Positions 1-64,000 of a stretch of 64,000 bases of DNA are shown here, in pieces; positions within the stretch are counted from its first letter, which is position 1, and each line of letters opens with the position of its first letter. The notes under the pieces are model-generated. The model worked only from the letters and a program-made list of their open reading frames with translations. It made no database searches and had not been told where the DNA came from. The DNA comes from Siphonodentalium dalli (lineage: Eukaryota; Mollusca; Scaphopoda; Gadilida; Siphonodentaliidae), in assembly GCA_032622095.1 (NCBI GenBank), contig CP136066.1, positions 90,355,319-90,419,318 of the forward strand. The letters are read 5' to 3'. Made by a program: the position numbers and the translations under genes.

Positions 1-672
1 CAGGAGGTGGCAAACCGGACACCCATTGCCGTGTCGATATTTATGGACCGATTTTGACAAAATAAACGACGCGGTAGTGTGGACCACCCCGAGTTATACT
101 ATAAAAACCGAAAACCGCACCCCTCTGTCCCGTGTGGTTGTCACAGGAAGTGGCAGAAATGACACCCATTGCCGTTAACTAAATTTTGGTATATATAGAC
201 AAATTTTGACCCAATAAACCATGCGATAGAGTGGTCCATTCCAAGTTATATACTATACAAACCGAAACCGCACCCTTCTATCCCGTGTGGTTGCCACAGG
301 GGGTGACACCCATTACCGTTTCAGTATTTAGGCCAACAGCACGGTCTAGAAGGGTGCGGTTTTCGGTTTTTCTAACATAACGTTGGATGGGCCACGCTAC
401 AACAACGATTATTTGGGCTCAATCAATCTATAAATACAGAAACGGCATTGGATGCCCTTTTTGCGACCTCCGGTGGCAACCACACGCGCTAAAAAAGTGC
501 GGTTTTCAGTTTTTGTAGTAAAGTTTGGCGTGGACATCCCACTACACCATTTATTTGGTCAAAATCGGCCAACAAATACCGAAATGACAATGGGTACCCT
601 GTTTGCCACCCACTGTAGCAACCGCGCGGTCTATCGAGTGTGCGGTTTTCGGCTTTTCTAACATAACTTGAG
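1..672. repeat. Head-to-head satellite-like repeats, about 165-bp unit
   Basis: Units share a block of the type CCGAAAACCGCACCC followed by a CCCGTGTGGTTG-like stretch and ACACCCATTGCCGT. Roughly two units read forward (1-335) and about two read in reverse complement (340-670, seen as GGGTGCGGTTTTCGG). The array is therefore a large imperfect palindrome centred near 335-340. Its left edge runs off the window. No coding potential is evident. Confidence 0.75.
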
Positions 673-899
673 GTGAGCCACCCCATCGCAGCGATAATTT
701 GGTAAAGTTTGCATGCTTCCGAATAAGAAATAAGTAACTGTGAATAAGTAACCAATGTCACGGTATAGCCCAATTTGTGATATTTGGGTCATTGTTCTCG
801 ATTCTAAAGATGTTTCTGACTTCACGGTGTACTGTATTTTCTCTTCTTGTGGTGTTTAAAATCGATTTGTTCATGAATTGAGTTCAGTAATATGGAAGA

Positions 900-1000
900 A
901 AAATATTTCAACAACATCAGAGTGGATCCTCACCAACATCAGTGTGGATTCTCACCAGCATCATAGTGGTCCCACACCAACATCAGTGTGGACCCTAAAA
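900..1000 (+). repeat. Short minisatellite, about 28-bp unit
   Basis: At least three degenerate units of the type CACCAACATCAGTGTGGA plus CCCT or TTCT occur in tandem. A related single unit (CACCAACATCATAG) lies near 1355. Confidence 0.65.
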
Positions 1001-1408
1001 TACCAAATCGGGCTTGTCTCAAGCGTACGCTGTATATCTTTTGAATGAATGTGTATCTATGTTATTAAATTCATCATTCCCGTCATCTGTGATGATTTCA
1101 GCCATGTAACGCGACAAAACGTGGGTATTTGGGCATAACTATAACTAGGTTAATACACGCCAAAGAACGCCATTCTTAAGTCGTCCGCTGAGTTGCAGAA
1201 TGTATGTATGTCGGAGGTTTTAGTGCATTCACGTTTGATCATCAGAATGTTTACATCGTGTTGTAATTTCTCAGTTTCGATGTAAACACGAGGCGGAACG
1301 CGCATGCGATCACCAGCATCGCTTTGTACTAACCGCATCATAGCAAAACAGCAGGACCCACCAACATCATAGCACTTCTGCAGGACCACTTGACCAGGGG
1401 TGATGGCG

Positions 1409-1497
1409 ACACACACACACACACCCTCACACACACCCTCGCACACACACACACACACACACCTTCACACACACACACACACACCCCCTCACACCCT

Positions 1498-1585
<88 letters not shown>
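1409..1585 (+). repeat. Compound microsatellite (CA)n then (GA)n
   Basis: About 95 bp of CA-rich repeat with CCCT interruptions passes directly into about 83 bp of almost perfect GA repeat. Open frames across it are Thr/His or Arg/Glu dipeptide artefacts of the repeat. Confidence 0.95.
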
Positions 1586-1589
<4 letters not shown>

Positions 1590-2413
1590 TTTGCCATGTG
1601 CGCAAAGCGCACACAGGGGCCGCATGCAGGCCCCTCGATCTGACTCTGAATAAAGGCTCCGGAAGGCAGCCAGTTTCAGCCAGTAACTTATAATCTTAAA
1701 GGCACGGATGGCACTGGTTGTAGGTTATAATTTAAAAATTAAAGTCACCAAATTATGAAAAATTCAATTTTAACCAATGTTCACTTCGTTGGGTCTCCCT
1801 GATGTTGAGTGTTTTGAGTATCGCATACTCTTTACTGCACTGTACCATCGCGAAGGGCATTCGTATCTTTAATCTATATAAACAAGATTTATTTCTTATA
1901 AGTTTATCCCAGTATTTGTAAAAAGGGTATAGAATTCCACAAAATTGATACATAAATTGCTATAATTATGCAACATAATTATCCAAGTGCAAATAGGTTG
2001 ATATTGAACCTGAAAATTCACAAAGTTTCATATTGAACTTATTTATTTTGATTCTGCAATAAGCTCATATTGGGCTTATGTCCGTTATTCCGATTTATGG
2101 CGCGGGCCACAGTGAAAACACATTATACAGAGCGTGCGTAATTATGGTAAGTCGATTTAGGTTCACATAGAACGTGAAAGAAATAGTGCCGGTATGGGAT
2201 TATTTGTGTTTTTGAAATAAGTTTAATATGAGCTTATTTTCAGGAGAAAATAGATGAACCTGTATTAATTGCCATACGACCTTGCCTAACACTGCTTGCA
2301 GTGCTCTTCCTAATTGGAATGTGTTTCCATGGAACATATGACTACTTTTTGCAGTACAATTCTAAACGTACCACAACTTCTCACACTTTAATAATTAAAC
2401 AACACGAGAATTG
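1586..2413. other. Intergenic or intronic AT-rich stretch, no gene seen
   Basis: No exon with homology and splice borders was found. A weak inverted relation links AATAAGCTCATATTGGGCTT near 2060 with TTTAATATGAGCTTATTTTC near 2222, suggesting a decayed hairpin element. Confidence 0.4.
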
Positions 2414-2418
2414 GTTAA

Positions 2419-2680
2419 CCCTTCCATTACTGGAGCTTCCTGACATTTTGCTCAAACCCTGTGCCAATGCATTCTGTAATATATGCGATTCTCCCATATG
2501 TAAGAGAATTCATTGGCCTGATAATATTTACCTTGACCAAGTAATTAATTAAGCTTGTTAGCCAGTGCATTCTCTTATATATGAGAGGCTCAATGGGAGA
2601 CTCGCATAATATATATAAGATAATTCACTTGCACAATATCGTTAATGCTGCACCATCGCTGCTCACGCGTCATGAAAGGG
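2419..2680. mobile_element. TTAA-flanked hairpin MITE (family TTAA-H)
   Basis: The element is bounded by TTAA (2415-2418 and 2681-2684) with terminal inverted repeats CCCTTCCATTAC / ...CATGAAAGGG. The inside carries the family hairpin built from TGCCAATGCATTCT..TATATATG and its reverse complement. Relatives occur near 5.9, 25.0, 33.2, 34.2, 43.0 and 62.8 kb. It ends 35 bp before the first iGluR exon in the window. There is no transposase, so it is nonautonomous. TTAA specificity suggests piggyBac or Kolobok mobilisation, which is inference. Confidence 0.75.
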
Positions 2681-2715
2681 TTAAATTCATACTTAAATGT
2701 GTATTTTTCCGACAG

Positions 2716-2806
2716 CTACACGCTTATTGAGCCTCCGGATGGACAATGGGGAACACCTAACCCCGACGGCACTTGGACTGGCATGGTTGGAATGGTTCTT
2801 AGAGGC
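2716..2806 (+). CDS. Ionotropic glutamate receptor subunit, S1 ligand-lobe exon (partial gene)
   Basis: This is the first recognisable exon of an iGluR gene that continues at 5486, 6510, 10857 and 24391. Its 91 bp open with the third base of a codon and read YTLIEPPDGQWGTPNPDGTW then TGMVGMVLRG. That matches the start of the iGluR glutamate-binding lobe S1 (pattern Y.L....DG.WG.....G.W.GM...L). The borders are CCGACAG before and GTAAGT after. The exon ends in phase 0 and joins exactly to the next exon, which begins with the S1 motif VDFIAAPL. The preceding amino-terminal domain exons are not found in order in this window. The product would be a membrane cation channel subunit; subtype is not assigned. 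Confidence 0.85.
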
Positions 2807-3021
2807 GTAAGTATATATTATGGTATATTGAACAAATCAACCTTCCAGTATCCAATTGTATTTGGCGTCAAGCTTAAGGTCCATTCTAAACCCTTTCTAT
2901 ATTGAATGGATTGTCTCACATAGTTAATAAAGCATATATTGGAATGGTAAAATATTGATCTGGATGGGTTTTCAGAAAGAAAAAACAAGCAGGCGACAGA
3001 AAATACAAGTATTATGTTAAC

Positions 3022-3480
3022 ATGTCCTCAGGGAACTATACAATCGTTACTAGCATATTGACTAGCTCTATACAGACCTCCGATCAGTCACCACATTGCT
3101 GCACAATACGGACAGTTGAATCGGATCACAAGGATCTCGCCATTGGTTCCTTTAATTTGGTATTTTCATCAGAATCAATCATACCTGTTAAGAACCATTG
3201 GAAATTCACAGTTTATGAGGCGATCACAGTTAACTCAAATAACCAATGGCAAAAACTAGTATCATTGCAGAGTGATTTCGATCGTTTTTCTATTGACCAT
3301 CAAAAACTTCAAATATCCCATATTTGGAAAGCATGTCACAAAAAGTGTTATTTTTTCTTTGTGCAACAACTGTTTATGTTGAAATTTAATGAAGATGTTT
3401 TCTGCACAAGGTGTGGTCAAGTTTATAATGACACAGTCAAACACGTTTTGCATGACTGTGACTTTCTTAACAACTCATGA
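3022..3480 (+). pseudogene. LINE (non-LTR retrotransposon) ORF2 C-terminal fragment
   Basis: A 152-residue open stretch ends with FCTRCGQVYNDTVKHVLHDC, the C..CG....D...HVL..C zinc-knuckle-like tail found after the reverse transcriptase in many animal LINEs. It is preceded by a W/L-rich thumb-like region. No polymerase motifs lie upstream, so this is a 5'-truncated copy, as is usual for LINEs. It lies inside an iGluR intron. It may belong to the same broad group as the LINE at 40.8-45.2 kb, whose 3' end is missing, so they cannot be compared directly. Confidence 0.55.
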
Positions 3481-3538
3481 AATGACGCTTGGTATCGTTT
3501 TTGTAGCATTTTCATATAGACCATGTGTATTGATAGAA

Positions 3539-3810
3539 TAAGCGATGTCACTGGGTCGCGGCCGTATATATTGGATTCATCCAGCTCCTTTCCGCGCATG
3601 GTTTCAGAGATTCTTCCAGTCCCGGTTCCGTGGTTTTAGTGCTACTGGTCAAAGTTTTGGAGTATAGCATTTCCATATATGGTGCTTTTGAATTATTCAT
3701 GACTTCCATATATGGAATGCTACTCCCCAAACTTTGACCTATAGCAGTAAAACCACGGAACCGGACTTGGAGGATCCAATATGACCGCGAGTTAGTGACA
3801 GGGCGTATTA
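3539..3810. mobile_element. Palindromic MITE, family A (copy 1)
   Basis: The two halves are inverted: the left holds ATATTGGATTCATCCAGC, GTTCCGTGGTTTTAGTGC and AGTTTTGGAGTA, and the right holds their reverse complements. The centre is near 3690. A diverged second copy lies at 60384-60644 in AHSA1 intron 1, with the same order and the same terminal GACAGGGC.TATTA. No protein is encoded. Confidence 0.8.
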
Positions 3811-4036
3811 GTCCCTCCAATCAAATGCTCATGTTTATTGGGCACATCCCAAATGCTCTAATCGACATAGCTGAAGATACCTCGCCATTATCGATTTTTT
3901 TCGTGCTGCCCGGAGGCCACGCAAATATGGCATTATTGGATATCTGGAACTCCCGTGCACCAGATATCGTCATGAGGGACGCGATGTGGAATATATACGT
4001 GTATGCAAGCGATGCTTTCACGTTGAATAACAATTA
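3811..4036 (+). pseudogene. iGluR amino-terminal-domain-like exon relic, out of order
   Basis: The open frame to the stop at 4037 contains SIFFVLPGGHANMALLDIW and WNIYVYASDAFTLNN. This resembles the part of kainate/AMPA-type amino-terminal domains where a hydrophobic strand is followed by a helix and then a Y-I-(F)-x-x-x-D-x-F-x-L strand. In iGluRs this domain precedes S1, but here it lies after the S1 exon at 2716. No clear 3' splice acceptor precedes it because MITE family A abuts its left edge, and no GT donor precedes the stop. It may be a stranded exon from a duplicated or rearranged receptor. The homology is by eye only. Confidence 0.4.
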
Positions 4037-4514
4037 AGGCCTCTATGTTTTCATTTTTTCTGCTATCTCGGTTTTCTTGCATTGTTCAGTCAATGTAAGA
4101 TGTCATGATATGTTTATGCATTCCTGTATAAATTATGTATTTTTGCTTGCAGCACTTTATGTATGTGTATATATGTTTACACTTTATTGTGAGTTTGTAT
4201 CTAACACTTCAAATATGGAGGATAATAAAGATATATAAAGATATATATACAATTTCACATCCAATGAATGAACCTGGAATTCACCTGGTTTTAACACTAT
4301 ATGTTACTATAATAATTAGATGATATTACATCAACCCGAGGTAACCTAATATCAGCCGGAGGCCGAAGGCCGAATGTTGATATGAGCTTACCGAGGGCTG
4401 ATATCCGGCCTAATATCAACACACTGGGTGTGTCCTATGGGTCATTTCCTAAGAAATCCTGGGGGTTCGGGAGTGCATGGTTGAATGATTTATTCGAAAA
4501 CTCTTACTGGACTA

Positions 4515-5393
4515 ATACTACACCCTAAATCTAGTTGGATAAGAAGTTATACAACAGTCAATCAACCGTTGTATGCCCACAGCACCTATCTACGTTGTGT
4601 GAAAAGTTGCATGACAGTTTTGTTTGATACACTTTTACACAACGTTGCATATATATTTACTACCAACGGTTGTATGTTAATTATACAACGTGTTGGATGA
4701 AATTTCACACAACACTCAATCAACGTTAATTGCCCACAGCACCTATCTACGTTTATTGAACTGTTGTGTGTTGGGTAGAGTTGGATGACATTTGTTGATT
4801 GAAAGTTTACCTAACGTTGATTGGAAAGTAAAATGGGGCAAGACGTCGTGGATAGCTTTGCCAGTATAGTACACCTTTGTTATAATTATTCTTTGTACGA
4901 AACACTGATTATGTAGGCTTTATGTGTTGAGTGTATGAGTGTACTACTTTAGTAAAATTAGTGCCGTCAATTTGTAAACTTCAAAATTTGGTAAATATAA
5001 ATAAATATACACTCAATACATAAAGCCTACATAATCAGTGTATCGTACAAAGAATAATTATAATAAAGGTATACTATACCGGCAAAGCTATCCACGACGC
5101 CTTGCCCCATTTCCAGTCGCTCAGGAGTTTTTTCACGCAGTCGTCCATCTTGTTTTGAAATATTATTTGGAGCCAAAAACTGGCATGCTCGCCCGCACCG
5201 GAAACGCGCTGCTATTGGATGACCCGGTCACGTGGCGGTTTTATCCAATGTGGTATGAAAGTAATACCACAGAGGACAGTTCACGCAATCAGTTGTGTAC
5301 ATCGTACTAAACTGTTGGATAATAAGTACACAACAAATTCGCACACAACGAGTTGTATACAACGTTCATCCAACTAGATTTAGGGTGTATTAC
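4515..5393. mobile_element. 0.9-kb foldback element with nested 105-bp hairpin arms
   Basis: The outer terminal inverted repeats contain ACACCCTAAATCTAGTTGGA (left 4520, right reverse complement ending near 5388). An inner long inverted repeat pairs 4831-4936 with 5008-5112 (for example TAATTATTCTTTGTACGA against TCGTACAAAGAATAATTA), separated by about 70 bp. Repeated AACGTTG/TACAACG-type words lie between the outer and inner arms. No transposase frame is seen. Confidence 0.75.
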
Positions 5394-5485
5394 CCGATTT
5401 TAAAGACTCAGCCCGAAAATAATACACTGTCAATCGATATAGTTAACTTTCCAGTGGCATAATTTAATGGCCATGTATTTTATAG

Positions 5486-5810
5486 GAAGTTGACTTCATT
5501 GCTGCCCCCCTAGTGGTAACATGGATACGAGACACCGTGATCGATTTCGTTAAACCTGTCATCGATGATGGGGTCGGGATTATGACGTTTGGAGATGACG
5601 CAGACAGGACGTTCAGACTGTATGAACCATTCGCATGGCCGGTGTGGGCTTCCGTTGCCATGGCAGTTCTCGTGACCGGATCTGCTTTGACGATCGCTGC
5701 ACAAATTCGGAGGCGGAGAGAGATATCAAACGATGACACTGAATCGCCCACAGACGAAGTCAGCTTATCCGGAAACATGTGGGTCATATTTTCTTACTTC
5801 TTGGAACAAG
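5486..5810 (+). CDS. iGluR subunit, exon with end of S1, M1 and pore loop M2
   Basis: The 325-bp exon has acceptor TTTATAG and donor GTAAATG, phase 0 in and phase 1 out. It begins EVDFIAAPLVVTWIRDTVID, the S1 motif whose Arg (WIRDT) binds the ligand alpha-carboxylate in iGluRs. It continues through FVKP, then membrane segment M1 (PFAWPVWASVAMAVLVTG) and a basic linker QIRRRRE. The pore loop is SLSGNMWVIFSYFLEQ, aligned with the AMPA-type SLWFSLGAFMQQGC. Glu (GAA, 5804-5806) stands at the Q/R position, where Gln, Arg or Asn is usual. The last base plus the next exon complete the glycine of EQGC. Confidence 0.92.
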
Positions 5811-5869
5811 GTAAATGTTATAATTAATCAAACTGCCGGTGCATGATAAAAAATAATATAAAATTTGTT

Positions 5870-5986
5870 AGGCAAATGCTTCTCTATTGTATGCGAGGCG
5901 ACCTATGGTCGACTCGCATATATAAGAGAATGCATTGTCACAGGATGTTTAATGTTACGCCAGCGCAGCTGCCGTCATGGAAGGGT
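5870..5986. mobile_element. TTAA-H hairpin MITE, 5'-truncated copy
   Basis: It contains the family hairpin with arms ATTGTATGCGAG/CTCGCATATATAAGAGAATGCATTG around GCGACCTATGGTC, followed by the terminal arm GTCATGGAAGGG and TTAA. The left terminus is missing. It lies just after the M2 exon of the iGluR. Confidence 0.7.
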
Positions 5987-6509
5987 TAATTAGTTATCAC
6001 ATTTTTCACTTGAGCGATATATATTATGGACCTCGACTGATATCACTCTAAACTCTGCTGATAACTCACTAAACTAGGCTGTTAACACCGCTGGTAACAG
6101 TTGTGACGTCATCAATTGAAGCGTAGTGTTTACGTCCAACATAATGTTTACGTCATCGCGCAGCCAGGAGTCGCGTAATCGAGTACACTTGGAGAGTTGT
6201 TTCCTATATATACAATTAACAGGAGGTTATTCGGGCGCTGCTCCGAGTAACTCATGGAATATTTGGTCACCGATAAAAAGGATATATCACTTCATAGCAT
6301 GCAATGACAATAACAATGATTGTCGTGCAGTTTCTTTTATAACTGGTGGTGGATTGACTTACATTGGATATAAACGTACCCTGTTTCGTTGGATATTTGC
6401 GGCCAAGCTGGCTAGTTTAAAAACTTTCATTCTCAAATACCCGAATACCCAACCCAACCGAGTACGTTTATCTCCTAAATGCCACATGCGCGATATTTCC
6501 CCCACACAG

Positions 6510-6727
6510 GGTGTGGACCACGACCGAAGGCGCTATCTGGTAGATTCATCGTTGGATTTTGGTGGCTGTTTACTGTCCTGATGGTATCCACATATACAGC
6601 TAATCTAGCTGCATTCCTAACCGTTGCTGTCCCATCGCGCGCTATAAACAGCCTGAGAGAACTCGCTGACCAAGATGAAGTGAAACCGTTGGTTATTCAG
6701 GGAACAAATCTGGAAACATTATTCGCG
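6510..6727 (+). CDS. iGluR subunit, M3 exon and start of S2
   Basis: The 218-bp exon has acceptor CCACACAG and donor GTAAGT, phase 1 in and phase 0 out. It completes the pore-loop glycine, then reads LSGRFIVGFWWLFTVLM, leading into VSTYTANLAAFLTV. This is the hallmark M3 gate motif of iGluRs, with Thr for the first Ser of SYTANLAAF. S2 then begins with SRAINSLRELADQDEVKPLV and QGTNLETLFA, where AMPA-type receptors have the GST ligand-contact turn. Translation across the 5810/6510 junction matches the family without gaps, which fixes both splice sites. Confidence 0.93.
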
Positions 6728-7404
6728 GTAAGTTTCTATATATGTATTTACATATATATATTCAACAACGTTCACATTCATATATACTCCACAACGTTTA
6801 CATTCATATATATCAAACAAACTTACAACCATTCATTTACTGAATGGATTATACCATCAGTTATAAAAGTATACATTGGTATGGTCTTTTATTCACATGG
6901 AGGGGTGTTCAAGATATATGCCAGGTTGGTGACGACAGCTGCATAATTATTCAATTATTGGTCGAATAAAATGTCGCAGACCCCATGCTGAACACATAGC
7001 GAATATCAAAAGATTATCTTGAATACTGACCAAGTTATCATCCGAACAACCCAGATATTATGATTTCTTAAGTCGAAAACGGATCTTCGTCAAAAATCAC
7101 CCGACGGGACCATAATCAAACATGGCTGCGACCTGTCAAAGGTAAACCACGTACCATGGTAGACAGTTTGATTTATTTTTGTAATCTGACACATATAAAG
7201 CTAAATCTATACAGAATGAACCGGAAGATTACTATTTCTTAAATCATAATTTTAACTTTGTTACATTGAAAAATAAAATGTTCAATCTATAAATTTAACG
7301 TTTCATTTAGGCTTAGAATGGGCTCAACAACTTTTATATTCAATTTGCTTTTTAAGGGAGGTCATATTTTGGTGCTCCCTGGTTACTGCTCTACCAAATT
7401 CACC

Positions 7405-7728
7405 ATAAACGCTCTTTATCTGTCTATACTTGTTAATATGTTAAAGTGATGTGAAATATTCCTGTATATTTATGGTGATCAAATAGACATGGAGAATAAT
7501 CTTGCTTACAGTAGCTATATTTACAAATGTAATTTCCAAATTAACAACATGCACCATCATTCTTACCTTCCAGTGCTTGGCAGAAGGGCTGAACAATAGT
7601 TGGTATCAGCCCTTAAGGGGTCTTTTACATATTTTATTGTTAATTAATGCAGAATAAACCAAATAAGAAATAAAGACATGTTTGGAGTAATAAGAGGTCT
7701 AATGTTCAGTAGCATAAAGAGCGTTTAT
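7405..7728. repeat. Short inverted repeat pair bounding 0.3 kb
   Basis: ATAAACGCTCTTTAT at 7405 faces ATAAAGAGCGTTTAT at 7714. A smaller hairpin (AAGGGCTGA...TCAGCCCTT) lies near 7586-7616. This could be a MITE, but no target duplication was recognised. Confidence 0.45.
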
Positions 7729-8161
7729 GACTTTGTAATGGTTTGATAACTGCATGTTGCAATCAAAATAATAATCTGCTTCTCCGGGGACGTAACATCA
7801 ATATGTGAATGCTGCTCTGTCACTCTTGTATCTAATGTCAGAGTGCCATCAACCCAGACGTGTTAATTTTACCTCCCGGGAGTGTTAGGTTGCCTTCCCG
7901 GGGACTCAATATTTAAGAGCTCCGTGAAAGCTACTATGCCACTATTGACGGGTAAATTTGCTCATCGAGAGCGTCAGAGTGGTTGTAATAAGTGCTAGGT
8001 TATCTTCCCTGGGAGGTAAAATATTAACTCTCCTTGAAGGGGAGGCAAAACTGCACCCCGGAGGTGCACTATTTCACCACCCTTCCAAAAGGGGTAAATT
8101 GTAACCACCCCAAGGGGGTCGTTTTTGCCCCTCCTGAGTGCTAATGTGTATCTCCCTTTGA

Positions 8162-8372
8162 GTGACAAATTGTTCTTCGACAGGGATGCACTTGACTCCC
8201 GCTGAAGGACACATTGTTCTTCAACAGGAGATACTTGACCCCCCACTGAATGACAAATTGTTATTCAACAGGGATGCACTTGACTCCCGCGAGGGACAAA
8301 TTGTTCTTCGATAGGGAGGTACTTGACCCCTGCTGAGTGACAAATTGTTCTTCGATAGAGAGATACTTTATT
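8162..8372 (+). repeat. Minisatellite, about 44-bp unit (block 1)
   Basis: About five units of the type GACAAATTGTTCTTCGACAG plus GGATGCACTTGACTCCCGCTGA lie in tandem. The text just upstream (7800-8160) carries degenerate relatives rich in GGGGAGGTAA and CCTCCC words. Confidence 0.85.
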
Positions 8373-8785
8373 CCTCCATATCAACGGAGATTATATATAC
8401 AACAAAATAATTACATATAATTTGTTAATACAAGCTGGGAGCTATATGCGGTAAACACATTTGCTAAGTTTTAGTGCAATTTTACTGCCAGTATCGTGAA
8501 CAGTTCTCAACACAGCCGCATTTGGTATTAAACGCCAACATATACATAATGGCTAGGATATGTTTAACCGCAATAAAACATATCCATATAATTGGTCGCC
8601 ATTCAGAGGTGTTCATTTATATGCTGAGGGTATATACTTTCTATTCCGAGCAGAGGAAACAAATGAAGCGAACGCATCGCTTTAATAAGAGATTCTCGTT
8701 GCAGAGAAGATGGATCTGCTGTGGGATACACCCACCAAAGCAGTACGCTAGAAATGTGTTTTTGCTGAGGCTATCTAGGAGCGCG

Positions 8786-8889
8786 AATGTTTCTTCGATA
8801 GGGAGGTACTTGACCCCTGCTGAGTGACAAATTGTTCTTCGACAGGGATGCACTTGGCGCCAGTTGAGGGACAAGTTGTTCTTCGGCTG
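8786..8889 (+). repeat. Minisatellite, about 44-bp unit (block 2)
   Basis: Two to three more units of the 8.2-kb minisatellite (TTCTTCGATAGGGAGGTACT, then TGACAAATTGTTCTTCGACA) resume after about 410 bp of unrelated sequence (8373-8785). This suggests one array was split by an insertion or local rearrangement. Confidence 0.8.
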
Positions 8890-9560
8890 CTAACCCTTCA
8901 ATGGAGAGGCAAGTTAGCCTTTTGGAGGGGTGGTTAAATAGTGCACCTCAAGAGATACAAATATTGACTCTCCAGGGAGCAATATTGCATCTCCACTATT
9001 TAGAGTGTGCAGATATAAAAACGATTTTGTTGGAAAGTTAAATATTACCCAAGTTGTCATCCGAACAACGCGAAACACATATCAAGAAATTGAGTCAAAC
9101 ATTGTTCAAGTTATCATCCGGACAACCCAAAAATTCATTATTTCTGAGCCGAAAAAGGGACAACTCCATGAAAACTCATCGGGTCGTGACCATTTTCAAA
9201 CTTGACCTGCGTTTTCTCAGTTGGAGCACATACATGTACCAAACGTCACGATACTCTGTTGAATAATGCTCAAGTTATCATCAGGACAACCCAAAAGACT
9301 GGACTAATGGGATATAAGCAACTTAAGTAAACAGGGGCATATCTCTGTCAAAATTTATCGGACCATGACCAAAACCGAACTGGGCCTGTGTCTTCTCAAA
9401 TGTGAACCACATAGCGAATATACACACAATCTGTTGAATATTGCCCGAGTTATCATCCGGACAACCTAAAAATTAAGATTTCTAAGTCGAAAACGGATCA
9501 TAGCTTAGTAAAAAAAATTACCCGAATGTTATGGACAGTTGAATATTGCCCAAGTGTTCA

Positions 9561-10300
9561 CGCGGTTAATGCAAACACTTATTTATAACTAAAAAGGGAA
9601 CTAACTCCGTCAAAATTTATCGGACCGTGTCCAAAAGCTAACTTCAATAATGCAATGTTTTTTATCGTTCCAATTTTCGTTTCGATCGGAAAATTTGAAC
9701 TGGAGTCTGCACAAGGAATTGGACGGACAGCCAGGCGGACGGACGCGGTTGATTAGGCAACAATAGTCGTCGGGAAAAAATAGGGGGCAACACACATTTT
9801 CAAAGCAGAGTGGGACTAGACTAGTACCTCAGGAAGTTCCTATCGGTCGTCTGAGAAGATTAACTCTCAGCAAAGCCCTGGCTGCTACCTGTTTGCGCAA
9901 AGAAAGACTGCTCTTTCGAGGCGACCAAGTCTACTGTTAGTTTGATCTCTGTATTACGCCGTCGATTGGAGAACATTGTTATCTTCGTGTCCAGCTTTAT
10001 ACGCCATAAAAAGCACCACCTCTAGAGGTAACTGAGCATCGCCTCGGACTCAGTTCAACAATTTCGTACTCCCGTGACAAAATGACACACCAGGCCACCG
10101 GCGAACACTGATAGTTGCATGCCCATGATGTATGAGGTCAGTTTCAATGTAGACCACGCAATGGACTCAAAATCATCCATTTTGCAGTATGCCAGCGTTA
10201 AGCGGGATGGAGTCCGAAATTTCTCTGTCCATTATCACTTTTATCGTTCTGTCAGTTAAAAAAGATGATAAGAGCCTTACAAGTTTTACTAACGTTATAG
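9561..10300. other. Intronic stretch, no gene seen
   Basis: No exon, element boundary or tandem structure was recognised. Short open frames have no family resemblance. Confidence 0.4.
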
Positions 10301-10384
10301 GATGCCACAGTAACGGGGTCCGTTGTGGTGCCAGACGCTGTCGAACGGTTTTCCATATCTGTGCCAGTTATACTCAATTCTTGT
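10301..10384 (+). other. Candidate 84-bp cassette exon in iGluR intron
   Basis: A TACTAAC branch-point-like word and TATAG precede 10301, and a perfect GTAAGT follows 10384. The 84 bp are open, phase 0 at both ends, and read DATVTGSVVVPDAVERFSIS then VPVILNSC. They would fit in frame between the exons ending at 6727 and starting at 10857, both phase 0. The peptide has no counterpart at this place in iGluRs, so it may be an alternative cassette, an exon of another transcript, or chance. Confidence 0.25.
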
Positions 10385-10539
10385 GTAAGTCACCGTATGT
10401 CTCTTCAACCAGGCGGGAGATGTGCTCTACACAAATATTCAAGACCTCGTATATATAGGCTATATATAAACACCCACTCCAACACACAATATTATCGTTT
10501 GGAAATATTAAAAAAAAATTACCAAGGATTTCTCGAAAA

Positions 10540-10680
10540 CATTTCAGGAATCTACTGAGTTAATTCAAGACAGAACATTCCATTTCTCGCCAACATTTCA
10601 GGACCCTGCAATGAGATAATCCCAAGACATCGTGTCCTGTTTTTCGCAAACTTTTCAGACACTATTTCTCAAATGGTTTT
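10540..10680 (+). repeat. Decoy 3' splice-site repeats before the S2 exon
   Basis: AACATTTCAGGAATCTACTG (near 10538) and AACATTTCAGGACCCTGC (near 10600) resemble the true border CACATTTCAGGAATCGACAA at 10857. A weaker AACTTTTCAGACAC lies near 10650. The likeness continues into the exon: GAGTTAATTCAAG against GAGTTATATTCAAAG. They look like decayed local duplications of the acceptor and exon start. Confidence 0.55.
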
Positions 10681-10856
10681 CAGAGATAAACCCATGAGTT
10701 AACTGCACGTAGATGGTTCGCACTGTCGTGTGCCATTTGATAAATTTGCACAAAAACAATGAGAATGGCACAAACTATTTCGCCTTTGGATCATAATTGG
10801 CAACCATGTTTTCTCTCTACCGACATAACTGCGACCATTGTTTGAACACATTTCAG

Positions 10857-11110
10857 GAATCGACAAACGAGTTATATTCAAAGATCTGGGGTAAAATGAA
10901 ACATAGTGGGGTATTTGCCAAAGATGTGGACGTAGCCGTACGTCTCATTAAAGAAGACAAGTATGCTTTCATGGTCGACAAAAGGGCACTGGATGATATT
11001 TTACTAAGTGATTGTGACAGATTCGCTGTGGCGGACGAGATATTCAATACAGCCGGGTTTGCCTTTGTGGTCCCAGAGAATGCACCATATAAGGAGGCAT
11101 TCGGTCACAA
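10857..11110 (+). CDS. iGluR subunit, S2 ligand-lobe exon
   Basis: The 254-bp exon (acceptor ACATTTCAG, donor GTAAGT, phase 0 in, phase 2 out) encodes ESTNELYSKIWGKMKHSG and then RLIKEDKYAFMVDKRALDDI, the iGluR S2 region. Asp of MVDKR (codon 10977-10979) occupies the position of the acidic residue that contacts the ligand amine. This is Glu in AMPA and kainate receptors and Asp in NMDA and delta types. The downstream CDRF cysteine is the conserved disulfide partner of the FKCG cysteine in the last exon. The exon ends FVVPENAPYKEAFGH and joins IARMQETGLM in the last exon. Confidence 0.92.
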
Positions 11111-11397
11111 GTAAGTAGAAATCGGTGTGAGGAAAAGGCTTGAAATAGTGTATGATTTGCATAATGAGGTCCCCAGAGTGTAAATTTAGTGGTGCTACCC
11201 AGCACAACACAGGCCTCATCTTCTGGGAAACCTATAGTCTCAAATTAACATTGTTTTACTTTTGCCTTCTGTTAAGTTTCTATATCCCCTAATTTGCAGA
11301 AGATAAAATACATACTCAACGTGACTAATGGTGACCATCACCAACTTCAACTAGGGAACTTCAATCTGATCTAGGTATCACATAGCAGTTGATGCCT

Positions 11398-11500
11398 AAG
11401 TAGAATGAGGTTCCCAGAGGGTGAATTTATTGACGCTATCCCATCGTGCGGGTTAGCGTCACCAAATTCACCCTCTGGTGACCTCATTCAAATATGCCAG
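11398..11500. mobile_element. Hairpin MITE, family B (AATGAGGT..AGAGGGTGAA)
   Basis: GAATGAGGTTCCCAGAGGGT GAATTT is followed by about 35 bp and the reverse complement AAATTCACCCTCTGGTGACC TCATTC. Other copies are at 27127-27206 and 28398-28470, and half copies are near 11163 and 62025. All are about 80-105 bp with near-perfect arms. Confidence 0.75.
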
Positions 11501-12285
11501 ACACACTATTTCAAGACTTGTGTGAGGGTTAGGTGGGGTGTAAACATCAGGGACCTGGTTAGAGAGTCTTTGTTTTTGTGAGATGGGGTATGTCTACCTT
11601 TCCAAATGTAGCCCCTCCCTTGAAGAGGGAAAACTTCATTTCCATCCGCATTGAGTTGAATTGTTTTAACTGATACATCAAACTGTCCATTGACTATGGT
11701 CCTTTGATGCCAATTTTAATTTTGACTGAAAATATTGACTTTTGGTATGACAACAACACAGTACGTGACATTTGCATCTGATTGGATAACTCTAATTATA
11801 TAGAAGATAGACATGAATAATTATCATCAGTGAATCTAAGTTAACACGAGCATCGCTAGGACCGGGAAAAATAGCCCTATAGCCATTTCGAATTGTACTA
11901 CCAGAAATACAATAACAATTTGAGCTTGCAAAGAATATGTGATATACCCCTAAATTCAGTGCCAAATTGTTGTTAAATTGTAAGTCGAAAACGGGTCGTA
12001 ACTCATGTAAAAAATAATTGAACGGAAGCTATACTCGAACTTGGCTGGGAAATATACACATATCAACTTTGGTTCAGATACAATAATCCACTGGAGTTAT
12101 TAGGAAAACATTTAAACTTCCAAATGATATCTACGATGTACATAATTTATAAGGAATTATCAGAAAGGTTGATAAATTTGTACACGAAATACTTATCTGT
12201 AGGCATTTATATATGCTGTGAAAAAACTTGCTGACATCACTGACGTCATTGCAATCTTCTATAGCTGTTATCATTTTTCGCCAAA

Positions 12286-12473
12286 ATGTGATACATAGAT
12301 AGAACAGCATGAGTGTCTGGATTTTGACGAAATTATCGTACGAGATTTGTTGGCGTAGTGATACCTCGAGTGCGGGACTGCGTCCCGCACGGGAGGTATC
12401 GCGTTCCGCCAACAAATTGAGTGCGATAATTCGTCAAAATCAACACACTCTTGCGGTTCTATTTTTATTACAT
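12286..12473. repeat. Long near-perfect hairpin, about 190 bp
   Basis: The arms pair GATTTGTTGGCG..GATACCTC..GTGCGGGAC with GTCCCGCAC..GAGGTATC..CGCCAACAAAT, with a three-base loop near 12375. Outward they continue through TTTTGACGAA/TTCGTCAAAA and AGAAC/GTTCT. It may be a very short foldback element. No duplicate was seen in the window. Confidence 0.8.
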
Positions 12474-13019
12474 ATCTCCGGATCATAGTAAGTGGACTCA
12501 CAATCGTACATCTCCGGACAGAAAATGTGAAATTAATTGATTTTTGACAGCATTTTAGTGTTGACGTAACAATCAGACAGGGAGCCCGTCTATCCGCGAG
12601 TAACCTTGACCCATCTTTAATGATGCGTTTGAAATAAAATTCTGTGCCTCGACAAACATATTCTTGAAATGAAACTACTTAAATGAATCATCTCATCGAT
12701 TGATCGCTTATTGTTTCTTTATTGTCGTGATTGAAAAAGTAAAAATAGTAATTGCGAGAGCCAGACTAACAACAGTGAATGAAATAGTTCCGTCGACAGA
12801 TTGCACTTGTGCGATTCTGAGAATTATCACACGCCTGGAAACTCGTGCGATCATGCTAATTACGTTGATAGATATGTAACAAGAAAACTAAGATGCATGC
12901 ATCAGGTCGGCCGTGAACTATCTACCATAGAATTGTTGTAGCTATCGATTATACATTTTGGAACACCTGTCTGTATGTATGTGTGTATGCATGAATGCAT
13001 GTGTGTATGTGTTATAGAC

Positions 13020-13600
13020 TCTAACACTGCTCGACTGATCCGACTCGGATTTGGTATTTAACGTGTCAACTTGACCTCGCTCATAGGCATGTTTCTGGAC
13101 CTTGACCGATCCGACTAAAAATTTGTGTGTAGGACTACTTCGATCCCGGGAGCAATATGGACGGGTCCAATTTCACGTGGGACCATGTTCTCGAACGTGC
13201 TGATGTAGGCATGTTTCTGGACTATTTGGACGGGTCAAATCTTGATCCCGACCTGACTTTGACATTCAAAAAGATCAATTCAAGGTCAAATCTGGTAAAA
13301 CGGAAGTATTTCAACGAAATATAATACCTACTGTTACTTTTGTCCCAGGAGTGTTTCGGGTGGGTCAAATTATGACCCTGAACTGATCTTGACATTCAAA
13401 ATTGTCAATTCAAGGTCAAATCGGGTAAAGCCGGGCGGATTTCGACGGGTACTTTTGTCGTGACTTTTGTCCGGGGAGTGTTTTGGACGGATCAAATCGT
13501 GACCCGACATGACGTTCACCTTTAAAATGGTCAATTCAAGGTTAAATCGCGCAATTCTCCGAACATCAGAGGGGAACATCCCGGACGAAGTAGGGTCCAC
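13020..13600. repeat. Tandem degenerate repeat, about 120-bp unit
   Basis: GACATTCAAAA..GTCAATTCAAGGTCAAAT followed by GGGTAAA..CGG and a TTTTGTC..GGAGTGTTT GG block recurs three to four times. It is read on both strands without a stable frame. Confidence 0.65.
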
Positions 13601-13739
13601 CAGCTACTATTATATATTTCTAGATTTAGTTACAAACTAAATACCTGTATATTGTACAAAGAAATGTTTGACAAATATATCTGTATCAATATTACCATAC
13701 GGGTCATTAAAATAGATACGACGAAACAAATTTTGAAGG

Positions 13740-14215
13740 GTGCATGGTATCAGGTAAATTTTTATATTTCAAATGATGACAGGAATGCGGAAAGTTGAAG
13801 TACCTACGTAATACTGGCTATCCGAATGAAGAGATATACATGTATATAAAAACCAAAATAGAAGATGACTGCTGGCGACAATGTTTTCCAAAAAAATTCA
13901 AAGCATTCGATAGCTCCCATCTAGTTGTCAGCCCGAAGATCAATATAAAGTGTGGTGACTATCAGATGAGGGATATGACTGTACAGTTTCTAAACAATTC
14001 AGTCACGCAAAAGAGGATCAAACAGTAAGATACCAAATTGCTGCCTGTGGTAATGTTTTTTAACGAAATTCGGGAAAATTAGATTACTCTCACCCTGGTT
14101 ATCCAGAAGATCATTGTGGAATCTGGTGACGGTCGGACAAGGGGTGTCGTCTGTAGGATCAACCAAATTATTTAGCCATAAAAATAGTAAAATTCAAGAT
14201 CACCGCTGGCAGTGA
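13740..14215. repeat. Dispersed about 150-bp repeat, family C
   Basis: Words such as AAGATGACTGCTGGCGAC, CATCTAGTTGTCAGCCCGAAGATC and AAAATTCAAGATCACCGCTGG relate this stretch to the better array at 27.6-28.25 kb and to an inverted piece at 63.64-63.79 kb. Each unit carries a CAAGATGGCC.CTGGC core. Confidence 0.6.
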
Positions 14216-14579
14216 TGTCTTCACAAGGACAGCTTGAGAACAAAACATGGCTCACATCTAGCGGTGACCCAAACTATCCACATGAGAAAAAGTTCTCCAA
14301 TAAAAGCTGGCTGCAGGGTGCGCCAATTGATTCAAATTCGAAATTTAACAGGGTGTACTGGTTGTGGCCATGTTTTCCCCGCAAATTTGATAGACTGATG
14401 GACAAAACCACTGAATCCGTTGAATCAATATACATGTATACATGGATTAATTTATATGCATTGTTATACACAGTATTGGTATATAAAGGTACTGAAAATA
14501 ACAATATTACTAGTATACACAAAATAAACCATATATCATGGCTATGGGTTCTAATATCCGAATATGACAGCTGATAACT

Positions 14580-15121
14580 TGGTGTGAATTGAAGAGTGGT
14601 GGTGTCTCAAGCATATCTAACCCTCCACGTTAGAAACATGCCATTAAATGTCATAAGTATAATCTAGCTTGAGGACAGAAGTTTTCCAAAAAAAAACCCT
14701 TAATTCAACCAGGTCCTCGCGCGATGTATGGTCGATCACATGATGATCTAGGGGGGATTAGAATTGTTGTATAAAAACAGCACTGCATGTAAATATAAAA
14801 TAAAATAGTGCTACATCTTATTACAGATTATTGCCATATATAATCAGTGACTATACAGACAGTCTGACAAAATAAAGTTTCAGTGACACTCTATCCGAAG
14901 AGGGGAATAATTCCATCTGTTACAGTCAATGGAGCAATTATGAATCTGGAAAGGTGAAATTTCTAAGTAATACTAGATATCGACATGACGCGATAACATA
15001 TAACGTAAATGCAATATGGCCGCTGGCGACCATTTTTTCCTATAAAATTAAAAAAATATTTGATAGCTCTCATCAGTGGACTGTGCTAAACGGTTTAGTA
15101 ATGCTTAAAAAGATTTTTACC
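14580..15121. other. Intronic stretch with faint family C traces
   Basis: Only degraded family C words were recognised (near 14955-15075). No exon or element boundary was found. Confidence 0.35.
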
Positions 15122-16523
15122 TTAAAAGGGAACTGTTAATAAAACTTTTTGTTCAGTAAAATAAACTATACCAGTGTCATAATGTAGAATTAAGGTTACT
15201 AAAAACGAATCATATTCGAAAACACCAACTTATAGCGTAAAAATCGAGATTTTAATGCCTTTTTGACGTCGAAAATAATAAGGAAAAACTAAAAAGCCAC
15301 TCGCCAGTTTTATGTGCACAAAGAAGCGTGACGTCAATGGCGGAACGCAACTTTTTTTCGGATGATGGAATAAGACGTAAACATGTCCACGTGTTTTCTC
15401 ATTTGTTTTGTTTATGGCGACTTACGATACAAATCTACTATTTTCAACAATTTGGACATTTAGAATGTATTGATGACTGAAGTGTGTAATCATATAATAT
15501 CACGGAGTTGTGCTTGGACTATACGTTGGACGCTGTTTTGAGAATTTTCGATGAATATTGTGAATTGGATTTTCGATTCTGGACAGTCACAGTGGACTGG
15601 TGGAGGTTGACGTTTCGCAATTGAAACAAATTGACACTTTAATTGACAGATTTATGTTTTAGAGGAATGTTTATCAACCAAGAATCAAAATTATTGGACT
15701 GTAATGTGCATAGAACAGTTGTCTGCAGTTTTCAACACATTCTTGGTGGAAAAAGATTCTAAAACTAAGATGGCAATTTGGGAAGTAAATCACCTATTTT
15801 CGATGTTTTTTCCGATGGTAATCCGACGTGGGCCGTATTCAACAATGCAGGCAAGGAGCTGATGCTGAACTCTTCCAATTTGATGATTATTTATTATAAT
15901 TAATAAAAAAATTTTTTTTAACAATTTCGCTTGTATATATTCTCCAAAATCAGTTGGACAAGTGTAGGTGAACAACCGATATACATTGTACATACAATAA
16001 TAGTCTGATCGAGTTAAAATAGATTCATTGATCGGTCTTCCTGGAACATTGCTCACTGTTGTATTGTAAGAGGGGAGACCTCTAAATTTCTTGAACATTG
16101 TTTAAGAATTTGTAGATGTTTAACCACACAGTTGATTGTTTCGTAACATATTTTTTGTCATTTCACACCATATACATTTGTATATTTTGTTGGTTCCCAC
16201 AAATGGTAATTGGTCATGCATATGCAGCGTACCATGTGAAAAATTATTTTAATTTTGTTAACTTAATGAAAGCGAACATGTTTACGATTTAAAGTTACGT
16301 GATGATGACAACCCGACAATTACATGTAAACATATTTCTTTCTTTTTTTGCGAAAAAAAATTAACAAATTGAAATTGTGGCAACAAAGTTAAAGATACAT
16401 AATCCGAATTAACGCTTGCATATTACTATTTCCTTGGCTTCGGGTGTAAACATATTTGATTCGAATCGAGCCCGTGTTGACCACAAAATGTTGATAAATA
16501 ACAGGTTTTGGGCAATTGTTTAC

Positions 16524-16644
16524 AGGGGGGGGGGGGGGCGGAAAAAAACTGCAGACACAGGGTGGAAAAAACTGTTTTCTTCGGTTTGGGTACCCCCCCC
16601 CCCCCAAAACAGCAAAAACCACTGACCATTGCCCCCCCCCCCCA
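16524..16644. repeat. Homopolymer G and C tracts able to fold
   Basis: A run of about 14 G near 16526 is followed by runs of about 14 C near 16593 and near 16631, with AAAAACTG/CAGTTTTT-like flanks. Frames through it are Gly/Pro-rich artefacts. Run lengths may also be affected by assembly. Confidence 0.8.
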
Positions 16645-17089
16645 GAAAAATCAAATCTACCCCAGCTGGACAACAACTCGGTTTGACCGGAAACCGAAAA
16701 AAACACCGGAGCATACAATTCACGAGAAGGTGCTTGGTAACTTAGTTTAGATTATTATGACTAAAATGGTCATTGTCTACCAGTAGAACGCAGATTTGTA
16801 CCTCGTGATGTCATGACATGTACAAACATGTATATTGGTGATCGCAACGCTATGTATGCACTTTAAAAAATGACAACTAGTCATTACCTCGACTTTGAAA
16901 AAGATGCAAATGAGATGAGTGAGATACCAGCATATAACTGTTTTCTGATACCATTGGAGGAGAAATTGTTTAATACATGGGATAGTTCTGCAGTAAAAAA
17001 TTGCCAGATAAGCGATCGCAGGGTAGAATTCTGCATTCGACTGGTAGACACTGACATAGTCGGCATTATTAAGAGGGTTAATGGGGTGC

Positions 17090-17400
17090 ACTCAGAGATT
17101 CTGACTTCAAACTTGTGCCACCTTCTAATTTACATGTACCGGTATACTACCGGTAGTATTGCTTGATAAGTTGATAGACATGTGTTGATTTGATTTGGGT
17201 TGAAAGATTAGAAAATCAGTGCCCCCCCCTCTAAAAATTATCATTTAAGGAATAATCTTGGTTTTTAATGTAATTACAGTTTAAAGATGGTCTATCTCTA
17301 CCTAAACCAAGTTTTATATGCAGCAGTTTCCTGAAATATGTATGAAGTATCAAAAATAATAAATTTGAATTGAAAACCCCTGTCCGGAAATGCTTCTATC
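17090..17400. repeat. Dispersed repeat family D, copy 1
   Basis: It shares ATTCTGACTTCAAACTTGTG, then AGAAAATCAGTGCCC, AAGGAATAATCT and CAGTTTAAA.ATGGTCTAT, in the same order, with 32036-32190. A third partial copy lies near 33850-34030 (GGAAACACTTCTATC..). Confidence 0.7.
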
Positions 17401-18008
17401 TGACAATATTGATTTTATTTTATATTTTCTGGTATATTAGATACATACACATGTACAACTAATTTGGGACATTTTACTGCTCGCAAAAATGTTTGGAGTG
17501 TAGCAAGTGGGAGAACTCTATCTCAGATCGCCTGAAAGTTTTATGACATGACGGTTTGTTGTAAAAATAGTAACGAAAAATATGTTCCAATTGATAATCA
17601 CATTATATAAGAAATTGAATGCCCTCATAGTGGTGAACATCTACATGTATACCAAATTTCATTGAGATCCAAGCAGTTTGTTCAAGTTATGCCCTGAACA
17701 GACATCAGACGGATGGACAGACAGGTGCAAAACAGTATACCCCCCTTTTATAATATCGATAATTGATATAAGCATTTCCTGACATGGGTCTTCGACTCGA
17801 TTTTATTATTTTATACCCTGGCAATTATAGAAAACATATTTAGGAAGCTATAGATATAAACCCATCTTCAAATGCTGATCACAAACTGATATTAAATCAG
17901 TGTTTGTGATTCGGTATAAAGCCTTTAGACTCTACTGTTCAGACTTTTCTGTTTACAGCTACCGGTATAATCTTGTGTGCCAAATACAACTGCAGGGTGG
18001 AATATTGC

Positions 18009-18079
18009 GGATGAAGATGGATAATTCTAAAATCAAGTGGTAATAATAACTTGATTTTAGAGTTATCCATCTTCATCCA
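18009..18079. repeat. Perfect-arm hairpin, about 71 bp
   Basis: GGATGAAGATGGATAA, then TTCTAAAATCAAGT, loops back to ACTTGATTTTAGAGTTATCC ATCTTCATCC. A single arm plus downstream flank recurs at about 25990-26050. Confidence 0.8.
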
Positions 18080-18712
18080 CAATTCTGACCGAGACCACCT
18101 TTTTGACGACGTGTTTTTGGGCCCCAAACAATAGAAATAATAAACTTAAAAAATTGATATCTGATCACTCGGAGTGTTGATGAGTAGGTTCCTCGACTCG
18201 AATCAATATTTTTTACCCCCGAAGCCAAAGAAATAGTCATTTAGGAGCATCTGATCGGATTGAGTACCGTTAAACGATTATTTTTGTGTCTAGACTTGAT
18301 TATAAAGCAAGTTTTCGCAATTGACATGCTTAAAATTGATATATGCATGGGGAAATGTAACCATCGTTGTCTACATGCCCTGTGTGCGCAACATCTCAAA
18401 TGAAAAATCCGGTCTCTTGTACTAGTATTGTAATTAAACTATTTGTATAGCATTTGTTATTTAAATTTAGAACAGAGCCATAATTTTGTTTAAATGTACA
18501 GATCTACATGTATGATAATAAGGCTTTTAAAGCATCGTGCAGGGTGGATTTTTCTCATAAAATTAATAAACATATAGGTACAATTATTTGGCACATAAGA
18601 GTAAGCACTTTGCTGGAGTCTGATGATGTTAGATGCTGATAGTCTAAAGGGTCAGTGTCTGGTTGTTCCCCTTGCAGAGGAGATATAAATGGGTACACAA
18701 CATTTTGGATCG

Positions 18713-18802
18713 TCTTAAGTCGTTTCGTACAATATTTTTTGTAGTTTCGCACCATATTTTTTGTAGTTTCGTAACTTATTGTTTGGTCGTTTCGCACCAT
18801 GG
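18713..18802 (+). repeat. Short tandem repeat, about 23-bp unit (GTTTCGCACCATATTTTTTG)
   Basis: Three to four units vary at the CGTACA/CGCACC/CGTAAC positions. Related units occur near 16140 and in a block at 31157-31245. Confidence 0.7.
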
Positions 18803-18859
18803 TGGAAATCAATTCGTCTTTTGATACCAATGATACCATATCACTATACATGTACAATC

Positions 18860-19670
18860 AGTCATGTATGTCACACCATAGGGAAACAAATAAATGATTT
18901 TCTGCAAAGTACGAAATAAAAAAAAGTAACCAAAAAATATGGTATGAAACGACCATGGTATCGGATAGTGAAATAATGAAGAAGTCACTATAGTTGTATA
19001 TCATTTATATGGTCACAATATATATAATGCAACGTGAAAGTTGATATGACATCTGTTCTGTTCGACTTCAGGTGTACTCAATTTCTACTCCGGCAATGTT
19101 CAGAATCCTATCCATTGATAATCCAACAACACTGGTATGAAGCGTCTAGAACTTAGAATCCATATTTAATATAATTATAAATCCTTCAGACATTCAGTGT
19201 TACCGATCTCCATTCTCCAGAATCAACAACTGACCGTTCAACTGATGGTGCTGTTAGTGTTAGCACTTGTTGAACACCTCCTAACTTACCTAAGTTCTCC
19301 ACCAGATTTTGACAGACACTCCCTGCCACACTGAGGACAGTAACAGTACTAACACTCACACTGACAGTGAATAGGCCTACTGGTAGTCGATAATCTACGG
19401 GATACTAAAGATATAGTCAATTTTGGACTAGCCTACTGCAGTACTGACTACTGGTACTAGTACTACAGTAGTAGTGATGCAGTCCTCAAATTTGGTTGCT
19501 TTATTTTCCTTGTCTTCTCAGCTGGTCTTCTTGGATTTTTTTTTTTAGAGTTAGATGTAGATTATTCATTTGTAGAATAACAATCAATTATCATGACAAT
19601 CGTCGTCAACAATGAATGACATTGATAATTTGATCGATTCAATGATTGTTGACACTGTGAGTGTGACTGT
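18860..19670. other. Stretch inside the 5-kb element, no gene seen
   Basis: It includes a run of overlapping ACTAGTACTAC/GTAGTAGTG palindromic words at about 19435-19475. No recognised exon or protein domain was found. Confidence 0.35.
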
Positions 19671-20107
19671 GACTTGGTGAATTTAAATTTTAAGTCTCGC
19701 TGTCCTTGCTATCTTCGTCGGCTGGTTCGTGTAAAATGGGCCAATATTCAAACGCAAGCCATCAAATGCATCTTCAGTATCTGCAGTATCCTCCGCAACA
19801 CGCAACTCGTCGTCATTTTCGTGATCAGAGTCACTTTCAGACACGGAAATACTGTGTGCAGAACTTGAGAAGCCATTTTTCGTAAACAGTTCGTCTGCAG
19901 GGGTGTTCCCACTTTGACGTCACGGGTTTTGCGGTCACGTGACTCGAGCAAAATCAGCTAAGAAATAATAATCGATTTTTAAAAGTCGCTAAAAACACGT
20001 TTATCGATAAAATTATATCTAATTTTTTATTGGATGTTATATTTGAACCTTATTCACACCAAACTAGCGATATAACATTAAAATGATAAACATTTAACAG
20101 TTCCCAT

Positions 20108-20400
20108 TTAATATTTTTATGTTCACTTTATAAACTTCACTGAGTCATCTTTGTCATGTATTGAGTTTGATATCTTTTGTTAACAGTTTATAAATCATGT
20201 ATGTCTCATGTTTTTATTTTAATTTATGTGTTTATTATCATTAAATAAAGTTGCATTCCTTAAAAAGATTCTTACCTCAATGTTTTTATGTTCACTTTAT
20301 AAACTCCACTGAGTCATCTTTGTCATATATTGAATTTGATATCTTTTGTTAACAGTTTATAAATTATGTATGTCTCGTGTTCGTTATTATATTATATACA
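20108..20400 (+). repeat. Direct duplication, about 172-bp period
   Basis: TTTTTATGTTCACTTTATAA then CACTGAGTCATCTTTGTCAT and TCTTTTGTTAACAGTTTATA occurs at about 20115 and again at about 20284 with few differences. The first copy is the one interrupted on its left by the TTAA element. Confidence 0.85.
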
Positions 20401-21980
20401 CTTTATAGTGTGTTTCAGAACGAAAACAAAATCAACAAAATCAACAAATTTGTAAATTTAAAAACAATTCAAACGTTGTTGTATTCCATGTCCCAGCCCG
20501 GACATATACACCAAATTTCAATAATATTCATTGAGAAACAACGGACCAAACGCCATATAACACCCCGTATGCATCTTTTATTCCGAGTTGGCCTTTTATT
20601 CCGAGTTGGCACGCGCCATTGGAGCGAGTTAGCCCTGGGGCGAGTACGCCGATTCCGACACCTTTTCTATTTGCAGCAGGTTAAGTTTACGCGTAATTTA
20701 ATTTACAAAGTTCCCCAATTGGTATCGTAAATAGAGCGACCTTATTTGACAGAGAATGCCTCTGTTATTGATTATAAAGTTGCTATACATTAAAAACGAC
20801 AATTCACATGCTCGTTCAAGCGCAGTAGTCTATTTTCCCCATGTTAAAGGACATCCACAAATACTAAATAACGCTAACTTACTGCCGAATGTTTTACACG
20901 ACAACTGTTAACATATTTGGGCTGAATTCATCTGACGCGGTATTATTCCTCAAAATAAACAACAAAACCATCGTTACTTGGAAATGTAGTTTGGGCTAAC
21001 ATTTACATAAATCCTCCATATCATTATTCCGACACACACGTCAGATGAAAAACTCACATGAAGTAACCGGCCAAATTGGCCGAAATAAAATCGCTACATA
21101 TCCTGACCATACCAGCTATACACTAACGAGGACACTCTTATCCCTTTCTTTACTAACTGGATTCTCCCACCATGTTATAATGGTATAGGTTGAAATGGTC
21201 CATTACTCATCTGGAGGGATGTTCAGGATATAAAAGGAGGCGACAGACATTTCGAAAAGATAAGACAAGTGCAGGATTCCTATTTAATTCATGGGTGGGA
21301 AATACTCAGATAAGTTTAACGAACGGCCTATACAATATGAATCGTACGTGACACGTAGTGGAGCAACCACACATGATGTGCCTCAAATTTGCCTTTTTTC
21401 GGCGACATAACGCTAAGAATAATTTATGTGACATCATGCAGTGGTCACGACGGAGACGACATGCCAAATTGACAAGACGTGTCGTGGATTGTAAAATCTT
21501 CTCTGGTTTATCGTCATGACTTCTTCATTTTTCGTTTTCATTAAGCTGACCAACGAAATTGGTATAAATTAAATTAATAGACTTAAATCACATGTGAATT
21601 CTTCGTAAGTTGTGAAGTAGTTACTTTCATTTATCGCGATGCTTCATTTCCAATTCCGCGTTTTTTTGCAATCTCCACACGGTTGCTAACCGGAAGTCAC
21701 GTGACAATTCCTCCAAAATCTATACCCGCGATCTTGATAAATCACTGACGGATATAGAAAAAAATATATGACGTCATTCACCTGCCTTAGGTATAAGCAC
21801 CCTTGGTGGTTGCTAATATATGAACATTGCCTATAAGGGAACTACTTGTCAATGAGTATTTTACTATTTAGTAAATCACAGGTTAATTGTTCCACACTGA
21901 CCCAACTTTTCTAACTTCTATGACTTGGATAAGTCTTTCTGCGGATCAGAAAGTCCAAAATAATATTATTTATCAGCCTA
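20400..21980. other. Intronic stretch, no gene seen
   Basis: Apart from a local doubling of TTTATTCCGAGTTGGC near 20578-20610, no repeat, exon or element border was recognised. Confidence 0.4.
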
Positions 21981-22516
21981 ATTTGATCCATGGAACTTTT
22001 AGAACTCAATGGGACAATCCATTTACACGGTGGGGAATCACGTGGTTTCGAGGTTGGCGAGTACAACGTATTCAAAATGGCAGAGGCGATCGCAAACGCA
22101 AAACTACATATTATACGAGGAACTGACACAAAACGTAGCATTTTGACTGTTCGAGCAGATGCTAGTTTATTTTTAAATCAAGTTGATACATTATTTATTC
22201 TGAAATACTCAATAGTTTTCTATAATATGATGATCAAAATTGCCAGTCGGAGGTTCGCGGAAAACACCAGTCCAAACATCTAGGGGAATCCTTCGACTGA
22301 CAACTTTGGTCAAAATGTTAGAGCAAACAACTGAGTTTGGACACAAATGAGGTATCAGCTTGTTTGGAAATTGGTACATCATATGCTCGTAGTTGCTCAA
22401 AATACTATGCAATATGTCATATCCTAGTGTATTAGCTGTTTCCCCGTTTTTGTTCGCGTTTGCGATCAGCTCGGCCATTTTGAATGCGCGATACTCATCA
22501 ACTCGGAAACCATGCA

Positions 22517-22967
22517 GGTTACACTGGTGTAAATGTTTTCCATAGGCCTCAGTGCTAACGTTTTAGCGTATGCTGTTGGCTATATGAACCATGGGTCCAA
22601 TTTTTTTTTTTAATCTGAAAAATTGACATTTCGGGAAACTTTTTACACAAAAAAATCATATCTGTCTAGCAGGGAATTCGCCTTTAAATCTTGTGTTTTC
22701 GTAACTAGTGTCAGATCCGCATAAAAAAATACTGTCATATTTTAGACCACACCAACAAATTCAAACTTCACTACAAAGGGTTAATTCCTGTGCCAATGGC
22801 TATCTTACCTATGGGAAATCATAGGGAAGAGGTGTGATGATTTTTTTATGCAAAAAGCACACAAGGCTATTGACCAATCAGGGCCCAGTGTCTATTTTAT
22901 TCTCTCCTATATATTCCTCCCGCATCCGCTAGAGGTCTCTCCGAACCTTATTTACACCAGTGTAACC
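22517..22967 (+). repeat. Left 451-bp terminal direct repeat of the cassette
   Basis: It starts GGTTACACTGGTGTAAATG and ends ATTTACACCAGTGTAACC, an 18-bp inverted repeat. Near its 3' end it holds GACCAATCAGG, and about 30 bp later CTCCTATATATTCC, a promoter-like CCAAT plus TATA arrangement in + orientation. Confidence 0.85.
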
Positions 22968-23869
22968 TAAAGCGATAGCCCGCTTTTTCGCGGAATAATT
23001 GTAACACCCTACATTTTTTCAGAATTGCCCATGAATGAAAAAAATGTGTTCAAAAATAATATCACTTCTGTGGTTCTTTATTTATCACACACAATTTAAC
23101 CCCACTCTCTGTAACACATTATTCATCAAAAAAGCACATTTTTCCACCACAAGTCATATTCAGGCCCCATTTTCACACAGTTTTTGGGGTCTGGTGTTGC
23201 AAACTTGGATCAGCTATGGAAGACTGTACAAGATCCTTTCCATGAGAGAACTTCTGGTGATGTGAGGTCATTGAGTCCAGATCTGATCAGCTGAGCATCA
23301 AGCACATGACTTTATCAGCACATGGAAGACTAAAATATGACATTTTCAGGTCTGCAAGGGTGATCCAAGATAACTGAATGTGGGTGTATATTGAATTAGT
23401 TGAACAAAGATATGCTCTCTTTGAAATGCTGAAGCATTTTCATAAATGTGTCCAAGTTTTAGTGCTATTAACCTTCAAATGGCCATACCCACCAGTGAAA
23501 ATGAGACACTTTTATTATATATATCTGTATATCACTGGCTATAAAATCCAAAATACTTGTTAGATTAGCTTCTTATAACAATTGGTATGTGTGTCATTGA
23601 CATGCTCATGTAATGGGTAATTTGCATTATCATGCGACAATTACCACCTTGAAATTTTTTGAAAATACCTTGAAAAATTGGCATTTTTTATGAAAAATCA
23701 TACCATTTTTTTGGCCGATGGAAGTGAAAGAAGACATCAGCAGCAAGAATAGCCACACCATGCATGGGAGATTCATTGGACTGAAAGACCAGGCTGTGAA
23801 AAATGCATTAAAATACTTTAAAGTGACTCCCAGGAATCAAAAATGCCAAAAAGTTCATTTTTCCCTTTA

Positions 23870-24320
23870 GGTTACACTGGTGTAAATGTTTTCCATAGGC
23901 CTCAGTGCTAACGTTTTAGCGTATGCTGTTGGCTATATGAACCATGGGTCCAATTTTTTTTTTTAATCTGAAAAATTGACATTTCGGGAAACTTTTTACA
24001 CAAAAAAATCATATCTGTCTAGCAGGGAATTCGCCTTTAAATCTTGTGTTTTCGTAACTAGTGTCAGATCCGCATAAAAAAATACTGTCATATTTTAGAC
24101 CACACCAACAAATTCAAACTTCACTACAAAGGGTTAATTCCTGTGCCAATGGCTATCTTACCTATGGGAAATCATAGGGAAGAGGTGTGATGATTTTTTT
24201 ATGCAAAAAGCACACAAGGCTATTGACCAATCAGGGCCCAGTGTCTATTTTATTCTCTCCTATATATTCCTCCCGCATCCGCTAGAGGTCTCTCCGAACC
24301 TTATTTACACCAGTGTAACC
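23870..24320 (+). repeat. Right 451-bp terminal direct repeat of the cassette
   Basis: It appears identical to the left repeat. Its TATA-like word at 24261-24267 points toward the last iGluR exon, which begins 71 bases after the repeat ends. Confidence 0.85.
24227..24300 (+). promoter_or_regulatory. Candidate LTR-type promoter (CCAAT and TATA)
   Basis: CCAAT at 24227-24231 and TATATAT at 24261-24267 are about 30 bp apart, so a start near 24290-24300 would be expected. Its output would run into the M4 exon of the iGluR. This is sequence inference only; the first repeat has the same words at 22874 and 22908. Confidence 0.35.
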
Positions 24321-24390
24321 TGCAGGTGATTCCCCACCGTGATTTAGTAGTCAGGGAGTTTAACCAGTATGATTATATTACTCATTGCAG

Positions 24391-24676
24391 TATAGCAAGG
24401 ATGCAGGAGACAGGCTTGATGTCGAAATGGATCAGAAAATGGTGGCCTCTGTTCAAATGTGGAGCAAAGAAAAGAACTGCTTCATTGAACAGCCTCAGTA
24501 TGAATTATTTGACCGGACCATTCATTATCTATCTTGTGGTTTTAGCAATTTCGATTGTTTGTTTATTGGTTGAAGTTTATATGAGGCCTGTGTCAAATCG
24601 GTTGTGCTGCAAGAATAGAAAATCATGTGAGATGACAAACTATACTAATGAAGGAGCTGATGAAGTACCATCGTGA
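24391..24676 (+). CDS. iGluR subunit, last exon: end of S2, M4, cytoplasmic tail
   Basis: Acceptor CTCATTGCAG is followed by 286 bp to TGA at 24674-24676. The first base completes Asn of GHN. The reading IARMQETGLMSKWIRKWW matches the end of S2 (usual pattern L...G..DKW..KWW). FKCG supplies the second disulfide cysteine. SLSMNYLTGPFIIYLVVLAI then SIVCLLVEVYM is transmembrane M4 with its usual L.GPF lead. The tail is short (about 37 residues), Cys/Lys-rich at first, and ends DEVPS without a clear PDZ motif. The five exons together encode about 391 residues. Confidence 0.93.
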
Positions 24677-24811
24677 CTGCCATAATTGATCTGTGGCATC
24701 ATTTGCCTAAAGAAGGTCACATTATCATGAAATAAGGACTATTAGATACTCAATTTTGGGGATATATCGGATAGTTGCCAATGTATTGAATTCAAATAAT
24801 CATCATTAAAA

Positions 24812-25269
24812 CCCTTTACCCAACAAACAGGCCAAAAAACGCCCAAATAAAGCTTCAACAGCCTAAAATATCTCCGGTCTGTCTCAATAACACCATACAA
24901 ATATGGATATCATTGGAACCGGTTCATCGACCACATTGTGATGGTTACAGTTAAGCCCTGTGCCAATGCATTCTCTTATATATGCGAGTCGACCATAGGT
25001 CGCCTCGCATATATAAGAGAATGCATTGGCCTAAAATAATTATTTTTTTAACACTTTTTACCATTTTTTCTCACATTCTTTAACAATTTTATAATTTTTT
25101 CTTACATTTTTTAACAATTTTTATAATATTTTTCTACATTCTTTGATAATTTTATCATTTTTAATATGTGTTAAGCCAATGCATTCTCTTATATATGCGA
25201 GGCGACCTATCGTCGACTCGCATATATAAGAGAATGCATTGGCACAGGGCCGTTCTGTTGGGTAAAGGG
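24812..25269. mobile_element. TTAA-H hairpin MITE, long copy
   Basis: The terminal inverted repeats are CCCTTTACCCAAC and GTTGGGTAAAGGG, with TTAA at the right (25270-25273) and TTAAAA at the left. The body starts with CAAATAAAGCTTCAACAGCC. It carries two hairpins of CCAATGCATTCTCTTATATA TGCGAG around TCGACCATAGGTCGC, separated by T-rich 40-bp repeats. It is almost the same as the copy at 42765-43146, which is about 75 bp shorter. Confidence 0.9.
24846..24851 (+). terminator. First AATAAA after the iGluR stop, inside a MITE
   Basis: AATAAA lies 170 bp after the stop, inside the TTAA-H MITE. The weaker ATTAAA at 24805-24810 is at the MITE border. Whether either is used is unknown. Confidence 0.35.
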
Positions 25270-26484
25270 TTAATAAGTGTCTTTTGGCTAAATAATATCA
25301 ATTTAGAATTGAAATTGAAACTATGCCCAAATTAGCAGTCTACAATTTTATATTGCCTATCTCTCAAGGTAAACATGCTCGTGTGTATTATCAAAATTAG
25401 TTTTTCTACAGAGCAATTTTTTGTCAATACTACAAGTATCAAGAACATATGTCTTCAATTATGGTATGGTAAAATGAAATATTTTACACTTCATTTATTT
25501 AAAAAGTGACTTTTGCAGTAAATAATATTGTGTTGCCAGTTTTCGAGGCATGCTACTCCTGTTCTATAATTTGAGTATCTATCGTCCTTAATTTGCCTGG
25601 TATGGATTGATTTTCTTTTACAATTTGTTTTTATCAGTATATTGCTTATGACAAGGGGAAATACCGCTATCATTAGCCCATTCCCACGAGTTGTACATGA
25701 AAGCTTAGCTTTTTGTGGACACTTTCAGTTACAAAAGAGCATGGAATTGTGGACAAAAATACTAAACTAGGGTCTTATTTGGGTGAGTAGAGAAGGTACT
25801 CAGTCCGATTAGATGGTCCCCATGTCATCAGATTCGAAATACATTTTTTTAAATGCCGCTTCAGTTATCAGAATTGATTAATTACCCAAAAATAATGATA
25901 ACAACAGTCAACCCTAGTAGAAAATTTCCCAAAACGTGTTATTTATCAAATATCAAATATCAAATGTCAAATATATAACACCCAAAGCCACTTGATTTTA
26001 GAGTTATCCATCTTCCACAATTTGTTCAGAGACCATCATCTTGACGAATATTTGTTAGGCTGCCAAAAATTACATATCTCGGGGAAATAACAAATTTCAA
26101 AAATAGATATCTGATCTGAGCTTTGATGGGTGGGTTCCTCAACTTGAATCAAATATTTATTTACCCTTGAAGCCAAAGAAATAGTAATTTGGGAGCGTTA
26201 ATTTGGATTATACATCTTTAATGGTAATGGAATACCTCACATTATGAAAGTAATGAAAATGGTAATAGTAATGAAAAACAAATTGTAATGCATTACTTTG
26301 CCAAAATAATTTACCAATCTCTGACCAGAAACCATTCATTCAGAATTGTTTAACTGAACTGTGAATAGCTGAAGCCAACCTCCATAAGGGACTGCATGCT
26401 CACACCCGAGCAATGGAAAAACAAACTATCAGAACAAGTTCATCCTATCTTGGTCCGAACTTTCCAAATTTCAGGCATGGATTT

Positions 26485-26575
26485 CCAACTGTTGAAAATT
26501 CTGAATTTCGAATGTTGAAAATTCTGAATTATTAAATGTTGAAAATTCTGAATTTCCAAATGTTGAAAATTCTGA
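26485..26575 (+). repeat. Minisatellite, about 26-bp unit (TGTTGAAAATTCTGAATTTC)
   Basis: Four units lie in tandem with small changes at the joint (TTTCGAA, TTATTAAA, TTTCCAAA). Confidence 0.85.
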
Positions 26576-26599
26576 CAAAGTGAAAAAAGGTATTTTAAA

Positions 26600-26790
26600 A
26601 TAGAATTTGTATGTTATTGTTATAACTGGAGGTCTGCAGCCCTGAATAATTAACAGTTTTGTGATATATTCATGTTTTAATTTTGGAACGATCTAAAAGA
26701 ATTTGTATGTTAATGTTGTTATAACTGGAGGTCTGAAGCCCTGAATACTTTACATTTTGTGATATATTAATGTTTTAATTTTGGAATGAT
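26600..26790 (+). repeat. Tandem duplication, about 96-bp unit
   Basis: AGAATTTGTATGTTA..TTGTTATAACTGGAGGTCTG then CCCTGAATA and TTTTGTGATATATT appears twice head to tail. Confidence 0.85.
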
Positions 26791-27126
26791 TCATTACATT
26801 AAGTTTGAGTTGATGCTCATGACCATAGTCTCAAGTCAATTGGAAAAAGTGCACCACCCATTGTACCCCCCCCCCCCCCCGCAAAGGTGGTTTTCCGCTG
26901 AGTTCATTAATTTTATGATGTGGCTTAATTCGAAAGATGACTTATTATGGCCTGTGATTACTAAATAAAAATGCAAACATCATTGGGCACTTTATTAATT
27001 CATGAAGGCAAACCTCCATACCAAATTTCATTCAGATCTGATAACCCATTGCTGAGAATATTTTCAAGATAAACAAAGAAGGGATAACTAAAATGGAAAA
27101 GCAGTTGAGGCCTAAGGAGAATGAGG

Positions 27127-27206
27127 TTCCAAGAGGGTGAATATGGTGAGGCTAGCCTGTTGTAAAGGGTAGCAACACCAAAATTCACCCTCTGGGGACC
27201 TTATTC
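27127..27206. mobile_element. Hairpin MITE, family B
   Basis: TTCCAAGAGGGTGAATATGG TGAGGCTA pairs with the right arm ..AAAATTCACCCTCTGGGGAC. It is the same family as the 11.4-kb copy. Confidence 0.7.
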
Positions 27207-27589
27207 TGCAAATCTCAGACACATGCATTGACGAATCATGTTGTACGCCGGGCTATATCACCAGTACTATATCACCATACCAAAGGACAGCAAAATATGA
27301 TAACTAACACCTGAGTTACAATGTGATATGTTTGTATGGAAGGAGCCCTCAATTTTATGACCCAAACCTCATTTGGGGGCAGCATGTCAGGGGCATAATA
27401 AATGAAAATGTCAATGACACTGTAGCTCAATTTGCGAAGGAGTTTAATTTTGGCTGAGTAATGAATAGAATGATAAAGAAGAAGGAAAGCCAGAAAGTTA
27501 CAGTAAAGGTCTTCTATTGTGTAGATGAAATTATTTTCATTTCAAACATTTCACCAATAAATGTTGGCTGCAGGGTGTGTGGATGGATA

Positions 27590-28250
27590 CAAATTTGAGA
27601 TGACTGCTCGCATCCATGATTTATAACGAATTTATGAAATAATCGATGGTTCCAATCTAGGGGTCACCCCGAAGACCCATATGAAGTTTGGTTCCGATTG
27701 GATGAGGGATGTGGCCTGTAGGGTGTGGCAAAGGATTTAGTCAGGCAAAGAGTAAAATCCAAGATAGCCACTGGCAGCTATGTTTTTTAACGAATTTCAG
27801 AAATAGAGGTCACCCCGAAGATCCATATGGAGTTTGGTGATGATGGGATGAGTGATGTGGTCTGTAGGGTGTGCCGAAGTATTTAGTCATGCAAAGAGTA
27901 AAATCAAAGATGGCCACTGGCAGCCATGTTTTTCTACGGATTTCGGAAAAATTGATGGCTCCCATCTAGAAGTCACCACGAAGATCCATATAAAGTTTGG
28001 TGATGATCGGATGAAGGATGTGGTCTGTAGGGTGTGCCGAAGGATTTAGTCATGCAAAGAGTAAAATTCAAGATGGCTGCCGGCGTCCATGTTTTTCATT
28101 ATAAAAATCGCTAAAATTTGACAGCTGCCATCAAGAGGTGATCCTAAAAAAAATTGATGGCTACCATCTAGAGGTCACCCCAAAGGTCCATATGAAGTTT
28201 GGTGATGATCGGATGAGGGATGCGACCTGTAGGGTGAGCCAAAGGAAATT
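27590..28250. repeat. Tandem array, about 150-bp unit, family C
   Basis: Four to five units each contain GGTCACCCCGAAGATCCATA, TGAAGTTTGGTGATGATCGG ATGAGGGATGT, TAGGGTGTGCCGAAGGATTT and AAGATGGCCACTGGCAGCC. Open frames of about 60 residues recur once per unit, which reflects the repeat and not a gene. Confidence 0.85.
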
Positions 28251-28397
28251 GTTGACATACAGATGCACGACGGACACCAACCCATGGCAATCGCTCAAAC
28301 TTTACAAAGTAAAGTTGAGCTAAAAATGGAAATTTCATGTAAAGGTTCATGGCACAGGAATTATATTAAGTCTGGAAGTATGGTGCCTGACATTTGC

Positions 28398-28470
28398 AGA
28401 ATGAGGTCACCAGAGGGTGAATTTAGTGATGCTAGCATTACCAAATTCACCCTCCGGTAACCTCACCCTC
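28398..28470. mobile_element. Hairpin MITE, family B
   Basis: AGAATGAGGTCACCAGAGGG TGAATTTAG, a short loop GATGCTAG, then AAATTCACCCTCCGGTAACC TCA. Confidence 0.75.
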
Positions 28471-28984
28471 TTGGAACCTCACCTTACATACATTACTGGT
28501 TGCTTTTGGCATTTCTGGGGTTGATCATCAACTAAATTAGGGCCTGTCACAACAGCAGGTACAAAAGTATTTCAGACTGTCATATTAAATTGTTCAGTAG
28601 CTTTCAAACTGTCAATGACCATGTTAGTTAAAATATATCCTCATGCCATCCACAACTCATTTGACAAAATATTCTTGATTAAGATGCATGTTGTGTTCTG
28701 CAAATACATGTATATGGTCTATTTATCTTACAATTTGGCTATTTTTCCTCAAACACACTCGAAACCCTATGTGGTTTCTGATCTGGAATCCTGCATGGCA
28801 CAGCAACTGAGCATGAGATGTGGAGAGGCTACATTCATTTGTAAACAAAATTGATTGATTCCATTCTACAAAAGAAATTCATCTTTCATGACGCCATCCG
28901 GATGGTGACTCGCCACAATTTCAACTATGCAGTGCATCATCTAAATGCCAGCAGCGACAGAGTTCTCATAAAATACTACCTTTT

Positions 28985-29345
28985 ATTTCTAGTGGGGTCG
29001 ATACCCCTTGGTAGTAATTTGATCTATATGACATGTACACGACGTCCGAACGTCATAAATTTGGAACTGCTAAATCGGCAAATGACTCATCTTGCACCAT
29101 GCATATTTTTTCCGTTAAAAATGTTTATAGTAATCTCACAAAATGTTCCCGGACACAGCCCGATAAAGCGCGCCGACCACTACCCATAATAAACATTATC
29201 CGTTCAAACTCAAATATTTCTAGTGGGGTCGATACCCCTTGGTAGTAATTTAATTTATATGACATATTTCCGACGTCCAATCGTCATAAATTTGGTATTG
29301 TTAAATCGGCAAATGACTCATCTTGCACCATGCAAAACATTTTCC
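28985..29345 (+). repeat. Tandem repeat, about 231-bp unit, family E (block 1)
   Basis: ATTTCTAGTGGGGTCGATAC then TTGGTAGTAATTTGAT starts at 28985 and again at 29216. The unit includes AAATCGGCAAATGACTCATC TTGCACCATGCA and CACAAAATGTTCCCG. The same unit forms a three-copy block at 39.94-40.53 kb. GGGTCGATACC is close to a pol III B box, but no A box is seen. Confidence 0.85.
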
Positions 29346-29349
29346 ATTA

Positions 29350-30700
29350 AAGTGACTCAAAAATAATCGCCACCATGTTGTTGTTGAAATCAGCTGTTCA
29401 CTGCCTGTTCCTAACGCTTCTGTAAACTGCATGCATGGTTTATCTCCCCTGATTGCTATAAATATATTGGGGGTATACCTCATTGCCTGTGTTTTGTCAG
29501 TGACAGCAAGCATGGTTTCAGGATATCGTTAGAAAAAGACGATATATATTGTCATTGAGCTTAAATTGGCAAAATGCGATCAAATAAGACGTTTTCGTCA
29601 GCGCGAAGATGCCGAAAAATTGGAAAGAGCAGCGAATGGGGTGTCTTCCGCCATGGATTTTGGGAAGTGAATGTCACAGTGGATTTCCATGCAAATCTGC
29701 GGAGCAAAATTCTGAAAGTTACGGAGTTGCACATACCTGCATACTTATCAGTCTTCTGAGTGTGACTTGATGTGGTACTATAAGAAACAGCAGGTATTTA
29801 TCTGGTGGGTCCGCTTTGTAAATAATAAAATTTTGCAATAAATATATTTTTGATAATTTTTTTCTGGAATTACATCACTTGACCTACATATTAATTTGTC
29901 AGATTTGAAATATCAATATTGAATATAAAATTCAAAAATAAATACACCAACATCTATACAAGTTCCAATCGGACCTGCCAGATAAATACCTGCTGTTTTC
30001 AATACCACATCAAGTCACACTCGGAAGTATGTGCAACTCTAGTTCAGTCATGAACGTAGTGCGTATCCTTCCTTGCTGGAAGCAGCAATCTGCGAAAGCG
30101 GTCATGTTGACTTAAAGAACAAATACAGAAAAGAACAAATACAGACGAGATGATGGATCAGCCACAGGCATGCTGTTTGAGGTAAAGCTATACCACCCCT
30201 CGAAGAATGAAGGAAAGAACAGTGACTGGTTCAATACCACAAAATAGTCAAGGGGTTGGTTTCAGCCCTGCCTAAAGCCTGATTATCTAGAACACGAGAA
30301 GAAAGACACAAGAGAAATACAGCCAACAAAATTTTAGGACTGTGTCAGTCAAAATCCGGTGGAGAAGGAGGTGTGTAATAACAACACAGAATCGTTCCAA
30401 CTTTTGCGTACCAGCAGCTCACAATACGAACACTCCTTCTTTGTTAAAACAACTGTGGAATTGAACTACCTGGAAGAGTCGGTTGTTGATGTCGGTGATA
30501 TTGACTGTTTTCTATCTGCTCTGCGAGGGGAACAACAGTGTGGAGTGTTTTCAACAATGCTAACAAGGAGCTATTGCTTAAATATTTAAAAATTATGCTT
30601 GTTTATCATATATAATAAATTATTTTTCAATTATTTCGCTTGCTGCTTATATTTATACTCCAAAATAATTTTGGATGGCTCAAACAACAACATTATCATT
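29350..30700. other. Unassigned stretch with one 76-residue open frame
   Basis: The frame 30359-30589 (+) contains SVVDVGDIDCFLSALRGEQQ and FSTMLTRSY. Text around 30545-30665 resembles 15835-15960 (TTCAACAATGC..GCAAGGAGCT and ATTTCGCTTG). This suggests two diverged copies of one repeat or element end rather than a host gene. No family was recognised. Confidence 0.3.
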
Positions 30701-30744
30701 GCATATATTAAGTACTATATGGGAGATTAATCTAACATTTAATG

Positions 30745-31125
30745 GCTGATTACGCTTAAGCGTAACTCCATTACGCTTAAGCATAATTGGTTTGTATTGC
30801 CTTGCAACGTTATATGTAATGGTAGCCAGGTAGGCCTACATGTATCTAACTTAGTAAGGTTTAATGTTCTGGGCGGATGGTAAGATTACTAGCATCGTAA
30901 TTGACTGCATCAATTTCAGCTTCAGGGGAGTTTTTCCAATTCTATTACGCTTTACTTTAGCGTAAATGAATATGTGTGATCGTAAATAAATTACGCATAA
31001 GCATAATGTAATACGCTTAAGTATGGTATAATGGAAATCTAAATTACACTTAGGCATTGCGCATTAAGCTTAAATTTATGCTTAAACATAATGAATTACA
31101 CTTAAGCGTGATTAGCAATTAAATG
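30745..31125. repeat. Palindromic TTACGCTTAAGCGTAA satellite (block 1)
   Basis: Many spaced palindromic words of the type TTACGCTTAAGCGTAA and ATGCTTAAACATAA occur at irregular 20-40-bp intervals. Related GCGCTTAAGCGCAATTAATT words form blocks at 36.1 and 37.1 kb. Confidence 0.7.
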
Positions 31126-31287
31126 TGAATTTTGCCTCCCATATGTGTACTATTGTTGTTTCGTACACTTTGCCCCACGTGTTTGGTTGTTTCGCACCAT
31201 ATATTTGGCCATTTCTCACCACATGTTTTGTCATTTCCCACAACTGTCATGCGTTGCTTTTGAAAAAATACTTTGAAAAAGAACATA

Positions 31288-31500
31288 CAGTAATACCCAA
31301 AGTAATTGACCCCTTAACCACACCAGGATTAAGGAAAATAATTCAGGATTTAGTTGGAAATATGGCTTGTTGCTATTCGTTGGAAAGCTCTCGTCGAGAG
31401 CTTTCCGATGAATGGCAACAAGCCATATTTCCAACTAAATCCTGAAATATTACCCATAATTCTGCTGTGGTTAAGTGGTCAATTACTTTGGGCATTACTG
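31288..31500. mobile_element. Palindromic MITE, family F (TA-flanked, CAGTAATRCCC termini)
   Basis: The ends CAGTAATACCC / GGGCATTACTG are bounded by TA on both sides. The arms contain TTAACCACA.CA and GGATTTAGTTGGAAATATGG CTTGTTGC, meeting at GAAAGCTCTCGTCGAGAGCTTTC. TA duplication and an all-palindrome body suggest a Tc1/mariner-driven MITE. Other copies are at 34518, about 34785 and 62312. Confidence 0.85.
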
Positions 31501-32035
31501 TATTAAGTTATCTGATGACAACGCGCCAATTGGACACATTTTTTTTTTAATTCCAAATTGTGACAACAAAGTTCACGTTATTTAAAAAAAAAACATATCA
31601 ATAGACCCAGTCTAAATAAAATTAGACCATGTTTCATTTCTTTCTTACGAGTCTGGATATCTATCAGACTGCAATATACCTTATACTAAATGATACGATT
31701 CATCCAGATTATACCGGTATGAAACTGGCCACTTGGAAGGAAACATTTATGGGGGGAGACAACCCCACTGTGACATCGTCGCCACCTCCCTGACAGTCTG
31801 AAGTTAAAATGAACCTGGTTTCTCTATGGATGAGTGATTCACCGATAATTGTTACTGTTGGCCTCTCATAACAAAATGCATATATACACAAGCGTATGGT
31901 AATAGCGTATATGAAGACTGGAGAAAATTTCATACTAAAATAGGTTATCAGTACATACATGTGTATATACCAATCACATGTATATTGAGTTTAAAAAAAA
32001 AGTTTCTGAATCCCTTCGGTTGTAAATAGAATGCA

Positions 32036-32530
32036 CTCAGTGATTCTGACTTCAAACTTGTGCCTCCTAATTATATAGGTTGATTGAGTTGAAAGGTTAG
32101 AAAATCAGTGCCCTCTCTTGAAATTATTTCTTAAGGAATAATCTCTGTTTCATATTTTGATTACAGTTTAAAATGGTCTATATATTCTTATTACAAGTTT
32201 TATATATTTTCCTGGGTATAAAATAATGTCCGGAAATGCTTCTAGCAATTACTGTTCATTCTATTTTGAATTTTCTGGTATATATACTAGTATACCTACA
32301 AATAATTTGTGACACTTTACTGCTTGAGGAAATGTTCGGAGCATAGCAAGCAGGAAAATAGTAAAAAAAAGATTGTCCCAACTGATTATCAATCAGTTGT
32401 AATATTAAATGATAGAAGCGTTTCTGGACTGGTGTCTTTGACAACTTGACTTATCATTATTATTTTATACCCTAGAAATTATAGAAAACAATTTAGGAAG
32501 AGATGATCCATCTTTAAGCCAATCGAGCAA
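32036..32530. repeat. Dispersed repeat family D, copy 2
   Basis: It is collinear with 17090-17400 (TTCTGACTTCAAACTTGTG, GAAAATCAGTGCCC, AAGGAATAATCTCTG, TTTAAAATGGTCTAT) and continues with TCCGGAAATGCTTCTA and AGAAAACA.ATTTAGGAAG. Confidence 0.65.
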
Positions 32531-32534
32531 AGTT

Positions 32535-33160
32535 GATCTATTTCTCCATTTTCTTCTAATAGGTGATGTTTTTATCGAATATATTTGCACATTTTACCCA
32601 CTGCCGCACTGCGAGTGCATTGGTCCCTTTAATATTTCATGTAAAAGTGGTGAAAACTGTAATATTAAACAAGAACAATAGCTTTAGTTAACACAAAATT
32701 CACTGAAATATTTTCACTGTGGGGTTTCTGTGAGGAAAAAAATAGTTTTTTTCCTCATAGAATCTCCACATATATATTCAGACAGACAGATGGGGAGGGG
32801 TGTTGAAAAATTATTGGGGAAAACAGTTGTAAAGAGGGAAAGAAATTGGTTGCGGGGCTGGGTGAATTGCAGAATTGGTCAAAGGTAAAAAAGTAACATA
32901 CGTGTCTGAATATATATTAACACCCCCCCCCCCCTCCAGAGCATTTGAAATAATTTAAATCCATATACCCTGCTTTTCTCATGGCATTTTTTTTGGTGTT
33001 TTGGTGAATAAAATTAACTTATGACTGAGATTAATCCTTCAGTCATGATACTTTTCCAAAAATGACATTTTTTTGGTATTTTTGTCTGTTTAACAAATGT
33101 TGGGGCATAAATAGAAAAAAACAATCAGTAGAGAGTGCACTGGCTTAGAAGTTCAATACA
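32535..33160. other. AT-rich stretch, no gene seen
   Basis: It contains a small GAGGAAAAAAA/TTTTTTTCCTC hairpin near 32730 and a C tract near 32922. Nothing else was recognised. Confidence 0.4.
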
Positions 33161-33164
33161 AGTA

Positions 33165-33480
33165 TTGTTAGCTTAATGCATTCTCTTATATATGCAAGGC
33201 ATCATATGGGAGACTCGCATATATAAGATAATGCATTGGCACAGGTTTTCAAAAAAATTCATGAAGCTCCAGTTATGGAAGGATTAATCATAAATAATGG
33301 TCTCCCATATGGCACCTTGTATATATAAAAGAATGCACTGGCCTGCATAGTCAAGATAAATGTTGTTAGGTCAATGAATTCTCTTAAATATGTGAGTCTG
33401 CCTATGGGAGACTGGCATAGATAAGAGAATGCATTGGTATAGTGTTTTTGCAAAATTTCAGGAAGCTCCAGTCATGAAAT
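33165..33480. mobile_element. TTAA-H hairpin MITE cluster (decayed)
   Basis: Three to four hairpin arms of the type AATGCATTCTCTTATATATG and its complement alternate with ATTGTTAG.. and GAAGCTCCAGTTATGG spacers. The terminal GGAAGG..TTAA appears at about 33280. Confidence 0.7.
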
Positions 33481-34184
33481 GTGCAAAATTATTTGAACTT
33501 TCCTCTTAGAACACTTTAAATTGTAAAAAGATAGCATCGCAAGGTGTTTGGAAATCCCTTCAGTTTGTAAGTCTAACACACAATTTGTTCAAAAATAGTT
33601 TTGTCTTCATCATAGACTAATAATGAAATCATGTTTTGTACACAATCTACATTGTAGTCAGAAATTACTAAAACAATGAAAAGGCTGTTAATTTTTTTTC
33701 TAGTTTTTGAAATATCTGACCATCATATATTGAATTTGGCTCAGTGTGATACACTCCCATTCTTGAAAACACACAACTTGAAAAATCCTTATTCTTACAG
33801 ATGGATGAATAATTATCTCTTTCTGTAACAATTATTTTATAGTTTCATGTATATAACATAATAAATATGAATCGAAGACCCTTGCCTGGAAACACTTCTA
33901 TCAATTAGTATTATAATAGTATACAATCAATTTCCAGTATTTTAATGGTATCTCCGGCTTATTTTTATTATTTTATAACCAGTAAACTATACAACACATG
34001 TTAGAGGAAGAGATAATCCATCTTCAGTGAATCCGGAAATTTGTAAATGATTAAATTTCTTCTGTAAAGCAGGAAAATAAAATCTACAAAACATGCAGTT
34101 GGAAGGACTTGGGAGACTCGAATATATAATATAACCATTTCTTGATGGGAACTGCGCTGGTGGAGCAATGAATCATCTGCCAGT

Positions 34185-34440
34185 GCATTCCCTTATATTT
34201 GCAGATACCATACTAGGTAGCCTCACATATATAAGAGAATGCACTGGCTTACAAGGTCAAGGTAAATATTGTTAGGCCAATGTAATGTATTCTCTTACAT
34301 ATTCTAGGATCCCTACTGGAAACTACCATATATAAGAGAATGCATTAGCACATGGTTTTTTTTGCAATATTTCCAATGCTCCAATCATGGAAGGGTGAAT
34401 GCTGCTCCCATAATGAAAGGGTTAATTGATTTTATTCCAA
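34185..34440. mobile_element. TTAA-H hairpin MITE cluster (decayed)
   Basis: Hairpin arms (CAGTGCATTCCCTTATATTT; CATATATAAGAGAATGCACT) repeat twice and end with AATGAAAGGGTTAA. Confidence 0.7.
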
Positions 34441-34517
34441 ATAGACATTTTTTGTTGTAATTAGTTTTAGTTCCGACCCTCCAGGTTTGGTATTTTGTCT
34501 CATAAATGAACCACATA

Positions 34518-34695
34518 CAGTAATCCCCTAATTAATCGACTGCTTAACCACAGCATAACTATGGGTAACTCTTCAGGATTTAGTTGGAAATATGGCTTGT
34601 TGCCATTCATCGGAAAGCCATATTTTCGACTAAAAGCTGAAAAGTTACCCATAATTCTGCTGTGGTTAAGAAGTCAATTATTTAGAGAATTACTG
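34518..34695. mobile_element. Palindromic MITE, family F
   Basis: CAGTAATCCCC start and AATTACTG end, flanked by TA on each side. The body GGATTTAGTTGGAAATATGG meets its complement across GAATGGCAAC-related text. It is followed within 100 bp by a half copy (about 34785-34891). Confidence 0.75.
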
Positions 34696-34784
34696 TACTA
34701 TGATGGTGGTGGTTCTGCTGAGTTTAGTAAGGCCAAATCAAATTAATGTTCTGTTTCTGAGACACTGCCACTTCATTATTATAT

Positions 34785-34891
34785 GGGAGAGATTTCCGAT
34801 GAATGGCAACAAGCCATATTTCCGACTAAATCCTGAAAAGTTACCCATAATTCTGCTGTGGTTATGGAGTCGACCAATTAGGGCATTACTG
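34785..34891. mobile_element. Half copy of MITE family F
   Basis: Only the right arm is present, from GATTTCCGATGAATGGCAAC to GGGCATTACTG followed by TA. Confidence 0.65.
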
Positions 34892-34919
34892 TAGTTTTGA
34901 TTACTCTGACTACTGATGG

Positions 34920-36080
34920 TATACATGTACTAGCACATGCCATAAATCATGAATAACAGAGGTGAATCATGAGTACCGGATACAAAAAATATAGGATAGA
35001 AGCCATGGTTATTTCACACTATTATAAATATGAAAATAATTACATTTTTGCTGCTGAAGTATTGTCCATAACTCCAGCTCATCAAGAAGTATGAGACTGA
35101 ATTATATCAAAATATGTCATTTTGACAAAAAATAATCAATTTGATGCTCAATGACAATTATTCTCAGTGAGATATATATCATACAGTTCCAGGAGATTTC
35201 ACTCCATTGTCACTATCCATATTTTCTTATATGGTACCTGCTGGTACACAGAAAAATCACCTATTTGTTATTAGTATTCAGAATAGGAGTCTGGGGTCCG
35301 CCATGGGAGGGAGGGACATCATCAATATCATGAAGAGATATATTTAAGAAGACTTATTTTAAATGATTTATTAATAAGGTACTTAACACATGTATGAATT
35401 TTCACTAATGAATTAAATTTAATATAATTAAAAAGTCTGTTAATAACTTAATATCACAATTGACTGTCAATAGCTGTGATAGACTTGCAATTGAATTTAT
35501 TAATTGAGTAATTGGCAATCATGAATATTTTTGTGGGACAAACCCCAGCTTCTGGCATGATTTAGTCCTTGTTTAAATTATTGTTGAATGTTGGGTCAAC
35601 AGCCTGGAGCTATCTAGTTGAAATTGAAGAAACCCCCTCCCCTAGATCATGCCATGAATCTTTACTCTGCTTAGCGCCTGTAGAGATCTTATTCCATCAG
35701 TACAAAACTTGGGAACTTTTTTATGTTTTGATAGGGAACTTTATAACATTGAACAAACAAGGCAGGGAACATATTTCTTTGTTTATAATTGTTCCTCGAT
35801 AATCAACTTCAAAGTATGGGGGAAATTCCATGATTGTAAGTGCGCATAGCAAACTCATCCATCAAGTCTGTTAAATAATGTCATCTCGAGCTGGCACTTT
35901 CGCCTACTTATGAATAAACTGTTAAGCGACAGGTATTAACAAAGAAATATATTCCCGTCTTATTTTTTCAGCTTTATAAGGTTCCCTATCAAAACCTCAA
36001 ACATTTCCCAGGTTTTTCACTGGTACAATATGATTTCTACGGGCATTAGCCTCTGGGAGGCCAAATTGCCATTTAGTAAT
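34920..36080. other. Stretch without recognised gene or element
   Basis: A 77-residue open frame at 35569-35802 has no family resemblance and no splice context. AT-rich text otherwise. Confidence 0.4.
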
Positions 36081-36084
36081 GAAG

Positions 36085-36300
36085 TGCGCTTAAGCTCAAT
36101 TAATTGCACTTGAGCGCAATTACTTGCACTTAAGCACAATTAATTACACTTAAACAGAATTACTTGAACTTATCATTGTTCTTAAGCGCAATCATTGATC
36201 TTAAGTGCAGTCTATTGCGCTTAAGCATAGTAATTTGTTCTTGAAAACATAATTATTTGTGCTTAAGCGCAATCAATCTTGCTTTGCGCAATCAATTGGC
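36085..36300. repeat. Palindromic GCGCTTAAGCGCAATTAATT satellite (block 2)
   Basis: About ten units of roughly 20 bp (GCGCTTAAGC..AATTAATTGCACTTGAG) vary by point changes. Most units are themselves near-palindromes around CTTAAG. Confidence 0.85.
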
Positions 36301-36439
36301 TAACTTAATCGCATTTCATGGTTATATGTAACTATTATATAATACACCCCTGGTGAATAAATAGGTTTATCCATAACTCAACCTTAGTTCTTACTGACAT
36401 ATCACCTCTTGTTTTCATTAGTTTGGATGGGTAGGGAGC

Positions 36440-36840
36440 AAGTCTAAGTTCTTTATTGATATGGTAGACTCGCGATAGCATTACCTTCTGTTTTAGTTCA
36501 GGCAATTCGTGATAGCATTGACTTCTGTATTAGTTGGTGCAACTTTGATTTTCGAGTATATACCGGTATACATGTGCACCATATGAGGGAAGCAGGTCCT
36601 TAGTGACACCATATTCGCGCTACAGTTTATGACATGGACATACTATATATCTGTGCAAGAGACGCTGATTTAATAAAACTACCAGAGCTCGAGGAGTGAG
36701 ACACCAAAGCTCCCGGAATGAAACACATATTTTTGGGACAGGGATGCTGATAATATGACAATATTTAGGGTTTTTCACCCGATTTAAGTCAATAAGTACA
36801 CCATATGAAGTGAGCAAACCCTCATACAGTGACACCACAT
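36440..36840. repeat. Module repeated at 37335-37632 (copy 1)
   Basis: Shared words include AAGTTCTTTATTGATATGGT AGACTCGCGATAGC, then ATCTGTGCAAGAGACGCTGA and GGGTTTTTCACCCGATTTAA GTC, ending CAAACCCTCATACAGTGA. Copy 1 has an extra piece of about 125 bp in the middle (about 36500-36628). Near identity implies a recent duplication. Confidence 0.9.
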
Positions 36841-37051
36841 TATTGCTATATGACCATGGCTATGGCCCAAATCTGTGCAAAAATTCTTTTAAAAAATTAT
36901 ATTAAAACATACTAGAGGAGACATCCATTTTTTGGATATAAGGGATGCTGATAATTATATGACATTATGGATTATCTTTGATTGTTGCACACATATAGTT
37001 AGAGGTAACTGTACTAGGCTTATTTAAAAAGGTTAAAATTAGCACATGCTC

Positions 37052-37681
37052 TTCTTATGATGCTAGGCGATACTCCAGGTTATGACAATTAATATTTTAT
37101 GGGTAGGTTAGATAGTAGTTACAATTAATTGCACTTGAGCGCAATTAATCATGCTTAAGTGCAACTCATAATGCTTAAGCATGAATGCCCTATTTGTACT
37201 TAAGCACAATATTTCGCACTTATGCACAATCGTTTGCCCTTAAGTGCAAAACAATTTGCTTAAGCGAATTCAATTGCACTTAAGCGCAATTCAATATAAA
37301 TGTGAATGTGGCCTCTCATAATCATATTACCCAGTTATAAGTTCTAAGTTCTTTATTGATATGGTAGACTCGCGATAGCATTACCTTCTGTTTTAGTTTC
37401 CCAACTTCAAAACCTCAAAAAAAATTATGACATGGACATACTATAGATCTGTGCAAGAGACGCTGATTTAATAAAACTACCAGAGCTCGAGGAGTGAGAC
37501 ACCAAAGCTCCCGGAATGAAACACATATTTTTGGGACAGGGATGCTGATAATATGACAATATTTAGGGTTTTTCACCCGATTTAAGTCAATAAGTACACC
37601 ATATGAAGTGAGCAAACCCTCATACAGTGATATAAAATATTAATTGTCATAACTTGGAGTATCGCCTAGCATCACAAGAAG
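37052..37681. mobile_element. 0.63-kb foldback element beside the Penelope-like element
   Basis: Arms of about 49 bp: CTTCTTATGATGCTAGGCGA TACTCC at 37052 faces GGAGTATCGCCTAGCATC.CAAGAAG ending at 37681. Inside are a palindromic CTTAAG satellite (about 37120-37290) and module copy 2 (37335-37632). The right end directly abuts Penelope-like coding sequence, whose reverse transcriptase lacks its N-terminal part. Confidence 0.65.
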
Positions 37682-38300
37682 ACACACAACAATTTCCAGT
37701 ATAACGGCGACAATTTCGTTCAAATTAAGGGAACAGCCATGGGTACGCCTATGGCTCCTCAATTCGCTAATATATTCATGGACAATCTAGAAACTACTTT
37801 TCTTCAGTCATCGGACCTCAAGCCATCGAACTACTACAGGTTCATAGATGATATTTTCTTCACTTGGGAACATGGCGAAGATAGACTGAAGGAATTCCAC
37901 GCGGCATTTAATGACCAACACCCTGATATAAATCTCAAAATGGAGCATTCTAAAGAGTCTGTCAACTTCTTGGATGTTACTGTCAACATTGTAGACGGCC
38001 ACATCAACACAAAAGTCTATCGCAAACCTACGGACAAATTTACTTACCTGAACCCGAACAGTTTCCACCCCGATCACACTAAATCGTCCGTCATATACAG
38101 CCAAGCTCTACGTTATAATAGGATATGCAGTGACTCGAAAACGCGGGACATACAAATCGGGCATCTTCAGCAGAACTTCGTCAACCTGGGATATAAGCAG
38201 AGAGTTGTAAACAGAGAGATAAAAAAGCAGTTGTCAAGGACAGGGTGGAACTACTTCAGTATAATTCCGACGACAACGCGTACCATCAGAATACTCCATC
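37682..38300 (+). pseudogene. Penelope-like element, reverse transcriptase (5'-truncated)
   Basis: The frame opens with FQYNGDNFVQIKGTAMGTPM APQFANIFM, the palm entry GTAMG typical of Penelope-like elements. YYRFIDDIFFTW follows (FIDD catalytic pair), then LKMEHSKESVNFLDVTVN and VYRKPTDKFTYL. RT motifs before GTAMG are missing where the foldback element abuts. The frame ends at 38317, but the protein continues in another frame from about 38260-38300, so there is a frameshift. Reverse transcription of the element RNA is the family role; this copy is inactive. Confidence 0.9.
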
Positions 38301-38980
38301 AAAAATACCACTGGTAGTCACATTTCATCCAAAATTACAAAAACTAAAAACTATCGCCAAGGACCTACAATGTGTGCTTCAAAATGATGACAAACTGCGT
38401 GATATTTTCCCTGAATTACCTTTAATGTCATATCGACAACCTCCGAACCTCCGAAAGAGTCTAGTTAGAGCACAGAACTTGCATAACAACCAACAGAACG
38501 GAACATACCCGTGCGGAATATGGAATTGTGCAACATGCTCTTCTGTGACAAATGGAACTCTGACCAACAGTACCGGGAAATCTATCACACCGAGTGGGTT
38601 ATTCTCGTGCAGCTCTGAAGGTGTTGTTTATGCTCTGACGTGCAGACAGTGTCCCGGGCTTATCTACATCGGAGAGTCGGGCCAAACCCTCAGAGGCCGT
38701 ATGAATGGACACCGGCATGACATAACATCAGACAGAAAATATATTCGTGCCCGTGGGAGAACATTTTAACTCTTCTCGCCATTCAGAGGAAGAACTCGAG
38801 GTCAGAGTTCTCAGAGCAGGATTGAAACGACTGAGAGCAAGGAAAGCAGTAGAGTTGAAATTGATAACCTATATGGATACCATCCGGAAACGGTTAAACA
38901 GGGACTATGGTTTTCTCTCACATTACGCTTTACTGCATAATTTCCGGGGAATTCGGCACTCGGGAGCAGCCGCGACATAG
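38290..38980 (+). pseudogene. Penelope-like element, linker and GIY-YIG endonuclease
   Basis: After a frameshift the text reads VTFHPKLQKLKTIAKDLQ, a Cys pair CGIWNCATC, then VYALTCRQCPGLIYIGESGQ TLRGR and HRHDI. This is the GIY-YIG nuclease core (here LIY..YIG) with its downstream Arg and His. A second frameshift near 38745 moves to GEHFNSSRHSEEELEVRVL and then a Glu-bearing helix, ending at 38980. The nuclease nicks target DNA for priming in this family. Order RT then GIY-YIG identifies the EN(+) Penelope group. Confidence 0.88.
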
Positions 38981-39059
38981 ACGCTTTCCGTCACTCTTGT
39001 TATGCACGTCATCGTGAGGGACACTTTCAACGTCAACGACTTTTCACTATTTGTTCACT

Positions 39060-39100
39060 TCATACTTGATAAAGGCTACTAGATAGCCGAAAGCTCGTGT
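39060..39100 (+). ncRNA. Degenerate hammerhead-like motif at the Penelope 3' end
   Basis: TTGATAA, a GGCTA..TAGCC stem and GAAA lie 80 bp after the stop. The order copies the hammerhead core CUGAUGA-stem II-GAAA. Penelope-like elements are known to carry hammerhead motifs. Two core bases differ, at positions that would still pair (U-A for C-G). Stems I and III were not resolved. Confidence 0.3.
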
Positions 39101-39119
39101 TTTTTGAAAACTCAAATGA

Positions 39120-39935
39120 GTCTTAAATGGTGTTACTTTATTTTATTCCCATTTAATATTACCCAGAGTAGAGATCATTCATGGCATGATCTACACTTCC
39201 CCCAACAAAAAAATATATCTAATATTGGGCCACACATTTTGAAATTAGTCATTTTAATACTATACGGGTCACTGTTGAGACTTGTTGAATTTGAATCTGC
39301 AGGGCCTGTATGTAGTCAGTGTAGGCCTAATGCAGCCAGTCCAATCCAAAGCCATACATGCATAATTATATAGCTTAGTACATTTCAGTGTCAAATTGCA
39401 CTTGCTACATGTACATTTGTCTGACGCTATCTGCCCATACTGTTTTTTTTTTTAATCTGCGTGTTTGAACGATTGGTTCTCCAACAGGTCCCATTGAGAC
39501 CCGAGTCACGGCTCCTTGGTCACCAGGCTGAGAATTCCCGCTGTTGACAATATTCAATTACAATGTCAACAACACACGAACTTATTCGAAACGAGTTTTG
39601 ACCAGTTTTCCAGGCAATAATCGTTGAATTCATATGTGACGACCCAACATTCCCATTCAACGCACCATACACCGAGTTAAAACTCCGATAATCTAATTCA
39701 AATATACGTTCTAACTAGGTTTTAATTAATTTACTTCGTCTTGAGAATGAGAGTGGTTTTATTATTCCCAAGTCGTAAAAACAATCATATCAAATTGGTG
39801 ACGAAAGGTCGCCGACCAATCGGATCGCGCGGATTGGAATTGTGGATAAAAATAGTTATCTGCGGGATTCCGCCGTATATATATATATTATTGCTTCAGT
39901 CAATCGGGGTATATTGGTGAAGATTGTTGTGTCAC
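39120..39935. other. Stretch without recognised gene
   Basis: No exon or repeat border was recognised. A short TATATATATA run lies near 39880. Confidence 0.4.
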
Positions 39936-39939
39936 TTTA

Positions 39940-40525
39940 AAAATGTTTATAGTAATCTCACAAAATGTTCCCGAACACAGCCCGTAATAAACAGTATCAG
40001 TTCAAACTGTATACTCACATATTTCTAGTGGGGTCGATACCCATCGGTAGTAATTTGATCCATATGACATGTTCCCGGTGTCTAATCGTCATAAATTTGG
40101 TATTGCTAAATCGGCAAATGACTCATCTTGCACCATGCAAAACATTTTATAGTAATTTTATAGTAATCTCACAAAATGTTCCCGAACACAGCCCGATAAA
40201 GCGCGCCGATCACTACCGATAATAAACATTATTCGTTCAAACTGTATATATACTCAAATATTTCTAGTGGGGTCGATACCCATCGGTAGTAATTTGATTT
40301 ATATGGCATGTTCCCGACGTAGGATCGTAATAAATTTGGTATTGCTAAATCGGCAAATGACGAATCTTGCAGCATGCACAAAATTTCCGTTAAAAATGTT
40401 TATATATAGTAATCTCACAAAATGTTACCGAACACAGCCCGTAATAAACTTTTTCCGTTCAAACAGTATACTCAAATATTTCTAGTGGGGTAGATACCCA
40501 TCGGTAGTAATTTGATCTATATAAT
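39940..40525 (+). repeat. Tandem repeat, about 220-240-bp unit, family E (block 2)
   Basis: ATTTCTAGTGGGGT.GATACC starts at 40021, 40260 and 40478, with a partial unit before the first. The array ends about 250 bp before the LINE ORF1. It could be the LINE 5' untranslated promoter monomers or an independent satellite, since block 1 at 29 kb has no LINE next to it. Confidence 0.85.
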
Positions 40526-40776
40526 GAATAATGAATGCTCTCAGTCTCAATGAAAGTTCTATCGACGACACCAAGACTGCAATTGGGAATAGTTGGCCCT
40601 TATATGGAACGCCATAATATATTTGGATAATTGAACTCAATTCGACAATAAGCGTCTTTTTGACTCAGCTACAATGAACCAGATAAATTAACCGATAGTG
40701 GTGTAATCGTCGCCTTGGTGAAAACGTTAATTTGTCTCCCGCGGAGGAACCCGGTTGTGACTAACGACGACCCGCA

Positions 40777-42764
40777 TTGAACGTTGTGGACAACCACTGT
40801 ACTTGCTGTAAAATGGAAGAATACGAAACAGTCAATATCGAAGACCGGGAGTACACTGTTCTATCTGGACATGTAAACTCACAACCACTCTCGACATGTT
40901 CAATGCAACCCAGGCCCGTGCAACATGGACAAAACATGAGTGTTCTTGACTACTTCTCGGAAAATCGCTCACCAGACCTCAGTCTAATTCTCAGTCAACC
41001 AAAAGACAGGTTCATCGCAGGTCTGCTGCAAGCTGTTCCCGGCGACAGCGAACAGGAATAAGATGTTCATAGATGCTCATAATTATTCTGAAGATCTTCA
41101 GCATTATAGCTTAAAAGTTCGCATACAAAGGGACCCCGATCTGGGAGGAATCCCCGTGAGCACCCGCCTATAGTGAGAGACATATACAACATTGTGCAGT
41201 TCAACAAAGGAGGCACATTCGACGATATCAAAGATTGTGTTACTAAGCACAAACTATCACAGTCGCAATCTGACCGTCGACCAAATGTTAGCACACATAA
41301 ATGCCCATGTGCCTCTATGTTTATTCAAGACAAAATCTCAGAAGTACATGCTGATGTCACTCTGCTCAAAGTCAACACTACGACTTCTTCTAATGCAATA
41401 CAGATGGAACTGAAGTCCATATCTCAAAAACAATTGGAAATTTGCAATCGCCTTGATGACTTTGAGAAAATCAAAGCCAAGTTGGAATAAAATGTACTTC
41501 AAACGCTTCGTCGATCGGCGCTATTAATGGAAAGTGTACCTCTTTGGAGCAGACTATAAACAGAATAACTGATGACAAATATAGTGGTGTAGTCAGTTTG
41601 AAAAATCGAATTAAGTTTGTTGAAAACGATGTAGCTGAACAAACAAAAAAGTACGATGACTTCACCCAGAAGTTGGAATCCCAGGAGAAAGAATTCGTAA
41701 GGACATTTGCTACGTCTGAGACTGTAATGAGAAAAATCAACAATGTAAAACAATCTGTGAAAGAATCTTCCAATTCCATAGACCAGATCGTCGAAAATAT
41801 CGAGCGCAAGTTCAGTACAATGTTTGAGTTCTTTGCCCGTGATATAACAGATAAGTTCAACCAGATGTGTTCAGTTGTGGAACATCACCTCCCGCATAGC
41901 ATACCGCTGTCCGCTGTTCTTGAGCCTTTCCCACTTGATCACCACCTGTCACACACTTTCACACAGGACGCAAAGGCGATGTCGTCATCTGCTCCGATGA
42001 AACTGAAACTTCCAAATCGAAAAGCATCACAACCTCCAAGTGCTTCACCGATAGATTCAGCAGATGCAATTGGCGATGTTCAGAGTGCTAAATCACCCGC
42101 TGTTTCAACAGACTAACGATCATAGACAAAATAATTCTCATGTGAAGCAAAATATAAATGTAACCAATCGCGGTTATGATAATATAGCCTGTTCTGACAG
42201 TGACGGGAGAAGTCCTGCTAATCCGAGCAATCTCGATGTGAACAGTATATCCTATGTAAACTATAACTCTGAAGACCTCTCACGTACTAAGTCGATTGAC
42301 CCCACTCCACAAGCGAGCACACCACAAAAGTTAGCACGTCATGTCAGCAAGCCTGCTAGCAAACCTGTCTCGCACGATGCCAGTACCAACCTTCGCACAA
42401 CACTGTTTGATCGCGACAACGAGCCATCTGGTTTCGTCGGTGTTCCTTACAACACACACAAACGCACACAGAAATTATTCGTTCGCGGTATCTCGTTAAA
42501 ATCAACGGAATCTGACATCTGGGAATATTTCGAACAGAGTGGCATAAAACCGACTTTCGTGCGACTGTTGTGGAGTTTTCGCAGAGATACACAATCAGCA
42601 CGGATCCATATCCATGTGACTGATATGGATGATGTCTACCGAGATGACTTTTGGCCTCCAGGGATATATTTTAGGCTCTGGAATAAACACCCACCGAAAC
42701 GTATACAGAACACTACAATGATGAGTAAACTTAATCTCATTACATGGAACGCTACTGGTGTTAA
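40777..42764 (+). pseudogene. LINE ORF1-like region and N-terminus of ORF2 (decayed)
   Basis: Open pieces in two frames follow each other: 40777-41061, 41173-41490, 41544-42116 and 42064-42764. The third is a Lys/Glu-rich coiled-coil-like stretch (ENDVAEQTKKYDDFTQKLES). The fourth holds KLFVRGISLKSTESDIWEYF and ARIHIHVTDMDDVYRDDFWP, a small RRM-like fold seen in several animal LINE ORF1/linker proteins. It then passes into NLITWNATG, the first catalytic strand of an apurinic-type endonuclease (Asn). At least one stop and two frameshifts break the region. A TTAA MITE interrupts the endonuclease right after TWNATG. Confidence 0.75.
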
Positions 42765-43146
42765 CCCTTTACCCAACGAACCGGCCAAAACCGGCCAAAT
42801 AAAGCTTCAACAGCCTAAAATATCTTCGGTCTGTCTCAATAGAACCATACAAATATGGATATCATTGGAACCGGCTCCTTGACCACATTGTGATAGTTAC
42901 AGTTATGCCCTGTGCCAATGCATTCTCTTATATATGCGAGTCGACCATAGGTCGCCTCGCATATATAAGAGAATGCACTGGCCTAAAAAAAATCTTTTTT
43001 TACCATTTTTTCTTACATTCTTTAACAATTTTATAATTTTTAATGTGTTAAGCCAATGCATTCTCTTATATATGCGAGGCGACCTATGGTCGACTCGCAT
43101 ACATAAGAGAATGCATTGGCACAGGGCCATTCTGTTGGGTAAGGGG
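42765..43146. mobile_element. TTAA-H hairpin MITE inserted in the LINE endonuclease
   Basis: CCCTTTACCCAAC and GTTGGGTAAGGGG termini lie between TTAA at 42761-42764 and 43147-43150. The interior matches the 24.8-kb copy almost base for base, with a deletion in the T-rich spacer. MITE plus one TTAA is 386 bp, and removing it places GGTGTTAA before ATCCAATT in one frame with the endonuclease. Confidence 0.93.
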
Positions 43147-43150
43147 TTAA

Positions 43151-44505
43151 ATCCAATTTTCTTTATTTGTCGTCACTACTGAACTCTCTAGAGTACGATA
43201 TTCTTGGTATATCCGAACATTGGCTAAATGAAGAAAACCTGCCATTTCTGCATTCTCTACACAAGTCATATACTGCTTTATGCAAAGCTGGACGTATTAT
43301 AACCACGAATTCAGGTGGTGTCGCTCTTCTCGTGAACGAACGAATCGCAAAACAATGTGTTGCTATCAATATCCCAAATGATCGATGCGTTGGTACCCAG
43401 ATCAAATGGAGCACGAATGTGATCTTGACTATACTACAAACATACTTGCCGAGTACAAACCACAGTGACGATCATTTCAAAAATTGCCTCGAAAACGTCT
43501 CTGATTTTATATCGTTATTCTCAACATATGGACCTGTGATAACTATGGGTGATCTAAATGTGCATATGTGCCGTACCCACTCACGAGCAGCATGTGCCGA
43601 CAGGACACGCTGACATAATGTCTTTTATAACAGATTTCATGCACCGGGAGAATTTGTTCTCTGTCACAACTTCCATATCGTGTGCGGGACCCCCGTCCAC
43701 GTTCTATCCGGCGTCTGTTGTGGCTTCGCCAAGTTGCATTGATGACATCTTACTACCACTTGAATTAAACGACCTCGCAACACGTCGTGCCATTCTCGGT
43801 GACAGCGAACAGAACACGTCTAACCATTTGCCTGTGACCTGCTGTATTGACATTCCACCCGATTTCTCTAGTGTATTGTCACCTTTTAACAGGCTTTCTT
43901 TCAACTGGGATAGGATGGATATACCCCTCTATCAATTGTCTCTGGATAACTACCTCTCCGACATTATGAACATCGTTATCGTTTCTAAACACGAATTTGA
44001 CTCACTGTGCACCGAAATTGTCAGTGGTATCATATATGCTTCTGTTGTCGCTAGTGGTTCAAAAACACGTCATAAATCAGCAAAACATTTCTGGAATGAG
44101 GAATTGCGATCGCTACACCGTTCTCTAAAGGAAACGCGGAATATATGGTTCGCCAAAGGTAGTCCGCACGCGTGTGACGTGCAGTCGTACATGGAGTACA
44201 AAGCTACGAAGCGACAATTTAGACAGTCGTTGCGTACTACACTTCGCCACAGCGAACAGCAGGTGTACGAAAAACTCGAGTTTCACGCAAAGACTAATGA
44301 TGTCCAGTTTTGGAAAACGATCAACTCGAAGGATCAAGTTTCGCAATCAAACGGTTTTTGTTCTGTTATGACATTTGGTGACAAAACTCTTCGCAATCCA
44401 GCTGATATCATGTCAGCCTGGAGGTCTTATTTCGAAAGTCTATACAAACCAGGTATCCACGCTGATCCGGAATTCGAGGAATCCATATGGAATCACATAC
44501 AGATT
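43151..44505 (+). pseudogene. LINE ORF2 endonuclease domain and linker (frameshifted)
   Basis: DILGISEHWLNEENLPFL (catalytic Glu), SGGVALLVNERIAK and ITMGDLNVHM (Asp-Leu-Asn) are in one frame. Near 43575-43610 the frame changes to FITDFMHRENLFSVTT, then CIDDILLPLELNDL and SNHLPV, where the usual SDH is SNH. A Lys/Arg-rich linker toward the RT continues to about 44505 (FRQSLRTTLRHSEQQVYEKL, ADIMSAWRSYFESLYKPG). This APE-type endonuclease would nick target DNA for priming; the copy is dead. Confidence 0.88.
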
Positions 44506-45160
44506 TTGCAGACACTACTTTCTGTGAACCAATTACTGTTTATGAACTGATAGATGTCATGAAAAATCTCAAACGTGGGAGATCTAGTGGTATTGACAAT
44601 GTAGTGAACGAACATCTCTTACATGGAAGTGACTCCTTCAAATCATAAATAATGTGTCGACTTTACAATAGTATATTAGACTTGGAATGGATACCACCTT
44701 CCTTAAAAATTGGCATCATTGTTCCCTTATTCAAGGGGTCTCCGAAACCTATAAATGTTCCAAACAGTTACCGTGCTATCACACTCATGTCAGTGATCTA
44801 TAAGACATTCGAAAGCATGATGTTAGACAGATTTCTGAAGGATGGGAATTTTACTAGATTTCCAAACGAGCTTCAGAACGGCTTTCAGAAAGGAGTGAAC
44901 TGTTTGGTGACATCGTTTGCCCTCCAGGAGGCAGTTTCCTATGCGGGCGATATAGATTCAAGAGCATTTGTATGTTTTTTGGACTCTGCGAAGGCATTTG
45001 ATTGTGTGTGGCACGAAGGCCTTCTTGTAAAACTATACGATCTAGGCTTAAAAGGTAAAGTTATGCGTGTAGTGGCAAACATGCACAGGAATTGCACCAG
45101 TCGTGTAATGTACAGCGATTCGCTCTCGGATCCATTGGACATCTTACAAGGAACATAGTC
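44506..45160 (+). pseudogene. LINE ORF2 reverse transcriptase, N-terminal half (3'-truncated)
   Basis: It enters with VYELIDVMKNLKRGRSSGID, a TAA at 44646-44648, then IGIIVPLFKGSPKP, NSYRAITLMSVIYKTFE, ELQNGFQKG and FVCFLDSAKAFDCVWHEGLL (motif A Asp). It stops at DILQGT before the Q/G.PLSP and YADD motifs. LINEs normally lose the 5' end, so loss of the 3' half points to a later deletion. Confidence 0.9.
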
Positions 45161-45587
45161 CAGGAGATATTGGTCGACCTCTGCACCCCCCCCCCAGGAC
45201 TTAACTTCACCCCACTAATTTTCTTCCTTAAGGTCTCCTCTAATTTTTTTCACTTGTTAACAAGAAAAAAAAGTGGCCGCAGAGACTCCAGACAAGATGG
45301 CGTCCATCATGGCGGCCATTTTATTTTAATGCACCAGGTCTCTTTGATCGCCATTATAGTAAAGATGATAGCACATGCGGTCTTGTTTTCCGCTCGATTC
45401 GTTATGCTAATACACAAGGGTGATTCTACGGTAACTGAGCAATTTGAGTATCCCGGTACATCAGAAATACAAACTTCGTTCTGTGGTGTATGATAGGGCA
45501 CACTATGTGTAGTTAGACATAAATATTCGAGAAATGTGGTTGGTAAAAATTATTTGCTGATTATTTTCTCATTTTGTCTGTTTTAGA

Positions 45588-46020
45588 CCGTTAGTGTAAA
45601 CCAGAAACGTCATTACACTAACGCACTTTATCATCACTTCAAGCAGGCACCACATGTATAGTTACGAAGATATATATGGCCATTTATTATGGTTATTCGC
45701 GTTCCTTGGCAACTTCGAAATTTTCGGAGTGCCGGGGAGGTTCTAGTTCTGAAAATAAAAGCTTCATCTGAATTTTCGAGGCACAAACATGTGTATTTTT
45801 TCGCCCATTCTTCGGAACACTTCTTGAATATTCTCGGACGTAACCACTTTCATGGGAAATAATGATTCATATTATATTAAACACCCACGAAGAATAAATC
45901 GATGGAATGCGAGATTCATTGTGTTATATATTTCGGATAACTCAGCTGATAATCCTTAGCGTTAGTGTAATGACGATTTTGTTAGTGTAATGACGCACCG
46001 TTAGTGTAATGACGTTATAT
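45588..46020. repeat. GTTAGTGTAATGACG repeats bounding 0.43 kb
   Basis: At 45588-45625 CCGTTAGTGTAA is followed by its complement CGTCATTACACTAACG. At 45958-46013 GTTAGTGTAATGACG occurs three times in direct order. This could be the two ends of a short foldback element. Confidence 0.55.
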
Positions 46021-47715
46021 CCTCCTGTTGGACAGTAGATGGCTGATGAAATGACCATGCGACACCAGTGGTGCATGTACATATTATACGATACCTATTA
46101 TAACCATTTATATGTGTTTTTGGGGTAAGTGTGGACATTATGATGAACAGAGAGGTATGTTGCTGTCAGATGTGTAACAAGCCCGTAGCTAATCCGATAC
46201 TTCTACTGATGGTTAGTGGTCGCTATTGACCATCAGCAGAAGGCTTTGATTTGGATTATCCCGTAGCCAGCTTTTGCGGTGGACGGTTACGAATCTGATG
46301 CCGAATGCGCGTAGTGTAGAGTAAGAGGTTGTGCGTGTGGCCCCATCCTGCGGATTGTGTCAGGTGCCCACCCCATGCAGCGCCCCTGGGGAAATATGTG
46401 TATACTCAGTGCGCCGAGAGCGATTCTGGGCCTCAATTTCGAATCTCTAATTGAGAAAAACAATCAGTTTAAGGTGCCAATATAGAAGCTAAATTCCTGG
46501 GCGGCCTCCATCGGGGAACTTTGTGAAAAATCACTGCTTTGATATGATTCTAGAGACCATCAGTGTCAATTTCGATTTTCTATAGTTCATTGAAAATGCA
46601 ATCAATTAAAGATGTCAATGAAGCCAAATTGCGTCAATGCGTGGTGCGCGAAATAAGGGGCCCGGTGTGGGCCTTCCCTGGAATTTTTGTTGTAAACGTC
46701 AATGTTCTGACAGCGATTCCGGACCCCATATCAAGCGTCAACTTCGAGTTTCTAACTCAGGAAAAATATAGAAGTTTAAAGGGTTTCACGTTCTAAACTT
46801 ATGAGTGTTCGCGAGAGTTACTTCGTGCGGATTGCCTTCTCCCTTAAAGTTCTGAAAAATCCTTTGAGCTTCCACCCCTCCCCTCGCCAACAAAAATCTG
46901 TTGATGAAAGGGAACAACTGGATTCATAATTGCGGAGACAACCTTCCCACCATTTATTCCCGTCCCTGCCCGTCAAACACAAGTTAATTGTTACATGTAT
47001 GTATCTTCGAAGGTGGGGATAATTTTCCCGGGTATAGGTTGTCATAACATTTGCTGGCCTTCTCCACACGTAAACAGTGATGGGCGAAATCAGATACAGC
47101 TCAGGATATTTTGGTCCAAGAAACCTTATGAAGATATAATCGAACTATTATGTGTGTTATATGAAAATGACAACACTCTTCTCTTTTTTCGAATGTTAAA
47201 TGACAACTTGGAACTAGATATATTAGCAACTAACCCGAATTGTTTCTGACCGCAGAAGGACCATGGCGCTGTTACATGGTGTAAATACCAGGTATCCATA
47301 GTTAGACCGTGGACTCAGCTGCCTATATGTATATAATGCACATTGTCTGTAGTATATCATGGATTCATAGGATGTCCATATGTACTTTAGGTTATATGGA
47401 CACATCGGACAGTTATGCCACGTATCCACCTTAATATATAGATATTTGACCAATGCCCTTTTAAGATCATGGGTGGTGGTCCCTTTGAATATTCCATGCA
47501 CCAATGCCACCATGCTGCAGGCTGGCCATGGACCGGGGTCATATATGTAGGTCATGGGACACAGGTCGATAAAGGTATTTTATGACATTGTACCCAAGAA
47601 TGAGCATGTGTCGTCTATACGTATGACATTTATGGACCCAGCCCCGTGTACATGATATATCTACGTCATGGACAGAGAAAAGTATGTTGACGATGCCTTT
47701 GTGGAAAGAAAAATA
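46020..47715. other. Stretch without recognised gene
   Basis: Several 60-110-residue open frames occur on both strands without homology, splice context or codon pattern. Confidence 0.4.
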
Positions 47716-47718
47716 ATT

Positions 47719-48003
47719 GTTTTCATCGACAAAATGCTACATGGTGCAGTTTAGTTTGTTAAAATTGCCATAATAGCAGTCATATGTCATATTTTAGATT
47801 TCGGGTATGTCCCTAGCAACCGTTATCACCCTGGTAGGTAAGAAATGTGGTAATTTTCCTGTCAGATCCACACTGACAACAACTATTATAATTGTTTTCA
47901 TCATTAAAATGATACATGGCGTATTTTAGTTTGTTAAAACTGCCATAATGTTAGTCATATGTGCTTTTATTCGATGTTGGGCAGTTTCCTAGCAACAGTT
48001 GCT
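47719..48003 (+). repeat. Tandem duplication, about 174-bp period, before the DIRS-like gag
   Basis: AATTGTTTTCATC.., ACATGG..AGTTTAGTTTGTTAAAA-type text, CTGCCATAAT..AGTCATATG and CCTAGCAAC occur at 47719-47830 and again at 47893-48003. It may be part of the element's leader or terminal repeats. Confidence 0.65.
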
Positions 48004-48136
48004 AAGGAAGGACCTGCCGCCATTGCCTCCATATCTGAAAATGATAAGTAGTGCACGGGGAACATATATGCCAAGTTTCATGATTGTATCACATTTTGCA
48101 CAAATATCTGGCGACTTGAATGCACTTGAGAACACT

Positions 48137-49072
48137 ATGTCAGACTTGAAATGTGAATACGAACATTTAGTAAATATGAGAAAGTTGAAAGAGAAAGAAA
48201 AGGAAAGAGAAGCCATGGAAGAGAAGGGGCGTGAAGAAAGACGACGACTCAGAAAGCTGGACTCCGAGCCCAAGAAGAAGAAGACACCTAAAGGTAATTC
48301 TAAAACTGTAAAAGACTTAAGAAATGATAAAGATTTGACACGGAGAGCAGAAGAAATGTTGAGAAAATTGGGACTTTTTAACCAGATTGAAAGTGATGAA
48401 TCTGACTGTGATAGTGATAATAACATTTCTTCAGATGAAGAGTACATGTACAGATTATCAAAGAGAAAGACTCGTTCGGGGCTAGATTCTAAGTTGAAAC
48501 TCAAAATTCAACACCCTCAGAAATGTCCCCACACCAACCTTCAAATGGAATTTGTTACAAAGGGAATTGAATTCAATAACCTGACCTTTAATCAATTTGT
48601 AGCCGGGGAATTGGAAATTATTAGTAGCACAAAAAATGAAACTGAAAAAGCTGGGAGGCTAAACTTGTTAAAGAGATTGTCATACTATTATGAAATCTAT
48701 GAATGGAAAGCACTTTTGCGATATTACGCAGCTTGGATAAGGAGAATAGAGTACGGGCAGAACCATTGGAGTGATAACCCTTCAGAAATTGAAGTCCCTC
48801 TATTAGCAGGGTCAACGAGACAACCTAGGGGACCTAAAAGGCCCTTGCAGGCTAGCTCGCAAAATACTAGGGTGAAGAATACTAGTCCTTCCAATTACAA
48901 ATGGTTCTGCCCGGACTTTCAGAGACAGAAGTGTGAAGAGTCTGGACCTCACACCAAAACTATTTACGATGCGGTTCGAACAGTGCATCACTATTGTGCC
49001 ACTTGCTACAAAAAAGATAATGCACAGTTGCCACACACAGAAAGCTCTTCGGCCTGTCCGTATTTTAAATGA
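48137..49072 (+). CDS. DIRS/Ngaro-like retroelement gag-like protein
   Basis: The frame is open from 47999; the ATG at 48137 is taken because it starts the charged coiled coil (MSDLKCEYEHLVNMRKLKEK). A basic/acidic middle follows, then FNNLTFNQFVAGELEIISS and SYYYEIYEWKALLRYYAAWI. A Cys/His cluster comes last: WFCPDFQRQKCEESGPH, HHYCATCYKKDN, ACPYFK. This layout (coiled coil, FVAGELEII..W.A.L..Y, Cys/His end) is that of gag-like ORFs in animal YR retroelements. It ends at TGA 49070-49072, and the same frame stays open beyond it into the RT. Confidence 0.7.
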   Translation: MSDLKCEYEHLVNMRKLKEKEKEREAMEEKGREERRRLRKLDSEPKKKKTPKGNSKTVKDLRNDKDLTRRAEEMLRKLGLFNQIESDESDCDSDNNISSDEEYMYRLSKRKTRSGLDSKLKLKIQHPQKCPHTNLQMEFVTKGIEFNNLTFNQFVAGELEIISSTKNETEKAGRLNLLKRLSYYYEIYEWKALLRYYAAWIRRIEYGQNHWSDNPSEIEVPLLAGSTRQPRGPKRPLQASSQNTRVKNTSPSNYKWFCPDFQRQKCEESGPHTKTIYDAVRTVHHYCATCYKKDNAQLPHTESSSACPYFK

Positions 49073-50560
49073 CATGATTACCCGATTGTCGTCTCTGATT
49101 CTTCTAAGCCCAATTTAAGGGGCAGGGTTTCACAGAATATACCAGTACAACCTTTAAATGTATCAAATTTTGAATTGTATTCGGTGATTCATGGAACATC
49201 AACCAATTTGGATTCTGAATTAAATGAGGTTAGCTGGGAAAGTGACCCAGAATTTGACTGGGGCCCGCTCAAGAACGACTTTGAAGAAAATAATCAATCT
49301 GAGTCGACTTCAATGGCAACTCTTAATTGGGAGGTTCCAGTGATTCAGGGAGTCTGTGGCCCGCCCTTTGAAATTTTGGACTGGAATCAGGTCGACATTC
49401 CAAAATATTCACAAACACAATGTTCTTTGCCACAAAATTCAGATGTTTGTCATATCAGTTCATTGCAGGAACTGAATTTTGAATTATTGTCGCCCTCAGC
49501 AAAATTTTATGTTGAAGCAAATCAAGTAATATCTTCATCTGGTATTCCAAACTTTCTAAATTGTAAGATTCCAATATATTCCAAACTAAATATTCCTTAC
49601 ATTAGAAACCAGTTAGTGGACTACTATGACAAACAATTAATTGATTTTTTACAGTATGGTTTCCCCATAAATGTTGATAACTATAATTTTCAACAACAGA
49701 AACACATCTTTCGTAATCATAGAGGAGCCCTACAATACCCAGAAATTGTAGCCCAATACATAGATAAAGAGATAACGAATGGTTCCGTCGTAGGCCCTTT
49801 TCAAGAGAACCATTTCTCAAAAGAAATTCGCATTTCACCCTTGAACACAGTTCCCAAAAGAGATACAGAGGATAGAAGAATTATATTTGATCTGAGCTTC
49901 CCCCAAAACAATTCAATTAATGAACTTATTGGAGATGAAGAATACTTTGGTCAGTCTACCAAAGTAGCATACCCTTCAGTGGATAACCTGGTAGATCTTG
50001 TGAAGAATTTTGGTAAAGGATGCCTTCTTTATAAACGGGATCTTCGTAAAGCATACAGACAAATTTTTCTGGATCCCGCAGACGTTCATTACATGGGTTT
50101 TATCTGGGAGAAACAGTTATATTTTGACACGGCACTGCCCATGGGATTAACATATTCTGCCTATATCTTCCAAAGGGTTTCCTCTATAATTCCGTTTATG
50201 ATGCATAAGAAAAGATATTTTCTTCTGAATTATCTAGATGATTTTGCTGGAGCCGATTCCATTCAGAATGCTAATTTAGCCTTTAATTATTTGATGAAAC
50301 TTCTGAAGAACTGCGGTCTGAAAGAGTCTGTTGAGAAAGCTTGTGCCCCCAATACAACAATGCTCTTTCTTGGAATAAAGTTTGACACTATTTCCCTTAC
50401 ATTGAGTATTGATGAAGACAGAATAGAAGAAATTTTAAGCCTAGTTAATATTTGGATGAGTAAGAAAAGGGCCTCGATTAAAGAATTACAGTCTTATTGG
50501 GTAAACTCCACTTTGTTAGTCAGTGTATTAGGCAGGGCGAATTTTCGTTTCTAGGCTGCT
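49073..50560 (+). pseudogene. DIRS/Ngaro-like reverse transcriptase
   Basis: In frame with gag after one TGA. The N-terminal 180 residues are acidic and unassigned. The RT contains GSVVGPF, ISPLNTVPKRDTEDRRIIFD, LYKRDLRKAYRQIFLDP, LPMGLTYSAYIFQ and the catalytic LNYLDDFAG (YLDD), then TTMLFLGIKFDT. Near 50490 a base loss breaks KELQS, and a second shift near 50535 returns to the frame that continues LLTWLRE. The RT copies element RNA; DIRS-type RTs belong to the Ty3-related branch. The copy is inactive. Confidence 0.92.
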
Positions 50561-51180
50561 AACTTGGTTAAGAGAATGCAATTACAGAACTCCAAATAGG
50601 CAATTGGTTATTCCAAGCTTCATTCATGCAGATTTATTATGGTGGTCAAAATTCCTGAGAGAATTCAATGGGGTGTCGATTATGCAGATGGAACAATGGT
50701 CAAAACCAGATGAAGTTTTCTCAACAGACGCCTGTCTTTCAGGGTGTGGTGGAATCTTTAATACTCAGTTCTTTCATGCCTCTTTCCCATCTTTTATAAC
50801 AGACAGAGAGTTAGATATCAACTGCCTAGAATTATTAACAATTTGCATAGCCTTTAAACTTTGGAGTGGACAGTTACGCGGAAAGAGGATTAAAATATTC
50901 TGTGACAATCAAACTTCAGTCACTGTAATTAATGCAGGAAGAAGTAGGGACAACTTTTTACTAGATTGTCTTCGTGAAATTTGTTATTTGGCAGCACAAA
51001 ATGAATTTTAAGTAAAAAGTGTTCATCTCAGTGGCAGGGCTAACAGAGTTTCTGACCTGTTATCGAGATGGGACACTGAGTCAAACGCAGAAGCAAAATT
51101 TTATTCAATTATGACAGAAAATGGCCTGGCAGAAAGTATGTCAGAGATATCAGTTGATCCGGAGCTTTTTAAATTCAGAA
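50561..51180 (+). pseudogene. DIRS/Ngaro-like RNase H domain
   Basis: EVFSTDACLSGCGG (first Asp), LDINCLELLTICIAF (Glu) and KIFCDNQTSVTVIN (Asp) give the RNase H acidic set. After a TAA at 51009-51011 the frame continues HLSGRANRVSDLLSRW, the usual final helix with N..(A)D.LSR. No DNA methyltransferase-like domain follows, so this resembles Ngaro or a reduced DIRS more than full DIRS1. Confidence 0.88.
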
Positions 51181-51663
51181 ATAATTGGTAGTGAATATTC
51201 AAAAGAATTTCGGATGGCGAGTAATGGGAATTTTGAACACTTCCTTGTAGATGCGGAACTGCAGAAATTAAAGGAAGAAACAAGAAAGTCTCACCGATCA
51301 GCCTTTGCCGAAGGGACCAAGAAAAATTTGAAAACCCAATTTTTAGCCTATCTGCGTTTTTGTATTTATTTTAGCCTAGAGCCCTTACCGGCCTCAGTTC
51401 AGACACTCAGTCTTTATGTACAATTTCTTAGTCGTTCATTCCAATCTCCTTCAGCCATACAGAATTATCTATCAGGAGTAAAAAATTTGCATGTTTCTCG
51501 TGAAGTAAACTTTGATGCCTTTAGTGCATATTATCTGAAACTTTTGATGAAAGGCATTTCTCGTGAGAACCCACACTGCCCTAAGAGGGCCTTACCAGTA
51601 ACTCCACAAATATTCAATGAAATGGTTAATTATATTGATTTTTCGTCCCCACTGGACGTTACA
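51121..51663 (+). pseudogene. DIRS/Ngaro-like tyrosine recombinase, 5' part
   Basis: It overlaps the end of the RNase H text in the +1 frame. FAEGTKKNLKTQFLAYLRFC, PLPASVQTLSLYVQFLSRSF and SAIQNYLSGVKNLHV form the SAM-like core-binding domain of YR retroelements. The catalytic domain is just beginning (LPVTPQIFNEMVNYI) when the foldback element interrupts at GTTACA 51658-51663. The recombinase would integrate the circular DNA copy without target duplication. The start codon is uncertain. Confidence 0.9.
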
Positions 51664-53170
51664 TATGGAAGCGTATTGGTGCCATTTTGAAAAGAAAAAA
51701 AATGGCCCAGTAAGTGCTAATTAGCACATACGTATCAGCTAATTAGCTGATAATAACAGCTAATTAGCACATAGTAAGTGCTAATTATCACATACATATC
51801 AGCTAATTAGCTGACAATAACAGCTAATTAGCTGATAATAACAGCTAATTAGCACATGCGTATCAGCTAATTAGCTGATAATAACAGCTAATTAGCACAT
51901 AGAAAGTGCTAATTAGCACATACATATCAGCTAATTAGCAGATAATAACAGCTAATTAGCTGATAATATCAGCTAATTAGCACATACTTATCAGCTAATT
52001 AGTTGATAATAACAGCTAATTAGCACATAGTAAGTGCTAATAGCACATAAATATCAGCTAATTAACTGATAATAACAGCTAATTAGCTGATAATGTCAGC
52101 TAATTAGCACATACGTATCAGCTAATTAGCTGATAATAATTTTCGAGAACGGTAAGGATTTCGACCGATTTGACGGCATGGGTGGGTGGCCGGCCCCAAA
52201 TACCACCTAGAAACACCCCGACCCCCACCATCACCCCCGGGGGTGCCACCCCGAGGGGGTGAAAATGGGGTATGGACCATTTTCGAGAACGGTAAGGATT
52301 TCGACCGATTTGACGGCATGGGTGGGTGGCCGGCCCCAAATATCACCTACAAACACCCCGACCCCCACCCCGAGGGGGGTGAAAATGGGGTATGGGTCGG
52401 GGTGTTTCTAGGTGGTATTTGGGGCCGGCCACCCACCCATGCCGTAAAATCGGTCGAAATCCTTACCGTTCTCGAAAATGGTCCATACCCCATTTTCACC
52501 CCCTCGTGGTGGCACCCCCGGGTGATGGGTGGGGGGTCGGGGTGTTTCTAGGTGGTATTTGGGGCCGGCCACCCACCCATGCCGTCAAATCGGTCGAAAT
52601 CCTTACCGTTCTCAAAAATTATTATCAGCTAATTAATCAGCTAATTAGCTGATACGTATGTGCTAATTAGCTGATATTATCAGCTAATTAGCTGTTATTA
52701 TCAGCTAATTAGCTGATACGTATGTGCTAATTAGCTGATATTATCAGCTAATTAGCTGTTATTATCAGCTAATTAGCTAATATGTATGAGCTAATTAGCA
52801 CTTACTATGTGCTAATTAGCTGTTATTATCAGCTAATTAGCTGATACGTATGTGCTAATTAGCTGATGTTATCAGCTAATTAGCTGTTATTATCAGCTAA
52901 TTAGCTGATATGTATGTGCTAATTAGCACTTACTATGTGCTAATTAGCTGTTATTATCAGCTAATTAGCTGATACGTATGTGCTAATTAGCTGATCTTAT
53001 CAGCTAATTAGCTGTTATTATCAGCTAATTAGCTGATATGTATGTGCTAATTAGCACTTACTATGTGCTAATTAGCTGTTATTATCAGCTAATTAGCTGA
53101 TACGTATGTGCTAATTAGCACTTACTGGGCCAATTTTTTTTCTTCAAAATGGCACCAATACGCTTCCATA
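51664..53170. mobile_element. 1.5-kb foldback element inside the recombinase, 6-bp target duplication
   Basis: Ends TATGGAAGCGTATTGGTGCC and its complement are flanked by GTTACA (51658-51663, 53171-53176). Each arm is about 0.45-0.55 kb, built of tandem AGCTAATTAGCTGATAATAA-type units that are themselves palindromic. The 0.48-kb core has four GC-rich blocks (GGTAAGGATTTCGACCGATT, GGTGGGTGGCCGGCCCC), two forward then two reversed. There is no coding capacity. Confidence 0.93.
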
Positions 53171-53502
53171 GTTACATACTGGTGTTTGTTTTTGTTAGCC
53201 TTTTTCCTAATGGCGAGAAAATCTAATCTAATCTAATCTAATCCAATAGCTTAGCTACAGAGACATCCAAAATTCTTTCTCGCAAAGACATTACATGCCT
53301 TAAAGACCAATTGATTGTTACGATTAACTGGACAAAAACTATTCAGTTCGGTCAGAGAGTGTTGAAGATTCCCATTACTGCCATACCAAAATCAAAATTC
53401 TGCCCTGCCAGTGCCTATAAGCATATGATAGCCCAAGTACATGCACCAAATAATTCACCAGTGTTTGTTAGAATAGTGCAGGGCAATATACAGTCTATGT
53501 AA
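53171..53502 (+). pseudogene. DIRS/Ngaro-like tyrosine recombinase, 3' part (truncated)
   Basis: After the second GTTACA the frame reads TYWCLFLLAFFLMARKSNL, including the first catalytic Arg (ARKSNL) of YR retroelements. A pentanucleotide run at 53221-53240 breaks the frame. It resumes with SRKDITCLKDQLIVTINWTK then TIQFGQRVLKIPI and FCPASAYKH. The H..R and Tyr motifs are missing, and the element is lost beyond about 53490. Confidence 0.88.
53221..53245 (+). repeat. (ATCTA)4 short tandem repeat in the recombinase
   Basis: Four perfect ATCTA units plus ATCCA lie directly after the ARKSNL codons. They introduce a TAA and a frame change before the next conserved block. Confidence 0.9.
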
Positions 53503-53504
53503 AC

Positions 53505-56330
53505 ATACACTCAGATTCATACTGATACTGAGTCTATTGCATTCCCATCAACTTTTCATTTCTGAACGGTTGTGGGCTTCCCCCAAATTACGTCACACGG
53601 CACTAAATATAAATCTGAAATTAGTTGTGATTGACAGGCGTAAACATGGCCACGTGCCAGTGCCGTCATGGCCGCTTCAACCCTGTGAAGCCGATTCTAA
53701 GAATCGGAATTAATAGTTGCAGGGTTTGTGACTTTTCTTTCGGCGGTTGTTTTACTGACAATAAAGGGAAACAGCTAGCTTCCGTGATCCAAAATAATAT
53801 GTACAATAACTAAGACAGATCTTCTTGAAATTATAAAAAATGTCAATTTATGTGGATCTCTTGGACTCAGAACGAATTATTTTTTAGATTGGCCAGGCGA
53901 TTTGTCGCCCATGTTGTCAAAAAATAACACAAATCAACGGCCACGAATCAAAAATACATGAATGTCGGGACTATCTGCTAAAACAACTACAGAACTAAAA
54001 AAAAGTTAAATGACATAACAAAACGATCTATCAGTTCCCCAGTACCGGCAGTAGTACCACCGCAGCCAAAACGAGCGTAGAGCAACACAATTCTACCACC
54101 AACCCCCCGAAACCCTCCCGACCTTACACAGCCGTATTATTAGCTCCAAAGATTGGCCAATTGTACCCTAATTACAGTTGCCTGCAATCCAAATTCCGGT
54201 GATTCTTGATTTTAAACTTTCGACCGCTCGTCAACAATCTACTTTATTTGTCGATTTGTGAATTTCTCTTCCGGTATAACATGACGTCATGGATACTATT
54301 TTAACAACATTTAGCCACACCTTCGGAATTTCCACACCGAGAGCACTAGTCCAAGTCTTCTTGTACTAAAACCAGCTAAGATATTGGGATGGCGATTTGC
54401 TGTTTATAAATACACACATGCAGGGTAATTGTATGTTCGCCAGAACATGATATCTATCATTACAGTGCCAGATTGTTTTTCTTGTTGCCGGGGATGACTC
54501 TTCCTTTCGATTGAAAGAGCTTCCCAGAGTTGGTCACCCTGAGTCATAAGTTCCGTAAGGGCGAGGGTCGGGGGTCCATCTCGTGCTAGTGACAGAATTT
54601 CTGTCTGGCTATTGTAACTGGTAGGAATTGTATATAATTTATTGGATGATTATTTATTAATGTATATGTTATATGATGAACCAATTATCATGAAACCTCT
54701 TGAATACAGAATGTAGTGCATATTCACATTACGGTTAGTGCAAAGATGGATGCCAGTCTTGTTACAGGGAGAGTGCTAAGGAAGGATAAAAAACTTATTG
54801 ACTTTCTTTTTCATTTTTGGCTGGCCTTCGGTTTGGCGGTGTTCTTGCCAAAAATAATATTTTAATGGGAATTCGAATATAAGTTAACTCCATATACATG
54901 AAGTAGTCTGATCTTATCAAGCTATTTCGGTTCGAATATCTATATTCCACATATAAAAGTCATAATTCATTTGTCAGCAAGTTATTTACAATGACACCAT
55001 TCTCAACATATGAATATGAATCACAATGTCACGTGAATATTACTGTGTCCAGGTTATTATTACTACTACTACCCGGTACCAGTTTTAATTGTCTAATTTC
55101 AACACTGATTGTGTAAACTGTATAAGTGTAATCAATGCCTGTATAAGTCATCAACTTCAATAAGTGTATTGTCTTTGTATTCAGTATTGTAATTGTCAAT
55201 ATAAATTATAATACATCTAACTTCTAATATCGATTTTAGGGAGCGTGTAGCTCCCTACTTTTTCGGCAAATAAATTATAATCAGTATATTTTTGTCAAGT
55301 CGTTTATTCTCTGGAAGATTGTATCTAATTAATGCCTGGATTCTCAGTTTTAAAATGATGGCCATTATACTTGTTCGTGATGAGCAGTGCTTGTCTTGTG
55401 GTGAATTGTGCCCATTGGACAGTGTTTTGCTCAGTTACCGTAGAATCACCCACAACCCTTATAAATTAGCCAAAAATCCGATACCAGAATCCAATATGGC
55501 GGCCAAGATGGCCGCCGAAATGTGAAAATATGCTATTTTTTCAGACATGTTACAACCTTTCGTTTGTCTCTGTGGGAAAATGTTAGAATTTTTGCGTCAT
55601 ATAATACATTTTTCATATAGAGGAGTCATTGGCGAACACATGGGGACCATAATATGCATTCATTGCGGGATATTTTTGTCCGATATCACGTTTTCCCAAA
55701 TGCCGGTATCATAGGTCAAAGCCGAATCTCCGTTAATAACGCGATGTTATGTTTCGAATCAATGAATGTTATTGCTATTATAACAACACCCATGCATATA
55801 TATATAGCTCTTGTGTGAGTCTTTGCACTTATATAGGACTCCTCATCTTCGTCTCTATTCGCTTGTTGAAAATTATTACCAAGTTATCACCCCCCTCCCA
55901 ATGTCGCCATGTCCCTGTAGATATATGGGCAAGTTATGAACAATGAAAACTTCTTGCATTAGCAGTTTAACAGTCGTTGACTATCTTGTGGCAAACCGGA
56001 AGTTTGATAGGTGTCGCTGTCACTAATTTTTCTAGCAAATTCCACACGCTGCAAAATACCCAAAACAATCATCCCCTGTTATGTGAATACGCTACCATAG
56101 ATCGACATAAATATAACTTGTTTATATCAGTGAACGAAGATTTAAGATTTTTTAATTCATCATTTTGAATATACTTCGATTGAGGAACTGTATACGACAA
56201 CCGAATCTTGAATTCGTTTCGACCCACGACAACAGGGAACTTACTTAGTTACAACTTACAGATAATTTTGCTGGTATAAATTTTTATTCGATTTTGCGAC
56301 TCGACACTCCGTGTTTGGTCTTACTGATTT
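53505..56330. other. Intergenic stretch upstream of AHSA1, no gene seen
   Basis: No exon was recognised. A word GGGTGATTCTACGGTAACTG occurs at 45418 and, inverted, near 55430, marking a dispersed repeat. CCAATATGGCGGCCAAGATGGC lies near 55490. No TATA box is evident in the 150 bp before the AHSA1 ATG. Confidence 0.4.
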
Positions 56331-56338
56331 CCTACCCG

Positions 56339-56418
56339 ATGGCTAAGTGGGGCGAAGGTGATCCCCGTTGGATTGTGGAAGAAAGACCTGATGGGACAAA
56401 CGTCAACAATTGGCATTG
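56339..56418 (+). CDS. AHSA1: AHSA1 (activator of HSP90 ATPase), exon 1
   Basis: The ATG at 56339 (context ACCCGATGG) opens MAKWGEGDPRWIVEERPDGT then NVNNWHW, nearly the same as the start of vertebrate Aha1 through VNNWHW. Exon 1 ends TG|GTGAGT (phase 2) and joins the exon at 62551. The protein is a cytosolic co-chaperone that binds the HSP90 middle domain through its N-domain and raises its ATPase rate. The invariant NxNNWHW motif needed for that stimulation is intact. The reading begins at residue 1, as in the family. Confidence 0.96.
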
Positions 56419-56459
56419 GTGAGTGCATGTATTTTTTTTTGGTAACAACTAACAATAAC

Positions 56460-56646
56460 CACAGTCCTAGGAATCACTGTCCATGTAATATTAAATTTGA
56501 TTAAAATATAACAAATAGATCTAGATATATTACCTCCACTATACAGATATAAGTATATATATTAATATAATAACTAACTATAATATATTGATTTAATATT
56601 ATTAAATAATATGTTATTCAACTAACAGTGATTCCTAGGGACTGTG
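56460..56646. mobile_element. 187-bp AT-rich MITE with 7-bp target duplication
   Basis: Terminal inverted repeats CACAGTCCTAGGAATCACTG and CAGTGATTCCTAGGGACTGTG lie between copies of CAATAAC (56453-56459 and 56647-56653). The interior is almost pure A/T. It inserted 40 bp into AHSA1 intron 1. Confidence 0.85.
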
Positions 56647-56653
56647 CAATAAC

Positions 56654-57687
56654 ATGTCGTAAGTGAACGTTCAGACCACACGATTTAAACGTAAGTGGAA
56701 AGATTTCTGTCGTAGGAAGTAAACGGTAGTTGAACTGCGCACGTAAAAATCTCAAGTAAAAAAATAATATCAAGCACTGTTTGATTTTGATTTTAGATGC
56801 GAAATCGTGGCGTATCCTTGGTTACCTCCACTTGCGATGTAAATTGTAATCCCAGTCGTGTGTATGTAAAAATCATGGCTGGAAAGATTGCAGGGTAATC
56901 AATCACATGCTTTACGAACAACCTACGATATCATCATGTACGACATCACAATCGTGTGAACAAACTATCCACGATCTCATTGGGCCCAATTCCTCCACTT
57001 ACGATTGTATCGTGATCGTCGGAACGTTCACTATAATAGGTAGGCGAATCCCCCGATTATCCCAAAATTGATATGCTACCTACACCGGGTAGGTATAAAA
57101 CGGGAAGACTCGGGTCTGAGACAACTCTGGTTGGAATACGGTACCTTTCGGAGACGACCTGAGATGATTCGGGCCAAAGACATCTCGCCCTGACCATATT
57201 CGGGGTGACTGTCTCAGGTGTGAAACGTAATTGGTTTCGTCAGATTAGAGTGATTTAACATATTATAAATAACAGCGCCTTACAGCATTAATTATAGGGC
57301 ACTAATTTAATTTGGGGTGTAATTGTTGTGCCATTTTAAAGGGGCTTAATAAGATTATGACATCCTACTGTACATTGTATTGTATCATTTACATTTTGCC
57401 CATCCATCTTTATATGTTTAAAATGTCTCCAACACAGAAGAGGCCAAAACGAAGAATACCCGTGTTTAGGGTAACCCGCCCGCCCCTACTCAAAACCTGC
57501 CGCCAAATTCCATTTTATCGTTTTTCAAAAATTTCCTCCGACATCATTTAATTTTTTTGTAATTAGGAAATCGCGACTACGGAATTAGCTTAAACAAGTA
57601 AACCATTTCCTTGCAAATATCGTCAATTCACGAAAAACGGAAGTGCCCCCATTGTTGTTGGTAGTATATTCGTATTTATACCTCGTC
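56654..57687. other. AHSA1 intron 1 stretch, no gene seen
   Basis: No exon or element border was recognised; open frames are short and unassigned. Confidence 0.4.
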
Positions 57688-59134
57688 TAGTGATGAGCCG
57701 ATAATCGGGAACGACAATCGGAATCGGTCGATTGTGGCCCATCGGATGACAATCGGTACTCGGGTTTCAACATCGGCATTTCCGATTGTCTAAATAAAAA
57801 TCAGGTGCTTGTTTTTCTTCAATAAACTGTTTTAAATATGACGATGTTTTGTTGAATAAATGACCAGTAAACATGGGGAAAGTTATTTACCAAACACAAA
57901 CTTGATATACAGCCATGTCCTCTTCAATACCCCGTGTCTGGGTCTATGTTTGAACAATATATTACAGTGGGGATCGCCGGAAAGCACGTGACACTTTGGG
58001 TTAGAGCCAGGCTGCGATGATGACGCCGTGATTGCGCGTAATCATAAATTATATGATGATGTACACAAATTACATCTCATGGGACTCATGTACGCCGATA
58101 CGTCACTTTATTGTTCGTCAACATGTAGACATTTTGATTTATGTATGTCAGACTATCAAAAATCAAAATGTATGCATATGCAGCACAACAAATCTATCTA
58201 TATAGTACACACAGCGTAAAACAGGTATAAACTATAGAAACCGAAAGTGCATGTCACGTGACATTTAATTGCGCAGCTGACTTCACTGTTTGTTCAATTA
58301 AATTGAGCATATTATAACATGTGTATCATTTGTCAGGACGCAGGAATAAAAACTGTACAAGCATTAATAGTTAGATATTAAAAAGAATTAAAGAAATTTA
58401 TTTATTAATTTTACCATCTGTAATTAATCTTTTCAAAGTCTTTCACCCGACACAACTTTCCATTAATGGTTAACTTTAAATAGTCGAAGACAATGTCATT
58501 CCATCCAGTCAGCCTCGTGTGACGTCACGTATAGGTCACCACCAATAATTATTTTGATGACCATGCCGAAATCAACAATCAAATCGTGTCTGCGAAATTG
58601 ACATGAACATGGTGTAACTTGCAACAGTTCAGTCGGGTCATTTCCTTTGATGTGATGTCTTTGAATTGGGATCAAAGAAAAATGCTGTTTGATGTATTGT
58701 TATCAAAAACGGGCCATGGATATGTCGTCATGCACGTGGCTGCATCAAACTTTCAAACAATTTGTTGTGGAATAGACTAGAATACATGGGTAAGTTAATG
58801 CATTGCATCGTCGATTCGTCGATACAATACATTACAATAAATACCCCGAGGCCCCGTACCACAGCCTCTGCAGGACATGTGCCTGTATTCGATCACAAGT
58901 CCGCTGATACCGGTACCTACCTATATACTTACCCAAACGTATACTTATGTATACTGTGTACTGGCATATTACTACGGTTGTTGCTTGCTTCTAATTCTAA
59001 GTATTATATAATACATATAACATATTCTGGTATAATTATAACAATAATCGGAATCGGCACCTGAATCGGCCGATTGTGATCTCAAATAATCGGCAATCGG
59101 CGCAAGCCTCTATTTGACAATCGGCTCATCACTA
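57688..59134. mobile_element. Nonautonomous hAT element, 1.45 kb, 8-bp target duplication
   Basis: TAGTGATGAGCCGAT and its complement form the ends (hAT-type YAGNGNTG). ACCTCGTC flanks both sides (57680-57687 and 59135-59142). Subterminal GCCGATTNNGATCGG-type words, such as CGATAATCGG and AATCGGCCGATT, are repeated near both ends, as is common for hAT transposase binding sites. The two open frames inside (63 and 100 residues) show no transposase motif. It lies in AHSA1 intron 1. Confidence 0.95.
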
Positions 59135-59142
59135 ACCTCGTC

Positions 59143-60383
59143 ATTGTTCGGCAAACCTCGTCGATTTCTCGAAAGCGAAAACCAGAAAACACGCGATACT
59201 TGTGCCGGAATAATATGTATTAACTAGCAAATCGAAAGTAACCGGATATTTTGCCGATTGCACATGTCGATTGAATATGGCGGAAACACTTCCGTGTGCG
59301 GATAGATCCTGAGTTTTAGCTATTAAACTTCACAAATGCGTTCATATGAATCAGAATAGAAACATCATGGCGCCTCAGCCGCGCCTGTCAACTATAGCAC
59401 AGATATGTTGTCGTGCGTGAACCGGTACCACACGGATTCTGAACTGACAGAAAAGGACATAGTAATAAAATGTCGGATTAAATATAATTCTGACACTTTT
59501 GAAATCGACCCAAAGCTCAAAATTCCATTATTATAGTTTATCCACCTCTCACCGCATCCACCCTGAAAATTATAAGCCTGACGTAACATTGAGTCTGTAT
59601 GTACCCATGCAGTAGGAGAGGTATGTGCCTGGTAGAACTTAATTTTTTCCTAGTAGAACTATTTCTCATTAAATATTCATTAGTTCTACAGAAAGCCGGA
59701 CCCGATGAATCAACATCTTCTGTGTCGCCCTGATCCGAATGCAACAGTCATGGTAATCAATGCACATATATTGTTCTTGATGCTTACTTTGTTTTACAGG
59801 TGTTAATGCCACCACCGCTTTACATATTGATTATGTTATGTACGTCACATTGGCGTTGCCGCATGTATGTGCAATTTCCAATGGAGGAACTCTTGTTAAA
59901 TTCACCTTCTGAGTTGAATATTTCACAAAATTTCTTAGTATTCGAGTCGGTGGATAAACAAAATATCATAAGTGTCTTGTGTGGGAAATTGAAAAGTAAT
60001 ATGTCCACTCGTAGGATTTGGCCTGTAATATCCGAGCTTCAGTGTGAACATAAACCGTTTAATTTCCAACACTAGACACTTATTCTATATATAATATCAT
60101 TTAATATCACGCTGTATATGTACATGTCATTGAACTTCTGCAACACCATTAAACTTATTAAAGCTACCATGACATTGATTAGTGTGACAATGACTTGCCC
60201 AAGCTATATACGAGTGACACTGGCAGACGATTAGAAGGCACGAATACTTAAATACTATTCCCCGTGAAAAATAAAATGAAAAAATAAAATAAAATGAAGT
60301 ACCGCCCGCCCGCCCCTGTTTTTTTCCCTCATGTTACCCTAAAATCAGGTATTCTTCCTTTTGGCCTAATAAAATAAACATGC
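59143..60383. other. AHSA1 intron 1 stretch, no gene seen
   Basis: CCCGTGTTTAGGGTAACCC..CGCCCCTACTC near 57460 has an inverted relative near 60300-60345 (CGCCCGCCCC..GTTACCCTAAAATCAGG). The two may be ends of an older element that spans the hAT. Confidence 0.35.
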
Positions 60384-60644
60384 AATACACCGAGTCATGG
60401 CCATATTGGATTCATCCAGCTCCGTTCCGTTGTTTCAGAGATTCATCCAGCCCCAGTTCCGTGGTTTTGGTGCTACAGGTCAAAGTTCTGGAGTAGCATT
60501 TCCATCTATGGAGCTTTTGAATATTCATGACTGCCAGATATTGAAATGCTACTCCAGAACTTTAACCTGCAGCACTACCGGTATAACAATGGAACTGGAC
60601 CTGGTGGATTTAATATGGCTGCGAGTTTGTGACAGGGCATATTA
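60384..60644. mobile_element. Palindromic MITE, family A (copy 2)
   Basis: CATATTGGATTCATCCAGCT, GTTCCGTGGTTTTGGTGC and AGTTCTGGAGTAGCATTTCC meet their complements about a centre near 60525. It ends GACAGGGCATATTA like copy 1. Confidence 0.8.
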
Positions 60645-62020
60645 CCTGGTCTTGCAAATCTGACAGGTTAATTATATTTCAAATTCACCTTTAATGGGCC
60701 AGGGTAATGGGCATTGCTTAAACTTACACAGTCGGTGCTGCCATCGTTTGCATACCGGTACACCGCATTTGATCGCTTGTTGTGACATGTTGTCTTGGAT
60801 GGACCTCGTCATTCAATGCAATCAATGCATTAATACATTGTGAATTATGACTGAAAACTACCCACCCGATGGCTTATATACATATACCTACCAACGGGCA
60901 GCCAAGCGCGTTACAGGCCCATGTGCCTGAGCAATATTCAAAAGAATCTCTTGATATTTGGTGTATGGCTCAACTTTGAGAACATGCAGGTCATCGTCAA
61001 GTTGGAGTCTTAAAAATAGCCCTTGTCCCAAAAAGCCACTTCGTTTTGGTGGACATGGGTCTGCAACCTTTTGTCATCTTGCTTTGGATCTCGGTTGAGT
61101 TAAGGAGTTTGTCTTCCATTATGTAGTTAATTTTAAAATGTCTGTTCAGCTTACATGTTGTATTTGGACCGATATGATATCTTTTAAATAAATATCTAAA
61201 TATTAAGTCTATCTCATGAAGGGAGAACAGAGCAATCTCTTGATTCCCAAATTTCAGTTGATATACATGTAGTTCACTGTTCTAGCTGGAAGGAAATAGC
61301 GAAAGCAATATCTCTTATTACTGCTTTATACTACTTCTATCTCCCCGAATCTTGTAATTATGTCTGGATTTAATAGTGCAGTCAATTCCAAGGTCATTGA
61401 AGAGAGAACAGAGCAATTTCGTAATTCCCAACCATTAAATGTGGATACTTCTGGCTGGGGAAACGGAAAAATCTCTTATTTTCCGCTTTGTTCTCCACTT
61501 TTTTGTCCCTGCTTCAAGTACTAGTAGTTAGATTTTTATATTGGGCATAGAAATTCAAACAGATTTTTATTTTTAACAATTGGCAAATAACTGATGTTCA
61601 ACCCCGACTTATGAATGTCAACCTATCGGCCGATGACCTAATTCTATTCCAATTATCGGCTTATTACTATTAGGAGTCAGGGACCAGCCTAGAGGGCGAC
61701 TTGGGAGATAAATTCTCCCTAAATTGTGCCACTTATCCCTATTTATGTTCCAGGGAGAAGTGACTTCTTTTTGATATACATGTCCCAGGATGCATATCTT
61801 CAAACATAATATATTTAAAGTGTATTTACTAATTATAATGGTGTACTTTCTCGCTATATTAATAGTTTTACAAATGGGTTAACTTCTTGTATACTACCGG
61901 GTAGCATAATAATTATTGATTCACAGAAGTGTGAAAAATTTATCTTCATACATTATGACTTCTCCCTGACATCAGCCTACTTCTCCCTAATCAAGTCTGA
62001 GTTTAGTGTGCCTGTCATTT
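60645..62020. other. AHSA1 intron 1 stretch, no gene seen
   Basis: Two loosely similar pieces (GAAGGGAGAACAGAGCAATC near 61217 and GAAGAGAGAACAGAGCAATT near 61399) show an old duplication of about 180 bp. Nothing else was recognised. Confidence 0.4.
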
Positions 62021-62044
62021 GCAGAATGAGGTCCCCAGAGGGTG

Positions 62045-62303
62045 CTTCACTAGAGCGGCTTACACTTACCCAACAACCAGGTCCCGATTTCTCGTCTAGG
62101 TATGATGAAGCGAGCACAGTACAAGTGACCTTGCTCAAGGGTCACAACCTGGTGTGAGATTTGAAACATCATGTGGCTCTATATAGCACACACCTCTTAA
62201 TCCGGCCAAGCCACTGTTGCGGAGACGATAGCACACCGACGGGCGCGAACACACGCCTTTAATACCATTACAAGTCCAACACTCTAACCACTGGGCTACC
62301 ACT
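62045..62303 (-). mobile_element. tRNA-derived SINE
   Basis: On the minus strand the head reads GGTAGCCCAGTGGTTAGAG (A box TAGCCCAGTGG) and later GTGTTCGCGCCC (B box-like). The body contains GTGACCCTTGAGCAAGGTCA, a conserved central-domain word of several animal SINE families. Its 3' end meets a truncated hairpin MITE of family B. It is pol III transcribed by family analogy. Confidence 0.8.
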
Positions 62304-62311
62304 TCCAAATA

Positions 62312-62512
62312 CAGTAATGCCCTAAATAGTAGACTCCTTAACCACAGCAGAATTTTGGGTGTTAAATTTTTCAGGATTTAGTTGGAAATATCATATGGCT
62401 TGTTGCTGAGAGCTTTCCTATGAATGGCAACAAGCCATATTTCCGAGTAAATCCTGAAAAATTACCCACAATTCTGCTGTGTTTAAGGAGTCGATTATTT
62501 AGGGCATTACTG
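62312..62512. mobile_element. Palindromic MITE, family F
   Basis: CAGTAATGCCCTAAATAGT and its complement are flanked by TA; the arms contain AGGATTTAGTTGGAAATAT and GGCTTGTTGC. The right end is 38 bp before AHSA1 exon 2. Confidence 0.88.
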
Positions 62513-62550
62513 TAAGTTATTTGTAAATTGTTATTTGTTTACTCTTTCAG

Positions 62551-62630
62551 GGTAGAGAAGAATGCTACTCAATGGTCTAAAGATAAGATACGGGCACTGC
62601 TAGTTGGAGCTATTGTTGAGGATGATGAGT
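62551..62630 (+). CDS. AHSA1: AHSA1, exon 2
   Basis: Acceptor ACTCTTTCAG and donor GTGAGT; 80 bp. The first base completes Trp of WHW. VEKNATQWSKDKIRALLVGA then IVEDDE follows the Aha1 N-domain helix (vertebrate pattern WTERDAS.WS.DKL..L). The donor at 62631 is preferred over the earlier GT at 62629 because only it keeps the frame with exon 3. Confidence 0.93.
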
Positions 62631-62670
62631 GTGAGTACATGAATATATAAACCCGCATCAAGATTGTTGA

Positions 62671-62938
62671 CCCTTCCATGACTGGAGCTTCCTGAAATTT
62701 TTGAAAACCCTGTGCTAATGCATTCTTTTATACCGGTATATGCGAGTTTCCCATAGGGAGCCTCGCATATATAAGAGAATACATTAACCTAACAATATTG
62801 ATCTGTAAGCCAGTGCATTCTTTCATATACATGTACATGTATGCGAGGCTCCCTAAATATTGGAGACTCAAATATATAAGAGAATGCACCAGTACAGGGT
62901 CTTTATTGCTGCCCCAGCACAGCTCCCGCCAGGAAAGG
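62671..62938. mobile_element. TTAA-H hairpin MITE in AHSA1 intron 2
   Basis: CCCTTCCATGACTGGAGC start and GCTCCCGCCAGGAAAGG end, near TTGA and TTTAA. It has two hairpins of TGCATTCTTT.TATA..TGCGAG type with TACATGTACATGTA inserted in one arm. Confidence 0.75.
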
Positions 62939-62959
62939 TTTAAAAATTCTCTGTCCAAT

Positions 62960-63635
62960 TTGACACCCTAAAACCACTATCCGTACATTTTCTATGCCAG
63001 AAAATAATTAGATTGCACCCATGAGACCATCAATTAATAGTAGGTTTTAATGGCCAACTATCGTCTTTCAAAGGAACAAGTTCTAACATTTATTGAATTT
63101 CTGTCATTCTAGCAAAATTCCACTGATCGTCTCTGATAAAGAGCAATTTAGAGTATTTCCGTTGCCCAAAAGTAGTATAAAAAGCATTTTCAATTGTGAT
63201 TGTTAACTCATTTTCAACGTAAAACTACAGGATGCTTTGGTGAATATTCACAATGCCTGTCACACACAAATCATGTTGACTGCAAATGTTCTTCCTTTTC
63301 TTTTTGCCTGGTAAGTTGAACATTAACTTAGGATTTTTTTTAATTTCGTGTCAAATCTGTCTAGATATTTAACCCTTTCGTGGGTAGAACAACATAGTGT
63401 AATCGCCACAACCACGAGAAACTGTTTAATTTGCACATGTGGGACCAATCGATAATCAAATTTCTGGAATATGTTGATTTTTGCTTTGCTAATTAAACCA
63501 AAACACATTGTATATTGTATAAAATAATTTGTATATTGTATATTTCCAAATATTCACACACATTGTTGACGGAGAAATGTTTCAAAATTTGCAGGCATTT
63601 TTATAATCACCTCTACATGGGAGCTATAAATTTTC
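62960..63635. other. AHSA1 intron 2 stretch, no gene seen
   Basis: No exon was recognised; a small TTGTATATTGTATA doubling lies near 63510-63545. Confidence 0.4.
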
Positions 63636-63639
63636 AATG

Positions 63640-63790
63640 AAAATCTTGGATTTTACGGTTACCCTACAGACCACATCCTTTATCTGAAAGTCGTCAAGCT
63701 TCATATGGATCATCTGGGTTAACCACTAAATGGGAACCATCAATTTTTTACGAATTTCGTCACAAAAATATGGCCTCCAGCATCTAGACA
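63640..63790 (-). repeat. Family C repeat, inverted copy
   Basis: On the minus strand it reads AAATTGATGGTTCCCATTTA, then GATCCATATGAAGCTTGACG and TGTAGGGTAACC, matching one unit of the 27.6-28.25-kb array. Confidence 0.7.
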
Positions 63791-63904
63791 AGACAATCCC
63801 TTAACTGAAACTTTTTGACTTTCCTTATTCTTTATCATTCTATTAACTGCTCAGCATAAAATTAACAAATTGAGCTACAGTGAAAATACCCCTACTCTTT
63901 TCAG

Positions 63905-64000
63905 GTTTCTGTGAGATAAAAGAGCTGACAACTTTAGATGGAGAAGCAACAGCCAACAACAGGAAGGCTAAACTTATATTCTTCTATGAATTTGAAATAA
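63905..64000 (+). CDS. AHSA1: AHSA1, exon 3 (runs off the window)
   Basis: Acceptor ACTCTTTTCAG. It completes Cys, then FCEIKELTTLDGEATANNRK and AKLIFFYEFEI. This matches the Aha1 N-domain core (vertebrate V..LDGEA.INNRKGKLIFFYEW). The frame is open to the last base. The rest of the N-domain and the C-terminal SRPBCC/AHSA domain lie beyond the window. Confidence 0.95.

Follow-up and report, generated by a model that had tools for sequence, protein, structure and literature searches.

A foldback insertion with IS3EU-type ends and palindromic iteron arrays in the scaphopod Siphonodentalium dalli

A 1507-bp insert in a retroelement of the scaphopod mollusc Siphonodentalium dalli is, in our judgement, quite probably a non-autonomous DNA transposon that was inserted recently, has IS3EU-type ends and target-site duplication (TSD), and would have been moved in trans by the integrase-type (DDE) transposase of a coding relative. 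The insert lies in a 64,000-bp stretch of genomic DNA (hereafter the window), and further copies were sought in the 2.23-Gb genome. What is new here is the anatomy: a common end, palindromes that differ by family, and a step of 21-22 bp from both ends. Long, internally repetitive inverted ends of transposons pose an old question, for which the tested case that we found is Galileo, as described in passages of PMC3688188.

Results

Boundaries of the insert

The insert occupies positions 51664-53170 of the window and is flanked on either side by GTTACA, the two copies of the TSD (left, 51658-51663; right, 53171-53176). Comparison of its two ends reveals a terminal inverted repeat (TIR) that begins with TATGGAAGCGTATTGGTGCCATTTTGAA on the left (51664-51703, + strand) and finishes with its reverse complement, ...CCAATACGCTTCCATA, on the right (53131-53170, - strand); the repeat is free of mismatches for 28 bp and contains 3 over 38 bp. 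When the window was scanned for TAYGG..CCRTA pairs 60-12000 bp apart with an exact 6-bp flanking repeat, two were found in all, and the terminal bases match at 20 of 20 positions in the window element and at 10 of 20 in the other pair. End-like matches number three in the window, the two true ends included (mean in shuffles, 0.56). An end-like TATGGTAGCGTATTCA at 56084-56099 (- strand) is isolated, with no partner within the window, and is perhaps a decayed end or a chance match.

The host is a retroelement whose stretch 5' of the interrupted frame (49073-51011, + strand) comprises a reverse transcriptase (RT) frame at 49073-50551 (Pfam PF00078) and a second open frame at 50532-51008, without a match to any Pfam family, which we take to be RNase H-like. 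The frame broken by the insert has its 5' part at 51115-51663 (+ strand; likewise 0 Pfam families) and its continuation, YWCLF..ARKSNLI and then a stop, at 53177-53236 (+ strand); from its motifs we presume that the two parts together encode a tyrosine recombinase. The host is accordingly read as 'DIRS-like' with a 'tyrosine recombinase' on the order of the frames after RT and on those motifs. With the insert removed the frame is continuous and the joint reads DVTYWCLF..ARKSNL, just as the original prediction had it.

A 324-bp stretch of the host that runs up to the insert served as a query and returned 36 genome matches. Twelve, the window copy included, span at least 284 bp at 89-100% identity; eleven of the twelve end at the insertion point and one (C1:139121442) stops short. 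All ten other long copies that reach the insertion point were read, a shorter match at 78% identity (C2:169079133) being left aside. The insert is absent from all ten, nine of which have one GTTACA and the tenth (L115) GTTGCA; among the host copies read, the insertion is seen in the window copy only. Since ten paralogues read without the insert, its boundaries and the 6-bp duplication are established, and the foldback element with inverted arms and a clean GTTACA duplication that had been proposed from the window is correct. Compared with L106, the window host copy differs at 10 of 763 upstream bases; over 357 bases downstream the two have 16 mismatches and 11 gap positions. The insertion is thus recent on the scale of the host retroelement family.

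Arms, iterons and core

The arms of the window element are inverted across hundreds of bases, 51686-52041 being 96% complementary to 52794-53149 (356 bp). By core count and step analysis the left arm holds an array of 19 TAATTA-centred iterons (51704-52138, + strand), and by core count the right arm holds 24 TAATTA cores (52621-53130, - strand) as the reverse complement of the left array. Most iterons are CAGCTAATTAGCTG, GTGCTAATTAGCAC or hybrids of both, and successive steps of 21, 21 and 22 bp form a 64-bp unit within a higher-order unit of 128 bp. Between the arrays, composition and self-comparison delimit a GC-rich core of 482 bp (52139-52620; 58% GC vs 38% for the window). Two halves of ~241 bp, inverted relative to each other, make up this core, and each consists of two copies of a ~140-bp unit, the second partial. 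As single-stranded DNA, the insert has a folding energy of -826.6 kcal/mol, vs -143 to -157 kcal/mol for four mononucleotide shuffles. The element has the long inverted repeats of tandem subrepeats around a short or absent middle that define the foldback structural class.

Families A and B

With up to 2 mismatches, the 16-mer of the end is matched 770 times in forward and 754 times in reverse orientation across the genome, and a reversed-pattern control 346 and 248 times. From 100 listed places we fetched 34 facing pairs, which together with the window make 35; solitary ends stand outside these counts. An exact 6-bp duplication flanks 32 of the 35 pairs, three of the 32 sites being present twice as segmental duplicates; the hexamers agree at 5 of 6 bases in one pair (L041) and do not match in two (L038 and L045/L046). 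Exact repeats of other lengths, from 2 to 12, were tested in 34 pairs and none was found besides 6. The duplication length, whose tabulation across other copies had been named as the check on the original prediction, is therefore upheld at 6 bp, no other length having been found. A putative 10-kb element at C1:2963792-2973956 was rejected, as its flanking hexamers differ.

The pairs divide into family A (15 of 34, window included) and family B (19 of 34), which in most copies have the first 21 bases in common; the B end continues as ..GCCACATAAAAAT. The B array is built of TATCTCCTAATTAGGAGATAC, with 468 of about 530 steps exactly 21 bp, and the commonest steps in A arrays are 21 bp (202 times) and 22 bp (125 times). 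Over the central 10 bp, palindromic symmetry is perfect in 354 of 393 cores of A and 515 of 571 of B; in most A iterons it extends no further than the central 10-14 bp. A unit similar to that of the GC-rich core is present in 12 of the 15 sampled A copies, the window included. No frame above 100 aa was found in the interior of one B copy (L022), nor any above 200 aa in two long ones (L034, L035).

Three pairs of copies are segmental duplicates in which both members share the site and the duplication and have almost identical flanks (94 bp), yet differ in length: 723 and 766 bp (L012/L013), 2036 and 2136 bp (L014/L015), and 1090 and 512 bp (L025/L026). As segmental-duplicate copies differ in this way, the elements evidently change length after insertion.

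Families C and D and further variants

One B copy (L031, C2:107555973-107560576) holds, at offsets 1592-3541, a nested 1950-bp element of a further family, C, with TACGG ends (TACGGCAGCGTGGAACCGCC), the duplication GAATTG and iterons around CTGTTTAAACAG (GTTTAAAC) at steps of mostly 21 and 22 bp. Genome matches to the C-type end TACGGCAGCGTGGAACCGCC number 180 + 192 (control, 0). Family D has the end ..GTAGAACCGCCACCTCCTC in most copies and iterons around CTTGTTTAAACAAG, with periods of 21-22, 43 and 65 bp. Twenty C and D pairs were fetched, some listed ones such as C2:9391515-9393050 being left out. Twelve have exact duplications, four agree at 5 of 6 bases (L085, L092, L097, L102) and four are out of register (L087, L089, L103, L104); in three of the last group the hexamer is displaced by 2-3 bases (5 of 6 in L087, exact in L103 and in L104, a same-site duplicate of L103). 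The GC-rich unit recurs in one C copy (L086) at about 70%.

The motif TAYGGNAGCGTNNNNNYGCCAC, a count that covers B, C and D and leaves out family A (..GCCAT), has 312 + 342 genome matches (controls, 0 and 0), and more end variants are included among them. One (L117) has B-like iterons and the exact duplication GTGTGG; at a further locus (L118) the hexamer GCTTCG is displaced by 2 bases, and the one Pfam match of a 172-aa frame falls below the cut-off. At C8:44111137-44609337, six forward family-C ends 67-124 kb apart, with no facing partners among the matches listed, look like a segmental tandem array bearing one element end.

Perfect palindromes of at least 16 bp number 112 in 18.1 kb of family A, 167 in 52.7 kb of B (nested C element included), 67 in 11.4 kb of C and 76 in 10.0 kb of D (without L104), against a background of 3 in the 62.5 kb of the window outside the element. 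The sampled families have the common end TAYGGNAGCGTNNNNNYGCC, differing palindromic iterons with 10-20 bp of symmetry, and an iteron step of 21-22 bp, about two helical turns, running inward from both ends.

Target sites

Across 41 distinct target sites with exact duplications, C at -3 and G at +3 occur in none; within the duplication, the preferred bases are G or C at positions 1 and 6 and A or T at positions 3 and 4. The symmetry of such a table is there by construction because both strands were counted; the absence on each side is not. The preference is weak, as would be expected of an integrase-like enzyme.

A coding relative

Of the 241 genome candidates in a profile search with PF24764 (rva_4, an integrase core), 150 were scored and yielded at least 126 hits; 14 control genomes yielded none. 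A solitary B-type left end at C3:35065270 (L119) has one of these hits 2.2 kb inward of it. The array that starts there has 74 CCTAATTAGG cores, with 63 of 73 steps at 21 bp, and stops about 100 bp before a 279-aa stop-to-stop frame. This frame matches Pfam rva_4 with an E-value of 1.3e-29, whereas rve (0.0098), WSD and DUF6947 fall below their cut-offs and no zinc-finger family is among its Pfam matches (E ≤ 1). Its candidate catalytic residues, chosen by motif, are D132, D191 and E231. A phmmer comparison of the protein with PDB gave one match (E 0.26). By a hand estimate, chance would bring an end and a gene together in this way 0.03 times (42 hits, 100 listed ends, about 690 Mb, 5 kb inward), a figure below the true one because ends cluster in the genome; the array between the B-type end and the gene is stronger evidence. 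As no right end was recognised in the 3.1 kb beyond the frame, this relative is not demonstrably a complete element, and none of the loci examined held an intact coding copy bounded by both ends. The search for a coding relative that had been suggested at the outset was thus fruitful as regards the B-type end, the array and the rva_4 frame, and fell short at the right end.

At E ≤ 0.22, 16 of the 19 B loci carry a fragment resembling the N terminus of the 279-aa protein (its first 40 or so residues), for example MDEALQLYFNLGLSYKYIVQCLSNLHGI vs MDEVICFYFKLGLKYKDIIDCLATINGI. The matches are 22-52 aa long at 42-50% identity, in copies that are not independent. Twelve B loci have E-values below 1e-3, two are at 0.001, and L034 and L031 are at 0.024 and 0.22; the variant L117 is at 0.049. 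The best E-value among 50 shuffled proteins was 0.013, so the three weakest hits mean little alone. No such fragment was found at E ≤ 1 in L017, L032, L036, L118, the window or the A, C and D loci. What family A, the window's own, shares with family B is limited to ends, architecture and TSD.

A 294-aa open frame is common to eighteen rva_4 hits, which for the most part score almost identically and seem to be an integrase-core family amplified recently. From 4423 first-look candidates in the same genome, the IS481 model NF033577 produced 67 scored hits. Thirty loci were cut out and one central frame was taken from each, many giving only a short frame off the hit; the long frames (among them L052, L054, L056, L061, L063, L071, L073) were read as Gypsy-type polyproteins or integrases and set aside. 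Neither TATGGAAGCG nor its complement was found in the 3.5-3.7 kb around any of the 30 loci. Exact scanning of viral contigs with the 16-mer end returned 3 matches, all isolated ends, which were rejected as relatives: there is no similarity beyond the 16-mer, and matches elsewhere are short and at chance level. No match was obtained in such scans with an 18-mer internal to the end or a 27-mer from the GC-rich core, and a 22-mer scan of genome contigs likewise gave 0.

Discussion

Superfamily placement

The passages on IS3EU in PMC10045372 and PMC12730594, which group it with GingerRoot, describe a TSD of usually 6 bp, TA..TA termini, ends of the form TAYGG..CCRTA with TIRs over 30 bp (in one study, of rust-fungus families), and a transposase with a DDD/E of IS3/IS481/integrase type and no HHCC motif. 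In the elements studied here the 6-bp TSD is exact in 32 of 35 A and B pairs and in 12 of 20 C and D pairs, with 4 more of the latter at 5 of 6; the ends are TATGG..CCATA in A and B and TACGG..CCGTA in C and D; and the TIR of 38 bp with 3 mismatches is continued by the inverted arms. The window element itself encodes no transposase; the relative with a B-type left end, and no recognised right end, has an rva_4 integrase core and no zinc-finger family among its Pfam matches. The original prediction had held that ends and 6-bp duplication fit no superfamily that could be named with confidence; the IS3EU description, in the passages cited, does fit them. From these features the window element is most likely a non-autonomous IS3EU element. 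We use the label 'IS3EU-like' because the structural features are seen in the element itself and the protein feature only through the relative.

The IS3EU and GingerRoot descriptions, in those same passages, do not mention palindromic iteron arrays, whereas here arrays stand at both ends. Among titles and the opening lines of abstracts we found no report of foldback IS3EU elements or of 21-bp phased palindromic iterons, although named Repbase families may include them; one oyster satellite paper mentions both IS3EU and foldback in the parts available, in separate places. The placement ties foldback structure to a transposase of integrase type and offers a candidate superfamily for a foldback group with hundreds of ends in this genome.

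Foldback elements of other kinds differ from these. Galileo duplicates 7-8 bp of its target, and Tetris is a P-superfamily relative. According to passages of PMC3688188, Galileo and Foldback-like elements of the P superfamily share with the window element long, internally repetitive inverted repeats, but have a transposase of the THAP/P class and long repeat units rather than 21-bp palindromes. The passages available on Tetris of Drosophila virilis give it repeat units of 220 bp, unlike those here, and present foldback elements as an earlier source of satellites (PMC4079207). The Tm1 Mutator/Foldback family of root-knot nematodes has a similar foldback architecture but is Mutator-type, as far as the text available from PMC3169594 goes.

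A possible role for the iterons

That the window element would have been moved in trans by an integrase-type transposase is well supported, and its palindromic iterons are probably binding sites for transposase dimers. Such an enzyme would cut at TAYGG..CCRTA and join the ends to target phosphates 6 bp apart, with weak site preference, while its N-terminal DNA-binding part, as a dimer, would bind the palindromic iterons. Because of the 21-22-bp step the iterons lie on one helix face and could load many dimers; many dimers loaded on each arm would provide specificity and help with the pairing of ends. The foldback shape would arise because the iteron arrays are inverted at both ends, and arm length would drift through gain and loss of iterons. 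The nearest tested case is again Galileo, in which, in the passages available, the THAP domain of the transposase binds sites within the tandem repeats of the long TIRs (PMC3688188); iteron binding in the present elements is predicted.

Tentatively, and with somewhat less than even confidence, we go further and propose that an IS3EU-like lineage may have turned its ends into helically phased docking arrays, in which DNA-binding domain and palindrome evolved together towards distinct specificities without change in the catalytic end motif. The genome holds several families that have kept the end motif, the duplication length and the rhythm while the repeat letters changed, which amounts to a natural experiment on whether these repeats serve as transposase sites. 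If the proposal is true, docking arrays alone would account for the foldback form, the drift in array length and the spread of non-coding families.

The same transposon might instead carry passive iterons, hairpin-prone palindromes amplified by slippage or unequal exchange, a satellite in the making, which we consider rather unlikely. Same-site duplicates with near-identical flanks do differ in length, a change that fits both the transposase-site view and passive arrays; the insert folds at -826.6 kcal/mol, vs -143 to -157 kcal/mol in shuffles; and foldback elements have fed satellites before, as passages on Tetris (PMC4079207) indicate. Yet passive amplification leaves unexplained why differing palindromes in several families keep the same 21-22-bp step and the same place beside the ends, and the array of the coding relative runs almost up to the gene.

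It is very improbable that the insert is instead a member of Dada or Polinton/Maverick, other superfamilies in which 6-bp duplications occur. Polintons have AG..CT ends and are large coding elements. The parts available of the relevant reports do give a TSD of 6-7 bp for Dada and of 6 bp for Polinton, but describe Dada-U6 and Dada-U1 as without TIRs and place the Dada elements with clearly definable termini in small RNA genes, whereas the ends of the window element are perfect TIRs and the 41 distinct sites are varied, with weak preference; a Dada identity was rejected on these grounds. TAYGG..CCRTA is, moreover, the motif printed for IS3EU in one of the two studies cited above. Practically no credence is left for a TA-duplicating element (Tc1/mariner- or PHIS-like) with ends TGGAAG..CTTCCA inside a pre-existing GTTACA tandem repeat, for although the inner TGGAAG ends are bordered by TA at either side, the empty sites refute it: each of the 10 paralogues read has a single hexamer without an additional TA. 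The flanking hexamer also varies by site and is duplicated exactly in 32 of 35 pairs.

Other features of the window

Three further loci were noted, all on the + strand. At 37670-38766 an RT frame (PF00078) is followed by an overlapping frame with YIGESGQTLRGRMNGH, without a Pfam match, which resembles a GIY-YIG part; the locus is probably a Penelope-like element. Frames for an endonuclease (PF03372) and RT (PF00078) at 43143-45155 probably represent a degraded non-LTR retrotransposon. A predicted glutamate-receptor-like gene, in keeping with an animal host, is marked by ligand-gated ion channel frames at 5486-6943, where PF00060 scores above its cut-off at 6479-6943 and below it at 5486-5824.
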